A stretch of DNA of 42,803 bases. Origin: Phycisphaerae bacterium. Lineage in GTDB: Bacteria > Planctomycetota > Phycisphaerae > UBA1845 > PWPN01. The notes beneath the pieces are model-generated. The model worked only from the letters and a program-made list of their open reading frames with translations. It was not told the origin of the DNA and did no database searches. Of this stretch, positions 1 through 42,803 are shown in pieces. How positions within the stretch are numbered: the stretch's first letter is position 1; each line of letters opens with the position of its first letter. The stretch is from the NCBI GenBank assembly GCA_016928855.1, contig JAFGKA010000016.1, forward strand, positions 1-42,803, in the 5' to 3' direction. A program made the translations under genes and the position numbers.

Positions 1-1019
1 GGCTTGATGTTGCTTTCCGTCGTGCCGACGATGATGGCGTTCATGCCGCTGTCGGCAAGGATCTTGATGGGTTTTTCGAGATCGAGATCCGGCAGTTCCT
101 CGATCCCGCCGTCCCGGGTGGCCTTGACCAGCCGTAGCCGGCGGATCTGCTCCTGCAGGGCCTTACGCTGCTCGGTGTTCTCGATCGCGATCATCTCCTG
201 CAATGTCTTGGCGAGCGTGTCGGCCTCCGCCTTGAGCAGGGGGAACACGGCCAGTGTCGATCGTCCGCCGAACTCACTTTTCGGTTCACGGTCAATCAGT
301 TCGATGAGTTTGCGAACCGTCTCGAAGTCCTTCTGCGGGGCGATGATCAGCAGGCTGTTGTTCGGCGCGATCTGGACGTCGATCGGGCTCGGCCGGGTGA
401 CGCCCGCGCGCTTCTGCAGTTTCTCCAGCGTCTGACGGACGATTTCCGCGGCTTCGCTGGCGCGGATGTGTTCAAGCTCGACGGGCTCCCAGGTCTGAAT
501 CTCGTCGGCAATCGAGGGGGCGCCATCGATGCCATCGATCAGGATGCGGATGCGATCGAGGTTGTCCTTGGTGCCGGCGACGATGATCGTGTTGCTCAGT
601 TCGTCGGCCATGATGGCGACCTGGTCCTCAGGACGCGATACGGTGCCCTGTTGGCGAACCATATCGGACCAGAGTCGCTGAAGGCTCGGCGCAAGCTGCT
701 GCGCCTGGGCGTTTTTCAGGTGAAACAGCTCGATCGTGGGCGCGGGGCCGGCCTGTTCCATGGCCGCGATCAGCATCTGGATCAGGTCCAGATCGCTTTG
801 CGTGCCGACGATGACAAGCTGATCGCCGACGACCTCAATGCGCGCACTGTCGCTCAGCTCAGTCGGCCCCATGTATTGCACGGACACCGGCTGCGTGGTC
901 GCCGGCGGGGTCGGCGCGGGCTGCGTGGTGACGACAGGCAGGGCGGCCGCCGGCTGCGTCGTGGCCGGCGGCGTTTGCCCGAGAACCGCTGCGATGATTA
1001 TCCATTGAAACAACATCAT
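1..1019 (-). CDS. Secretin N-domain repeat protein, C-terminus beyond window (possible GspD)
   Basis: An open frame runs from ATG at 1019 off the left edge, with 339 residues visible. It begins 11 bases after the stop of the giant repeat protein, and a GGAG lies just before the start, so it is the next gene of the T2SS operon. The first residues (MMLFQWIIIAAVLG) look like a signal peptide, followed by a Pro/Thr/Gln-rich linker. About four secretin-N-type units follow. Each has a first half such as VELEHIRASEAAEIV and a second half such as NNSLLIIAPQKDF ending in a helix with LIELID. In T2SS clusters the secretin often follows gspM, so this could be the true outer-membrane secretin GspD with its barrel domain past the edge. 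It could equally be a second barrel-less repeat protein. The visible part cannot decide. Confidence 0.75.
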   Translation of the reverse strand, partial: MMLFQWIIIAAVLGQTPPATTQPAAALPVVTTQPAPTPPATTQPVSVQYMGPTELSDSARIEVVGDQLVIVGTQSDLDLIQMLIAAMEQAGPAPTIELFHLKNAQAQQLAPSLQRLWSDMVRQQGTVSRPEDQVAIMADELSNTIIVAGTKDNLDRIRILIDGIDGAPSIADEIQTWEPVELEHIRASEAAEIVRQTLEKLQKRAGVTRPSPIDVQIAPNNSLLIIAPQKDFETVRKLIELIDREPKSEFGGRSTLAVFPLLKAEADTLAKTLQEMIAIENTEQRKALQEQIRRLRLVKATRDGGIEELPDLDLEKPIKILADSGMNAIIVGTTESNIK

Positions 1020-1030
1020 GGATCTCCACG

Positions 1031-4000
1031 TTACGCGCTATGCCGCAACGCCTCATTGATTTCCGCATGCTCAAGGTCCGCCGCACTGCGACGATACGAT
1101 CTGCCGCGGCTGCCTTGCTGCTGCTGCTGGAGCTGGTCGATCACCCGCTTCACGTCGTCCGGGCGGACGTTCTTCAGCGGTACGATCAGGACTCCGGTCC
1201 CGCCCGGGGGCTTCATCTTCTCCAGTTGGGCGACCAGCTTCTCCACCTCCGGGTACAGGGCGGGCGAGCCGGAGACGAGCAGCGAGTTCGTGCGCTCGTC
1301 GGCGCCGATACTGATTTGCAGCGGCTTCGTCCCGGTCTGGGTGGCCATGTAGCGCTGGCCGGTATTGATCGTCTGTTCGATCTGGGCCGCGAGGTTCGTC
1401 ACGTTGATGCCCTGGGCGACGCTGACCAGCTTGATGGTGCCGAGTGTCTCGTCGGTCTGCTGGTCCATGTCTTTGACCATGCCCTGGATCAGATTGAAGT
1501 CCGCCGGCCGTGCCCGGATGATGAGCGAGTTCGTCCGGTCATCGGCGAGGATGACCGGGATCGAGCCGGGCGTTTGCCGGGTGCGCTGCTGTCGTGCCGG
1601 ATCCGTGAAGACCTGCGACAGCGTGTTCGCGAGCTGGGCGGCGTTGGCGACTTCGAGCTTGACGATCTGCGGGGCGTTGGCGCCTTCCACCTCGTTGTCG
1701 AGTTTGCGAATCAGATCCACGACATGCTGAACCTGTTCGTTGCCGCCGCTGATGACGATTGCGTTCGACGACGACGAGGCCGCTACCCGGACATCACCAG
1801 TCAAGGCACCGCGGGGCGAACTCGATCCGGTCTTCCGCAGAAACTCCTGCAGAATCGTCAGCGTTTCGCTCGCGTCCACGTGTTCGAGCATCACGACCTG
1901 CATCTCGTCCATCTTGCCGAGGTCGGGTACGTCGAGTTCCTTGACGATCGCTTGAATCTCGGCGTATTGACTGTCGTCGGCCTGCACCAGAAGCCGGTCG
2001 GTGCCCGTGATGTGCTGGATCTGCACCGCAAACTGGCCCTGGCGAATCCGGCCCCCGGAATACATGAAGACCTGTTGCAGCGAACGGGCGACGTCGGCGG
2101 CTTCCGCGTTGGTCAGTTCGAGCACGCGGACTGGCCGCTTCGTTTCGCTTTCCTGGTCCATGTCCTTGACGAGCGTTTCGACCTTGGCCATCTGTTCCTT
2201 CGAGGCCGAGACGATCAACGTGCCGCTGGTGTAGTCGGAGGTCGAGATCACGACGTCGCGCGGGTTCTGCTGCCCGGTCCGCGAACGAAACGCCATGTTG
2301 ATCGCGTTCGACAGTGAACTCGGCTCGACGTACGTCAGGCGGAACGTCCGCACTTCCATGTCCGCGTCTTCGATGCCCGGAACGTCGAGGGAGGTGACGA
2401 GTTCCTTGACCTGCTCTATTTCATCCTTCGGGGCGTTGATCAGAATCGTATTTGTCGAGGCGATCGCCTGCAGCGTGGCAGGGAGTTGGCCGGTAGAACG
2501 CGTTCGCCGGCGAGTCTGGGCCAGCAGGTTGGTGATCGTCGTGGCCACATCCGTCGCGCTGGCGTTCTTGAGCGCGATCTGTTCGGTGATGCGTTCCTGA
2601 CCTGTTTCGGTGTCCAGCTCGGCGATGATTTTGTCGGCCTGGGCGATGTTCTCGGCGCTGGCCGTGACCACGATCGACTGGGTACCGGCTTCCGGCACCA
2701 CAGTGACACGGTCCTTCTCGGAAACCCGGCCTGGCTTGGTCAGTGCGGCCGTCAGGGCGTTCGTGACGCCATAGATATCCGCAAAGCGGACCGGATAGAC
2801 CTTCGTCTCACGCACGTTGGCCGTGGTTTCCGGCGTGTCGAGCGTCTTGACGAGGTTCGTGATGTCTTCCAGATTCGCCTTCGAGCAGTAGACGATGAGC
2901 TGGTTGGTGTTGGTGTCCGACGTCAGGCTGATCGCCATGTCCTGTGGCTTGAGGTTCCGCTGCACGCCGGCTGTTCGGAGGGCCGTCTGGCGCTGTGTGA
3001 CGTAGGATGTGACCGTGGTCATCACGTCGTCCACTTTGGCGTGTTCGAGCGTGATATGATGTGTGCCCAGCTCCTGCTCACCCTCGGGCGAGATCTGTTC
3101 GAGTGGATCGATCACGCTGGCCTTGATCTCGTTAATCTGTGGCGTTGTGGCATAGACGAAAACCGCGTTGGTCAGCGGCTCGGCATAGGCCTTCGGTGGG
3201 GGGACGCTCTTGCCCGGCACGTCGGCGTACAGGGAGTTGATCGTGGCGGCCACCGACGTCGCCTGGGCCTTGGTCAGGTAGAAGTAGTGTGTCTTCTGTA
3301 CGACCGGATCCGGGGGCAAGACATCGACGGTCTTGATGACCGTCTCCGCGATCGCCATGGTTTGTGCGCTGCCGACGACAAAGAGCGTGTTGGTACGTGA
3401 GTCCGGCGTGATGGCGATTACGCCCATGTCGATGCCCGAGCCCGGCCGTAACTGCCGAGCGAGCTGCATGATCATGTCTTTGAACTGATCGACGACTTCG
3501 ATGGCGTACGCATGCTCGAGTTTGAAGGGCCTGACCATCAGCGTCTTCTGCATGTCCATTGCTTCGGCGGTCTTCTTGATCTGCTCGAAGACGTCCGGCG
3601 GGGCGGTGACCAGCAGCATGCCGCTGGCGGTGTCGCCGGTGATCTTGACCTGCATCTTGCCGCGGCCGCCTCGCGAGCCGAAGGCGGCCGTCAGCTTGTC
3701 GGCGACCACGGCGGCATCCGCTTGCTTGAGCGCGAGTTGCTTCGGTTCGAACTTGCCGCGGGCATCCTGGTCCAGCGCCAGAACCTGGGTCTCGATCTTG
3801 GTTCGCAGGACCTTGGGCGCCCAGACGAACAGCGTGTTCGAGGTCTGGTCGGCACTGATCCGGATCGACTTGCCGACCTCACGGGCCGCCTGGCCGCTCG
3901 TGTACGTGTCCATCAGGGCCTTCGCCAGCCCGCTGGCGTCCGCGTACTCGAGCGTGAAGGTCTGGACGACCTGCTCATCTTCGAGCTTCTTGTCGAGTTC

Positions 4001-7000
4001 CTTGACCACGGCCTCAATGCGCTCAAAATCCGGCTTGAGTGCCCGGATGACCAATTGGTTCGTTCGTACGTCGCCGGCGAACTGCACAGCGCCGATTCGC
4101 GCGGGCGTGACGCTTTCTCCGTCGCCGCCACCACGCCGGCCGGCGGTGCCTTGGAACGTCTTTTCCAGGTGCGGCAGAACGTCGCCGACGTCGGCGTTGT
4201 TGAGTGTAATGGTTCGGATTTCGAGCGGTACGGGTTTCTCCTCCAGTTTGTTGATCAGCTCTTCCACCAGCTTCATGCCGTCGTCCGGGGCGACCACGAT
4301 CACGCTGTTGGTCGTGGCGTCGCTGGTGATGGTGATCTGTTCGCTCGGGTTGATCGACGTTTTGCCTGGGCCGGCCTGCAGATCGAGGACCTGCTCCTGA
4401 AGCTGTTCGATCATGGAGGAGGCCTGCTGCCATTGCCCGGCAGCGCCGGGAACGCCGCCGCGGGGCATGCGCGTGGCCCGCGGCCCCTGGCGATCGTCGA
4501 TCTTGAGAATGGCCTTCAATGCATCCTCGACCTCGCCGGCGTTGAGTTTCTCGAGCTGGAAGATACGGATCTGGATGCCGGGATCGTCGCTCGGTCGGTC
4601 AATTTTCAACAACAGCTCGGCAATTTCGCGATAGTCATCCGGATGGGCCCGGATGACCAGCGTGCGGGTGCGCACATCGGGGAAGACCCGAATGCGGTCG
4701 CCGCGGAGCAGCGGCCGCGGACCGTCGCCTGCCTGTTCCTCTTCTCCCTCTCTGCGTTCACGGTCGGGGCGGCGATCGCGGCCCTCTCCGTCTTCGCCGC
4801 GGCTGCGGCTCTGGTCGCCCTCGCGAGCCTGCTGGGCGCCCTGTTGCTGGCGGGCCTGCTGGGCCTGCTGTTGTGCCTGCTGGCGGGCTTGCTGGGCCTG
4901 TTGCGCGGCCTGGGCGGTGCGACCTTCATTGAACATCTGTTCGAGGATTGTGGCCGCGACATTGACGTTGACGTAACTGAGCTTGAAGACACGGATGTCC
5001 GTCGTCTTCGGCAGGGACTCCAATTGGTCTTCGAGCGCTTTGATAAGCTCCTGCAGTTCTTCCACCTGCTTCGGCTGACCGACGATGATCATCGTGTTTT
5101 CCATGTCGTCGATCATGATCTGCGGTCGGCCGGATTCCTTGAGAGCCTCGGCGGCGTTCCACACGTTGTCGATCATCGAAGGCGGGGTGTCGTCGGCCTG
5201 AACCGGTGCGGCTGGGGCTGGCTTGGGTTCGGCCTCAGGCTTGGCTGGTGCGGCTTTCGGGGCAGGGGCTGGTTCGGCCTTCACTGCTGGCGAAGGCGAA
5301 GCCTCTGTCTTCGCCGGCGTGGCTGTTGGGACAGGAGCTGGCTTGGGCTCTGCCTTTGCCGGAACCGGCTTCGGTGCCGGCGCCGGCTTGGCCTCGGGCT
5401 TTGCTGGGGCCGTTTTCGGCGCGGGTGTCGGTTGGGCCGGCTGCGTGGCAACGGGTTTCGCAGGACGGGTGGCAGCCGGCTGGGTAGTCGGCGCCTGAGT
5501 CAATGGCAGCGAGGCTAGCGCCGCACGCAGCCTGGACAGCTCCGCCGTGGGCACGAACGGGTGCGTCGTTGTCGTCGTCGTGGTTTCCGCGGGCGGCTCA
5601 CTGCCCGGAATGAAGATCGGCACTTCCTGAATGATCCGTTCCGGATCCTTCATGCGGTCGTACTGATCGACGCGTCGGAATTCGGGCTCACTCTGCAGGC
5701 CCGCGCCGTAGGTTTTCAGGAAATCGGCGAGCTTCGATGCCGGAAGCCCTTCCACCTGCTTGACCACGACGATCGTCTTCGACCGCCAGTCCTTCACGAT
5801 CCGGTCCAGGTAGCCTTCGGCAGCCTTGAGTTTGTCGCCTTTGGCTGTGATGATGATCGAGTTCGTATAGCGCATCGCGCGGACATCCGGGGCATCCCAG
5901 TACCCATAGACGTCCCAGAGGACGTCCTCGAGCCGGTCGGCGACGTCCTCGGCATCGACCTTCTCGGACAGATCGATCGTCTTCATGAATAGCCCCTCTC
6001 CGGTGGCGATCATGCCGTCCTTGGTTGTCGTATCCAGATCAGCTTTTCTCGCTTCGGCGAGCGACTCCTTGAGCTGAACGAGGTTGTCCACCTGCGGGAT
6101 CTTCTCGTAGTCCGCCGCGACGAGCAACATGTTGTTCATGTAGTCAGCGCTGACCAGGAGTGTGCCGCTGCTGCCACGGCCCCGGCGTGAACTCGACGAT
6201 GATGAGTAGTCGCTGCTCCAGTCGTCGAAGCCACCGACGGTTTCGCCGCCGAGCAGGCCCTTGATCATGTCCTGCACCTCGTAGACATCGGCGAATTTGA
6301 GCACATAGGTCTTGATGACCGGGCCCTCCGGCCGTGCCTCGGCATCGATCTCCTCGGCCAGCCGAGTCGCCTTCTCGACCTTCTCCTCAGGGCCCCGCAG
6401 CAGCAGCGAGTTGCTCTGCGGAATCGCGGTTATGCTAACGCTGCCCGGTTCGCCGCTACTGCTTTGCATCCCGGTGTACATATACCGGAAGAACGATCGG
6501 CGACTGCGGCTCGAGCCGCCGCTCTTGTCGTCGGCGTTCGCTGCCGTCTCGATCAGCGGTGCGAGTTCCTCCGCCTTGCCCTTCTGAAGGGCGATGATGC
6601 GGACCACGGATTCACCGAATTCCGACGCGACATCCAGCTCCTTGATCAGCTCGTCGGCCAGCGGCATGAGGTCTTCGCTCGTCGCGATGATCAGTCGCTT
6701 GCCGCTGGCGTCGGCTTCCACGCGAGGACTCAATCCCATGCTGCGGGAGCCGCGGCTTCGTTTGGCCTGATCCACGTCCCACTTGCGATCGAGGATCTCC
6801 TCGACGGTGTCGCGGATGTCGTCCGCGCGGACGTGCGTGAGTGCAAAGTACCGCACGCTGAAGGGCGATTCCTTCGGTGCGTGCGTCTGGATCGTCTCGA
6901 TATGCTGGACGATCTGCTCCATCTTGTCCTTTGGGGCCGAAACAAACAGCGTCTCCGAGCTGGTATCGGCCGTGCACTGGACCCGTGTGCGATCCCGGTA

Positions 7001-10000
7001 GTTATAGGGGAAGAGCTGGCTGATCGTTCGGGCGATGTCGTAAACGTCAGCGCCGGGGAGGTGCCAGCTCCGGATCTCATTCGACGACGTGCCTTCTGCG
7101 TCGAGCGTCTCGATCAGGGTGGCGATCTGCTCCATCTTCTCCTTGGGTGCCCGGACGACGATCGCGCCGTTGACATCGACGATCTTCGTGCCGCCCGTAT
7201 TCGTGGGGGTGCCCCAACGCGAGCGCTGATCCTGCCCCAGGATGATCTGCGAGACGGCGGACGTGACGGTCCATGAATCCGTGTTCTTCAGCGTGAAGAC
7301 CCGCTCTTCGTAGCCGGCCTTGGCATAGTCAGCGTCGATCGCCGCCGCATATTGTCTGGCCTGCTCAAACTTGTCCGGCGGGGCCGCGACGAGCAGTTTG
7401 TTGCTCAGCGGCTCGGCCAGGATCCGAATCTCGGCGCCAGTGCTGCCGCGCCAGTACCGGCTCTGGCTGTCGTCGACTTCGAGCAGCTCGCGCAGCTTAT
7501 CGGCGACGAAATCCGCATCGGCATGTTCGAGTGGAATCTCCTGGAGCTGGTCGTAGCCTTGCTGATCAAGCTCGCCGAGGAGCATCTTGATTGTCTCGTG
7601 ATCCTCATCCACGGCCGTGACGAGGATCGCGTTCGTCTTTGCGTTGGGGGCGAACTGCGGCGGCGGCGTATAGGCTCGGCCAGGTCGTCGTGACTGGACC
7701 GCCGAGCGCAACAGCGTGACGATCTCATCAGCCGAGGCGTGCTGCAGCCGGTAGATCTCCGGGCGTGGCTGCGTGACGCTCGCGTCGTCAAATTCCTTGA
7801 GCATGCTCTCGATGCTCGGCCATTGGCGATCATTTGCCCGGACGAGCAACATGCCCGAACTGGAGTCCGGAATGAACTGCGGCTGGCCGGCGCCAGTAGA
7901 CCGCGAACGGCCCCAGGGCGACGACGTGCCGGTGAACTTCTGCTGCAGGATCTGCGCCAGGGTCTGCGGGTCGGCATTCGTCAGCTTGACCAGATGGTCC
8001 TTCATGCCATCCTCGCGTTCGATGTCAAGCTGGCTGATCAACTCCTTGGTGAGTGTGTGATACTCGTCGGTGCCGGCGACGACGATCGAGTTCGTCCGCG
8101 AGTCGGCGGTGAACTGCGGCCGGTTGGCAGTGAATCGGTTCCCCTGCTTCGTCATCGCCGCCTGCTGCAGGAATGAGACGATCTCGTCCGCGGCGGCATA
8201 CGTGAGTGGGTAGGTTTCCGTGCGAAGCGTCGTCTCGACGTCGAGTTCGCCGATGAGTCGTTCCGCCGAGGCGACGTCCGCGGTGGAGCCGGTAATGACC
8301 ACCGCGCTGCCGTTGGGGGCCGCCACGGCGCGGAAGATCTGCTGGTTGACGCCGGGACGCGGTCGTTGGCTGCCGGCAATGATCTGGGCCGCCGTGCTGG
8401 CGATCTGGCTGGCGTCGGCGTGCTTGACCTCGACGACCTTGTGGCCCGCCTCCGTCTCCACGTCGAATTGTACGGCCAGCTCCTCGATCTGCAGGAACTC
8501 TTTTTCCTGGCAGCGGACGATGATGACGTTGCGGTTGTTGTCCGCGAAAAGCTCCGGCGCGTTCGGATCCGGTTGCGTTATGATCTGTGGCGGCGGCTGC
8601 TGCGGTGGTTGGCCAGGCTGCATGACGCGCGGCGGCAGTTGCCGGACCACGGTCTTGGTCCGACCGACCAGCGGTTTGATCAGGTCGATCGCTTCCTGCG
8701 CGGAGATGTGTTTGAGCTGAATTTCCTTGATGAGGCGGTCATCCGGCGGCAGGTCCACGTCAATCGTCTTAAGCGCTTCGGCGATCTCCGCATGCTTCAG
8801 CGGCGTGGCCCGTACGATCAGGCGTCGCATGTCATCCTGTGGCGTGATGTCCACGGCTTCGACGCTCGAAGAGCCCGGCGCAGGCGTCGGCGGTTGCCCT
8901 GGGCGAGGGACTGGCGTTGCACGGCTTCCCGTCACACTGGGGATATTGACCATCTCGCGGAGAATCGTGGCGGCCTCGCTGGCTTCGACATACTTGACGG
9001 TGTAGATCTCGAGCGTGCGGCCATCCTGATCGGCGTCACGCTCGTAATCGTCCGCCAGCTTCAACGCCCGTTCCACGTAGTAGGCCACGCCGGTAATGCC
9101 AACCTTGTTGGTGCCTTCGAGCGGCAGCGCATGCACCGTGTTGTCCGGCACCTGACGAAGAATGAACTCGGCCAGGGCCGGCGGTGAAGCCTTTGTGCAC
9201 TCGAAGTTGACGCTAAGGATTTCCCACAAGGGCAGCTTCGCATCGTGGTAGGCCTGGACGGAAGCGTAGTAGCGGTCCTCCGGAATGTGCCGATGCCAGT
9301 CGGTGAGCTTTCGGACGAACAGGTGGGCATCCTGGCGAATGAGCCAGTACTGCTGCTCGCGGAGGATGAGGTTCAGTTCGTTCAGGGCCTCATCAAACGT
9401 CATTGTCTCGGCGCTCTTGTACTTGAAGGGCTTTGCGCCGGTGATGACCTCCGCGCCGACCAGTGAGAGGCCGGCCATCCGCGCGAAATCTTCACATGCG
9501 TCTTCCAGTTGAGTCTGGTCATACCACGTGAAGAAGTACTTGCGATCTTCCGGGGGAACCTCCCACAGTCGCTCATCGGTCGCGGTGCCGGATGCGTCGG
9601 CGGGTTGGGATTCCGCCGCGGGACTTTCCGTTGCGGCGGGGGAAGGTGGCGACGGCTTCGGTCGTGGGTGTTCCTTCTGGTCCTTCCTGATCTTGGCACG
9701 CAGCGCGTCGAGGTCGCCTTCCGGCACTTCATCGAGCTTGTCGAGACTACTGCCGGTCAGGATTTCTTCCGGACTCGGTTGGCTCGTGGGTACGCCAGGC
9801 GATTCCGTCGTGACGGGCTCGGCTGGCCGACCCGGGCGCCGCTGCCTGATGCGTTCACCAGCCGGGGGCTCGGCGGGAGCCGGCTCCGGTTCCACGGTCG
9901 GTTCGGCGGGTACCTCGGCCGGTTCTTCGGCCGGGGCATCCTTGGTCACCTTCGATTGCATCTGCTCGACGATCTCGGCCATCTGTGCCCGTTGTTCTTC

Positions 10001-10114
10001 GACCGTCTGTGCGTCGGGCTCCTGCGCGCGGGCGGTCTGCGTCGCTACGGCGACGATGGCCAGCGCTGCCAGGCCGAAAAGAATCCAGGTGTTGTGGTTG
10101 AACCGATACCGCAT
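1031..10114 (-). CDS. Giant secretin N-domain repeat protein (~29 repeats, no secretin barrel)
   Basis: This protein has 3,027 residues. The start is ATG at 10114 because GGAGG lies seven bases upstream; an in-frame ATG further upstream lacks this. Residues 1-30 form a signal peptide ending ARA-Q. A Pro/Glu-rich linker follows, then an N0/STN-like domain near 205-265. From about residue 365 to the end I count about 29 units of roughly 90 residues plus a final half unit. Each unit combines a strand-helix half (for example RTITLNNADVGDVLPHL) with a half of the type TNxLxVxA...I..LD, which is the secretin N1/N2 (KH-like) pattern. A Pro/Ala/Lys/Thr linker (about 1510-1645) and Gln/Ala then Arg/Glu-rich stretches (about 1730-1805) split the array. 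No barrel domain is seen. It probably extends or scaffolds the periplasmic vestibule of the T2SS. The function is inferred; the repeat identity is clear. Confidence 0.9.
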   Translation of the reverse strand: MRYRFNHNTWILFGLAALAIVAVATQTARAQEPDAQTVEEQRAQMAEIVEQMQSKVTKDAPAEEPAEVPAEPTVEPEPAPAEPPAGERIRQRRPGRPAEPVTTESPGVPTSQPSPEEILTGSSLDKLDEVPEGDLDALRAKIRKDQKEHPRPKPSPPSPAATESPAAESQPADASGTATDERLWEVPPEDRKYFFTWYDQTQLEDACEDFARMAGLSLVGAEVITGAKPFKYKSAETMTFDEALNELNLILREQQYWLIRQDAHLFVRKLTDWHRHIPEDRYYASVQAYHDAKLPLWEILSVNFECTKASPPALAEFILRQVPDNTVHALPLEGTNKVGITGVAYYVERALKLADDYERDADQDGRTLEIYTVKYVEASEAATILREMVNIPSVTGSRATPVPRPGQPPTPAPGSSSVEAVDITPQDDMRRLIVRATPLKHAEIAEALKTIDVDLPPDDRLIKEIQLKHISAQEAIDLIKPLVGRTKTVVRQLPPRVMQPGQPPQQPPPQIITQPDPNAPELFADNNRNVIIVRCQEKEFLQIEELAVQFDVETEAGHKVVEVKHADASQIASTAAQIIAGSQRPRPGVNQQIFRAVAAPNGSAVVITGSTADVASAERLIGELDVETTLRTETYPLTYAAADEIVSFLQQAAMTKQGNRFTANRPQFTADSRTNSIVVAGTDEYHTLTKELISQLDIEREDGMKDHLVKLTNADPQTLAQILQQKFTGTSSPWGRSRSTGAGQPQFIPDSSSGMLLVRANDRQWPSIESMLKEFDDASVTQPRPEIYRLQHASADEIVTLLRSAVQSRRPGRAYTPPPQFAPNAKTNAILVTAVDEDHETIKMLLGELDQQGYDQLQEIPLEHADADFVADKLRELLEVDDSQSRYWRGSTGAEIRILAEPLSNKLLVAAPPDKFEQARQYAAAIDADYAKAGYEERVFTLKNTDSWTVTSAVSQIILGQDQRSRWGTPTNTGGTKIVDVNGAIVVRAPKEKMEQIATLIETLDAEGTSSNEIRSWHLPGADVYDIARTISQLFPYNYRDRTRVQCTADTSSETLFVSAPKDKMEQIVQHIETIQTHAPKESPFSVRYFALTHVRADDIRDTVEEILDRKWDVDQAKRSRGSRSMGLSPRVEADASGKRLIIATSEDLMPLADELIKELDVASEFGESVVRIIALQKGKAEELAPLIETAANADDKSGGSSRSRRSFFRYMYTGMQSSSGEPGSVSITAIPQSNSLLLRGPEEKVEKATRLAEEIDAEARPEGPVIKTYVLKFADVYEVQDMIKGLLGGETVGGFDDWSSDYSSSSSSRRGRGSSGTLLVSADYMNNMLLVAADYEKIPQVDNLVQLKESLAEARKADLDTTTKDGMIATGEGLFMKTIDLSEKVDAEDVADRLEDVLWDVYGYWDAPDVRAMRYTNSIIITAKGDKLKAAEGYLDRIVKDWRSKTIVVVKQVEGLPASKLADFLKTYGAGLQSEPEFRRVDQYDRMKDPERIIQEVPIFIPGSEPPAETTTTTTTHPFVPTAELSRLRAALASLPLTQAPTTQPAATRPAKPVATQPAQPTPAPKTAPAKPEAKPAPAPKPVPAKAEPKPAPVPTATPAKTEASPSPAVKAEPAPAPKAAPAKPEAEPKPAPAAPVQADDTPPSMIDNVWNAAEALKESGRPQIMIDDMENTMIIVGQPKQVEELQELIKALEDQLESLPKTTDIRVFKLSYVNVNVAATILEQMFNEGRTAQAAQQAQQARQQAQQQAQQARQQQGAQQAREGDQSRSRGEDGEGRDRRPDRERREGEEEQAGDGPRPLLRGDRIRVFPDVRTRTLVIRAHPDDYREIAELLLKIDRPSDDPGIQIRIFQLEKLNAGEVEDALKAILKIDDRQGPRATRMPRGGVPGAAGQWQQASSMIEQLQEQVLDLQAGPGKTSINPSEQITITSDATTNSVIVVAPDDGMKLVEELINKLEEKPVPLEIRTITLNNADVGDVLPHLEKTFQGTAGRRGGGDGESVTPARIGAVQFAGDVRTNQLVIRALKPDFERIEAVVKELDKKLEDEQVVQTFTLEYADASGLAKALMDTYTSGQAAREVGKSIRISADQTSNTLFVWAPKVLRTKIETQVLALDQDARGKFEPKQLALKQADAAVVADKLTAAFGSRGGRGKMQVKITGDTASGMLLVTAPPDVFEQIKKTAEAMDMQKTLMVRPFKLEHAYAIEVVDQFKDMIMQLARQLRPGSGIDMGVIAITPDSRTNTLFVVGSAQTMAIAETVIKTVDVLPPDPVVQKTHYFYLTKAQATSVAATINSLYADVPGKSVPPPKAYAEPLTNAVFVYATTPQINEIKASVIDPLEQISPEGEQELGTHHITLEHAKVDDVMTTVTSYVTQRQTALRTAGVQRNLKPQDMAISLTSDTNTNQLIVYCSKANLEDITNLVKTLDTPETTANVRETKVYPVRFADIYGVTNALTAALTKPGRVSEKDRVTVVPEAGTQSIVVTASAENIAQADKIIAELDTETGQERITEQIALKNASATDVATTITNLLAQTRRRTRSTGQLPATLQAIASTNTILINAPKDEIEQVKELVTSLDVPGIEDADMEVRTFRLTYVEPSSLSNAINMAFRSRTGQQNPRDVVISTSDYTSGTLIVSASKEQMAKVETLVKDMDQESETKRPVRVLELTNAEAADVARSLQQVFMYSGGRIRQGQFAVQIQHITGTDRLLVQADDSQYAEIQAIVKELDVPDLGKMDEMQVVMLEHVDASETLTILQEFLRKTGSSSPRGALTGDVRVAASSSSNAIVISGGNEQVQHVVDLIRKLDNEVEGANAPQIVKLEVANAAQLANTLSQVFTDPARQQRTRQTPGSIPVILADDRTNSLIIRARPADFNLIQGMVKDMDQQTDETLGTIKLVSVAQGINVTNLAAQIEQTINTGQRYMATQTGTKPLQISIGADERTNSLLVSGSPALYPEVEKLVAQLEKMKPPGGTGVLIVPLKNVRPDDVKRVIDQLQQQQQGSRGRSYRRSAADLEHAEINEALRHSA

Positions 10115-10191
10115 CGGGAATCCTCCAGACCCCGTGTACCCCATTCGGGTTTCGCGCCAATATGTACACGAAGGGTTGTTCATCTGTCTGG

Positions 10192-11271
10192 TTATCCGTC
10201 CTTGGCGTTTTCGTCAATGGGCTTCCGGGCTTCCTGTTCCATTTTCGTCGCGAGGAAGTACAGTTCGGGGTGCTCCGTTGCGTTCAGGGGCCTTGCCTCG
10301 CTCATGAGTTTGCCCGGGATATACAAGTATTTGTGCCCCTGATATACCGCGACCGCTCCGTCCGGATGCACGTACTGGAGCGTGCCGCCGTCGAACTTCT
10401 CCCCGCGTTTGACGACCCGCCGCTTCTTGTCGTTGCCGACCAGCACGACCTCCTGGCTCTCCGGTGTGCCGATCAGAGCCGCGATCCGCGTGGACGTCCG
10501 TTGCGGGTCGCGGGGGTCGGGCTTCGGCGGCTGAGGCTTGGGCGGCTCCGGCTTCGGGCCTTGGTTCGTAGGCGGCAGTGGTGGCGGCGGCGGTGGGGGC
10601 GGCGGTGGTTTCACGTACGCCTCGAAGATCTTCTTCTCCACGATGTCCATGTATTCACCCGCACTGGCCAGCGCCGTTACCGTCCGAGGTTGCCGTTCGT
10701 CTTCCTTGGTAGGCATGGTCGTGGCGTTCTTTGCCAGGTCGTGCTGCGGCAGAACGACCGTTTCGCCGGTGACCGTCAGCTTGAGCGTCTTGGTGTCCTT
10801 CGCGCTCTGGGGAACGAGTTTGACCGACTCGACCTGCACCGCGAATGGCATGTTGTGCAGGTCATAGAGGAAGTTGACCATCTGGGATAGCGAGCCCGAG
10901 CCCTGGATCGTAAAGCCCAGCGTCAGGAGTCCGCTCTTCGGCCGCCGGCCGGCATCCTTGGGCCGGACCGCGGGGCTGTCGAGCCGGTGTTTCGCGACGA
11001 GCTTGTCGAGTTCGGCGATCATCGTCGTCCGTGCCCGGTAGGGGTTGGTCGAGATCGTTTCGGTGGCGATCTCATCCCAGATCTGTCGCTGCGAGTTCTT
11101 GGCCAGGAACAGGGCCTGCTTGTGTCCCTCGAGCTTCTCGGTCTTGGCGGCGATCTGCCTGTCCTTGCTGGCGAGGTTGTCTATGACGTAGTGGCGAACG
11201 AGCTTCGTGCCGATGCCCAGACTCAGCACGCTGACAACCGCCAGTAACAGGATTCTCTCACGTCGCGACAT
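10192..11271 (-). CDS. GspM/PilO-like protein fused to a GspC/PilP-like HR domain
   Basis: The protein has 359 residues. It starts with a short basic N-terminus and one membrane helix (about 7-24). A coiled coil follows (DRQIAAKTEKLEGHKQAL), then a ferredoxin-like domain typical of PilO/GspM (about 110-200, with the LSQMVNFLYDL motif). A linker with ten prolines in a row (about 223-235) leads to a C-terminal domain (about 270-335: ALIGTPESQEVVLVG, then RGEKFDGGTLQYV) that resembles the homology region of GspC and PilP. In known systems that region docks onto the secretin N0 domain. The gene therefore appears to merge two inner-membrane components, which explains why no separate gspC is found. 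It lies 14 bases after the GspL-like gene and 77 bases before the giant secretin-N gene. The PilO part is confident; the HR-domain call is by pattern. Confidence 0.8.
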   Translation of the reverse strand: MSRRERILLLAVVSVLSLGIGTKLVRHYVIDNLASKDRQIAAKTEKLEGHKQALFLAKNSQRQIWDEIATETISTNPYRARTTMIAELDKLVAKHRLDSPAVRPKDAGRRPKSGLLTLGFTIQGSGSLSQMVNFLYDLHNMPFAVQVESVKLVPQSAKDTKTLKLTVTGETVVLPQHDLAKNATTMPTKEDERQPRTVTALASAGEYMDIVEKKIFEAYVKPPPPPPPPPPLPPTNQGPKPEPPKPQPPKPDPRDPQRTSTRIAALIGTPESQEVVLVGNDKKRRVVKRGEKFDGGTLQYVHPDGAVAVYQGHKYLYIPGKLMSEARPLNATEHPELYFLATKMEQEARKPIDENAKDG

Positions 11272-11285
11272 AACGTTCTCTTTGC

Positions 11286-12845
11286 CTACGATTTCTTCCC
11301 GAGTGAGGCGATCTGGAGCCGGATGTCCGTCAGCGCCTGGTACTTCGGGTCCTTCTTGTTCTCTGTGCGTGCGCCCGGCATGACGACGTAACGGGGCGTT
11401 CCCTTCCGGGTCTTCAGCGCGGTCAGGTCCGCGCTGAGTTTGTCGAACACGCGACCGTCACGGCCGACGAGCTTCAGCGTGATCTCGCCGGAATTCGATA
11501 CCGCCAGCTCTCGCAGGTAGGCATCCTCGTTGGACGGAAGCGCGTCGATCACGACCTTGAGTTCGTCGAGCCAGACAACGCCCTCGTCGCGCCAGCCCTG
11601 TGCCGCGGTGACCAGTTTGTTGAAATCGTCAATCGCGGCCTCTTCCTTCTTCGCCGCGGCCAGTTGCTTGTCGAGTTTCGCGATTTCCTGTGATTTCCGA
11701 TGCAGCTTCAGGCCGACCGCGGTACCGGCAGCCAGCAACAGCACCGCGACCAAGGTGGCGATGACCGGCACGCGGCGCATTCGCTCGCGATGCGTGTCGA
11801 TCGGCTCTTTCGGATGCAGGAAATCAAAGTGGCTCGGACTTGTCGGTCCGTGGCTCCAAGCCAGGCCCAGGACGGCACCAAAACCGCTCCACGCGACGCG
11901 GCCACGTCGTTCGAGCGGACGGGTCAACTCGTCGGATGGACGGTAGATCGACGTGGGGGCCGAGAGGCGCTCGGCGACGGCCTTGGCGAGATCCTGCTCG
12001 ATGGGACTCGCGCCGGCGACAATGACCCGATCGATCGTAGCGCCCGGGTCGGTGGCGCGGTACGCCTCGACCGTTCGCGTAATCTGGACCAGCAGTTCGT
12101 CCACGCTCGATGATATCGGCGGTGGAGTCTGGCGAAACGGGATGACGTCCTGTTCGGCCGCCCGGCTTTCACCCGTTTTGTGCTCGTCATCCGTTCGTAT
12201 TCTGACCGAGGCCGCACTCGAGAAGGCCAGATGGCCGTCGCGGATGACGTTGATCTCGGTCATAATCGGGCCGACATCGACGGATACGACGCGGCCGGTC
12301 GTCGGCATCGCGCCGCCTTGCTGAAGGGCGAAAACGGTGGCGTAGGGCCGCAGGCCGACGCGTTCGAGTTTGAGGCCGGCGGCATCGCAGACGGTCTTGT
12401 AGTACTCCAGCACGTGGTTCCGGATGGCCGCGACGAGCAGCTCGATCTGCCCGGTGCCGTCGGCGTTGCGGCGCTGGACCGCGTAGTCGGCCACACCGTG
12501 ATCGAGCGAAAAGGGCAGTTCCTTCTCGACCTGAAACCGGACCATCGCCGGCAGTTCCCGATCGGTCGTCGCCGGCAGCATGAGCGGATTGAGCACGGCG
12601 TCCTGCCGCGGGATATCGACGACGACGCGGTCCGTGCGAAAGCCGTGCTTGCGCAGCGTCTCACGCAAAAACGCGCCGAACGCCGCCGCATGAGTCACGT
12701 CGACTTCGGCGGGCACCGCGGCTTCGGCCACGCCGAGGATGCGGATCTTGCCTCGCCGGATGGCGGCGTGCACGGCGCGCAGCGTCCGTGCATTCCAGTC
12801 CAGGCAGACAATGTTCCCACTAGCGATGCCTGAGAGTAACTTCAT
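11286..12845 (-). CDS. gspL: GspL-like PilM-PilN fusion, T2SS assembly platform protein
   Basis: The protein has 519 residues. The N-terminal part is actin-like (PilM/GspL cytoplasmic domain), with an opening strand NIVCLDWNARTLRAV, a segment MLPATTDRELPAMVRFQVEKE typical of PilM cut here at its best-known core (RELPAMVRFQVEKELPF), and a nucleotide-fold strand RVVSVDVGP. A membrane helix follows near residues 365-385 (VIATLVAVLLLAAGTAVG). After it come a coiled coil and a PilN-like ferredoxin domain. In the T2SS this protein recruits the GspE ATPase to the inner membrane. The start was placed at ATG 12845, overlapping gspK by 26 bases; an ATG at 12857 is an alternative four residues longer. 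Much longer versions reading back to 12992 lie inside gspK and are not credible. Confidence 0.85.
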   Translation of the reverse strand: MKLLSGIASGNIVCLDWNARTLRAVHAAIRRGKIRILGVAEAAVPAEVDVTHAAAFGAFLRETLRKHGFRTDRVVVDIPRQDAVLNPLMLPATTDRELPAMVRFQVEKELPFSLDHGVADYAVQRRNADGTGQIELLVAAIRNHVLEYYKTVCDAAGLKLERVGLRPYATVFALQQGGAMPTTGRVVSVDVGPIMTEINVIRDGHLAFSSAASVRIRTDDEHKTGESRAAEQDVIPFRQTPPPISSSVDELLVQITRTVEAYRATDPGATIDRVIVAGASPIEQDLAKAVAERLSAPTSIYRPSDELTRPLERRGRVAWSGFGAVLGLAWSHGPTSPSHFDFLHPKEPIDTHRERMRRVPVIATLVAVLLLAAGTAVGLKLHRKSQEIAKLDKQLAAAKKEEAAIDDFNKLVTAAQGWRDEGVVWLDELKVVIDALPSNEDAYLRELAVSNSGEITLKLVGRDGRVFDKLSADLTALKTRKGTPRYVVMPGARTENKKDPKYQALTDIRLQIASLGKKS

Positions 12846-14757
12846 CCTTCCATTCATCCTCTTTGTCACGCAGCGGGTAGGAGAGCCCCAGCGGGGTAAT
12901 GTCCCGCCAGTACAGGATCTGCTCGACCTGCCCGCGCATCTCGACGATAACCTGCAGCCGCCGGTACGTGCCCTCGTGGTCGGCGAAGCCAAACGATTCG
13001 ACCGTGAACTGCAGCGATCGGGCTGTCAGGTGCGGTCCGATCCGGGCAAACGTCTCGTTCGAGACAACGCCCTGGATGGCCAGCCAGGCCGGCGTGGCTT
13101 TGGTCTCTGCGTCCACATTCAGTCGCGTTGAGATGATCGAGTCGACCTCTTGCTCGGTGATGCCCGGCAGCGTCATCAGCACCGGCCGGCCGGCCGTGTT
13201 GACGTTGATCAGACCATACTGGGCCGGATTCAGATCCGTCGTCAGCCGGTCCATGATGGCGGGCATGTCCGCCGGCTCGACCGGGCTCGGAATGATCTCG
13301 ACGATGTCCTCTTCATCTGGCTCGGTCTCCTCGCCGGTTTCGGTCTCGGTGAGCGTCGGATCGCCTTCTTCCATCACGCCTTCCATCGCGCCCGAGGTGT
13401 CGGCTTCGGTGCCGCGCGTATCTTCCTCGAAGGCGGATTCGTCGAGATCAGGGCGCTTCTCGCGGAGGTCATCGAGCGAAGGCGCTTCTTCCTCACGGAC
13501 CGACTGCTGGCGGCGACGGTTCTTGTTCGGCTGGCCGGTGAGGTCTTCCTCGGTCGGAGCCTCTTCGAGGGCCGATTCGTCATCGAGGCCCTCTTCTGAG
13601 TTCTTGCGGTCGGTTTCCTGGTTACTGTTCCGCTCGCCACCGCGATTGGTGTTGCGGCCTCGATCGCGGCTGTTGCCGCGATTCTGGTTGTTGTTCTCCT
13701 GGCTCGGCTTGGCCAGGATCTTGGCGTCGACCAGCAGTTCGGCGACGCTCTTGAACTGGTGGCCCTTGCCGACGGCCTCGTTGATGAAGTCGAACACCTC
13801 CGGGCGGATCTCCTCTTCGACGATCTCGCGGATCTCGTCGGGCAGCTTCTCGATGTCGAGGCCCTTGCTGATGTTGATTCGCGGCCGGTTGTCGTTCGCG
13901 CTGTTCATGTCGCGCGAGTAGACCGTGACGTAAGGGTAGATCCCGCGATCGAGGACGCCGTCGCCGTTGTCCGGCGGGAAGACGCCTTCATCCTCGCCGT
14001 CGTCTTCGTTCCAGTCGAGATGGCCGTTCCGGTTGAAGTCCTCACCATAGAGGATACGGCCGTTGAAGCCCTTGATCAGCAGCAGTTCTTCGACGGTTTC
14101 GATCGCTCCGTTCTTCGGGCGGTAGGCCGGAACGCGGCTCTGATAGTACGGCAGCTCCGCACCGTACGTCCGCGTGTCGTCGTCAGCGTCGCGCCAATCG
14201 AGGACCGCGTCGGCCAGCTCGTCCGGGATCACGCCCTCGACCGGGAACTGTTCAAACAGGCTGACGAGCTGCGCGCGTGTGGCGGTGTTGAGGTTGAGCT
14301 TGCCCGCCTCGTCCACAAGACCGTAGCGAAATTCGTCCGTATCGCCGCCAAGCTGTTGGGCATTGATCTCCGGCGCGACGATACTGAATCGCCAGGCCGG
14401 CGTACCTTCTTCGACTTCCTGGTTGAGACTGGTCTGACCGCCGATCTGCCCAGGAGCCCAGACGATGATGCGCCGGAACGCTTCCCGGTTGTCATACCAG
14501 GCATCGAAGTCCGTTCGTTCGGCGCGGAGCAGAAGGAACGCACGCTGGATGCCCGCTTCCGCGGCCAGCATGGCCTGGAGTCGATTGCCTTCCGCTGTGA
14601 CGGCGGACAGATCGGCCCGCATACTATACGCGAACGTGGTCCCGAGGATCGCCAGCAGCGAGACAATCACCAGCACGACAAGCAGGATCATTCCGCGTCG
14701 GCGCGGCCTGAACGGCGTCGCGATGGCAAAGCGCAGGTTTGGCTTTCGCTGAGTCAT
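12820..14757 (-). CDS. gspK: GspK minor pseudopilin with large acidic insert
   Basis: The protein has 645 residues, roughly twice the usual GspK length. The prepilin leader ends RRRG with cleavage before MILLVVLV. Position +5 is Val instead of Glu, as is normal for GspK, the tip subunit. The core includes YGLVDEAGKLNLNTAT and a later VNTAGRPVLMTLPG, the two helix-hairpin-helix-like NxNxA segments of the family. Residues 241-253 and the following DNGDGVLD resemble calcium-binding EF-hand loops. Residues about 351-490 are an insert, first Asn/Arg/Gly-rich and then strongly acidic, which I do not know from other GspK proteins. The gene overlaps gspJ by four bases (ATGA) and the GspL gene by 26 bases, so translation is coupled. 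Confidence 0.9.
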   Translation of the reverse strand: MTQRKPNLRFAIATPFRPRRRGMILLVVLVIVSLLAILGTTFAYSMRADLSAVTAEGNRLQAMLAAEAGIQRAFLLLRAERTDFDAWYDNREAFRRIIVWAPGQIGGQTSLNQEVEEGTPAWRFSIVAPEINAQQLGGDTDEFRYGLVDEAGKLNLNTATRAQLVSLFEQFPVEGVIPDELADAVLDWRDADDDTRTYGAELPYYQSRVPAYRPKNGAIETVEELLLIKGFNGRILYGEDFNRNGHLDWNEDDGEDEGVFPPDNGDGVLDRGIYPYVTVYSRDMNSANDNRPRINISKGLDIEKLPDEIREIVEEEIRPEVFDFINEAVGKGHQFKSVAELLVDAKILAKPSQENNNQNRGNSRDRGRNTNRGGERNSNQETDRKNSEEGLDDESALEEAPTEEDLTGQPNKNRRRQQSVREEEAPSLDDLREKRPDLDESAFEEDTRGTEADTSGAMEGVMEEGDPTLTETETGEETEPDEEDIVEIIPSPVEPADMPAIMDRLTTDLNPAQYGLINVNTAGRPVLMTLPGITEQEVDSIISTRLNVDAETKATPAWLAIQGVVSNETFARIGPHLTARSLQFTVESFGFADHEGTYRRLQVIVEMRGQVEQILYWRDITPLGLSYPLRDKEDEWKDEVTLRHR

Positions 14758-15761
14758 CGTCCGCCCCTCCGCTGAAGGCCCTGGCCGCGGAGACTCTGCC
14801 GGAACGATTCGTTGTCGCTGCGCAGTGATTCGTCGAAGTTCTTCATCTGGTTGCTGGCGTTGACCAGCCGTGACGTCAGGAAACGGTCCGCCTGCTGCAG
14901 CCGCACGACAACCTGGTATCGATCGGGATGTTCCTCTTCAAGTTCCTCACGTTCCTCCCTGTCTATCGATTCCAGCGCTTCAAGCTCGAACTCGCGGTCT
15001 TCCGGCGGTACAGGAATCCGGCCGATCGTGACCATGATCGCTTGCGGCAGGGCATTCTGCTGGCTGTCGCCGCCGACCCACTCGTCCACCCATTCCGCAC
15101 CGTCGAAGTAGAGGAATTCGAGGTACTTGATCTCGGGTGCCAGCAGTTCTCCCTCGACTCCCTCGCGAGGCTCGCCAACTTCTTCCGGCTCCTCGTCCTC
15201 CTCCTTGCTGAGGCGAGAACTCATCCGGGAGTCCTCGTCGAGGTCTTCCTGAACGTAGACCTGATTCAGTGTCGTCTGGATCGAACGGAAGAGGCCGTGG
15301 CAGATGGGGTCACCATTCTCGTCTTCGAGTTCATCGTCCCACGTCAAGCGGTACTCGACACGGCGCAGGTCCGCCTTCGCGGGGGGTAATTGCTCGAACT
15401 CGGGATCGTACTGATTGAAGACATCCGGCTCAGGCAGAAGGTAGCGATACAGCGTGAGAGTCTCATGGGTGCCCGTCAGGCCGACGCCAAAGCCGGGCGT
15501 GAAGCCGCCGGCGTGGCGAACATCGTCCGCGATACGGGCCAGGATGACCCTTGCCAATTGGGTATCGACTGTAAGCTCGCGGGCAGCCTCCCGCGTGCGA
15601 AGCGTGTTCGAGTAGAAGGCATAGACTCCGGTCAGCAACATGGCGGTCAGCGCCATCGCGAGGATCACCTCCAGCAGCGTCACGCCGGGCCGCGCGCACG
15701 CGGCCGTTGCCCGTCTCGTGCGGGTTCGCAAGGCGTCATGCTGGCTGTGCATCGTGGCCAT
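14754..15761 (-). CDS. gspJ: GspJ minor pseudopilin
   Basis: The protein has 335 residues. The type III signal has a long basic leader ending ARPG, with cleavage after Gly26 and a mature start VTLLEVILAMALTAMLL. Glu at +5 is present. The hydrophobic helix is followed by SNTLRTREAARELTVDTQLARVILARIADDVRHAGG, of which the central part (RVILARIADDVRHAGG) matches the GspJ pattern where the helix leads into the globular domain. Two acidic stretches (around residues 180-205 and 260-285) enlarge the domain. GspI, GspJ and GspK together form the tip of the pseudopilus in known systems. The gene starts nine bases after gspI and overlaps gspK by four bases. An in-frame ATG three codons downstream is also possible as the start. 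Confidence 0.88.
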   Translation of the reverse strand: MATMHSQHDALRTRTRRATAACARPGVTLLEVILAMALTAMLLTGVYAFYSNTLRTREAARELTVDTQLARVILARIADDVRHAGGFTPGFGVGLTGTHETLTLYRYLLPEPDVFNQYDPEFEQLPPAKADLRRVEYRLTWDDELEDENGDPICHGLFRSIQTTLNQVYVQEDLDEDSRMSSRLSKEEDEEPEEVGEPREGVEGELLAPEIKYLEFLYFDGAEWVDEWVGGDSQQNALPQAIMVTIGRIPVPPEDREFELEALESIDREEREELEEEHPDRYQVVVRLQQADRFLTSRLVNASNQMKNFDESLRSDNESFRQSLRGQGLQRRGGR

Positions 15762-15770
15762 AGTCTCGAC

Positions 15771-17138
15771 CTACCGGCGTCCTCCGACTCGTCCGCCGTA
15801 GAGATCCTCTTCCGTCGGCACCCGATACGGGTCACTCAACCCGTCACGATCCGATCGGCCCGTGCGCGTGCCCGTGTCCGAGGCCCCGCCGCGCCCGCCA
15901 CGCGGAGGAGGCATCCCGCCAGTTCCGCTGCGTGGCGGCATATCGCCGCGTCCACCGCGCGTTGGCCCGCGATCTGTGTTGTCTTCACGTGCGGTGCTTC
16001 CGACACGGCTGCCACGGAAGCCCGAGCCTCGGCGAGGGGCGGCCTCATCTCTCGCGTCACCGCCTCGCCGGCCGACTCGATTGGTGTTGATTTCGTCGCG
16101 GCCGCCGCCACGGCTGTCCACTCGTTCGAAATCGCCGCCGACGTCCAACTCGTCGACGGGACCGCGTCGGTCACCACGACGGTCACTGCCCGCGTCGGTT
16201 TCGCGGCTCGCTTCATCACGACCGGTTCGTCCCGCGCGTTCGCCGCCAACGCGGTTTCCGCCGAGACGGCCGCGGTCACCCGCGTCGGCATCACGCGGTC
16301 CGCCACGCCGACCAGGGTCGGCTGGCCGCCCGCCGGCTTCGCCCATGGTGTCGAGATCATCGGCGTCGATCCCGGCTTCGCGGGCCAGTGTGTCGAGGTC
16401 TTCACCGGCGTTGTGGCGATCGACGGCTTCCTTGATCTGATCTTGCGTGCTTTGCGGCAGCGAGTTCAGCAGGGCGGAGTTCGAGCCGAGCAACTCCATC
16501 AGCATCGGGAGCACCTCCATCAGCTCCTCGCCTTCGAGTTGTGCGATCGCCGTCGGGTCGATGTTCAGCGGATCGAAGCCCGGCATCGGAATGTTCGCCG
16601 CGAATTCGTCGAGCTGGTCCTCCGTGAAGCCGAAGTCGCGCTGCAGGTCCAGTACGGCGGGAATTGCCCGGAGGGTGTACGCGGTGTAAACGACCTGCAT
16701 CTCGTCGACCGTGGGCTCGTCACCGAACTCGACGCCCGGGAGGTAAAGGACCTCGAGCGTTGCCATAATCAAATCATCGGTGTCAGTCGGTTCGAGGATG
16801 ACCCGCCAGCCCCAGCCGGGATACTGCCTGCCGAAGTCACCTTCAAACTCGTCGTTGGGGTTGAAGCCGAGCACTCCGGCATCCAGTTCGGCGATCTTCG
16901 ACTCGGCGAGCATGATCGCACGCGTTGCGATCTCGGTGTTCTGCGCCACCTTGAGCCCGACATTGATCTGGCCGCCTACCGCCGCCATGCCGAGGATCAG
17001 CAGTGCCAACGCGAGAAGCACCTCCAGCAGAACCGCGCCTCGCGCTCGGTCGGCGCCACCGCGCGGGCTGGATCCGGGCGGCATGGCCCGTGCCCATCGG
17101 CGGTGGTCGCTCTGCGCGTTGGCGTGTTTCATCGTCAT
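15771..17138 (-). CDS. gspI: GspI minor pseudopilin with Arg/Gly-rich disordered tail
   Basis: The protein has 455 residues; ordinary GspI proteins have about 120-130. The leader ends RARG and the mature protein begins AVLLEVLLALALLILGM with Glu at +5. The segment AIMLAESKIAELD is the GspI signature after the membrane helix, and the globular core runs to about residue 160. Residues about 160-265 are helical and Leu/Glu-rich. Residues 270-455 are a low-complexity tail rich in Arg, Gly and Asp with repeated RGG/GGR groups. The frame stays open and the stop lies nine bases before gspJ, so the tail is probably translated. The start may be the third codon (17132), because AGGTGG sits seven bases ahead of that ATG and only one base ahead of 17138. 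Confidence 0.87.
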   Translation of the reverse strand: MTMKHANAQSDHRRWARAMPPGSSPRGGADRARGAVLLEVLLALALLILGMAAVGGQINVGLKVAQNTEIATRAIMLAESKIAELDAGVLGFNPNDEFEGDFGRQYPGWGWRVILEPTDTDDLIMATLEVLYLPGVEFGDEPTVDEMQVVYTAYTLRAIPAVLDLQRDFGFTEDQLDEFAANIPMPGFDPLNIDPTAIAQLEGEELMEVLPMLMELLGSNSALLNSLPQSTQDQIKEAVDRHNAGEDLDTLAREAGIDADDLDTMGEAGGRPADPGRRGGPRDADAGDRGRLGGNRVGGERAGRTGRDEASRETDAGSDRRGDRRGPVDELDVGGDFERVDSRGGGRDEINTNRVGRRGGDARDEAAPRRGSGFRGSRVGSTAREDNTDRGPTRGGRGDMPPRSGTGGMPPPRGGRGGASDTGTRTGRSDRDGLSDPYRVPTEEDLYGGRVGGRR

Positions 17139-17148
17139 ACCACCTGGC

Positions 17149-17940
17149 TCACCCTTTCACCGGGACACGTTCCACCCGCATCTGTATATGCAGGATGTTG
17201 TCCTCGGTGATCTCGATCGAATCGACAAAGTCCTTGTGCAGCAACGGCTCGGCGCCTTCCTCGCGCATCAGTTCGACCTCGCGATTGCGCCACGGCCGCT
17301 GGAACCATATCTGTCCCGTGCGCCCGTCGAGCATCACGTTGACGATCCGGCCGATGTCCGCCTCCTCCGGCTCGACGTCCGGCGGGATGTCGGTCAGCGT
17401 GAACGTTGCCCAGTCGCACGTGCCGTCCGGGTTGAACGTGATCGTGTCCATCGGCGACTCGATCGCATTGACCTCCGGGCCGGCGAAGGCCGCTTCGTCG
17501 TTGATGTCGAACGACGGTCGTCCCAGCCGCACGGCGACGCAACGGATGCCCTGACTCAGGATGCCGCCCACGTCGTATGACAGATCCGCACCGCCGAAAA
17601 TGCCCGGCTCGTTGATCGGATCGTTCTCGCGCTCGACGAACGGCTGCTGCGTCTCCATGGCCGTTTCGACAAACCGCTCGGCCATCGGATCGTCGGGATC
17701 CGGTGCCCCGGGAAACCGCAGCCGGTAGTGCGTCCCCTCGCGCATCGCCGCCGCGCGCGTCAGGTGCAGCAGCGAACGGAGCCGTTCGCAGGACTCCGGC
17801 ATGCCCGTCGCGCGAATCGAGCCTGTTAGCGCCGGCATCGCGAACGCGAACAGCACGGTCAGCAAGGCAAGCACGAGGAGCAACTCGAAGAGCGAGAAAC
17901 CCCGTGCGCCGTGCGTTCGTGTTGTCCAACCCATTCGCAT
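17149..17940 (-). CDS. gspH: GspH minor pseudopilin
   Basis: The protein has 263 residues. The short leader ends HGARG and cleavage gives FSLFELLLVLALLTVLFAF, with Phe at +1 and Glu at +5. The region CERLRSLLHLTRAAAMREGTHYRLRF is the GspH/FimT hallmark (core LRSLLHLTRAAAMREG). An unusual middle part (about residues 75-165) is followed by ITFNPDGTCDWATFTL and a C-terminal strand MLDGRTGQIWF, both typical of GspH. AGAGG seven bases before the ATG supports the start. It lies 10 bases before gspI and 128 bases after gspG, with a stem-loop in that gap. Confidence 0.88.
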   Translation of the reverse strand: MRMGWTTRTHGARGFSLFELLLVLALLTVLFAFAMPALTGSIRATGMPESCERLRSLLHLTRAAAMREGTHYRLRFPGAPDPDDPMAERFVETAMETQQPFVERENDPINEPGIFGGADLSYDVGGILSQGIRCVAVRLGRPSFDINDEAAFAGPEVNAIESPMDTITFNPDGTCDWATFTLTDIPPDVEPEEADIGRIVNVMLDGRTGQIWFQRPWRNREVELMREEGAEPLLHKDFVDSIEITEDNILHIQMRVERVPVKG

Positions 17941-18001
17941 GCGTTGCCTCTATTGTCAGCCGATCAGGACGCACATCGCCGGCTTCCTCTGCGCGCGGCG
18001 T

Positions 18002-18025
18002 GCGGCCGGCATGAGTTCCGGCCGC
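18002..18025 (-). other. Stem-loop between gspG and gspH
   Basis: GCGGCCGG (18002-18009) and CCGGCCGC (18018-18025) form a perfect 8-bp stem around an 8-base loop, 43 bases after the gspG stop. No T-run follows on the minus strand, so it is not a classic terminator. Such hairpins after a major pilin gene can stabilise the upstream message or partly stop transcription. That would favour the abundant GspG over the minor pseudopilins. The role is inferred. Confidence 0.45.
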
Positions 18026-18068
18026 GAGAATGCGCACAAAGGCTGGACAGAAGGGCCTCCGCAACGGC

Positions 18069-18521
18069 TCAGCCCTTCTCCCAGTTGCCGATGTCGTCGT
18101 CGGTCCCGTCTTCGCCATCCTTGCCCATGCTCCACAGGTCGTACCGGCCTTCATTGTGCTCGGCCGCGTCGTTGGCCTTGTACTGCAGGTCGCGCTGCCA
18201 CGCATCCTTCAGCGAGCCGGCATCCTCAATGTACGGACCTCGCCACTTGCCGGCCTTGTCCTCGTCATCCGGCTTTTCCGTCAGTTCCTTCAACTCTTCC
18301 GGGTAGCTCCCGATGTGAGTGTGGTACAGGCTGACAGCCGTGGCGATGGGACCGCTCTTGCCCACCATGGCTTTCGTCGCATCCACTCGGGCTTGGTCGC
18401 CCGTGCCGATCAGGCTCGGCACCACAAACGCCGCCAGGATCCCAAGGATCACCACGACCAGCAGGATCTCGAGCAGTGAAAACGCTCGTCGGGTCATTCG
18501 TCTCGATGTCCGCGTTGGCAT
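18069..18521 (-). CDS. gspG: GspG major pseudopilin
   Basis: The protein has 150 residues, the usual size for this family. The start is ATG at 18521 because AAGGAG lies nine bases upstream; an in-frame ATG 70 codons earlier overlaps the end of gspF and lacks this support. The leader MPTRTSRRMTRRA is followed by FSLLEILLVVVILGILAAFVVP, with Phe at +1 and Glu at +5. The residue before the cleavage site is Ala, where Gly is usual. GspG features follow: DQARVDATKAMVGK, GSYPEELKEL, GKWRGPYIED, DAWQRDLQYK, and near the end an Asp-rich DGEDGTDDDIGNW, which corresponds to the calcium-binding loop. This subunit builds the pseudopilus shaft. A 199-base gap separates it from gspF. Confidence 0.94.
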   Translation of the reverse strand: MPTRTSRRMTRRAFSLLEILLVVVILGILAAFVVPSLIGTGDQARVDATKAMVGKSGPIATAVSLYHTHIGSYPEELKELTEKPDDEDKAGKWRGPYIEDAGSLKDAWQRDLQYKANDAAEHNEGRYDLWSMGKDGEDGTDDDIGNWEKG

Positions 18522-18720
18522 ATCCGCATTCTCCTTGCCGTTAGCTACGACGGTCTTCGGTGTCGCCGGCCCGCTGCCGGCCTCCTGTGTACCTTCCCAT
18601 ACCCTTCTACCCACGTAGCCCGGTTTCGTTTCAGGCTTCTCGGAGTTCGAGGGTCTTGAACGATTCGGCTCCACTCGGTCGCGGACGCTCGTCCCGACCG
18701 GATTGTCTCGGTGCTGCCTC

Positions 18721-19929
18721 TCAATACCCATGGCTGCTGCTCGTCATGATCGGTACCAGCAGGGCCAGCGCGATGAAGAGCACCACGACCGCCATCACCA
18801 GCAACAGCAGGGGCTCCAGCAACCGGACGCCGATGTCGATCTGCCGCGCGGTCCTTGCTTCGTTCGCGTCGGCGATCTGGATCAGGACGTGATCCATCGT
18901 GTTGCTCTCTTCAGCGACCGCGATCATGTCGATGACGTCCATCGGGAACAGGCCGCTCGCGCCGAGCGGCGTCGCCACGGTTTCGCCCTTGGTGACACTG
19001 TCGGTGGCTTTCTCGATCGCGTCGGCGAGCACAATGTTGCCGGCCGAGTCCTTCGCGACGCGCAGCGACTGCAGGATCGGCACGCCGTTCTGGAGCATCG
19101 TTCCAAAGATCCGACAGAACCGGCAGATGGCCACCATCGTCATGATCCGTCCGAGGAACGGCGCGCGAAGCTGCAATCGGTCGAACACGCGGCGCCCGTT
19201 CGCCGTGCGCCCGTACGGAATCGCGACCAGCACGGCGACGACGATCGCGACGCCGAGCAGGATCGCCCATGGCGTTTTGAAGAAGTCGCAGATGCCGAAG
19301 AGGATCAACGTCGGTGTCGGCAGGCTTCCACCTCGCTCGAGGACCGGCCGGATCTTCGGAACGACGAAGCCCATCAGAAACGACACGACGCCGACGCCCG
19401 CCACCGCCAGGATGCAGGGGTAGATGATGGACCCCAGAAGCTTGTTGCGCAGTTCATCCTGCCGCTCGGCGAACTGTGAGATACGCGCGAGCACATCCTC
19501 GAGAAAGCCGCCGCGCTCGCCGGCGCGGACCATCGCGACGTGCAGATCACTGAACGCGTTCGGATGCTTGACCATCGAGTCGGCGAGTGTCTCGCCGCCG
19601 GCGACATCGTCGTGCACTTCGCGCAGGATCTCGGTCAGCAGCGGATGCGATTTCTGTCGCGCGAGCACGTCGATCGAACGAAGCACCGGCACGCCGGCGC
19701 GCAACAGGTCGGCGAACTGACTGTAGAACGTGGCGAGCACGCGAATCTTGAGCTTGCGCCGCCGGCCGGGCAGGATCGACTTCGCGGCTTGGCCGCCTTC
19801 GGCGACCTGAATCGGGAACAGCGCCCGCTCGTCGAGCGCGCGCAACGCCGCGCCCTGACTCTCGGCGGTCAGCACGCCGGTGACGGTCTTGCCGTCCACT
19901 GTCCGTGCTTGATACGTGAAACTTGGCAT
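18721..19929 (-). CDS. gspF: GspF inner-membrane platform protein
   Basis: The protein has 402 residues, the normal GspF length. It begins MPSFTYQARTVDGK, the typical short N-terminal domain. Two GspF cytoplasmic domains follow (about 70-190 and 270-390). The first contains FYSQFADLLRAGVPVLRSIDVL and the second ICRFCRIFGTMLQNGVPILQSL, the paired LxxGxPxxxS motifs of the family. Three membrane helices are visible near 170-195, 220-240 and 375-398. In the T2SS this protein sits in the inner membrane and links the GspE ATPase to pseudopilus assembly. It is the second gene of the cluster, separated from gspE by 568 bases that contain no gene. Confidence 0.94.
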   Translation of the reverse strand: MPSFTYQARTVDGKTVTGVLTAESQGAALRALDERALFPIQVAEGGQAAKSILPGRRRKLKIRVLATFYSQFADLLRAGVPVLRSIDVLARQKSHPLLTEILREVHDDVAGGETLADSMVKHPNAFSDLHVAMVRAGERGGFLEDVLARISQFAERQDELRNKLLGSIIYPCILAVAGVGVVSFLMGFVVPKIRPVLERGGSLPTPTLILFGICDFFKTPWAILLGVAIVVAVLVAIPYGRTANGRRVFDRLQLRAPFLGRIMTMVAICRFCRIFGTMLQNGVPILQSLRVAKDSAGNIVLADAIEKATDSVTKGETVATPLGASGLFPMDVIDMIAVAEESNTMDHVLIQIADANEARTARQIDIGVRLLEPLLLLVMAVVVLFIALALLVPIMTSSSHGY

Positions 19930-20497
19930 CGTTTCCCTGAGGCTCTCCAGCCATCCTCGAGCGGGCCGCGAACGCCGGTCGGTTTCGTCGGAGCACCGGG
20001 CCTCACCCGCCCGAACGGATCCCCGACCGGACCCCTCGCCAAACGCCGTTGGCAGTATTGTTGCGGCCGCCCGCGACCGTCACCGCGCCACCTGTACGAA
20101 AGACCGTCGCCATGATCTAAAGATCGGCATTATGGGACTCGGCCAGGCACCGTTCGCAGTGAATAGTTCTTCTGTCTGCCCACGCTCCGAGGCGATTACG
20201 GGCGGCTGAGCAAGCATCAATCTCATGTAACAGGCGAAGTTACGCGCCATCGCCCCGTGCCGTCGGACGCCGAAATCCCCGGCTTCGTCCCGCCGGCTTC
20301 GGCTACCGGCTTATACCAGCAGGACCAGCCGGCGATGCGGCCGACTGCCGGGCTGCTCGCCCTTGAAACGGGCTTATCCTTCGCTGGGAGAGTAAATTAG
20401 CGGCGGCGACGCCGGGCCCTGTGCCCGTGACGGCGGTGCGTCGCCGCCGCACCGGATTACCAGTATCAATTTCGGGGATACCCCTCCATGGGACATT
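19930..20497. other. 568-base non-coding gap between gspE and gspF
   Basis: No convincing gene is present on either strand. The part nearest gspE holds a long inverted repeat (20400-20450). The stretch 20275-20312 contains the direct repeat CCGGCTTCG twice and a small GCCGG/CCGGC stem. The stretch nearest gspF looks unstructured. I saw no clear sigma-70 promoter for gspF, but a gap this long inside an otherwise tight operon suggests one, or a regulatory RNA. Confidence 0.5.
20400..20450 (-). terminator. Long GC stem-loop downstream of gspE
   Basis: GCGGCGGCGACGC (20400-20412) and GCGTCGCCGCCGC (20438-20450) are perfect 13-bp inverted arms. The 25-base loop holds a second small hairpin (CGGGC/GCCCG). 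It begins 48 bases after the gspE stop. The downstream sequence on the minus strand is TAATTTACTCTC, which has only short T groups, so termination would be partial at best. It could instead be an mRNA-stabilising element. Confidence 0.45.
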
Positions 20498-22168
20498 TCA
20501 GGCCTTGGTGACTCGCAGAACCTCTTCCGGAGTCGTCGTCCCGGCTCGCACCTTCCGCCAGCCGTCCTCTCGCAAAAGAACGAGCCCTTGCTTGCGGGCC
20601 TCGTCGAGCAAGGCCGTCGCCGAGCACCGCTGAACGACGAGGTCGCGGAGTTCCGGCGTCATCATCATCAGCTCGTAGATGCCGATCCGGCCGGCGTAGC
20701 CCGAGCCTCGACACTCGCGGCAGCCGCGCCCGCGGCAGAGGTTCTCGCCCGGGGCCAGTTCGAAGTCTGCCGGCAGCGACGCCGGATCAGGCTCATACTC
20801 TTCCTTGCAGTGTTTGCAGATCGTTCGCACGAGACGCTGCGCGAGCACGCCTTCAAGCGAGCTGGATACCAGGAACGGCTCGACGCCCATGTCGAGCATA
20901 CGCGTGTTGGCGGTGGCGGCGTCGTTCGTGTGCAGCGTGCTGAAGACAAGGTGACCGGTCAGCGAAGCGTTGATCGCGACCTCGGCGGTTTCCTTGTCAC
21001 GAATTTCGCCGACGAGGATCACATCGGGGTCGTGCCGCAGGAACGAACGCAGGCCGCGCGCGAACGTCAGCCCGATCTTCTCCGCGATCTGCACCTGGTT
21101 GACGCCCTGGAGATAGTACTCGACCGGATCCTCGAGTGTCAGAATCTTGAGTTCGTCAGAGACGATGGTGTTCAGCGCGCTGTAGAGCGTTGTTGTCTTG
21201 CCGCTGCCCGTCGGGCCGGTAACGAGGATGATACCGTGGGGGCGCGTGATAAGTGACTGGAACTCAGTGAGCAGTTCCGGACCCATGCCCAGCGCTTCGA
21301 GCGAGTGAAGCGAAGTCTGCTTGTCGAGAATACGGATAACGACGCCCTCGCCGAACGTCATCGGGATGACCGAGACACGGAAGTCGATCTCGCGCCCCTG
21401 CACGCGCGCCTTGAAGCCGCCATCTTGTGGAAGGCGCTTCTCGGCGATGTTCAGGTTGCTCATGATCTTGATGCGGCTGATGATCGCCGCCTGGAAGCGC
21501 CGGATCTGCGCCGGGACCTGCGTCGTGTGCAGCACGCCGTCGATGCGATAACGAATGTTCAGGTCATGTTCGTACGGCTCGATGTGGATGTCGCTCGCGC
21601 GGTCGCGGATGGCTTCGCTCACAATGTCGTTGACGAGCTTGACGACCGTTGCTTCCTGCGCCAACTCCATCAGGTCGCCGTTTTCGTCCACGGAGTCGCT
21701 GAGCAGCTCGACGTCTTCCTCGTCGATCATCTCGTCGATCGTCGAGCCACCGACGCCGAAGTGCTGGCGGATGACCTGTTGGATGTCGGCCTCGCTCGCA
21801 AGCACGGGATCAATGCGCGTCAGGCCGGTTTCCATGCGCAGCTCATCGAGGCCGTAGACGTCAAACGGATCGCATGTCGCGACACGCAGCGCTTCGCCGT
21901 TGCCGCGCAAGGGGACGAGCCCGCGCTTGTGCACGAGCTTGGCGACTTTCTTGAGAAGTTCGACATCGACCTCGACTTCGTTCAGGTCGATGACGGGCAT
22001 CGAGAGTTGCTTGCCGAGAATCTCGAGCACGTCGCGTTCGTCGACGTAGCCGAGCCGGACGAGGATGCGATCGAGTCGTTCGCCCGATCCCTTTCTCGCG
22101 GCGAGTGCGGTCTGCAAATGCTCCGGTGTGATTTTGCCTTTCTCGAGGAGGATCTCGCCAACACTCAC
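20498..22168 (-). CDS. gspE: GspE secretion ATPase
   Basis: The protein has 556 residues and starts with GTG at 22168, with AGGTGA just upstream. Residues 1-140 hold the GspE/PilB N-terminal domains (MSVGEILLEKGKIT, then LSMPVIDL). The ATPase core has the Walker A motif GPTGSGKTT near 318-326, the Asp box LTLEDPVEY near 343-351, the Walker B motif DVILVGEIRD near 382-391 and the His box TGHLVFSTLHTNDA near 404-417. The four-cysteine zinc element is present (C451, C454, C483, C486). The enzyme hydrolyses ATP on the cytoplasmic face to drive pseudopilus assembly. It is first in the cluster and diverges from the sensor kinase gene. It could serve a pilus as PilB, but the neighbours G-H-I-J-K favour type II secretion. 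Confidence 0.95.
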   Translation of the reverse strand: MSVGEILLEKGKITPEHLQTALAARKGSGERLDRILVRLGYVDERDVLEILGKQLSMPVIDLNEVEVDVELLKKVAKLVHKRGLVPLRGNGEALRVATCDPFDVYGLDELRMETGLTRIDPVLASEADIQQVIRQHFGVGGSTIDEMIDEEDVELLSDSVDENGDLMELAQEATVVKLVNDIVSEAIRDRASDIHIEPYEHDLNIRYRIDGVLHTTQVPAQIRRFQAAIISRIKIMSNLNIAEKRLPQDGGFKARVQGREIDFRVSVIPMTFGEGVVIRILDKQTSLHSLEALGMGPELLTEFQSLITRPHGIILVTGPTGSGKTTTLYSALNTIVSDELKILTLEDPVEYYLQGVNQVQIAEKIGLTFARGLRSFLRHDPDVILVGEIRDKETAEVAINASLTGHLVFSTLHTNDAATANTRMLDMGVEPFLVSSSLEGVLAQRLVRTICKHCKEEYEPDPASLPADFELAPGENLCRGRGCRECRGSGYAGRIGIYELMMMTPELRDLVVQRCSATALLDEARKQGLVLLREDGWRKVRAGTTTPEEVLRVTKA

Positions 22169-22592
22169 GGCATCACCTGGCTCTCAACGGGAGCAAGTCG
22201 TCTAAACGCAAGGCGGCCGTCCGCTGGCAACACACCGGGCAGACCTATTCCGCTGGCCGCTGCCTACTTATAGTGCCATGGCGTCCACCGGTTGCGGATA
22301 ATTCGCGGTTTCGGCCTCGGAGGCGGACTCGCCGGGCATGCGAGCCGGATATGGGACGTTGGGCATCACCCCAGCCATGATGGCGCAAGCGGCATCAGGA
22401 TCGAAAGATACAGCTATTTCGCGCGTCGGTGCTGTCGCGGGAGGGCCACGTCGACACCCATGGAGCGGAGAGCAAACAGGACCGGAGTAAACCTTTGCCC
22501 ATCGCGACGTGGAGGCCGTACAATGGCCCTGGGCCGGGCTCGCGTGGCGGCTGCGCCGGCGGCCCCGCGACAACGACGTGGGTGGTGGACAT
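22169..22592. other. Divergent intergenic region between gspE and the sensor kinase
   Basis: No credible gene is seen. It must carry the start signals of the T2SS cluster (minus) and of the kinase (plus). On the minus strand TATAAG (22267-22272) matches the -10 consensus in five of six positions, about 98 bases before the gspE start, but no good -35 lies at the expected spacing. I see no clear promoter on the plus strand. Confidence 0.4.
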
Positions 22593-25500
22593 ATGAGCGA
22601 CAAGCACGGTCGGGATGGCGGGCCGGCGCCAGAGCCGAAAGCGGACGTCGCGGCACTGCGGAGGCGGGTGGCCGAACTGGAAGAGGCGCTCGCGCGGTGC
22701 ATGGAAACGGCCCGGCAGGCGCAGATGCTCTCCATCGCGGCAGAGCAGACGCGGGAAGGCCTGGCGGTTGTCGATCTCGATGGCAACATCCTCTTCGTCA
22801 ATGAAGCCTTTGCGGCGATGCACGGCTATCACGTCGCCGATGTTGTCGGAAAGCATCTCTCTGTTTTTCACTCGCAGGAACAGTTGCCCGCCGTCGAAGA
22901 AGCGCTTCAGGTACTGCGAGCGGACGGCCACTGCGATGGGCAAGTGTGGCACGTTCGGCGCGATGGTGTGCCTTTTCTGACGCAGATGCATAACGCGCTG
23001 CTGCGCGACCCGTCCGGGACGCCAATCGGCATCATCGGCACGGCGCGCGATATCACCGAGGAAAAGCGCGAGACGGATGCGCTGCGCCAGGGGCGTGAAG
23101 CCGAAGTACATCTCCGACAGCGCATGCAGGCGCTCTTCGACGTGCGAAACGAACTGGCGACGCTGGAATCTGTCGACGCACTCTGTCGCCGCGCCGTCGA
23201 GCTGATGCGGAGCCGGCTCGGGTTCGATCGCGTGGGCATCTGGTTTCGCACGGAAGAGCCGCGCACGATGCGCGGCTCCTTCGGCACAGATGAGCACGGC
23301 GGACTGCGCGACGAGCGGGAGCGGGTGCTCCCGATTGGCGACTCGATGCAGGCGCTGCTCGACCGGCAGTCGCCGGGCATGGTCGTGAGAGAGGACGACG
23401 TGTCCCTCTTCGACGACGCCGGCAGTGTCGTGGGACGCGGCATGCAGGTGTGGACGGGCATCTGGGATGATCGCGCGATCATCGGATTCGTGACCGCGGA
23501 CAACCTGCTGACGCAGGAGGCGATCACGTATCACGATGAGGCGCTGCTGGCGCTATGCGCATCGTCCCTCGGGCATCTGTGCACGCGGCTGCGCACGGGC
23601 GCGGCGCTGCGCGAGAGCCAGCGCACGCTGTCGACGCTGATGAGCAACCTGCCGGGCATGGCGTACCGATGCCGCAACGACGAACAATGGACGATGGAGT
23701 TTGTCAGCGAGGGCTGCCGCGATCTGACTGGCTATGATCCGGATGATCTCGTGGACAATCGTCGCGTGACCTATGCGCAGTTGATCCATCCGGATGACCG
23801 GCAGATGGTGTGGGAGGGGGTCCAGGCGGGGGTGGCGAAGCGGGCGTCGTTCCGGCTGACCTATCGGATCATCACCGCGTCGAGCGAAGAGCGATGGGTC
23901 AGTGAGCAGGGACGCGGCGTCTTCTCGGCCACGGGCGAACTCGAGGCGCTCGAGGGCTTCATGGCCGATATCACCGAGCGCAAGCGTGCCGACGAGGCGC
24001 TGCGGGAGAGCGAGGCACGGTTCCGAACCGTGACCGAGGGGGCACTGACCGGTGTGTACATCGTTCAGGACGACTTGTTCCGGTACGTCAATCCCGCGCT
24101 CGCGCACACCTTTCAGCGGTCGCCGGACGAGCTGGTCGACCGCATCGGTCCGCTCGAGCTGACCCATCCCGACGACCAGCCATGGGTGGCCGAGCAGTAT
24201 CGGCGCCGGCGCGAAGGCGAGGTGGAATCGTCACGGTACACCTTCCGCGGCGTGCGCAAGGACGGCACCATCATCCATTGCGAGGTGCTCGGGCGCGAAG
24301 TCGAATACCAGGGGCGTCCCGCGATCATCGGCACGCTTCTGGATGTGTCGGAACGCAAACGCGCCCAGGAGGAACTCGCCAGGACACAGGCGCTGCTGCT
24401 CGCGGCGATCAACCAGACACCGGCGGGAATCGTGATCGCGGACGCCCCCGACGTGCGCATCCGTCTCGTGAATCGCGCCGCGCTCGAGATCCGCGGCCAG
24501 GTGGCGGGGGCGCAGGATGTGCCACCAGAGCTTCACGCGGAACAGTGGCAGACGTTCCGTCCGGATGGTGTCCCCGTCAAGCTGGCGGAGACACCGTTGT
24601 CGCTGGCGATTCATGGCGGAACAACGTCGAGAAATGTCGAGGCCCTCGTGCGGCGGTACGACGGCGAACTGCGCTGGGTGCTCGCCAACGCGGCGCCCGT
24701 GCGCGATGCTCGCGGCGAGACGATCGCTGGTGTCGTCGTCTTCAGCGATATCACCGACCGCGTCCAGGCGCAGGCGGCGCTACGCGAATCGGAGGAACGT
24801 CATCGAACCGTCCTGGATCAGATGCAGGAAGCCGTCGTCTTTGCCAACGAGCACGATGTGATTCGGCATATCAATGGATTTGCCTGCGAGCTTCTGGGCG
24901 TTGCACGCGACGATGTCATCGGTCACACGGTGACTTCGGTGCATAGTGGTCCCGTCCGACTCAAGGTGGATGAGATCATTCACCGCTTTCGTGAGGAGTC
25001 TCATATTGGTGCGGTCACGAGCCGTCGGACACTGGGCGATCGCGAGTTGATCTTCCGTTTCTCTCCAGTGCGCCGCGCGGATGGAACCTACGGAGGTATC
25101 ATCGCCAATATCATCGATGTGACGGAACAGGTTCGCATGCAGCAGCGGCTTTTCGAGTCGCGTCGCATTGAGGCGATTGGGACGTTGGCCGGTGGCGTGG
25201 CGCATGACTTCAACAACCTGATGACCACTGTCCTGGGGAACGCTTCACGCCTGAAGGGACGGCGGCGGCCTGACCATCCAGACTACCCCTCGCTTGTCGA
25301 GATCGAGAACGCGGCCGAAACGGCGGGCAAACTGGCCCATCAGCTTCTGGCATTTGCTCGTGGCGGCAAGATCCTGCCTCGCGTGATCGGCTTCGCCGAG
25401 GTCGTCGAACACGCGCTGACGATTGCTCGCCCGGCCATCCCAGCCAACATTGAAATGGATTTGTGTGTTCCGGATGATCTTTGGAAGGTGGACTGCGATG

Positions 25501-25865
25501 CGACGCAGGTGGAACAGGTCATCGTGAATTTCTGCCGCAATGCAGTCGATGCGATGCCCCGGGGCGGGCGGCTGGTCGTGCGCGCCGAGAACCGCGTGCT
25601 TCGCAAGCCGTTCGAACAGGCCCAGCCACCGCTGGCGCCCGGCGAGTACGCCTGCGTCACGGTGACCGATAGCGGTTCCGGCATGGACGCGGAGACCGCC
25701 GCCCGTGTGTTCGAGCCGTTCTTCACGACCAAGCCGGACGGGTATGGGCTCGGTCTGGCCGCCGCATGGGGGATCATGAAAAGCCATGGTGGTGCCGTGG
25801 CGTTGACTTCCGAGATGGGTCGCGGCTCGTCGTTTACCGCGTGGCTGCCGCGGGCGCAGGTCTGA
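22593..25865 (+). CDS. Sensor histidine kinase with five PAS domains and one GAF domain
   Basis: The protein has 1,090 residues from ATG 22593, preceded by GGTGG; a GTG at 22509 would add 28 residues of poor composition. Domains in order are a short coiled coil, PAS1 (about 45-165), GAF (about 180-330), PAS2 (about 345-465), PAS3 (about 475-595), PAS4 (about 605-725), PAS5 (about 735-850), then HisKA and HATPase. The H-box GGVAHDFNN places the phospho-acceptor at His871. The N-box NFCRNAVDAM, G1 DSGSGM, F-box FEPFFTTK and G2 GLGLAAAWGIMKSHGG are all intact. No membrane helix or receiver domain is visible, so it is a soluble sensor that must signal to a regulator encoded elsewhere. It diverges from gspE, which makes control of secretion possible but unproven. 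Confidence 0.93.
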   Translation: MSDKHGRDGGPAPEPKADVAALRRRVAELEEALARCMETARQAQMLSIAAEQTREGLAVVDLDGNILFVNEAFAAMHGYHVADVVGKHLSVFHSQEQLPAVEEALQVLRADGHCDGQVWHVRRDGVPFLTQMHNALLRDPSGTPIGIIGTARDITEEKRETDALRQGREAEVHLRQRMQALFDVRNELATLESVDALCRRAVELMRSRLGFDRVGIWFRTEEPRTMRGSFGTDEHGGLRDERERVLPIGDSMQALLDRQSPGMVVREDDVSLFDDAGSVVGRGMQVWTGIWDDRAIIGFVTADNLLTQEAITYHDEALLALCASSLGHLCTRLRTGAALRESQRTLSTLMSNLPGMAYRCRNDEQWTMEFVSEGCRDLTGYDPDDLVDNRRVTYAQLIHPDDRQMVWEGVQAGVAKRASFRLTYRIITASSEERWVSEQGRGVFSATGELEALEGFMADITERKRADEALRESEARFRTVTEGALTGVYIVQDDLFRYVNPALAHTFQRSPDELVDRIGPLELTHPDDQPWVAEQYRRRREGEVESSRYTFRGVRKDGTIIHCEVLGREVEYQGRPAIIGTLLDVSERKRAQEELARTQALLLAAINQTPAGIVIADAPDVRIRLVNRAALEIRGQVAGAQDVPPELHAEQWQTFRPDGVPVKLAETPLSLAIHGGTTSRNVEALVRRYDGELRWVLANAAPVRDARGETIAGVVVFSDITDRVQAQAALRESEERHRTVLDQMQEAVVFANEHDVIRHINGFACELLGVARDDVIGHTVTSVHSGPVRLKVDEIIHRFREESHIGAVTSRRTLGDRELIFRFSPVRRADGTYGGIIANIIDVTEQVRMQQRLFESRRIEAIGTLAGGVAHDFNNLMTTVLGNASRLKGRRRPDHPDYPSLVEIENAAETAGKLAHQLLAFARGGKILPRVIGFAEVVEHALTIARPAIPANIEMDLCVPDDLWKVDCDATQVEQVIVNFCRNAVDAMPRGGRLVVRAENRVLRKPFEQAQPPLAPGEYACVTVTDSGSGMDAETAARVFEPFFTTKPDGYGLGLAAAWGIMKSHGGAVALTSEMGRGSSFTAWLPRAQV

Positions 25866-25878
25866 TCGGTCACCGATC
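25864..25878. terminator. Short palindrome between convergent genes
   Basis: GATCGGT (25864-25870) and ACCGATC (25872-25878) form a near-perfect palindrome that begins inside the kinase stop codon. It lies in the 30-base gap between the plus-strand kinase and the minus-strand lipoprotein. There is no T-run, so it is at most a weak bidirectional terminator. Confidence 0.25.
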
Positions 25879-25895
25879 GTGGCGGGGATGGACGC

Positions 25896-26558
25896 CTACC
25901 GGGTAAGCACGTGCTTGTGAAAGAGCAGGCCGATCTCCGCCGCGAGAGTCTCGGCCATCTTGCGAATCAGCGCGTCCGGTGTGCCGGCCGCGCGAACCTC
26001 GTGCGGGGCCAGCGAAATGGAGACGAGTTCACCCTCCTCGGAAACGGGCCAGACACGCACCGCCTCACGCTGTTCGGCCCGCGCGTTGATGACTTTGAGT
26101 GCGACTGTCACTTTCGCCGGATCGAGCGCGTTCTCCGGCTGGTCGGACATGGAAAACGCCCGCGGGTGCACCCACAGGACCTGATCGACGTCAAACATGC
26201 GTCCGACTTCCCGGATACCGCGTTTGTCCAGGTCGCGCTGGCTGCGGCGCATTTCGTTGAACCGCGATGGAGGGACCACCTGCTCGTTAATGCCGGCTCG
26301 GCGGAACTCGTCGATCAGAGCCCGAAGCACGAATTCCCGCAGTTGCGGCGGCAGATCCAGCGCCGCCGAGTCGTCCACGAGGATCAGCAGCGGTCCAGGC
26401 GAGAGCGTGAACTTTGCTTCAATCGTGTGCTTCGGCGTCGGCCCGAAGAAATAGGCGAACGCGCCGCCCGTTGGGCCGCATCCCGCCGCGAATGCCGACG
26501 CGGTCAGCAGGATGATCCCGGTATGACGGTACAGGCAGATTCGCATGCGTTGACTCAT
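25896..26558 (-). CDS. Putative lipoprotein, paralogue of its upstream neighbour
   Basis: The protein has 220 residues. A hydrophobic signal (IILLTASAFAAGC) ends in a lipobox with Cys27. The mature part starts with a short Gly/Phe stretch, then LLILVDDSAALDLPPQLREFVL, of which LLILVDDSAALDLP is the first alpha/beta strand region. IREVGRMFDVDQVLWVHP and a strand KVTVALKVINA follow. The same order of elements occurs in the neighbour at 26606-27244 (ALILVWAEED, VGRHFGVDRVIHVVL, RVRASVAAYDL), so the two are divergent duplicates. I do not recognise the family; the alpha/beta pattern recalls periplasmic lipoproteins that assemble with a partner. It is the last gene of a small operon with that neighbour and the DUF2752 gene. 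Confidence 0.75.
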   Translation of the reverse strand: MSQRMRICLYRHTGIILLTASAFAAGCGPTGGAFAYFFGPTPKHTIEAKFTLSPGPLLILVDDSAALDLPPQLREFVLRALIDEFRRAGINEQVVPPSRFNEMRRSQRDLDKRGIREVGRMFDVDQVLWVHPRAFSMSDQPENALDPAKVTVALKVINARAEQREAVRVWPVSEEGELVSISLAPHEVRAAGTPDALIRKMAETLAAEIGLLFHKHVLTR

Positions 26559-26605
26559 CGTTCGGTCGGCGGGTGGCTCGACAGCCGCGTTCGTCTTTTC
26601 ACGGA

Positions 26606-27244
26606 TCAGATTTCCTTCTCGTAGGCGTAGAACTTGCGGCCCACCGCGTCGGCGAATGCCTCATACGTCTTCTGCCGCACGACGGTCGGAGCGTTGGCAT
26701 CAAAGCCGATCGGTCGGTTCTCCGGGTAGACGACGAACACGTCGGCCAATGCATAACGCTGGGGCGTGCCGCTTGGATCGCGAAGATCGTAGGCGGCAAC
26801 CGAGGCCCGGACCCGGCCGCGGTGGAACTGCGCCATCTCACGATCCCGCATCGTGAACTCGAGCAGGACCACATGGATCACACGGTCCACACCGAAATGC
26901 CGCCCGACGGCGACCGGATCATGGCTGGCCCCGGCGTGGCTCTCGACGTAGTCTTCGACTTGGCGTGGCGGAATGAAGTGGACCCCTTCCACATGGGCTT
27001 CAAGGTGGTGGGCGACATAGGCGCCGACCTCGAGCCGCACGTTCGGATAATCAAACCGCGTGTCCTCTTCGGCCCACACGAGGATCAGCGCCTTCGTGCC
27101 GGCGAGCTTGTCGAATTCCGCCGCGACCTTCTGCGTCGGCGGCTGTCCCAGAACCGCCAGCGGGATGATCCAGTTGCAGCCGGCTGAACCGGTCAGCAAC
27201 GCGGCGAGGATGCCGCCGTACAGGATGACGCGAGTGCTGCTCAT
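26606..27244 (-). CDS. Putative lipoprotein, paralogue of its downstream neighbour
   Basis: The protein has 212 residues. The signal peptide ends LLTGSAGC, a good lipobox with Cys23. The mature domain has a strand ALILVWAEED, a helix-rich segment ending FIPPRQVEDYV, then DPVAVGRHFGVDRVIHVVLLEF and RVRASVAAYDL. This layout repeats in the next gene at low identity. GGAG seven bases before the ATG supports the start. It begins 18 bases after the DUF2752 gene and ends 47 bases before its paralogue, so the three are probably co-transcribed. The function is unknown. An envelope location is inferred from the lipobox. Confidence 0.77.
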   Translation of the reverse strand: MSSTRVILYGGILAALLTGSAGCNWIIPLAVLGQPPTQKVAAEFDKLAGTKALILVWAEEDTRFDYPNVRLEVGAYVAHHLEAHVEGVHFIPPRQVEDYVESHAGASHDPVAVGRHFGVDRVIHVVLLEFTMRDREMAQFHRGRVRASVAAYDLRDPSGTPQRYALADVFVVYPENRPIGFDANAPTVVRQKTYEAFADAVGRKFYAYEKEI

Positions 27245-27262
27245 GGTGAGGCTCCGTTCGGG

Positions 27263-27895
27263 CTACCGCGCCGGCAGGGTGCCGCTCACCCGGCCGATGA
27301 CAATCAGGTACGCCCAGCTCCCGATGAAAAGTACCACAAATGCCCACACGACGCGAACCGGGTTCACGCGGTACCAGTTGACGCCCAGCACCCGGCCACT
27401 GATGGCCGCGGCCAGCGCCACGATGCCGACCACCGCGGTGCCGGCGGCCAGGATCAGCCCCATGGGCTGGTGCATGAACGCACGGATTGGATGGCCCGTC
27501 GCGAAATCGGCAAACGCGGTCGTCATTCCGCATGTCGGGCACGGGTAGCCGGTCTGCACGAGAAACCCACACGCCGACCAGCCGAACTGGGTGTGTGTGC
27601 CGAACCCGGTCGGGTCCGGTCGCAGCGACGCCGCCAGAGCCAGCGTTCCGGCGCACGCGCCCGCGATGAGCACAGCCCAGACGCGGCCGACGATTGGACG
27701 ACGCAACGACGACACGACCAGGATCGGCCCGAGTCGCTGGCGAACAGTGCGCGGCGACTGTTCCCGTGATGCGCTGTCCGGCCGCGCGCCGTCTCCCGGT
27801 GCGTCATTCTGTATGACGGCGTCCGAATGCGGCGGGTTGATCAAAGAATCGTTCATTGGCGGCGTCCGTGTCTCGTCGTCAGCGGGATCGTTCAT
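27263..27895 (-). CDS. DUF2752 family membrane protein
   Basis: The protein has 210 residues. A polar N-terminus of about 70 residues, longer than usual, precedes the first membrane helix (VWAVLIAGACAGTLALAA). The motif GYPCPTCGMTTAF (about 116-128) is the diagnostic CPxCGxT core of DUF2752. Further helices lie near 145-165 and 180-202. The two cysteines could bind a metal or form a redox pair, but the family's function is not known. It is upstream of, and probably in an operon with, the two paralogous lipoproteins. Confidence 0.85.
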   Translation of the reverse strand: MNDPADDETRTPPMNDSLINPPHSDAVIQNDAPGDGARPDSASREQSPRTVRQRLGPILVVSSLRRPIVGRVWAVLIAGACAGTLALAASLRPDPTGFGTHTQFGWSACGFLVQTGYPCPTCGMTTAFADFATGHPIRAFMHQPMGLILAAGTAVVGIVALAAAISGRVLGVNWYRVNPVRVVWAFVVLFIGSWAYLIVIGRVSGTLPAR

Positions 27896-28043
27896 GGGGT
27901 CGGAAGGCCTGCTGTGTGGTTTCAGCTCATCTATTGAAAGGTACCGAAGCCCGCCCCGAGCGTCAAACGATCGAGCACAGGGGTGTCAGTTTGGCAGGTC
28001 ACAACGAAAAAGGTGTCAGGATGAGTTTTCGAGAGTGCAAGCA

Positions 28044-28958
28044 TCATTCCGACTCTTCGTTCTTCGGCCGGTCAAGCCCCAAGTCAATCGCCGTGGCTGA
28101 ATGCGTGATCGCGCCGACGGCGATGCGGTCCACGCCTGTGGCCGCGATCGAGGCTACCTCTGCGAGCGCGACACCGCCGGAGACTTCCAGGTCAACCCGG
28201 CGTGCCGCGGCGTCGCGCAGCGCGACCGCCCGCCGCAGGGCCTCGTGCGCGAAATTGTCGAGCAGCACGACGTCGATCCGGTCGCACAGCGTCAACGTGG
28301 CTTCGAGCTGTTCGAGCGTATCGACCTCGACCTCCACAAAGTCGGGCTTGCGGGCCAGCGTCGGTATGCGATCGAGCATGGCCGCGATCGCGGTCGGCCA
28401 GTCGGCCGGCACGATGTTCGCCAGATGGTTGTCCTTGAGCAGCACGGCGTCGTGCAGGCCCATGCGATGGTTGAACCCACCGCCACACCGGACGGCGTAT
28501 TTGTCGAGCGCCCGCCAGCCGGGGATCGTCTTTCGCGTATCATAGATCCGACATCGCGTGCCGCGCGTTTCGTCGACATACCGCCGCGTGAGCGTAGCCA
28601 CACCGCACAGTCGCTGCAGGAAGTTCAGCATCGTGCGCTCGATGGAGAGAATCGGCCTGGCATCGCCATCGAGCATGGCCAGCGTGTCTCCCGCCCGGAA
28701 CGTTTCGCCGTCTTCCGCGCGAACGGTCATGCGCATCGCGCCGCCGAACCGTTCTTCGATCGCGTCGAGAACGGCGCAGCCGGCGAACGTACCCGGCTGC
28801 CGCGCGCACAGTTGGAATCGGGCCGGTCGTATCGCGGCGGCCGACGATACCGCCCCCATGCTGATACGACTGGTGATGTCCTGGTCAACCCCATCCTCCG
28901 TGAGCGCAGCGTCGAGCAGTTCCTGAAAAACGGCGGCATCGGGATACTCGATCTTCAT
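28044..28958 (-). CDS. nadC: Nicotinate-nucleotide pyrophosphorylase (carboxylating), NadC
   Basis: The enzyme makes nicotinate mononucleotide from quinolinate and PRPP in NAD biosynthesis. From the ATG at 28958 it has 304 residues, close to the family's usual length. Diagnostic stretches are LTEDGVDQDITS near the start, ERTMLNFLQRLCGVAT, the active-site region YDTRKTIPGWRALDKYAV (core DTRKTIPGWR), GGFNHRMGLHDAVLLKDNH, and near the end LEVSGGV and GVDRIAVGAITHS. AAGG eight bases upstream supports 28958; ATG at 28973 would add five residues. An open frame extends back to 29354, but its sequence lacks family character and overlaps the next gene, so it is not part of the protein. Confidence 0.95.
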   Translation of the reverse strand: MKIEYPDAAVFQELLDAALTEDGVDQDITSRISMGAVSSAAAIRPARFQLCARQPGTFAGCAVLDAIEERFGGAMRMTVRAEDGETFRAGDTLAMLDGDARPILSIERTMLNFLQRLCGVATLTRRYVDETRGTRCRIYDTRKTIPGWRALDKYAVRCGGGFNHRMGLHDAVLLKDNHLANIVPADWPTAIAAMLDRIPTLARKPDFVEVEVDTLEQLEATLTLCDRIDVVLLDNFAHEALRRAVALRDAAARRVDLEVSGGVALAEVASIAATGVDRIAVGAITHSATAIDLGLDRPKNEESE

Positions 28959-29136
28959 CCAATCGACCTTCATTCTTGGTGCGATCCCCCAGGAAACGCT
29001 GGCGCCAGTGTATTCATTGCTGCAACAGGGGCAACTGCTCGCCATGGCCATCGAGGCATCCTGGGGAAAGGGCGGCGTCCATGCCGGGTTCGGCACGAAC
29101 GTCGCCCCTTGGATCCACCGTGAAGGCGGGTACCGT

Positions 29137-30342
29137 CTATTCGTCCGACGCGTCGGCCGCGATCGGTCCGGTGAACTCCGCCTGGAACTGCCGGAAGTCG
29201 GACAGATCCACGTCGCCATCGTCGTCCAGATCAACGTCGGCACAGGCGTCCGCGATGGGTCGGTTCGGTCCGTTGAAGCACTGCACGAACACGCCGAAGT
29301 CCGACAGGTCCACGGCGCCGTCGAGGTTGTAGTCCGGCAATCGCGTTCGCACATGCACGGCGTCCAGCCCGACGTTCGGCGGAACCACCGCCGCCGGATC
29401 CGGCTCGCGGAAGTTCCGCATCAACCGCCAGTTCGTCCGCACGATTTGACCGGTTGTGCTCAGGAGGTCGCCGTCACTCACGAAGCGGCCAAGTCGCTCA
29501 TCGAAGAAACCGCGCTCCGTCGAGAACCAGATCACCGGTGGCCGGTCTTCGGAATGCAGCCGCGCGTTGAACCGGGGAACGAAGGCGGCGTCGAGCCCGA
29601 GATCCGGCATTGTGCCGTCGGGCGTTGGCCGCGGACGGAAATTGCGGAGAAGCCAGCGGTTCGTGGCGACGATGCGCCCGGTCGTGCTCAGCAAGTCGCC
29701 GTCGCTGATACGCACCCCCAGCCTTTCGTCGAAAAAGTGGACCTCGGTCGAGAACCAGATGACCGGGTGCCGCTCGGGTTCCGCGTTGACGTCAACATCA
29801 ATGTCGATGGGCCTGTGGAACCGATGGATGCAGACGGCATCGAGTCCCACGGGCGGCGTGGGCGGCATCGGGCGGAAGTTCCGCATCAGTTGCGCGTTGG
29901 TCGCGACAACCTTGCCCACGTCGCACAGCAGATCCCCGTCGCTGATCCACTGCCCGAGTCCGGTGTCGAAGAAGCCCTTTTCGACCGATAACAGATAATT
30001 CGGCCGGGCTGTGGTGTTGTTTACAAGCCGCACCTCTTCGATCGCGTCCAGCCCGTGGTCCACCGCGACATAAGTCGGCGCCGGACGGAAGTTGCGGAGC
30101 AGGTATCGGATCGGTGCGACTACGTAGCCGCGTTCACTGAGCAGGTCACGATGGGTCGGCGGAAGTAGTGTTGGGTCCGCGGCATCGGTTGCCTCCGTCA
30201 AAGCATTCGGCGGCGGTTCCTCGATACTGAAGAGAACCTCGTGAATGGGCAGAGGGCGTTCACCCAGGTCCTGCTGGGCAAGTGCAACGCCCGTTGCTGC
30301 CAGCAAGGCGGCCCCCACAGCCAAACATTTCCATGTCTTCAT
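29137..30342 (-). CDS. Secreted four-repeat protein with C-terminal dockerin-like domain
   Basis: The protein has 401 residues. A signal peptide is clear (KCLAVGAALLAATGVALA, cut before QQD). AAGGAG eight bases ahead supports the start. Residues about 36-330 hold four related units with the core ISDGDLLSTTGRIVATN followed by LLRNFRP and GLDAV. Residues 336-393 form a dockerin-like domain with two calcium-loop segments (DYNLDGAVDLSDF and DLDDDGDVDLSDF) separated by CFNGPNRP and a second Cys. The same kind of module is inserted in the RHS protein at 35349. The protein is probably exported and held on or near the cell surface. The repeat family is one I do not know by name. Confidence 0.85.
   Translation of the reverse strand: MKTWKCLAVGAALLAATGVALAQQDLGERPLPIHEVLFSIEEPPPNALTEATDAADPTLLPPTHRDLLSERGYVVAPIRYLLRNFRPAPTYVAVDHGLDAIEEVRLVNNTTARPNYLLSVEKGFFDTGLGQWISDGDLLCDVGKVVATNAQLMRNFRPMPPTPPVGLDAVCIHRFHRPIDIDVDVNAEPERHPVIWFSTEVHFFDERLGVRISDGDLLSTTGRIVATNRWLLRNFRPRPTPDGTMPDLGLDAAFVPRFNARLHSEDRPPVIWFSTERGFFDERLGRFVSDGDLLSTTGQIVRTNWRLMRNFREPDPAAVVPPNVGLDAVHVRTRLPDYNLDGAVDLSDFGVFVQCFNGPNRPIADACADVDLDDDGDVDLSDFRQFQAEFTGPIAADASDE
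29356..30237 (-). repeat. Four protein-level repeats of about 60 residues
   Basis: The units begin near residues 36, 117, 194 and 269 of the protein encoded at 29137-30342. Units 2-4 share FFDxxLG, SDGDLL, a TN pair and RNFR, each ending GLDA; unit 1 is the most divergent (LLSERGYV, LLRNFRPAP, HGLDAI). The shared order suggests repeated beta-structured modules. Confidence 0.75.
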
Positions 30343-30638
30343 GACAGAGTCTCCTTCCTGTGTCCGAAATGGGGACGGCCAGCGCGCCGCCCTTCAGAGA
30401 ATGCCTCACCAATGGACCGGTCACCATGGCATCCACATGGATCGCCGCGATACCTGTATCAACGACACGGCATGCGCCATGTTGCATCGTATGCTGAAAA
30501 AGTCTAGGCGTACCGAAGTGTCCGCCGGTAGCGCGACGGGCCGAGACGATGGAATTGTGACAGCCTTGCCCGGATCCGCCTGCGGGGTGGACCGGACGAG
30601 GGCGGTGGGTGGAGGCCGTGCGGCCGGATCAGCTCAAC

Positions 30639-32222
30639 CTATGGGTGCCCAACGGTTGCCGGGCCTGCAAGACCAGCAAGAGCCGGCTCCATCGCGGTCG
30701 CGGGTGTATCTATCGCCTCAGCCGCCAAGCGCCTCGGCGGCCCGGCCTGCGGACGCGACAGCCAGCCTACGGTCAGGAAACCGAGCGCGTAAATGGCGAG
30801 AAAAACGCTGAACGCCACACGCCCGGCCATGAAATAGATCGCCCAATACGCCAGGCAGTACGCACCCAGGACCATTTCGATGTACCAGAGTCGACTGTGC
30901 AGCGGATTGTAACGGCTCTTCGTCGCGGTCTTGATGGTGCTGCCGGATTTCGGCGTCCGCTCGAATACGCCGCCGCGCTGGAACAAACCCTGGAACACCG
31001 CGATCATGTTATTGACGCACAGGCCTGTGCCCAGCATCATCAGGCACGGGATTGTGCGCAGGCCGCTGAAGCCGCCTCCAAGGCTGTACCTCGCGTAGCC
31101 GTAGCATAACGGTGGGGCGATCGCGCTGGCGAAAATGATCGCCCAGCCCGCGATAAACCAGTGGTACAGGCCGGCCGGATCCACCGTTCCGATCATCGGG
31201 CGCGCCAGCACGGCCACGATCACCATCCAGAACGCGATCGAATAGTGCGTCAGGTGCAGCGTCGCTTCGAGCTTCTGGCCGAGCGTCAGGGGTGCCCGCC
31301 AGATCGTCGGCAGCAGTTTAACCGCCACCTGGATAGAGCCCTTCGCCCAGCGTCGCTGCTGGCTCTTGAGGGCGTTGATGTGTCCGGGCAACTCCGCCGG
31401 GCACGCCAGTTCGAGACAGTACGCGATGCCCCAGCCGGCGAGCTGAGCCCGATACGACAGGTCCAGATCCTCCGTCAGCGTATCGCCCTGCCAGCCGCCC
31501 GTGGCCGGGTCGTGTATCGCGGCGATCCGCCACATGCCGGCGGTGCCGTTGAAGTTCATCAGCAGGCCGTTCCACGCACGAGCGCCCTGCTCGATGGCGA
31601 AGTGGCCGTCGATGCCAAGGGCCTGGGCCCGCGTCAGCCAGGATTCGTTCGGGTTGAGATGCGCCCACCGGCCCTGGACGCACGCTAGGTTGGTATCGCT
31701 GGCCAGCAGTGGAACCGCCCGACGAAGGAAATCCGTCGGCGGAATGAAGTCGGCGTCGAACACGGCCGCGAACTCGCCGCGGCAGACTTTCAGGCCCTCA
31801 GCCAGGGCGCCAGCCTTGAACCCCTCACGGTTTTCGCGCCGGACAACATGGATATCCACGCCGCGCAATTGCAGTCGGCGCACCACCCGGTCCACGAGCG
31901 CTCGGGTCTCGTCGGTGCTGTCGTCGAGAACCTGGATTTCGTGCCGTCCGGCAGGGTACTCCATCCTCGCGACCGCCTCGATCACGCGGATGGCCACGTC
32001 GGCTTCGTTGTAGAGGGGCAACTGGCTGGTAACGATCGGCCACTGCTCATCGGGCACTTCGCGCTGGTAGCGCTCGATGGTCGCTCGCTGCTCGGCGATT
32101 TGACGCGTGGAACGTCGCCGAAACAGGAACACCAGGAGGTAAAGATGAAGTCCATACATGGCCAGCATGATGCTGCATGTCAGGAAGAGCCCGATGATCA
32201 CGTAGTCAGTGGGGCTACGCAC
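30639..32222 (-). CDS. Family 2 glycosyltransferase, cellulose-synthase superfamily
   Basis: The protein has 527 residues and a GTG start at 32222 with GGAAGG upstream. An N-terminal membrane helix (about 8-34) precedes the GT-A catalytic domain. The superfamily's residues are all present: DDSTD, DAD in AAVFDADF, TEDLDLSYR and QQRRW. About five membrane helices follow (for example HYSIAFWMVIVAVLA and LWYIEMVLGAYCLAYW). The layout matches processive inverting beta-glycosyltransferases that make and extrude a polysaccharide such as glucomannan or a cellulose-like glucan. No PilZ domain or partner polymerisation gene is nearby, so the substrate is not known. The 296-base gap after its stop shows no gene. 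Confidence 0.9.
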   Translation of the reverse strand: MRSPTDYVIIGLFLTCSIMLAMYGLHLYLLVFLFRRRSTRQIAEQRATIERYQREVPDEQWPIVTSQLPLYNEADVAIRVIEAVARMEYPAGRHEIQVLDDSTDETRALVDRVVRRLQLRGVDIHVVRRENREGFKAGALAEGLKVCRGEFAAVFDADFIPPTDFLRRAVPLLASDTNLACVQGRWAHLNPNESWLTRAQALGIDGHFAIEQGARAWNGLLMNFNGTAGMWRIAAIHDPATGGWQGDTLTEDLDLSYRAQLAGWGIAYCLELACPAELPGHINALKSQQRRWAKGSIQVAVKLLPTIWRAPLTLGQKLEATLHLTHYSIAFWMVIVAVLARPMIGTVDPAGLYHWFIAGWAIIFASAIAPPLCYGYARYSLGGGFSGLRTIPCLMMLGTGLCVNNMIAVFQGLFQRGGVFERTPKSGSTIKTATKSRYNPLHSRLWYIEMVLGAYCLAYWAIYFMAGRVAFSVFLAIYALGFLTVGWLSRPQAGPPRRLAAEAIDTPATAMEPALAGLAGPATVGHP

Positions 32223-32894
32223 AGTGCCACCTTCCTACGGGCCTTGGCACCATCGCTTTCCGATGCCTGGAGTCTACCCCCAAAGCCCGTCAGGGTCTCA
32301 ACATACCGTCGGTTTCGAAAACGCTCGCCGTTCGGGCGTATGCCCAAAACGGCCTGCCAGGCCATGCCCGCGCCTCACCGCGCCAGCGCTCGATCGCGGA
32401 CCGGCATCAGCGGACGGTCGAGGTGAGCGAAATCCGTTTCGAGCGTCTCGACGGTCGGCCGCATTCGTCGCCCACGGGAAACCACGCCACCGCCCTGCGC
32501 CTGTGTTGGGCAAAGCCTTCCAATGGCTTGCCCGAACAGAGGCGGGAAGAGCCGTGCGTCCATCCGCTCGCTCTGGAGGCTGTTCGCGTGCGCGAATGGA
32601 TTATTCCGTTTACCCGTGCCTGGCCGTCGTGCCATCAGCCTCGCGGCCTATGCGGCGTTACGGGATGATTACTGTACTGATAGGGTGGGGCGATGTCAAG
32701 AAAGAAGCTCTGGAGCTTGTGATGTAGAAAGAACTTAGGGCAGATACGGACCTTCGCGGTGGCATGGTGCGGGCCTGTGCCCGACCGTATTGGCATCTCG
32801 CGGCCAACCCTGGCGGTCGAGATGTGTCTATGATAGATGTAGGTCGAATTTGACTACGATGAACTGCGTTTCTCAACCCGAAAGAGGTGACCTC
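32223..32894. other. 672-base divergent intergenic region
   Basis: The region lies between the glycosyltransferase (minus) and the small Cys-rich lipoprotein (plus). Open frames are present but have neither ribosome binding sites nor any recognisable protein pattern, so I do not call a gene. Near the right end TATGAT (32829-32834) is a good -10 match about 60 bases ahead of the lipoprotein, without a clear -35. Confidence 0.4.
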
Positions 32895-33308
32895 ATGCGG
32901 TGGATACTTGCGGCCGCGAGTCTTATGGTCCTGGTCTCCGGCCAGGGGTGTCCAGAGATCGAGATCGGCGGCCCCGGCATTGGCGGCGAGGACATCTGCG
33001 CCATCAATGACTGGTACAGCGATGGCGTGTGCGATGAGGACTGCCTCGAGCCCGACCCGGACTGCGACGACATCTGCGCCCTCAATGGCTGGTACAGCGA
33101 CGGCGTCTGCGACGAGGACTGCGCGATGGAAGATCCCGATTGCAGTGATGAGTGCGCGCTGAATGGATGGTACATGGACGGGATCTGCGACGATTTCTGC
33201 CCGTTGGTAGATCCAGATTGCGAGGACCCATGTGCCCTCGAGGGTCGTTACGGCGACGGCGTCTGTGATCCAGATTGCCCGCTGATCGACATCGACTGCG
33301 AGAGCTAA
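32895..33308 (+). CDS. Small lipoprotein with four Cys-rich repeats
   Basis: The protein has 137 residues from ATG 32895, with GAGGTGA four bases upstream; the longer frame from 32790 has no support. A short signal ends VLVSGQG before Cys, a usable lipobox. After a Gly/Ile-rich linker, four 26-residue units follow head to tail, each with four Cys. The pattern is CALNGWYxDGVCDxDC, four residues, then DC. The Asp-rich loops suggest calcium binding together with two disulfides per unit. I do not recognise the family. It is a single-gene unit that converges with the TIM-barrel gene. Confidence 0.85.
   Translation: MRWILAAASLMVLVSGQGCPEIEIGGPGIGGEDICAINDWYSDGVCDEDCLEPDPDCDDICALNGWYSDGVCDEDCAMEDPDCSDECALNGWYMDGICDDFCPLVDPDCEDPCALEGRYGDGVCDPDCPLIDIDCES
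32991..33302 (+). repeat. Four tandem 78-base (26-residue) Cys-rich units
   Basis: Unit starts are at 32991, 33069, 33147 and 33225. Units 1 and 2 are the most alike, sharing WYSDGVCDEDC exactly. Unit 4 has drifted most (ALEGRYGDGVCDPDC). All keep four Cys at fixed spacing and no linkers, which indicates recent tandem duplication. Confidence 0.85.
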
Positions 33309-33315
33309 GCTCGGC

Positions 33316-33339
33316 AGGCCGCGGCTCGGTGCGCGGCCT
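33316..33339. terminator. Stem-loop between convergent genes
   Basis: AGGCCGCG (33316-33323) and CGCGGCCT (33332-33339) form a perfect 8-bp stem with an 8-base loop, exactly between the stop of the Cys-rich lipoprotein and the stop of the TIM-barrel gene. No T-run is present on either side, so it may be a bidirectional factor-assisted terminator. Confidence 0.5.
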
Positions 33340-34186
33340 ACACGCGAATCTGCTTCCGCAGCCACTCGAGGCTCTGCTCGATCTTGCCGGGGGCGGCCTC
33401 GGACTCGATCGACAGGACGCCGTCCCAGTTGATCTCCTTGAGCAGTTCGATGCACCCGGCGATGTTGTCGGCGTTGACGCCTTCACCGATGGCCACGACC
33501 GACGTTGATATCCCCGTCTCACCGCCGCGAACCGCCTTGGCAAGCTCCTCGCTGACGTCCTTGATATGGCAATGGGTGACCTTGTGGCGGAACCGCCGGA
33601 GGAACTCGACGGGGTCGTTGCCGGCGATGAAGGTGTTGCCCGTATCAAAGTTCATGCGCAGGTAGGGCGAATCAAACATGCTGAGGATGCGTTCCATCGT
33701 GTCCGGGTCGGTTGTGTACGGCCCGTGGGGCTCGACGTTGATGATGATGTCATAGCGCTCGGCCCATTCGAGCACGACGCGGTAGTACTGCTTGATCAGG
33801 ACCATGACTTCGTCATCGGTGTACCCTTCCGCCTTGCGGGCGCCGTCGGTCGTATCGACGCACGGGCAGCCAAGGGCCTTGGCGAACTGGATGGTGCGCA
33901 GCGTGTACGGGATGCCCCGGTACTGTCCTTCGGGAAACGAGATTGGATAGGCCGCGTCGAGCTGTGAGACCTTCAGTCCGAGCGAGTCGAGGTACGCTTT
34001 GAGCTTGAGCGGGTCCGTGTGCAAGGGGATATGCGGGTTATAGCCGAGGGCTTGGACGAAGTAATCGCCATCGATCGTGCCGAACTCGATGTATTCCATG
34101 CCGTGGTCGTGGGCGAACTGGCAGGGGACCTCGTACGGCGCGTCGAAGTGACGCCAGTTGTCCGTGTGCATGCCGAGCTTGAGCAT
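33338..34186 (-). CDS. Sugar phosphate isomerase/epimerase-type TIM barrel
   Basis: The protein has 282 residues from ATG 34186, with GGAGA at suitable spacing; a 19-residue longer frame has no support. It belongs to the xylose-isomerase-like / AP-endonuclease-2 fold. The likely metal ligands are in the expected places: Glu in IIINVEPHG, Asp in RMNFDTGN, His in THCHIKD and Glu in GVLSIESEA. Such proteins act on keto-sugars, inositol derivatives or hydroxypyruvate, and the sequence alone does not show which. No signal peptide is visible, so it is cytoplasmic. Neighbouring genes give no pathway. Confidence 0.9.
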   Translation of the reverse strand: MLKLGMHTDNWRHFDAPYEVPCQFAHDHGMEYIEFGTIDGDYFVQALGYNPHIPLHTDPLKLKAYLDSLGLKVSQLDAAYPISFPEGQYRGIPYTLRTIQFAKALGCPCVDTTDGARKAEGYTDDEVMVLIKQYYRVVLEWAERYDIIINVEPHGPYTTDPDTMERILSMFDSPYLRMNFDTGNTFIAGNDPVEFLRRFRHKVTHCHIKDVSEELAKAVRGGETGISTSVVAIGEGVNADNIAGCIELLKEINWDGVLSIESEAAPGKIEQSLEWLRKQIRV

Positions 34187-34352
34187 GGCCGTCTCTCCGA
34201 TCTTGTCCGCGTGAAAGGGCGGGGGCAGTGTAGGGGTGCGCACGCGGCGACGTCAAGGCTTCTGTTCCAGCCTGGGCGGTGCGATGAATCCCGGTCTGGT
34301 TGGTGCAGCGATCGCTCGGTTGCCGGCGTCCGGATCCAGCGCTGATCGCGGT

Positions 34353-35174
34353 TCAGCATCGCCGCCGCCGGGCAAGCAAGACGCCACTCGTGAGAAGCAG
34401 CGTCAGCGTCGCTGGCTCCGGTACGGCGACGGCGTATGACTCGGCATCAATGTAGTAGCGCAGCGCGTACGCCGTATCGTATTCCAAGTCAACGTCGAAG
34501 AGGAAGTTGACCTGGCCACTCTTGCTCTTCGGCCCCGGACCGTCGAGTCGGTGGTACTCTCTTTGGAAAGCCAGGATGTCGCCGTCCTCGTCGTAGACTT
34601 CGGCGTAGAGTGTTACGTCGGCGGACCAGTTGTCGTCGGGGTCGGAGTTGCCTTGCAGGTACCAGTCGCCGGTGACCGCGACGTTCACGGACGTTGGCCC
34701 GGGTGGGGGTGAGCCGCCGCCGGCATACACGATCCAGAAGAGGTTGTCATATTGGGCGAGTCCGGCCGCCGCCGACCAGCTTGCCGGGATGTCGTGGGCG
34801 CTGCTCTGCACGCTGCCAACCTTGGTGAACCCGCCGCCGGCGGCGCTGGCTTCGATGTTCGTCGCCGACGCCGAGGGGACAGTTGCGGCCGTCTGGACAT
34901 GTCCATCACCCGCCGGGGCCCACTCTTCCGTATCGACGCCGTAATCGTGATACAGCGGCGGGCACGCGTGATAGACCTCAGCCTCGGCATGGACGAGCCA
35001 GTCTTCGGGGTTCGCCGTGTTCCAGACCACCATATCGTCGGCTGCCGTGACCTCACCGCTCAGCGAGCAGTTGTACGCCTGCCCGGTAGCGCCGCCCAAG
35101 GCCGGCGTGGCAAGGACGAGCACGCTGAGTAACGCGAGCGCGCGATATAGGGTGTCAATGGTGCTCCGTGTCAT
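34353..35174 (-). CDS. PEP-CTERM sorting-domain protein
   Basis: The protein has 273 residues. AAGGAG seven bases before the ATG is a strong start. An N-terminal signal peptide (ALALLSVLVLATPALGG) is followed by a beta-rich domain with acidic loops. The C-terminus has the complete PEP-CTERM pattern: VPEPATLTL, a short hydrophobic helix and a final Arg cluster. Known PEP-CTERM proteins are exported and then processed by an exosortase, which is not encoded in this window. The middle part matches nothing I recognise. It lies 174 bases after the RHS gene on the same strand and may have its own promoter. Confidence 0.9.
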   Translation of the reverse strand: MTRSTIDTLYRALALLSVLVLATPALGGATGQAYNCSLSGEVTAADDMVVWNTANPEDWLVHAEAEVYHACPPLYHDYGVDTEEWAPAGDGHVQTAATVPSASATNIEASAAGGGFTKVGSVQSSAHDIPASWSAAAGLAQYDNLFWIVYAGGGSPPPGPTSVNVAVTGDWYLQGNSDPDDNWSADVTLYAEVYDEDGDILAFQREYHRLDGPGPKSKSGQVNFLFDVDLEYDTAYALRYYIDAESYAVAVPEPATLTLLLTSGVLLARRRRC

Positions 35175-35194
35175 TTCCTCACTCCTTATCGGTG

Positions 35195-35356
35195 TCAGGC
35201 GGCCTTCGGTATTACGGGCAAAGGTGTCCTGTCGCCCGTTATTGCGCCTGGCCGCTCAGGCAACGGCTTCTCGAGCATGGGGGCAAGGACGTTCCTGGCC
35301 TCCGCACACGCATAGAACTCTTTCCTTACGGTGGTGAAGACTCGCCTCTTATTCAT
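35195..35356 (-). CDS. Small ORF overlapping the RHS stop codon
   Basis: This 53-residue frame starts at ATG 35356, eight bases inside the end of the RHS gene. AGAGG sits six bases before it, and the ATGAATAA arrangement would couple its translation to the RHS stop. The product (MNKRRVFTTVRKEFYACAEA...) is basic at its start and Pro-rich at its end. No family is recognised. A tiny gene directly after an RHS toxin-type protein is where an immunity gene would be expected, but this one is shorter than most immunity proteins and may not be real. Confidence 0.35.
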   Translation of the reverse strand: MNKRRVFTTVRKEFYACAEARNVLAPMLEKPLPERPGAITGDRTPLPVIPKAA

Positions 35357-38300
35357 GTACGACCTCTCCCCGGTATCGATAATACATGTGTCCAACAAGA
35401 GCCGGACGATACCATTTCCACCGTGTTGCACCGTTGAGGGCGCCTTTGACTTCGGTGTACTTCTTTCCGTCAGCACAGATTCTCACCTGAAGCCGTGGGT
35501 TTGCTATTTGCGTCTTTCCCTCGAAGGGTTTCCATTCCCATCCAATCCCGGCTCCCTTGTAGCTCAGGCCGATGCTCAGGCCGACGTCCTTCCAGTAATC
35601 GAGTTCTTCCTCCAACTTGACCTCCCATACATATTGGAGGCATTGCACACACTGTCCCTTCTCTCGGCTTCCGAACGTGGCGTCCTTTGCGGCGTCAGAA
35701 CACTTCTTCCAGTATTCCTCGGGACCCTCGTGTCGTACGTCCGCGGCTGCCTCGTCGGCGTTCGGCAGCGGTTCGGTCTCCATCGTGCGATCCTTGTCGC
35801 TGAATTTGCAGAACCCGTTGACTTCCTTTGTGGTTCCAGATACCCGCAGCCGGGCGGCAACCTGTACCTCTGTCGAGTCCGCAGTTCCAAGATAGGGCCC
35901 CTTATAGCCCCATCCGAAATCCTCATAGATAACTTGCATCACGCCGGCCCTGACGACGGTTCCGTCCGCAGGGCAGCAACTTGTTCCAAGAGGGTCGATG
36001 AAGTGTGGCACATGATACGCGGCGTAGAGGCTGAGTCCGTCGGTGTACCCGTCGGGGTCACGGCTTACAAATCTGCCGATGCGCACGTTGTACATTCGTT
36101 GTCGGTAGTGGAGCAAGGAGGTTTCCGGATCAAGCCGCCTGCCCCTGTTGGCCCACGGATTGTCGTATGCGGAGTGGGCATTTGATCCGCTGCCGTCGGG
36201 GCCGGACACGGTAGCTTCACCATACGGATCGTAGCTGTAACGTTCCACCGCCTGGCCACCCAAATCAGTCAGGCTGAGCACGCTGCCCAGGCTGTCAGCA
36301 TGATAGTAGTGGCTTTCGCTCGGGGTGCCCCGATCCATTCGGAGGATTTCATCAACTTGCGCTCCGAAGGTGTAGCTGCGTGCCAGCGCAGCGTTCTCGT
36401 ATTCTTCGATCTCTCGCCAGCCCGGCGTGATCACGTAGATCGTGGACACACCGCCAGCAAGCTTCCTGATGCGGCGGCCTAGGGCGTCGTACCGGTATTC
36501 GCCGAGGACCGTGCCGGAATCCTTATCCTTGACCATTGTCAGCCGATTCTCGGAGCGCAGGGCGCTGCCTATCGTGGTCTGGTAGTCGTAGTAGTACTCT
36601 TTCTCGCCGTCGTCGAGCAGGTTTCCGTTCTTGTCGTGCGTCTGGTTGTAGCCGCTGCTGAGGGGGGCCGGGGCCAGGCCACCGGCTGCGGGGCGATTCG
36701 GGCCGTTGAACGCGGCCTGGAATACGACAAAGTCACCCAGATCCACGTCGTTGTCGGCGTCGAAGTCGGCAGTGTCGCAGCCGGCACTTGCCGGCGGCCG
36801 GTTCGGTCCGTTGAAACAGCCTTGGAACGCGTTGAAGTCGGCCAGGTCCACGTCGCCGTCGCCATCGAAATCGGGCGATCCAGAACCGCCCGCGCCGGCG
36901 GGGGCGGCACAGGGCGTGACCATGAAGTCATCTGCTATCCCATCGTCATCGGGCACCGGCGGCAAGCCGTCGGTGGATGGGTCGTCATACTCGTTCATCT
37001 GGTTGACCGAGTTGCAGTAGACGGCGTCCTCGCCGGTATCGAGGTCGTGGATGCCGAACTCACGCCAGTTGTGCACCGGATCGAGATCCCACGTGCGGTG
37101 CCGTCGCGGCGTGGCGATGTCGCCGCCGACCCACTGGCCGCTCTGATAGTCAATCAGCCGATACGTGTCGTCATACGTGTACTTCTCGGAGTGCGTGACT
37201 GGTTTGGCGTCGTTGTAGGGGATGGTCTCCTCCAGATTCCGTGCATTGAGCCGGTTGCCCTCGCGGTCATAATCATGGGCGAAGCCGGCGAACGTCGTCA
37301 CGCCGTCCGTCGCGACATGCCGCAGCTCGGTAATCCAGTCGTTGTCGTTGTACGCGTAGCGGGTTTCGGTGCCGTTCGCGAACGTCTTCGTCAGCACGCG
37401 GTTCGCCAGGTCGTACGCATAGGTGGCGGCGCCGCTTACATCGGCGAGGCGTTCGCGGGCGTCACGCGTTTCCACGACGACCTTGCCGCTGGGATACGTG
37501 ATCGTACGCGTGCCCGCTGCGATGTTGTACGCGTATGTGATCGTATAGGAATACGTTTGCGGCAGGTCGGTCTGTGTGGTGGTCGCGATGCGTCCGGCGC
37601 AGTCATACGTGAAGCCGACATGCGAATGCGCGTTGTCTGCCGAGAGCAGCCGGCGGCCCTTATCGTACGTGAACACATCAATCTCGCCGTTGGCATATTC
37701 GCGTCGCACCAGCCGATTGAGATCGTCATACGTATACGTGATGATGTTGCCGGGCGAGCCGCCGTCGCCCATGTGATCTTCACGGCTGACCAGATTCCCG
37801 ACGGCATCATACACGAATCGCGGCGATGTTCCGTCCGCATAGGTCTCCGCGATGCGGCGGCCAGCGGCGTCATACGTATAGGTTGTGGCGTTGCCGTTGG
37901 CGTCGGTGATTCCCGTCAGATTGCCGGTACCGTCGCATGTATACGTGGTGGTCGCGGCCGGCCCGGCCTTGACCGGCCAGACGGACGAGGCGATCCGCCG
38001 GTTGGCGGCGTCGTACTGGTAGACGGTCTCGTTGCCCTCGCGATCGATGACCTTCGTCTGATTGCCGGCGGTGTCGTACTCGTACTGCGTCGTCTGCCCC
38101 ATCGGGTCCGTCACGGCAATCACCCGATCGAGGTTGTCGTAGGCTGTCGTGGTGATGTGGCCGAGCGAGTCCGCCCGGGTGATGCGGTCGCCGACGCTGT
38201 CGTACGTATAGGTGCTGATGTCCCCCAACGCGTCGTACACGCGGACGAGTCGGTTCCCGAGGTCGTAGGCCGAATGAATCACGTTGCCGTTGGGCCGGTG

Positions 38301-40841
38301 CTCGGCGATGCGGTTGCCTGCCCAGTCATAGACGTACGAGACCGTCTCGCCACAGCCGTTCGACACGCCCGCGACGCGATGGCGCGACGTATAGGTGTAC
38401 GTGGTGACAACGCCGTTCGGATCGGTCCGTGACAGCCGGTTACCGTGCGGATCGTACGTATATGCCGTTAAGGCGTCGTCGCCATCCGGCGCGGCATCGC
38501 AATCGTGCACGCCGACTTGCCGGACTTCGAGAATCCGCCGGTCCAGCCTGTCGTATTCGAACCGCGTTACCCGGCCGAGCGCGTCGATGATGCAGGCCAC
38601 GAGGCTCGACCCCGGCGTACCGCAGGCACAGCCGCCGCCACCACCGCCGCCGCCCGCGAAGTACCGGTACTCGGTGACGTTGCCCAGCGGGTCAGTCACG
38701 AAACGCTGCCGATTCAGGGCATCGTATTGGTACGTGGTCGTGTTCCCGTTCGGATCGGTTTCGCCGACCTTGTTACCGACCGGGTCGTACGTGTAATGCG
38801 TTTGGAGTGCGAGTCCGCCCGGGTCGCGCACCGTCCGCACCAGTCGGCCGAGTCCGTCGTACTCGTACTGCGTGACGACCCCGTTGGGATTGGTTTCGCC
38901 TGTCCGGTTGCCATTGTTGTCGTATTCGAAGTGTGTCGTTCGGCTCAGCCCGCCGTCATCCTCGGTAACTCTCACAAGCCGCCCGCGGGAATCATATTCG
39001 TACCGGGTGACCGAACGGTAGTTTGTTTCATCGACCCAGTCGGTGTGCACCGCGATCTGGCGGCCCTTCGCATCATATTCGTAATGAGTAGTCGTACCCG
39101 TCGGGTCCGTCTTCGTTACGACCCGGTCGCGGCCGTCATAAGTGTACGTCGTGGTCTGGTCTTCGTTGGCCGGCGTGCCGGGGTCATCGTTGTGGACTGT
39201 TTCTGTGACGATGTTGCCGAACGCGTCATACGTGTACGAGGTTTCGCCGCCGGCGGGGTCGATGACTCGGCTGATCGTTCCGTCGGGATTGTATTCCCGT
39301 TCCGTTACGTTGCCGTTGCGGTCGCGTTTGCGCCAGAGCCGTCCGTCCGGGTAGTAGTCGTATTCGATTGTCGCATCGACCGGGGTTTCGATCAGCGGGT
39401 CGATCTCTTTGACCTGGTTTCCGTTGGTGTCGTATTCATATTCCCAGACGTCCCCGTCCGGCTCGATCTTTCGGGTGATACGGTTGCGCAGCGGCTCGTA
39501 TTCGAATTGCGTTTCGTTCCCCTCGGCATCGCGTACCACCGTCCGGTTGCCCCGGGTATCGTACTCGTACTCGGTTGTATGGCCGTTGGCATCGGTGATA
39601 CGGCTGGGACGTAGCGTCGCACTGTCATACTCGACGGTCTGGATCCCACCGGCCGGGTCGACCGTCTGCACGATGTGGCCACGGGTGTTGTAAGTGTATT
39701 GCCACGTGTTGCCCTCGGCGTCGATGACTGTGACGGTTCCCGGGATGTAGTGCATTTCGCCCGTGGCGATGGACGCTTCATAGTCCGGTTGCCAGTTCGA
39801 CGGATTGGTAAAGTCTGCGATCGTCTCGCCAGCCGGGTCGCGAAGCTGGTAGACTTTGCCCTGAGTGTCGTATTCCACGGCGTACGTCCCGCCGTCGGGG
39901 GCCGTCTCCGTCGTCAACTGTCCACGGAAGTTGTATTCGAAGGCGTATGTGGCGCCGTCCGGTACCTCGACAGCCGAGAGCTGGCCGAGCGACGTATCGT
40001 AATCGAAGTTCACCTCGCGGTCTGATGCCGAGGCTTTTGTCAGCTTGCCTTCCGGCGTGTATTCGAACTCCATCGTGCTGCCATAGGGGTCCACCACCGT
40101 CGTCAACAGGCCGTTTGGTTCGTACGCCAGAGTCGTTACGCGCCCGTTCGGGTCAATGATGGCGTCGAGCAGGTAGGGAATCCCTGACGGTTCCCAGGGG
40201 ACGCTCCGCTGCTGAAACTGATAGAGGGTCCCGTCCGGCCACACTACTTCGCCTGTGGTGGGGCTGGTCTGGCTGAAGGTAAAGAAATCGCCGGTCGAGG
40301 CCGTGTAGACGCCGCCTCGTCCGCCGGTGAACTTGACGATCCCGCCGTCGCCACGCATCCAGAGCATGTCCGCGCCGCGGTCGAGCAGGGTGTCGTTGTA
40401 CGAGTGTGTCCAGCCCGCGCCCATCGTCGTATCGACGACCGTGTTCGTCCCATCGGCCAGCGTTGAGCTGTAAACCAGTTCCAACGAGAGCCCCGCTTCG
40501 TCCGACCCGACCGATAGCGCGTCCAGGCGTTCGTATACTTCGTTGGTCGTGACATCGACCGAAGGACCTTCATGGCCAGACGAAGCCACACATTCCTGGC
40601 ATTCGAGACAGCCCCCGCGCGGATTCCGCGCCTTGGGTTGGAGCCAGCCACCGACGACCTGCCGCATTTCCGCATCGCTGAGTGTGCGGATGCCACCCGT
40701 GGATGCGAAATCCAGCACTGGCTGGTGCCCATTCATCCAGGCCAACCCAACGACAATTGTCACAGCCGCTCCGCTGACCAGAGTTGCCATAGTCAGGCGA
40801 CGTTGGCCTACCGACCGGGAATTGCGATCATGGCGCCACAT
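35349..40841 (-). CDS. RHS/YD-repeat protein with double-glycine leader and dockerin-like insert
   Basis: The protein has 1,830 residues. AAGGAG seven bases before ATG 40841 fixes the start. A basic N-terminus and a membrane helix (about 18-36) are followed by LSDAEMRQVVGG (54-65), a bacteriocin-type double-glycine leader end, then a Cys-rich CLECQEC. From about 95 to 1700 the chain holds a DUF6531-like opening (LELVYSSTLADG) and dozens of YD repeats of the xxTxYxYDxxGN type that would form a beta cage. Residues 1323-1384 are a dockerin-like module. The conserved RHS core (DPYGE, DPETSLLHYRQRMYN, GRFVSRDP, FIDPLG) ends near residue 1618. The last ~205 residues form a separate domain I cannot name, where RHS proteins usually carry a toxin. 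It overlaps the C39-like gene by 34 bases. Confidence 0.92.
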   Translation of the reverse strand: MWRHDRNSRSVGQRRLTMATLVSGAAVTIVVGLAWMNGHQPVLDFASTGGIRTLSDAEMRQVVGGWLQPKARNPRGGCLECQECVASSGHEGPSVDVTTNEVYERLDALSVGSDEAGLSLELVYSSTLADGTNTVVDTTMGAGWTHSYNDTLLDRGADMLWMRGDGGIVKFTGGRGGVYTASTGDFFTFSQTSPTTGEVVWPDGTLYQFQQRSVPWEPSGIPYLLDAIIDPNGRVTTLAYEPNGLLTTVVDPYGSTMEFEYTPEGKLTKASASDREVNFDYDTSLGQLSAVEVPDGATYAFEYNFRGQLTTETAPDGGTYAVEYDTQGKVYQLRDPAGETIADFTNPSNWQPDYEASIATGEMHYIPGTVTVIDAEGNTWQYTYNTRGHIVQTVDPAGGIQTVEYDSATLRPSRITDANGHTTEYEYDTRGNRTVVRDAEGNETQFEYEPLRNRITRKIEPDGDVWEYEYDTNGNQVKEIDPLIETPVDATIEYDYYPDGRLWRKRDRNGNVTEREYNPDGTISRVIDPAGGETSYTYDAFGNIVTETVHNDDPGTPANEDQTTTYTYDGRDRVVTKTDPTGTTTHYEYDAKGRQIAVHTDWVDETNYRSVTRYEYDSRGRLVRVTEDDGGLSRTTHFEYDNNGNRTGETNPNGVVTQYEYDGLGRLVRTVRDPGGLALQTHYTYDPVGNKVGETDPNGNTTTYQYDALNRQRFVTDPLGNVTEYRYFAGGGGGGGGCACGTPGSSLVACIIDALGRVTRFEYDRLDRRILEVRQVGVHDCDAAPDGDDALTAYTYDPHGNRLSRTDPNGVVTTYTYTSRHRVAGVSNGCGETVSYVYDWAGNRIAEHRPNGNVIHSAYDLGNRLVRVYDALGDISTYTYDSVGDRITRADSLGHITTTAYDNLDRVIAVTDPMGQTTQYEYDTAGNQTKVIDREGNETVYQYDAANRRIASSVWPVKAGPAATTTYTCDGTGNLTGITDANGNATTYTYDAAGRRIAETYADGTSPRFVYDAVGNLVSREDHMGDGGSPGNIITYTYDDLNRLVRREYANGEIDVFTYDKGRRLLSADNAHSHVGFTYDCAGRIATTTQTDLPQTYSYTITYAYNIAAGTRTITYPSGKVVVETRDARERLADVSGAATYAYDLANRVLTKTFANGTETRYAYNDNDWITELRHVATDGVTTFAGFAHDYDREGNRLNARNLEETIPYNDAKPVTHSEKYTYDDTYRLIDYQSGQWVGGDIATPRRHRTWDLDPVHNWREFGIHDLDTGEDAVYCNSVNQMNEYDDPSTDGLPPVPDDDGIADDFMVTPCAAPAGAGGSGSPDFDGDGDVDLADFNAFQGCFNGPNRPPASAGCDTADFDADNDVDLGDFVVFQAAFNGPNRPAAGGLAPAPLSSGYNQTHDKNGNLLDDGEKEYYYDYQTTIGSALRSENRLTMVKDKDSGTVLGEYRYDALGRRIRKLAGGVSTIYVITPGWREIEEYENAALARSYTFGAQVDEILRMDRGTPSESHYYHADSLGSVLSLTDLGGQAVERYSYDPYGEATVSGPDGSGSNAHSAYDNPWANRGRRLDPETSLLHYRQRMYNVRIGRFVSRDPDGYTDGLSLYAAYHVPHFIDPLGTSCCPADGTVVRAGVMQVIYEDFGWGYKGPYLGTADSTEVQVAARLRVSGTTKEVNGFCKFSDKDRTMETEPLPNADEAAADVRHEGPEEYWKKCSDAAKDATFGSREKGQCVQCLQYVWEVKLEEELDYWKDVGLSIGLSYKGAGIGWEWKPFEGKTQIANPRLQVRICADGKKYTEVKGALNGATRWKWYRPALVGHMYYRYRGEVVHE
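36690..36875 (-). other. Dockerin-like module inside the RHS repeats
   Basis: Residues 1323-1384 hold two calcium-loop segments (DFDGDGDVDLADF and DFDADNDVDLGDF), each followed by an FNGPNRP signature, with Cys in between. It interrupts the YD-repeat series shortly before the RHS core. The secreted repeat protein at 29137 has a matching module at its C-terminus, the usual position. Confidence 0.8.
40647..40682 (-). other. Double-glycine leader-cleavage site in the RHS protein
   Basis: The codons read LSDAEMRQVVGG, with hydrophobic residues at -4, -7 (Met) and -12 and acidic residues in between. This is the consensus cut by C39 peptidases of bacteriocin exporters. The predicted cut is after Gly65, just past the N-terminal membrane helix, and would release the RHS body. 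Confidence 0.6.
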
Positions 40842-41389
40842 ATCGTTTCTCCTTGGATGCTGCGCATGTCGTCGCCGCGCGCGGGACATACGCAGAGGAT
40901 GTAGCCATCAAACAGGCGATCAAACCGGGTCCGAGGTATCTTGCGCGCTCCAGTTCCGTGATCGACGACAGAGACCTGTTTGTCATCAACCGCCAGCAGC
41001 GCGAGGAAGTGGTAGGGACGCACATGGACGACTGCCGGCAACGGCAGCCGCGCCAGTGCATCTGCCTCTGCCTTCAATCCGATGAGATTCAAGCCGGCCT
41101 GTCGTCCCCATCGCGCCAGGTCATACAGGGTTGTGACCGTGCTCTTCGAGGTGCCTTCGTGCTGAAGCACTTCCCGCAGCCGCAGCGCGGCTTCGCTGTC
41201 ATGCGCATCGGCAACCGTCAGCAGGGCGGCCGGGCCGCAACTGGGGCTGCTCGCCAGTGGGCTGGCCGGAAAAGATGGCGAGGCTGTGGAGGCTGGCTGC
41301 TGCGTAGTGACCCCATGCCGAGCAACCACACCGGCGGCGATCAGCCCACTGCCAAGCAAGGCAACGTGCCATCGCGACGCCAGCTTCAT
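40808..41389 (-). CDS. Membrane-anchored C39-like cysteine peptidase
   Basis: The protein has 193 residues from ATG 41389, preceded by AAGGAGG at eight bases; a longer frame to 41620 crosses a terminator and is rejected. An N-terminal helix ([17 protein letters not shown]) is a signal or anchor. The C39 pattern follows: Cys51 in SCGPAALL, then [18 protein letters not shown] of which GLNLIGLK is the usual strand, LPLPAVVHV, His127 in PYHFLALL, Asp143 in VSVVDHGTG, and a closing FDGYILCV. The Gln that normally lies about six residues before the Cys is not visible, so activity is not certain. Unlike classic exporters it has no ABC transporter part. Its last 34 bases overlap the RHS gene, which carries a matching double-glycine site. 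Confidence 0.78.
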
Positions 41390-41411
41390 TGCTTTACCCT
41401 CCTTGCAGGCG

Positions 41412-41447
41412 AAAAAAAAGAGAGCGCACCCCTGCGGGTGTCTCTCT
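41412..41447 (-). terminator. Intrinsic terminator in the leader of the C39-RHS operon
   Basis: On the minus strand AGAGAG and CACCC pair with GGGTG and CTCTCT around a 4-base loop (41419-41447), with a small internal bulge, followed at once by eight T. The T-run ends 22 bases before the C39 start codon. No minus-strand gene lies upstream in the next 340 bases, so this terminator acts on a leader transcript, as in attenuation or a riboswitch. Confidence 0.75.
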
Positions 41448-41450
41448 CCC

Positions 41451-41481
41451 GACCCTTGGCCTGTGGATTCTGCCAAGGGTC
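41451..41481 (-). promoter_or_regulatory. Leader stem-loop upstream of the terminator
   Basis: GACCCTTGGC (41451-41460) and GCCAAGGGTC (41472-41481) are perfect 10-bp inverted arms with an 11-base loop. The hairpin ends three bases before the terminator hairpin starts. It could be the sensing half of a leader RNA. I see no match to a known riboswitch class. Confidence 0.5.
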
Positions 41482-41574
41482 CATCCTGCTCTGTGTAGCC
41501 GGCTCCCTCGAGTGGCCGCCCGGAAATGCGCGAACGGCGGACCCGGTATACGTCGTCCGAATAATCGGAAATGC

Positions 41575-41604
41575 AGCCTACCCCTTCTGGTGGCCGATTG
41601 TCAA
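41575..41604 (-). promoter_or_regulatory. Candidate sigma-70 promoter for the C39-RHS operon
   Basis: The minus strand reads TTGACA (41599-41604), 18 bases, then TAGGCT (41575-41580). The -35 is perfect and the -10 is weak. A start near 41567 would give a leader of about 180 bases that includes both hairpins. Confidence 0.4.
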
Positions 41605-41622
41605 GAGTTTTTCGATCCAAGC

Positions 41623-41650
41623 TTGAAAAAAGTCTCTGCGGGTCTATCGG
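41623..41650 (+). promoter_or_regulatory. Candidate promoter for tgt
   Basis: TTGAAA (41623-41628) and TATCGG (41645-41650) are 16 bases apart, about 140 bases before tgt. Both hexamers are imperfect. The site is divergent from the candidate C39-RHS promoter. Confidence 0.25.
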
Positions 41651-41787
41651 CTATCGGGTGTGGCGGTCGTCTCGCGGCTGCGACAGGACACTGCTGCCGG
41701 CCGCCGAGCGGCTACGCTCCAGCAGACGAGCGGGCGGCAGGCAGGCGTTCCCGTGACGGCTCGGGCCCGGGCGGGTACGATGCGGCG

Positions 41788-42803
41788 ATGTTTGAGTTCG
41801 GAATTGGTGCGCGGGATTTGACCACGGCGGCTCGGGTGGGGCGGCTGACGACTCCGCACGGCGTCGTCGATACGCCGGCGTTCATGCCGATCGGGACGCG
41901 GGCGGCGGTCAAGGGCGTCTTGCCCGCCATGGTCCGCCAAGCCGGCGCCCAGATGATCCTGGCCAATACCTATCACCTGACCCTGCGCCCCGGCGCCGAG
42001 GTCATCGAGCAGTTGGGCGGACTCCACCGCTTCATGAATTGGGGCGGGCCGATCCTGACCGACAGCGGCGGCTATCAGGTCTTCTCGCTGGCCGATCTGG
42101 CCACGATCGATGACGACGGCGTCTCGTTCCGCTCGCACATTGACGGGGCTCTGATGCGACTCGATCCCGAAATCGCCATGCGGATCGAGAACCAGCTCGG
42201 CGCCGACGTCATCATGGCCTTCGATGAGTGCCCCCCGTACCCGGCCGAGCGTCAGGTGATCGCCGGCGCCGTCGAGCGTACGCTGCGATGGGCCGGCCGA
42301 TGCAAGGCCGCGCACGCCCGCGGGGATCAGGCCCTGTTCGCCATCGTCCAGGGCGGCATCCATCACGATCTCCGCCGCATGTGTGCCGAGCGGCTGGTCG
42401 AGATCGGCTTTCCCGGCTATGCCGTCGGCGGCCTGTCGGTCGGCGAGCCGCATGAACTGATGGTCGAGGTGCTCCAGGCGCTCGGGCCGCACCTTCCGAC
42501 CGATCGCCCGCGATACCTGATGGGCGTCGGCATGCCGGCGGACATCGTGGCGGCGGTGCAGGCCGGCATCGACATGTTCGACTGCGTGCTGCCGACGCGG
42601 AACGGGCGGAATGCGTACGCCTTCACGCCAACCGGGCCGCTACGGCTCCGTAACGAGAAACACAGGCTCGACGAGCGGCCTCTGGAGACCGGCTGCGACT
42701 GCGTGGCCTGTACGGGATTTTCCCAGGCGTACATCCGCCACCTGTTCCTGGCTGGCGAGATGCTCGGGCCGATCCTGGTCTCGCTGCACAACCTGCGGTT
42801 CTA
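41788..42803 (+). CDS. tgt: Queuine/preQ1 tRNA-guanine transglycosylase, 3' end beyond window
   Basis: The enzyme exchanges guanine for preQ1 at the wobble position of tRNAs with GUN anticodons in queuosine synthesis. 338 residues are visible, most of the usual ~370-380. The motifs are intact: [14 protein letters not shown], the substrate-binding [20 protein letters not shown], and [12 protein letters not shown] with the nucleophilic Asp. The zinc site has CDCVAC plus the later His in SLHNL, which is just inside the window. The start is ATG 41788. The overlapping ATG at 41780 is in another frame, and there is no clear ribosome binding site. Confidence 0.95.

What the first reader, a model, noticed from the sequence alone, without database searches (positions are those of the whole stretch)
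40647..41389. C39-like peptidase coupled to an RHS protein with a double-glycine leader
The RHS protein carries LSDAEMRQVVGG right after its membrane helix. The gene in front of it, overlapping by 34 bases, encodes a C39-like peptidase, the enzyme class that cuts at such sites. C39 enzymes normally process small peptides and are fused to an ABC exporter. Here the substrate would be an 1,830-residue RHS cage and the peptidase is a stand-alone anchored protein. This suggests a release mechanism in which the anchored cage is freed by one cut after Gly65. I know of no described system with this exact arrangement.
Basis: partly seen in the sequence, partly recalled or inferred. Interest (0 to 1): 0.9.

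Follow-up and report, generated by a model that had tools for sequence, protein, structure and literature searches.

The report
Export-side GG peptidase paired with RHS
In two distantly related Phycisphaerae bacteria a small protease gene, apparently for an exported enzyme, directly precedes and overlaps the gene for a giant membrane-tethered RHS protein that carries that protease class's cutting signal just after its membrane anchor, which suggests a dedicated one-cut step that frees the giant protein.

Summary
C39 gene: 40808-41389 (-), Pfam E 2e-17, triad C51/H127/D143. RHS gene: 35349-40841 (-), 1,830 aa, 34-base overlap. LSDAEMRQVVGG ends at Gly65, after a membrane helix. It directly precedes an RHS protein (44% identical) with TM + LSDHQMQTVLGG; all C39-leader recognition positions (-12, -7, -4, -2, -1) are identical. 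Two class-level RHS relatives (L055, L057) with ordinary signal peptides lack motif and C39. The window's genome shows no C39-ABC exporter. RHS identity collapses after DPLG, giving variable tips as in polymorphic toxins. Most likely: an exported C39 peptidase matures or releases a membrane-tethered RHS protein by cutting after Gly65. Caveats: only two pairs; cleavage unproven; both C39s lack the usual Gln six residues before Cys; 'anchored' peptidase and 'regulated' release are inference. Exported stand-alone C39 (FapD) and N-terminal trimming of giant surface proteins (LapG) or Rhs (TseI, RhsA) are known; the combination appears undescribed in the papers searched.

The parts
40808..41389 (-). 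Stand-alone C39-family peptidase gene (193 aa, stop included); N-terminal hydrophobic segment, about 25-residue linker, C39 domain residues ~47-170
41237..41239 (-). Codon of catalytic Cys51 (SCGPAA)
   Evidence: aligned with the Cys of 6mpz/4s0f
41009..41011 (-). Codon of catalytic His127
40961..40963 (-). Codon of catalytic Asp143
35349..40841 (-). RHS/YD-repeat protein, 1,830 aa from the ATG with a good ribosome-binding site (ORF open to ATG 40889)
40740..40796 (-). N-terminal membrane helix of the RHS protein (residues 16-34)
   Evidence: hydropathy; low-confidence helix 8-34
40647..40682 (-). Double-glycine leader motif LSDAEMRQVVGG (residues 54-65), predicted cut after Gly65
35985..40646 (-). 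RHS protein after the predicted cut: basic linker, RHS N-terminal region, YD repeats (with GC-dockerin-like insert) and core ending at DPLG (Asp1595 and Asp1616 at the positions of the RHS aspartyl self-protease pair)
35349..35984 (-). Variable C-terminal tip (about 211 aa), no significant Pfam match, not alignable with the ortholog's tip
35195..35356 (-). 53-aa ORF overlapping the RHS stop codon; possible partner of the tip or chance
34353..35174 (-). PEP-CTERM protein gene next downstream; the ortholog locus also has a PEP-CTERM gene downstream
41412..41447 (-). Hairpin followed by eight T in the 5' leader of the C39-RHS transcript (terminator- or attenuator-like)

Best explanation
The two genes form a processing pair. 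Both products are exported across the inner membrane, probably by the Sec route. The RHS protein stays tethered by its uncleaved N-terminal helix, with the leader motif LSDAEMRQVVGG just outside the membrane. The C39 peptidase, on the same side of the membrane, recognises the motif and cuts after Gly65, removing helix and leader and freeing the roughly 1,765-residue RHS shell with its variable C-terminal tip for surface display or secretion. Shown: gene pair, overlap, motif, triad, fold, conservation of pair plus motif in a second family, variable tips. Inferred: export-side location, the cut itself, what release achieves, and any regulation.
For: Orthologous pair in G068/L011 with C39 about 50% and RHS 44% identical. 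The motif has 7 of 12 identities against 12/39 before and 7/34 after it (hypergeometric P 0.03), with recognition positions -12 L, -7 M, -4 V, -2/-1 GG all identical. The C39 model core (block pLDDT 75-94, residues 51-170) matches peptidase domains of PCAT1, ComA and the double-glycine protease crystallised with its leader peptide, 6mpz. The best NCBIfam match is the peptidase part of NHLM_micro_ABC1, a double-glycine exporter. The genome's three C39 hits include no ABC exporter-type protein. RHS homologs L055 and L057 without the motif have no C39 next to them in the stretch read.
Against: Only two pairs were found in several hundred planctomycete genomes sampled (handles run to G752) and one pattern scan of 84,980 genomes. 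The Gln six residues before Cys, present in 27 of 34 homologs, is Leu or His in the pair, although three same-order ABC-type homologs lack it too. The peptidase's N-terminus gives no certain location. No cleavage data exist. The model of the RHS N-terminus is low confidence.
Confidence: 0.6

Rival explanations
1. The C39 protein is a non-cleaving binding partner or chaperone: it holds the GG leader helix of the RHS protein during export, as the C39-like domain of HlyB holds its substrate without proteolysis.
For: The Gln at -6 is missing in both pairs; the C39-like domain 3zua is among the fold matches; HlyB-type models also match weakly by sequence.
Against: Cys, His and Asp are all kept in both orthologs. 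Degenerate C39-like domains typically lose the Cys (general knowledge), and both glycines are kept in the substrate.
Confidence: 0.15
2. A variant of the best explanation: the C39 peptidase is a constitutive, dedicated signal-peptidase substitute that matures the RHS protein right after translocation, with no retention or regulated-release step.
For: The genes overlap and the RHS ribosome-binding site lies inside the C39 gene, which favours simultaneous production. No LapD-like regulator was identified beside the pair.
Against: Related planctomycete RHS proteins manage with ordinary signal peptides, so a special protease would have no obvious benefit unless timing or location matters.
Confidence: 0.35
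3. The pairing and the GG string are coincidental; the peptidase acts on another substrate and the RHS protein stays anchored.
For: Small sample; C39 and RHS proteins are each common.
Against: Motif expected in 12 of 200,000 shuffles; pair and motif both kept at 44-50% protein identity while the other neighbours differ.
Confidence: 0.08
4. The motif directs the RHS protein to a C39-containing ABC exporter (type I-like export) and not to Sec.
For: Canonical C39 leader; genome G068 does hold a 744-aa C39 frame of exporter size elsewhere.
Against: The window's genome shows no C39-ABC exporter, the leader follows a membrane helix and is not at the N-terminus, and a dedicated stand-alone peptidase is adjacent.
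Confidence: 0.05

Closest known systems
FapD of the Pseudomonas Fap amyloid system (NF058616; PMC5557850)
   Same: Stand-alone, Sec-exported C39 peptidase encoded with a secreted surface protein; the active-site Cys is required for secretion of FapC
   Different: Different operon and substrates; FapD's target was unclear and Fap proteins have no canonical C39 site; P0001 scores 22 bits against a 330-bit cut-off
LapG / DvhG release of giant adhesins (BTLCP; PMC13090378)
   Same: Export-side thiol protease, encoded with the system of a giant surface protein, cuts near its N-terminus after a targeting helix and frees it; DvhG is membrane-anchored
   Different: Different protease family, di-alanine site, adhesin held by an outer-membrane export channel, c-di-GMP receptor control; none of these seen here
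C39 peptidase-containing ABC transporters (PCAT1, ComA, NHLM exporters)
   Same: C39 fold, Cys-His-Asp, leader motif with L-12, M-7, V-4, GG
   Different: Peptidase faces the cytosol, fused to an ABC exporter, small peptide substrates; here no ABC part and an 1,830-aa substrate
Rhs effectors with N-terminal self-cleavage (TseI PMC7170923; RhsA PMC8765631)
   Same: RHS shell, variable tip, N-terminal part removed by proteolysis
   Different: Cleavage is intramolecular and T6SS-linked; here a separate enzyme would cut, and no PAAR/VgrG part was found by Pfam
PrsW-RHS polymorphic toxins (PMC3482391)
   Same: Membrane-linked protease proposed to release an RHS toxin from its N-terminal side
   Different: PrsW is an intramembrane protease fused to the toxin

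Membership tests
Peptidase C39 (PF03412) | Profile score above the curated cut-off | tested here: met
   63.6 vs 22 bits
Peptidase C39 (PF03412) | Cys-His-Asp catalytic residues | tested here: met
   C51, H127, D143 aligned with 6mpz
Peptidase C39 (PF03412) | Gln six residues before the Cys (oxyanion hole); common but not universal in the family | tested here: not met
   Leu45 here, His in the ortholog; 27 of 34 homologs have Gln
Peptidase C39 (PF03412) | Cleaves after GG | not testable with these tools
   No biochemical data
PCAT / double-glycine ABC exporter | Fused ABC transmembrane and ATPase domains | tested here: not met
   193-aa ORF, C39 domain only
FapD (NF058616) | Score above the equivalog cut-off | tested here: not met
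   22.2 vs 330 bits
RHS/YD-repeat proteins | YD repeats and RHS-associated core | tested here: met
   PF05593 E 5e-119, TIGR03696 41.7 vs 32.5 bits
Polymorphic toxin (RHS type) | Conserved shell, variable C-terminal tip | tested here: met
   Identity drops from 42-63% to 17% after DPLG; two sequences only
Polymorphic toxin (RHS type) | Recognisable toxin domain and immunity gene | tested here: inconclusive
   No Pfam toxin match; HEAT-repeat protein after the ortholog's RHS gene, 53-aa ORF here
LapG/DvhG release system | BTLCP protease, AAG site, LapD receptor | tested here: not met
   Peptidase matches C39 only; the site is GG; the receptor was not searched for beyond the neighbouring genes

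The most novel reading that the evidence does not exclude
A Lap-like release checkpoint built from other parts: an export-side C39 peptidase controls, by one cut at a double-glycine leader, when a membrane-tethered RHS polymorphic toxin is let go, and the leader-bearing substrate is a giant protein, not a peptide.
Probability: 0.3. Interest if true: 0.82.

Novelty: new variant of a known kind. Interest (0 to 1): 0.62.

Why it matters
If the cut occurs, the double-glycine leader and C39 peptidase, a pair known from peptide export on the cytosolic side, also work on the outer side of the membrane on a giant RHS protein. That would give FapD-type exported C39 enzymes, whose recognition site was unclear, a concrete and testable substrate sequence, and would give one answer to how RHS proteins leave a planctomycete cell.

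Tried and rejected
Searching for more pairs: C39 query in 114 same-order genomes (1 ortholog), phylum sample (392 genomes, others nearly all of ABC-exporter size), class sample (397), another phylum draw (236, none), GTDB pattern scan (same ortholog plus two Sphingomonadales loci with exporter-size C39 frames), IMG/VR (none), plasmids (one weak Azospirillum hit); RHS N-terminus query in class and phylum samples. PEP-CTERM neighbours as a homologous third component: both loci have one, but the bodies without signal and tail show no BLAST homology and the genome has about 45 such matches. Riboswitch in the C39 leader: no credible Rfam match. Tree of C39 domains: the two pair members group with other non-exporter C39 proteins, but support is weak (0.50-0.84) and a few rows were mis-trimmed, so no origin is claimed. 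The other C39 hits of the own genome are a C39 joined to a long C-terminal extension and a different papain-like protein; no RHS gene was seen next to them. The RHS N-terminal structure model was too poor to use.

Full report
What is there. On the minus strand, 41389-40808 encodes a 193-residue protein whose residues 47-169 match Peptidase_C39 (E 2.1e-17, 63.6 bits, cut-off 22). Cys51, His127 and Asp143 align with the catalytic residues of solved C39 peptidases. A two-sequence AlphaFold2 model has a confident core (block pLDDT 75-94 for residues 51-170) and its best solved matches are the peptidase domains of PCAT1 and ComA and the double-glycine protease 6mpz, solved with its leader peptide. 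There is no ABC part. The start has a clear ribosome-binding sequence, AAGGAGG.

The RHS gene. The frame 40889-35349 has two possible ATG starts. It carries 24 RHS-repeat stretches and an RHS-associated core. Residues 16-34 are strongly hydrophobic, and no obvious signal-peptidase site follows them (by eye; no signal-peptide predictor was available). Residues 54-65 read LSDAEMRQVVGG. This is a canonical C39 leader: Leu at -12, Met at -7, Val at -4 and Gly-Gly at -2/-1 (established knowledge of the C39 family).

Is it chance? The motif class appears in 12 of 200,000 shuffles of the first 120 residues. As a DNA pattern it occurs three times in 5.28 Mb with none in the reversed-pattern control; the other two are not N-terminal leaders: one lies at residue 338 of its frame, the other gave no motif-bearing frame.

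The comparative test. Among 114 genomes of the same order one further orthologous C39 was found, in a different family (G068, contig 233; public record JAGMDK010000308.1, Phycisphaerae bacterium RS_17_44). It is again a stand-alone gene, of at most 188 codons, and it runs directly into an RHS gene: the C39 stop TAG and an RHS GTG share a base, and the RHS ATG follows at once. C39 identity is about 50% over the domain; RHS identity is 44% over 1,690 alignment columns. The RHS N-terminus has a hydrophobic segment followed by LSDHQMQTVLGG. Seven of 12 motif positions are identical against 12 of 39 before it and 7 of 34 after it, and all five recognition positions are kept. The enrichment over the flanks alone is modest (hypergeometric P 0.03). 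Two class-level RHS relatives (L055, L057), found by the RHS N-terminal query, begin with ordinary-looking signal peptides, have no such motif and no C39 gene in the stretch around them (about 1.5 kb on each side of the match). The window's genome has three C39 hits and no exporter-type one, so the adjacent protein is the natural candidate for acting on the motif.

How rare is it? Searches of class and phylum samples, plasmids and viral contigs and one pattern scan of GTDB genomes gave no third pair. These searches are limited: some score only the best eight candidates per genome, the GTDB scan used two short peptide patterns, and metagenomes were not available. So the pair is rare in what was searched, and the comparative case rests on n = 2.

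Variable tips. RHS identity is 42-63% in the core up to the DPLG motif (residue 1616) and about 17% beyond it; the tips are 215 and 186 residues counted from DPLG. Asp1595 and Asp1616 sit 21 residues apart, close to the 22 of the aspartyl self-protease pair of TseI (PMC7170923); in the ortholog the spacing is 27 and the first Asp is not followed by Pro. No Pfam toxin matches either tip. After the ortholog's RHS gene comes a HEAT-repeat protein with a lipoprotein-like start; HEAT immunity proteins are listed for polymorphic toxins (ImmHEAT, PMC3482391). In the window a 53-residue ORF overlaps the RHS stop. These are leads, not tests.

Mechanism. The simplest reading is a processing pair on the export side: Sec puts the RHS protein out with its N-terminal helix left in the membrane, and the exported C39 cuts after Gly65. 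Shown are the genes, their overlap, motif, triad, fold and conservation. Inferred are the location, the cut and its purpose. Whether this is plain maturation or timed release is open; I give them similar weight. The main doubt about catalysis is the missing Gln at -6, Leu here and His in the ortholog, while 27 of 34 collected homologs have Gln. Three ABC-type homologs from the same order also lack it, so its absence is not proof of inactivity.

Comparison with the known. FapD is the nearest relative in way of working: a periplasmic C39 whose Cys is needed for FapC secretion, with its target unresolved (PMC5557850). The protein is not a FapD by score (22 vs 330 bits). LapG and DvhG show the logic of one export-side cut freeing a giant protein, with a different protease family and site (PMC13090378). 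N-terminal trimming of Rhs proteins is known but intramolecular (PMC7170923; PMC8765631), and PrsW-RHS fusions put an intramembrane protease at the N-terminus (PMC3482391). A text search for Rhs protein with C39 found only that survey, which lists C39-like domains as toxins, and none for YD repeat with double-glycine. The held library lacks most subscription journals, so 'undescribed' is limited to it.

Verdict. The release mechanism is plausible but untested. The parts are known; their combination is a new variant.

Noticed in passing
41412-41447 (-): Hairpin followed by eight T about 20 bases before the C39 start, inside a well-folding leader (z -3.2); a TTGACA box lies at 41604-41599. Looks like an attenuator; no Rfam match.
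   Followed up: partly
34353-35174 (-) and L014 about 562-1413 (-): A PEP-CTERM protein gene lies downstream of the RHS gene in both loci (with a HEAT-repeat gene between in the ortholog). Bodies not detectably homologous; the genomes hold 45 and 29 PEP-CTERM matches.
   Followed up: partly
L014 about 2044-2700 (-): HEAT-repeat protein with a lipoprotein-like N-terminus directly after the ortholog's RHS gene, in the place of an immunity gene.
   Followed up: partly
35195-35356 (-): 53-aa ORF whose ATG overlaps the RHS stop codon.
   Followed up: no
L015 (G000 contig 495) about 3486-5052 (+): A second exported-looking C39 protein of this genome has the C39 domain joined to a long C-terminal extension; similar 491-494-residue frames occur in class relatives L063 and L072.
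   Followed up: partly
L006, L007, L009: Three ABC-type C39 homologs of the same order lack the usual Gln six residues before the catalytic Cys.
   Followed up: no
about 36702-36872 (-): GC-type dockerin-like insert inside the RHS repeats (P0002 residues 1340-1396), not present at that place in the ortholog.
   Followed up: no
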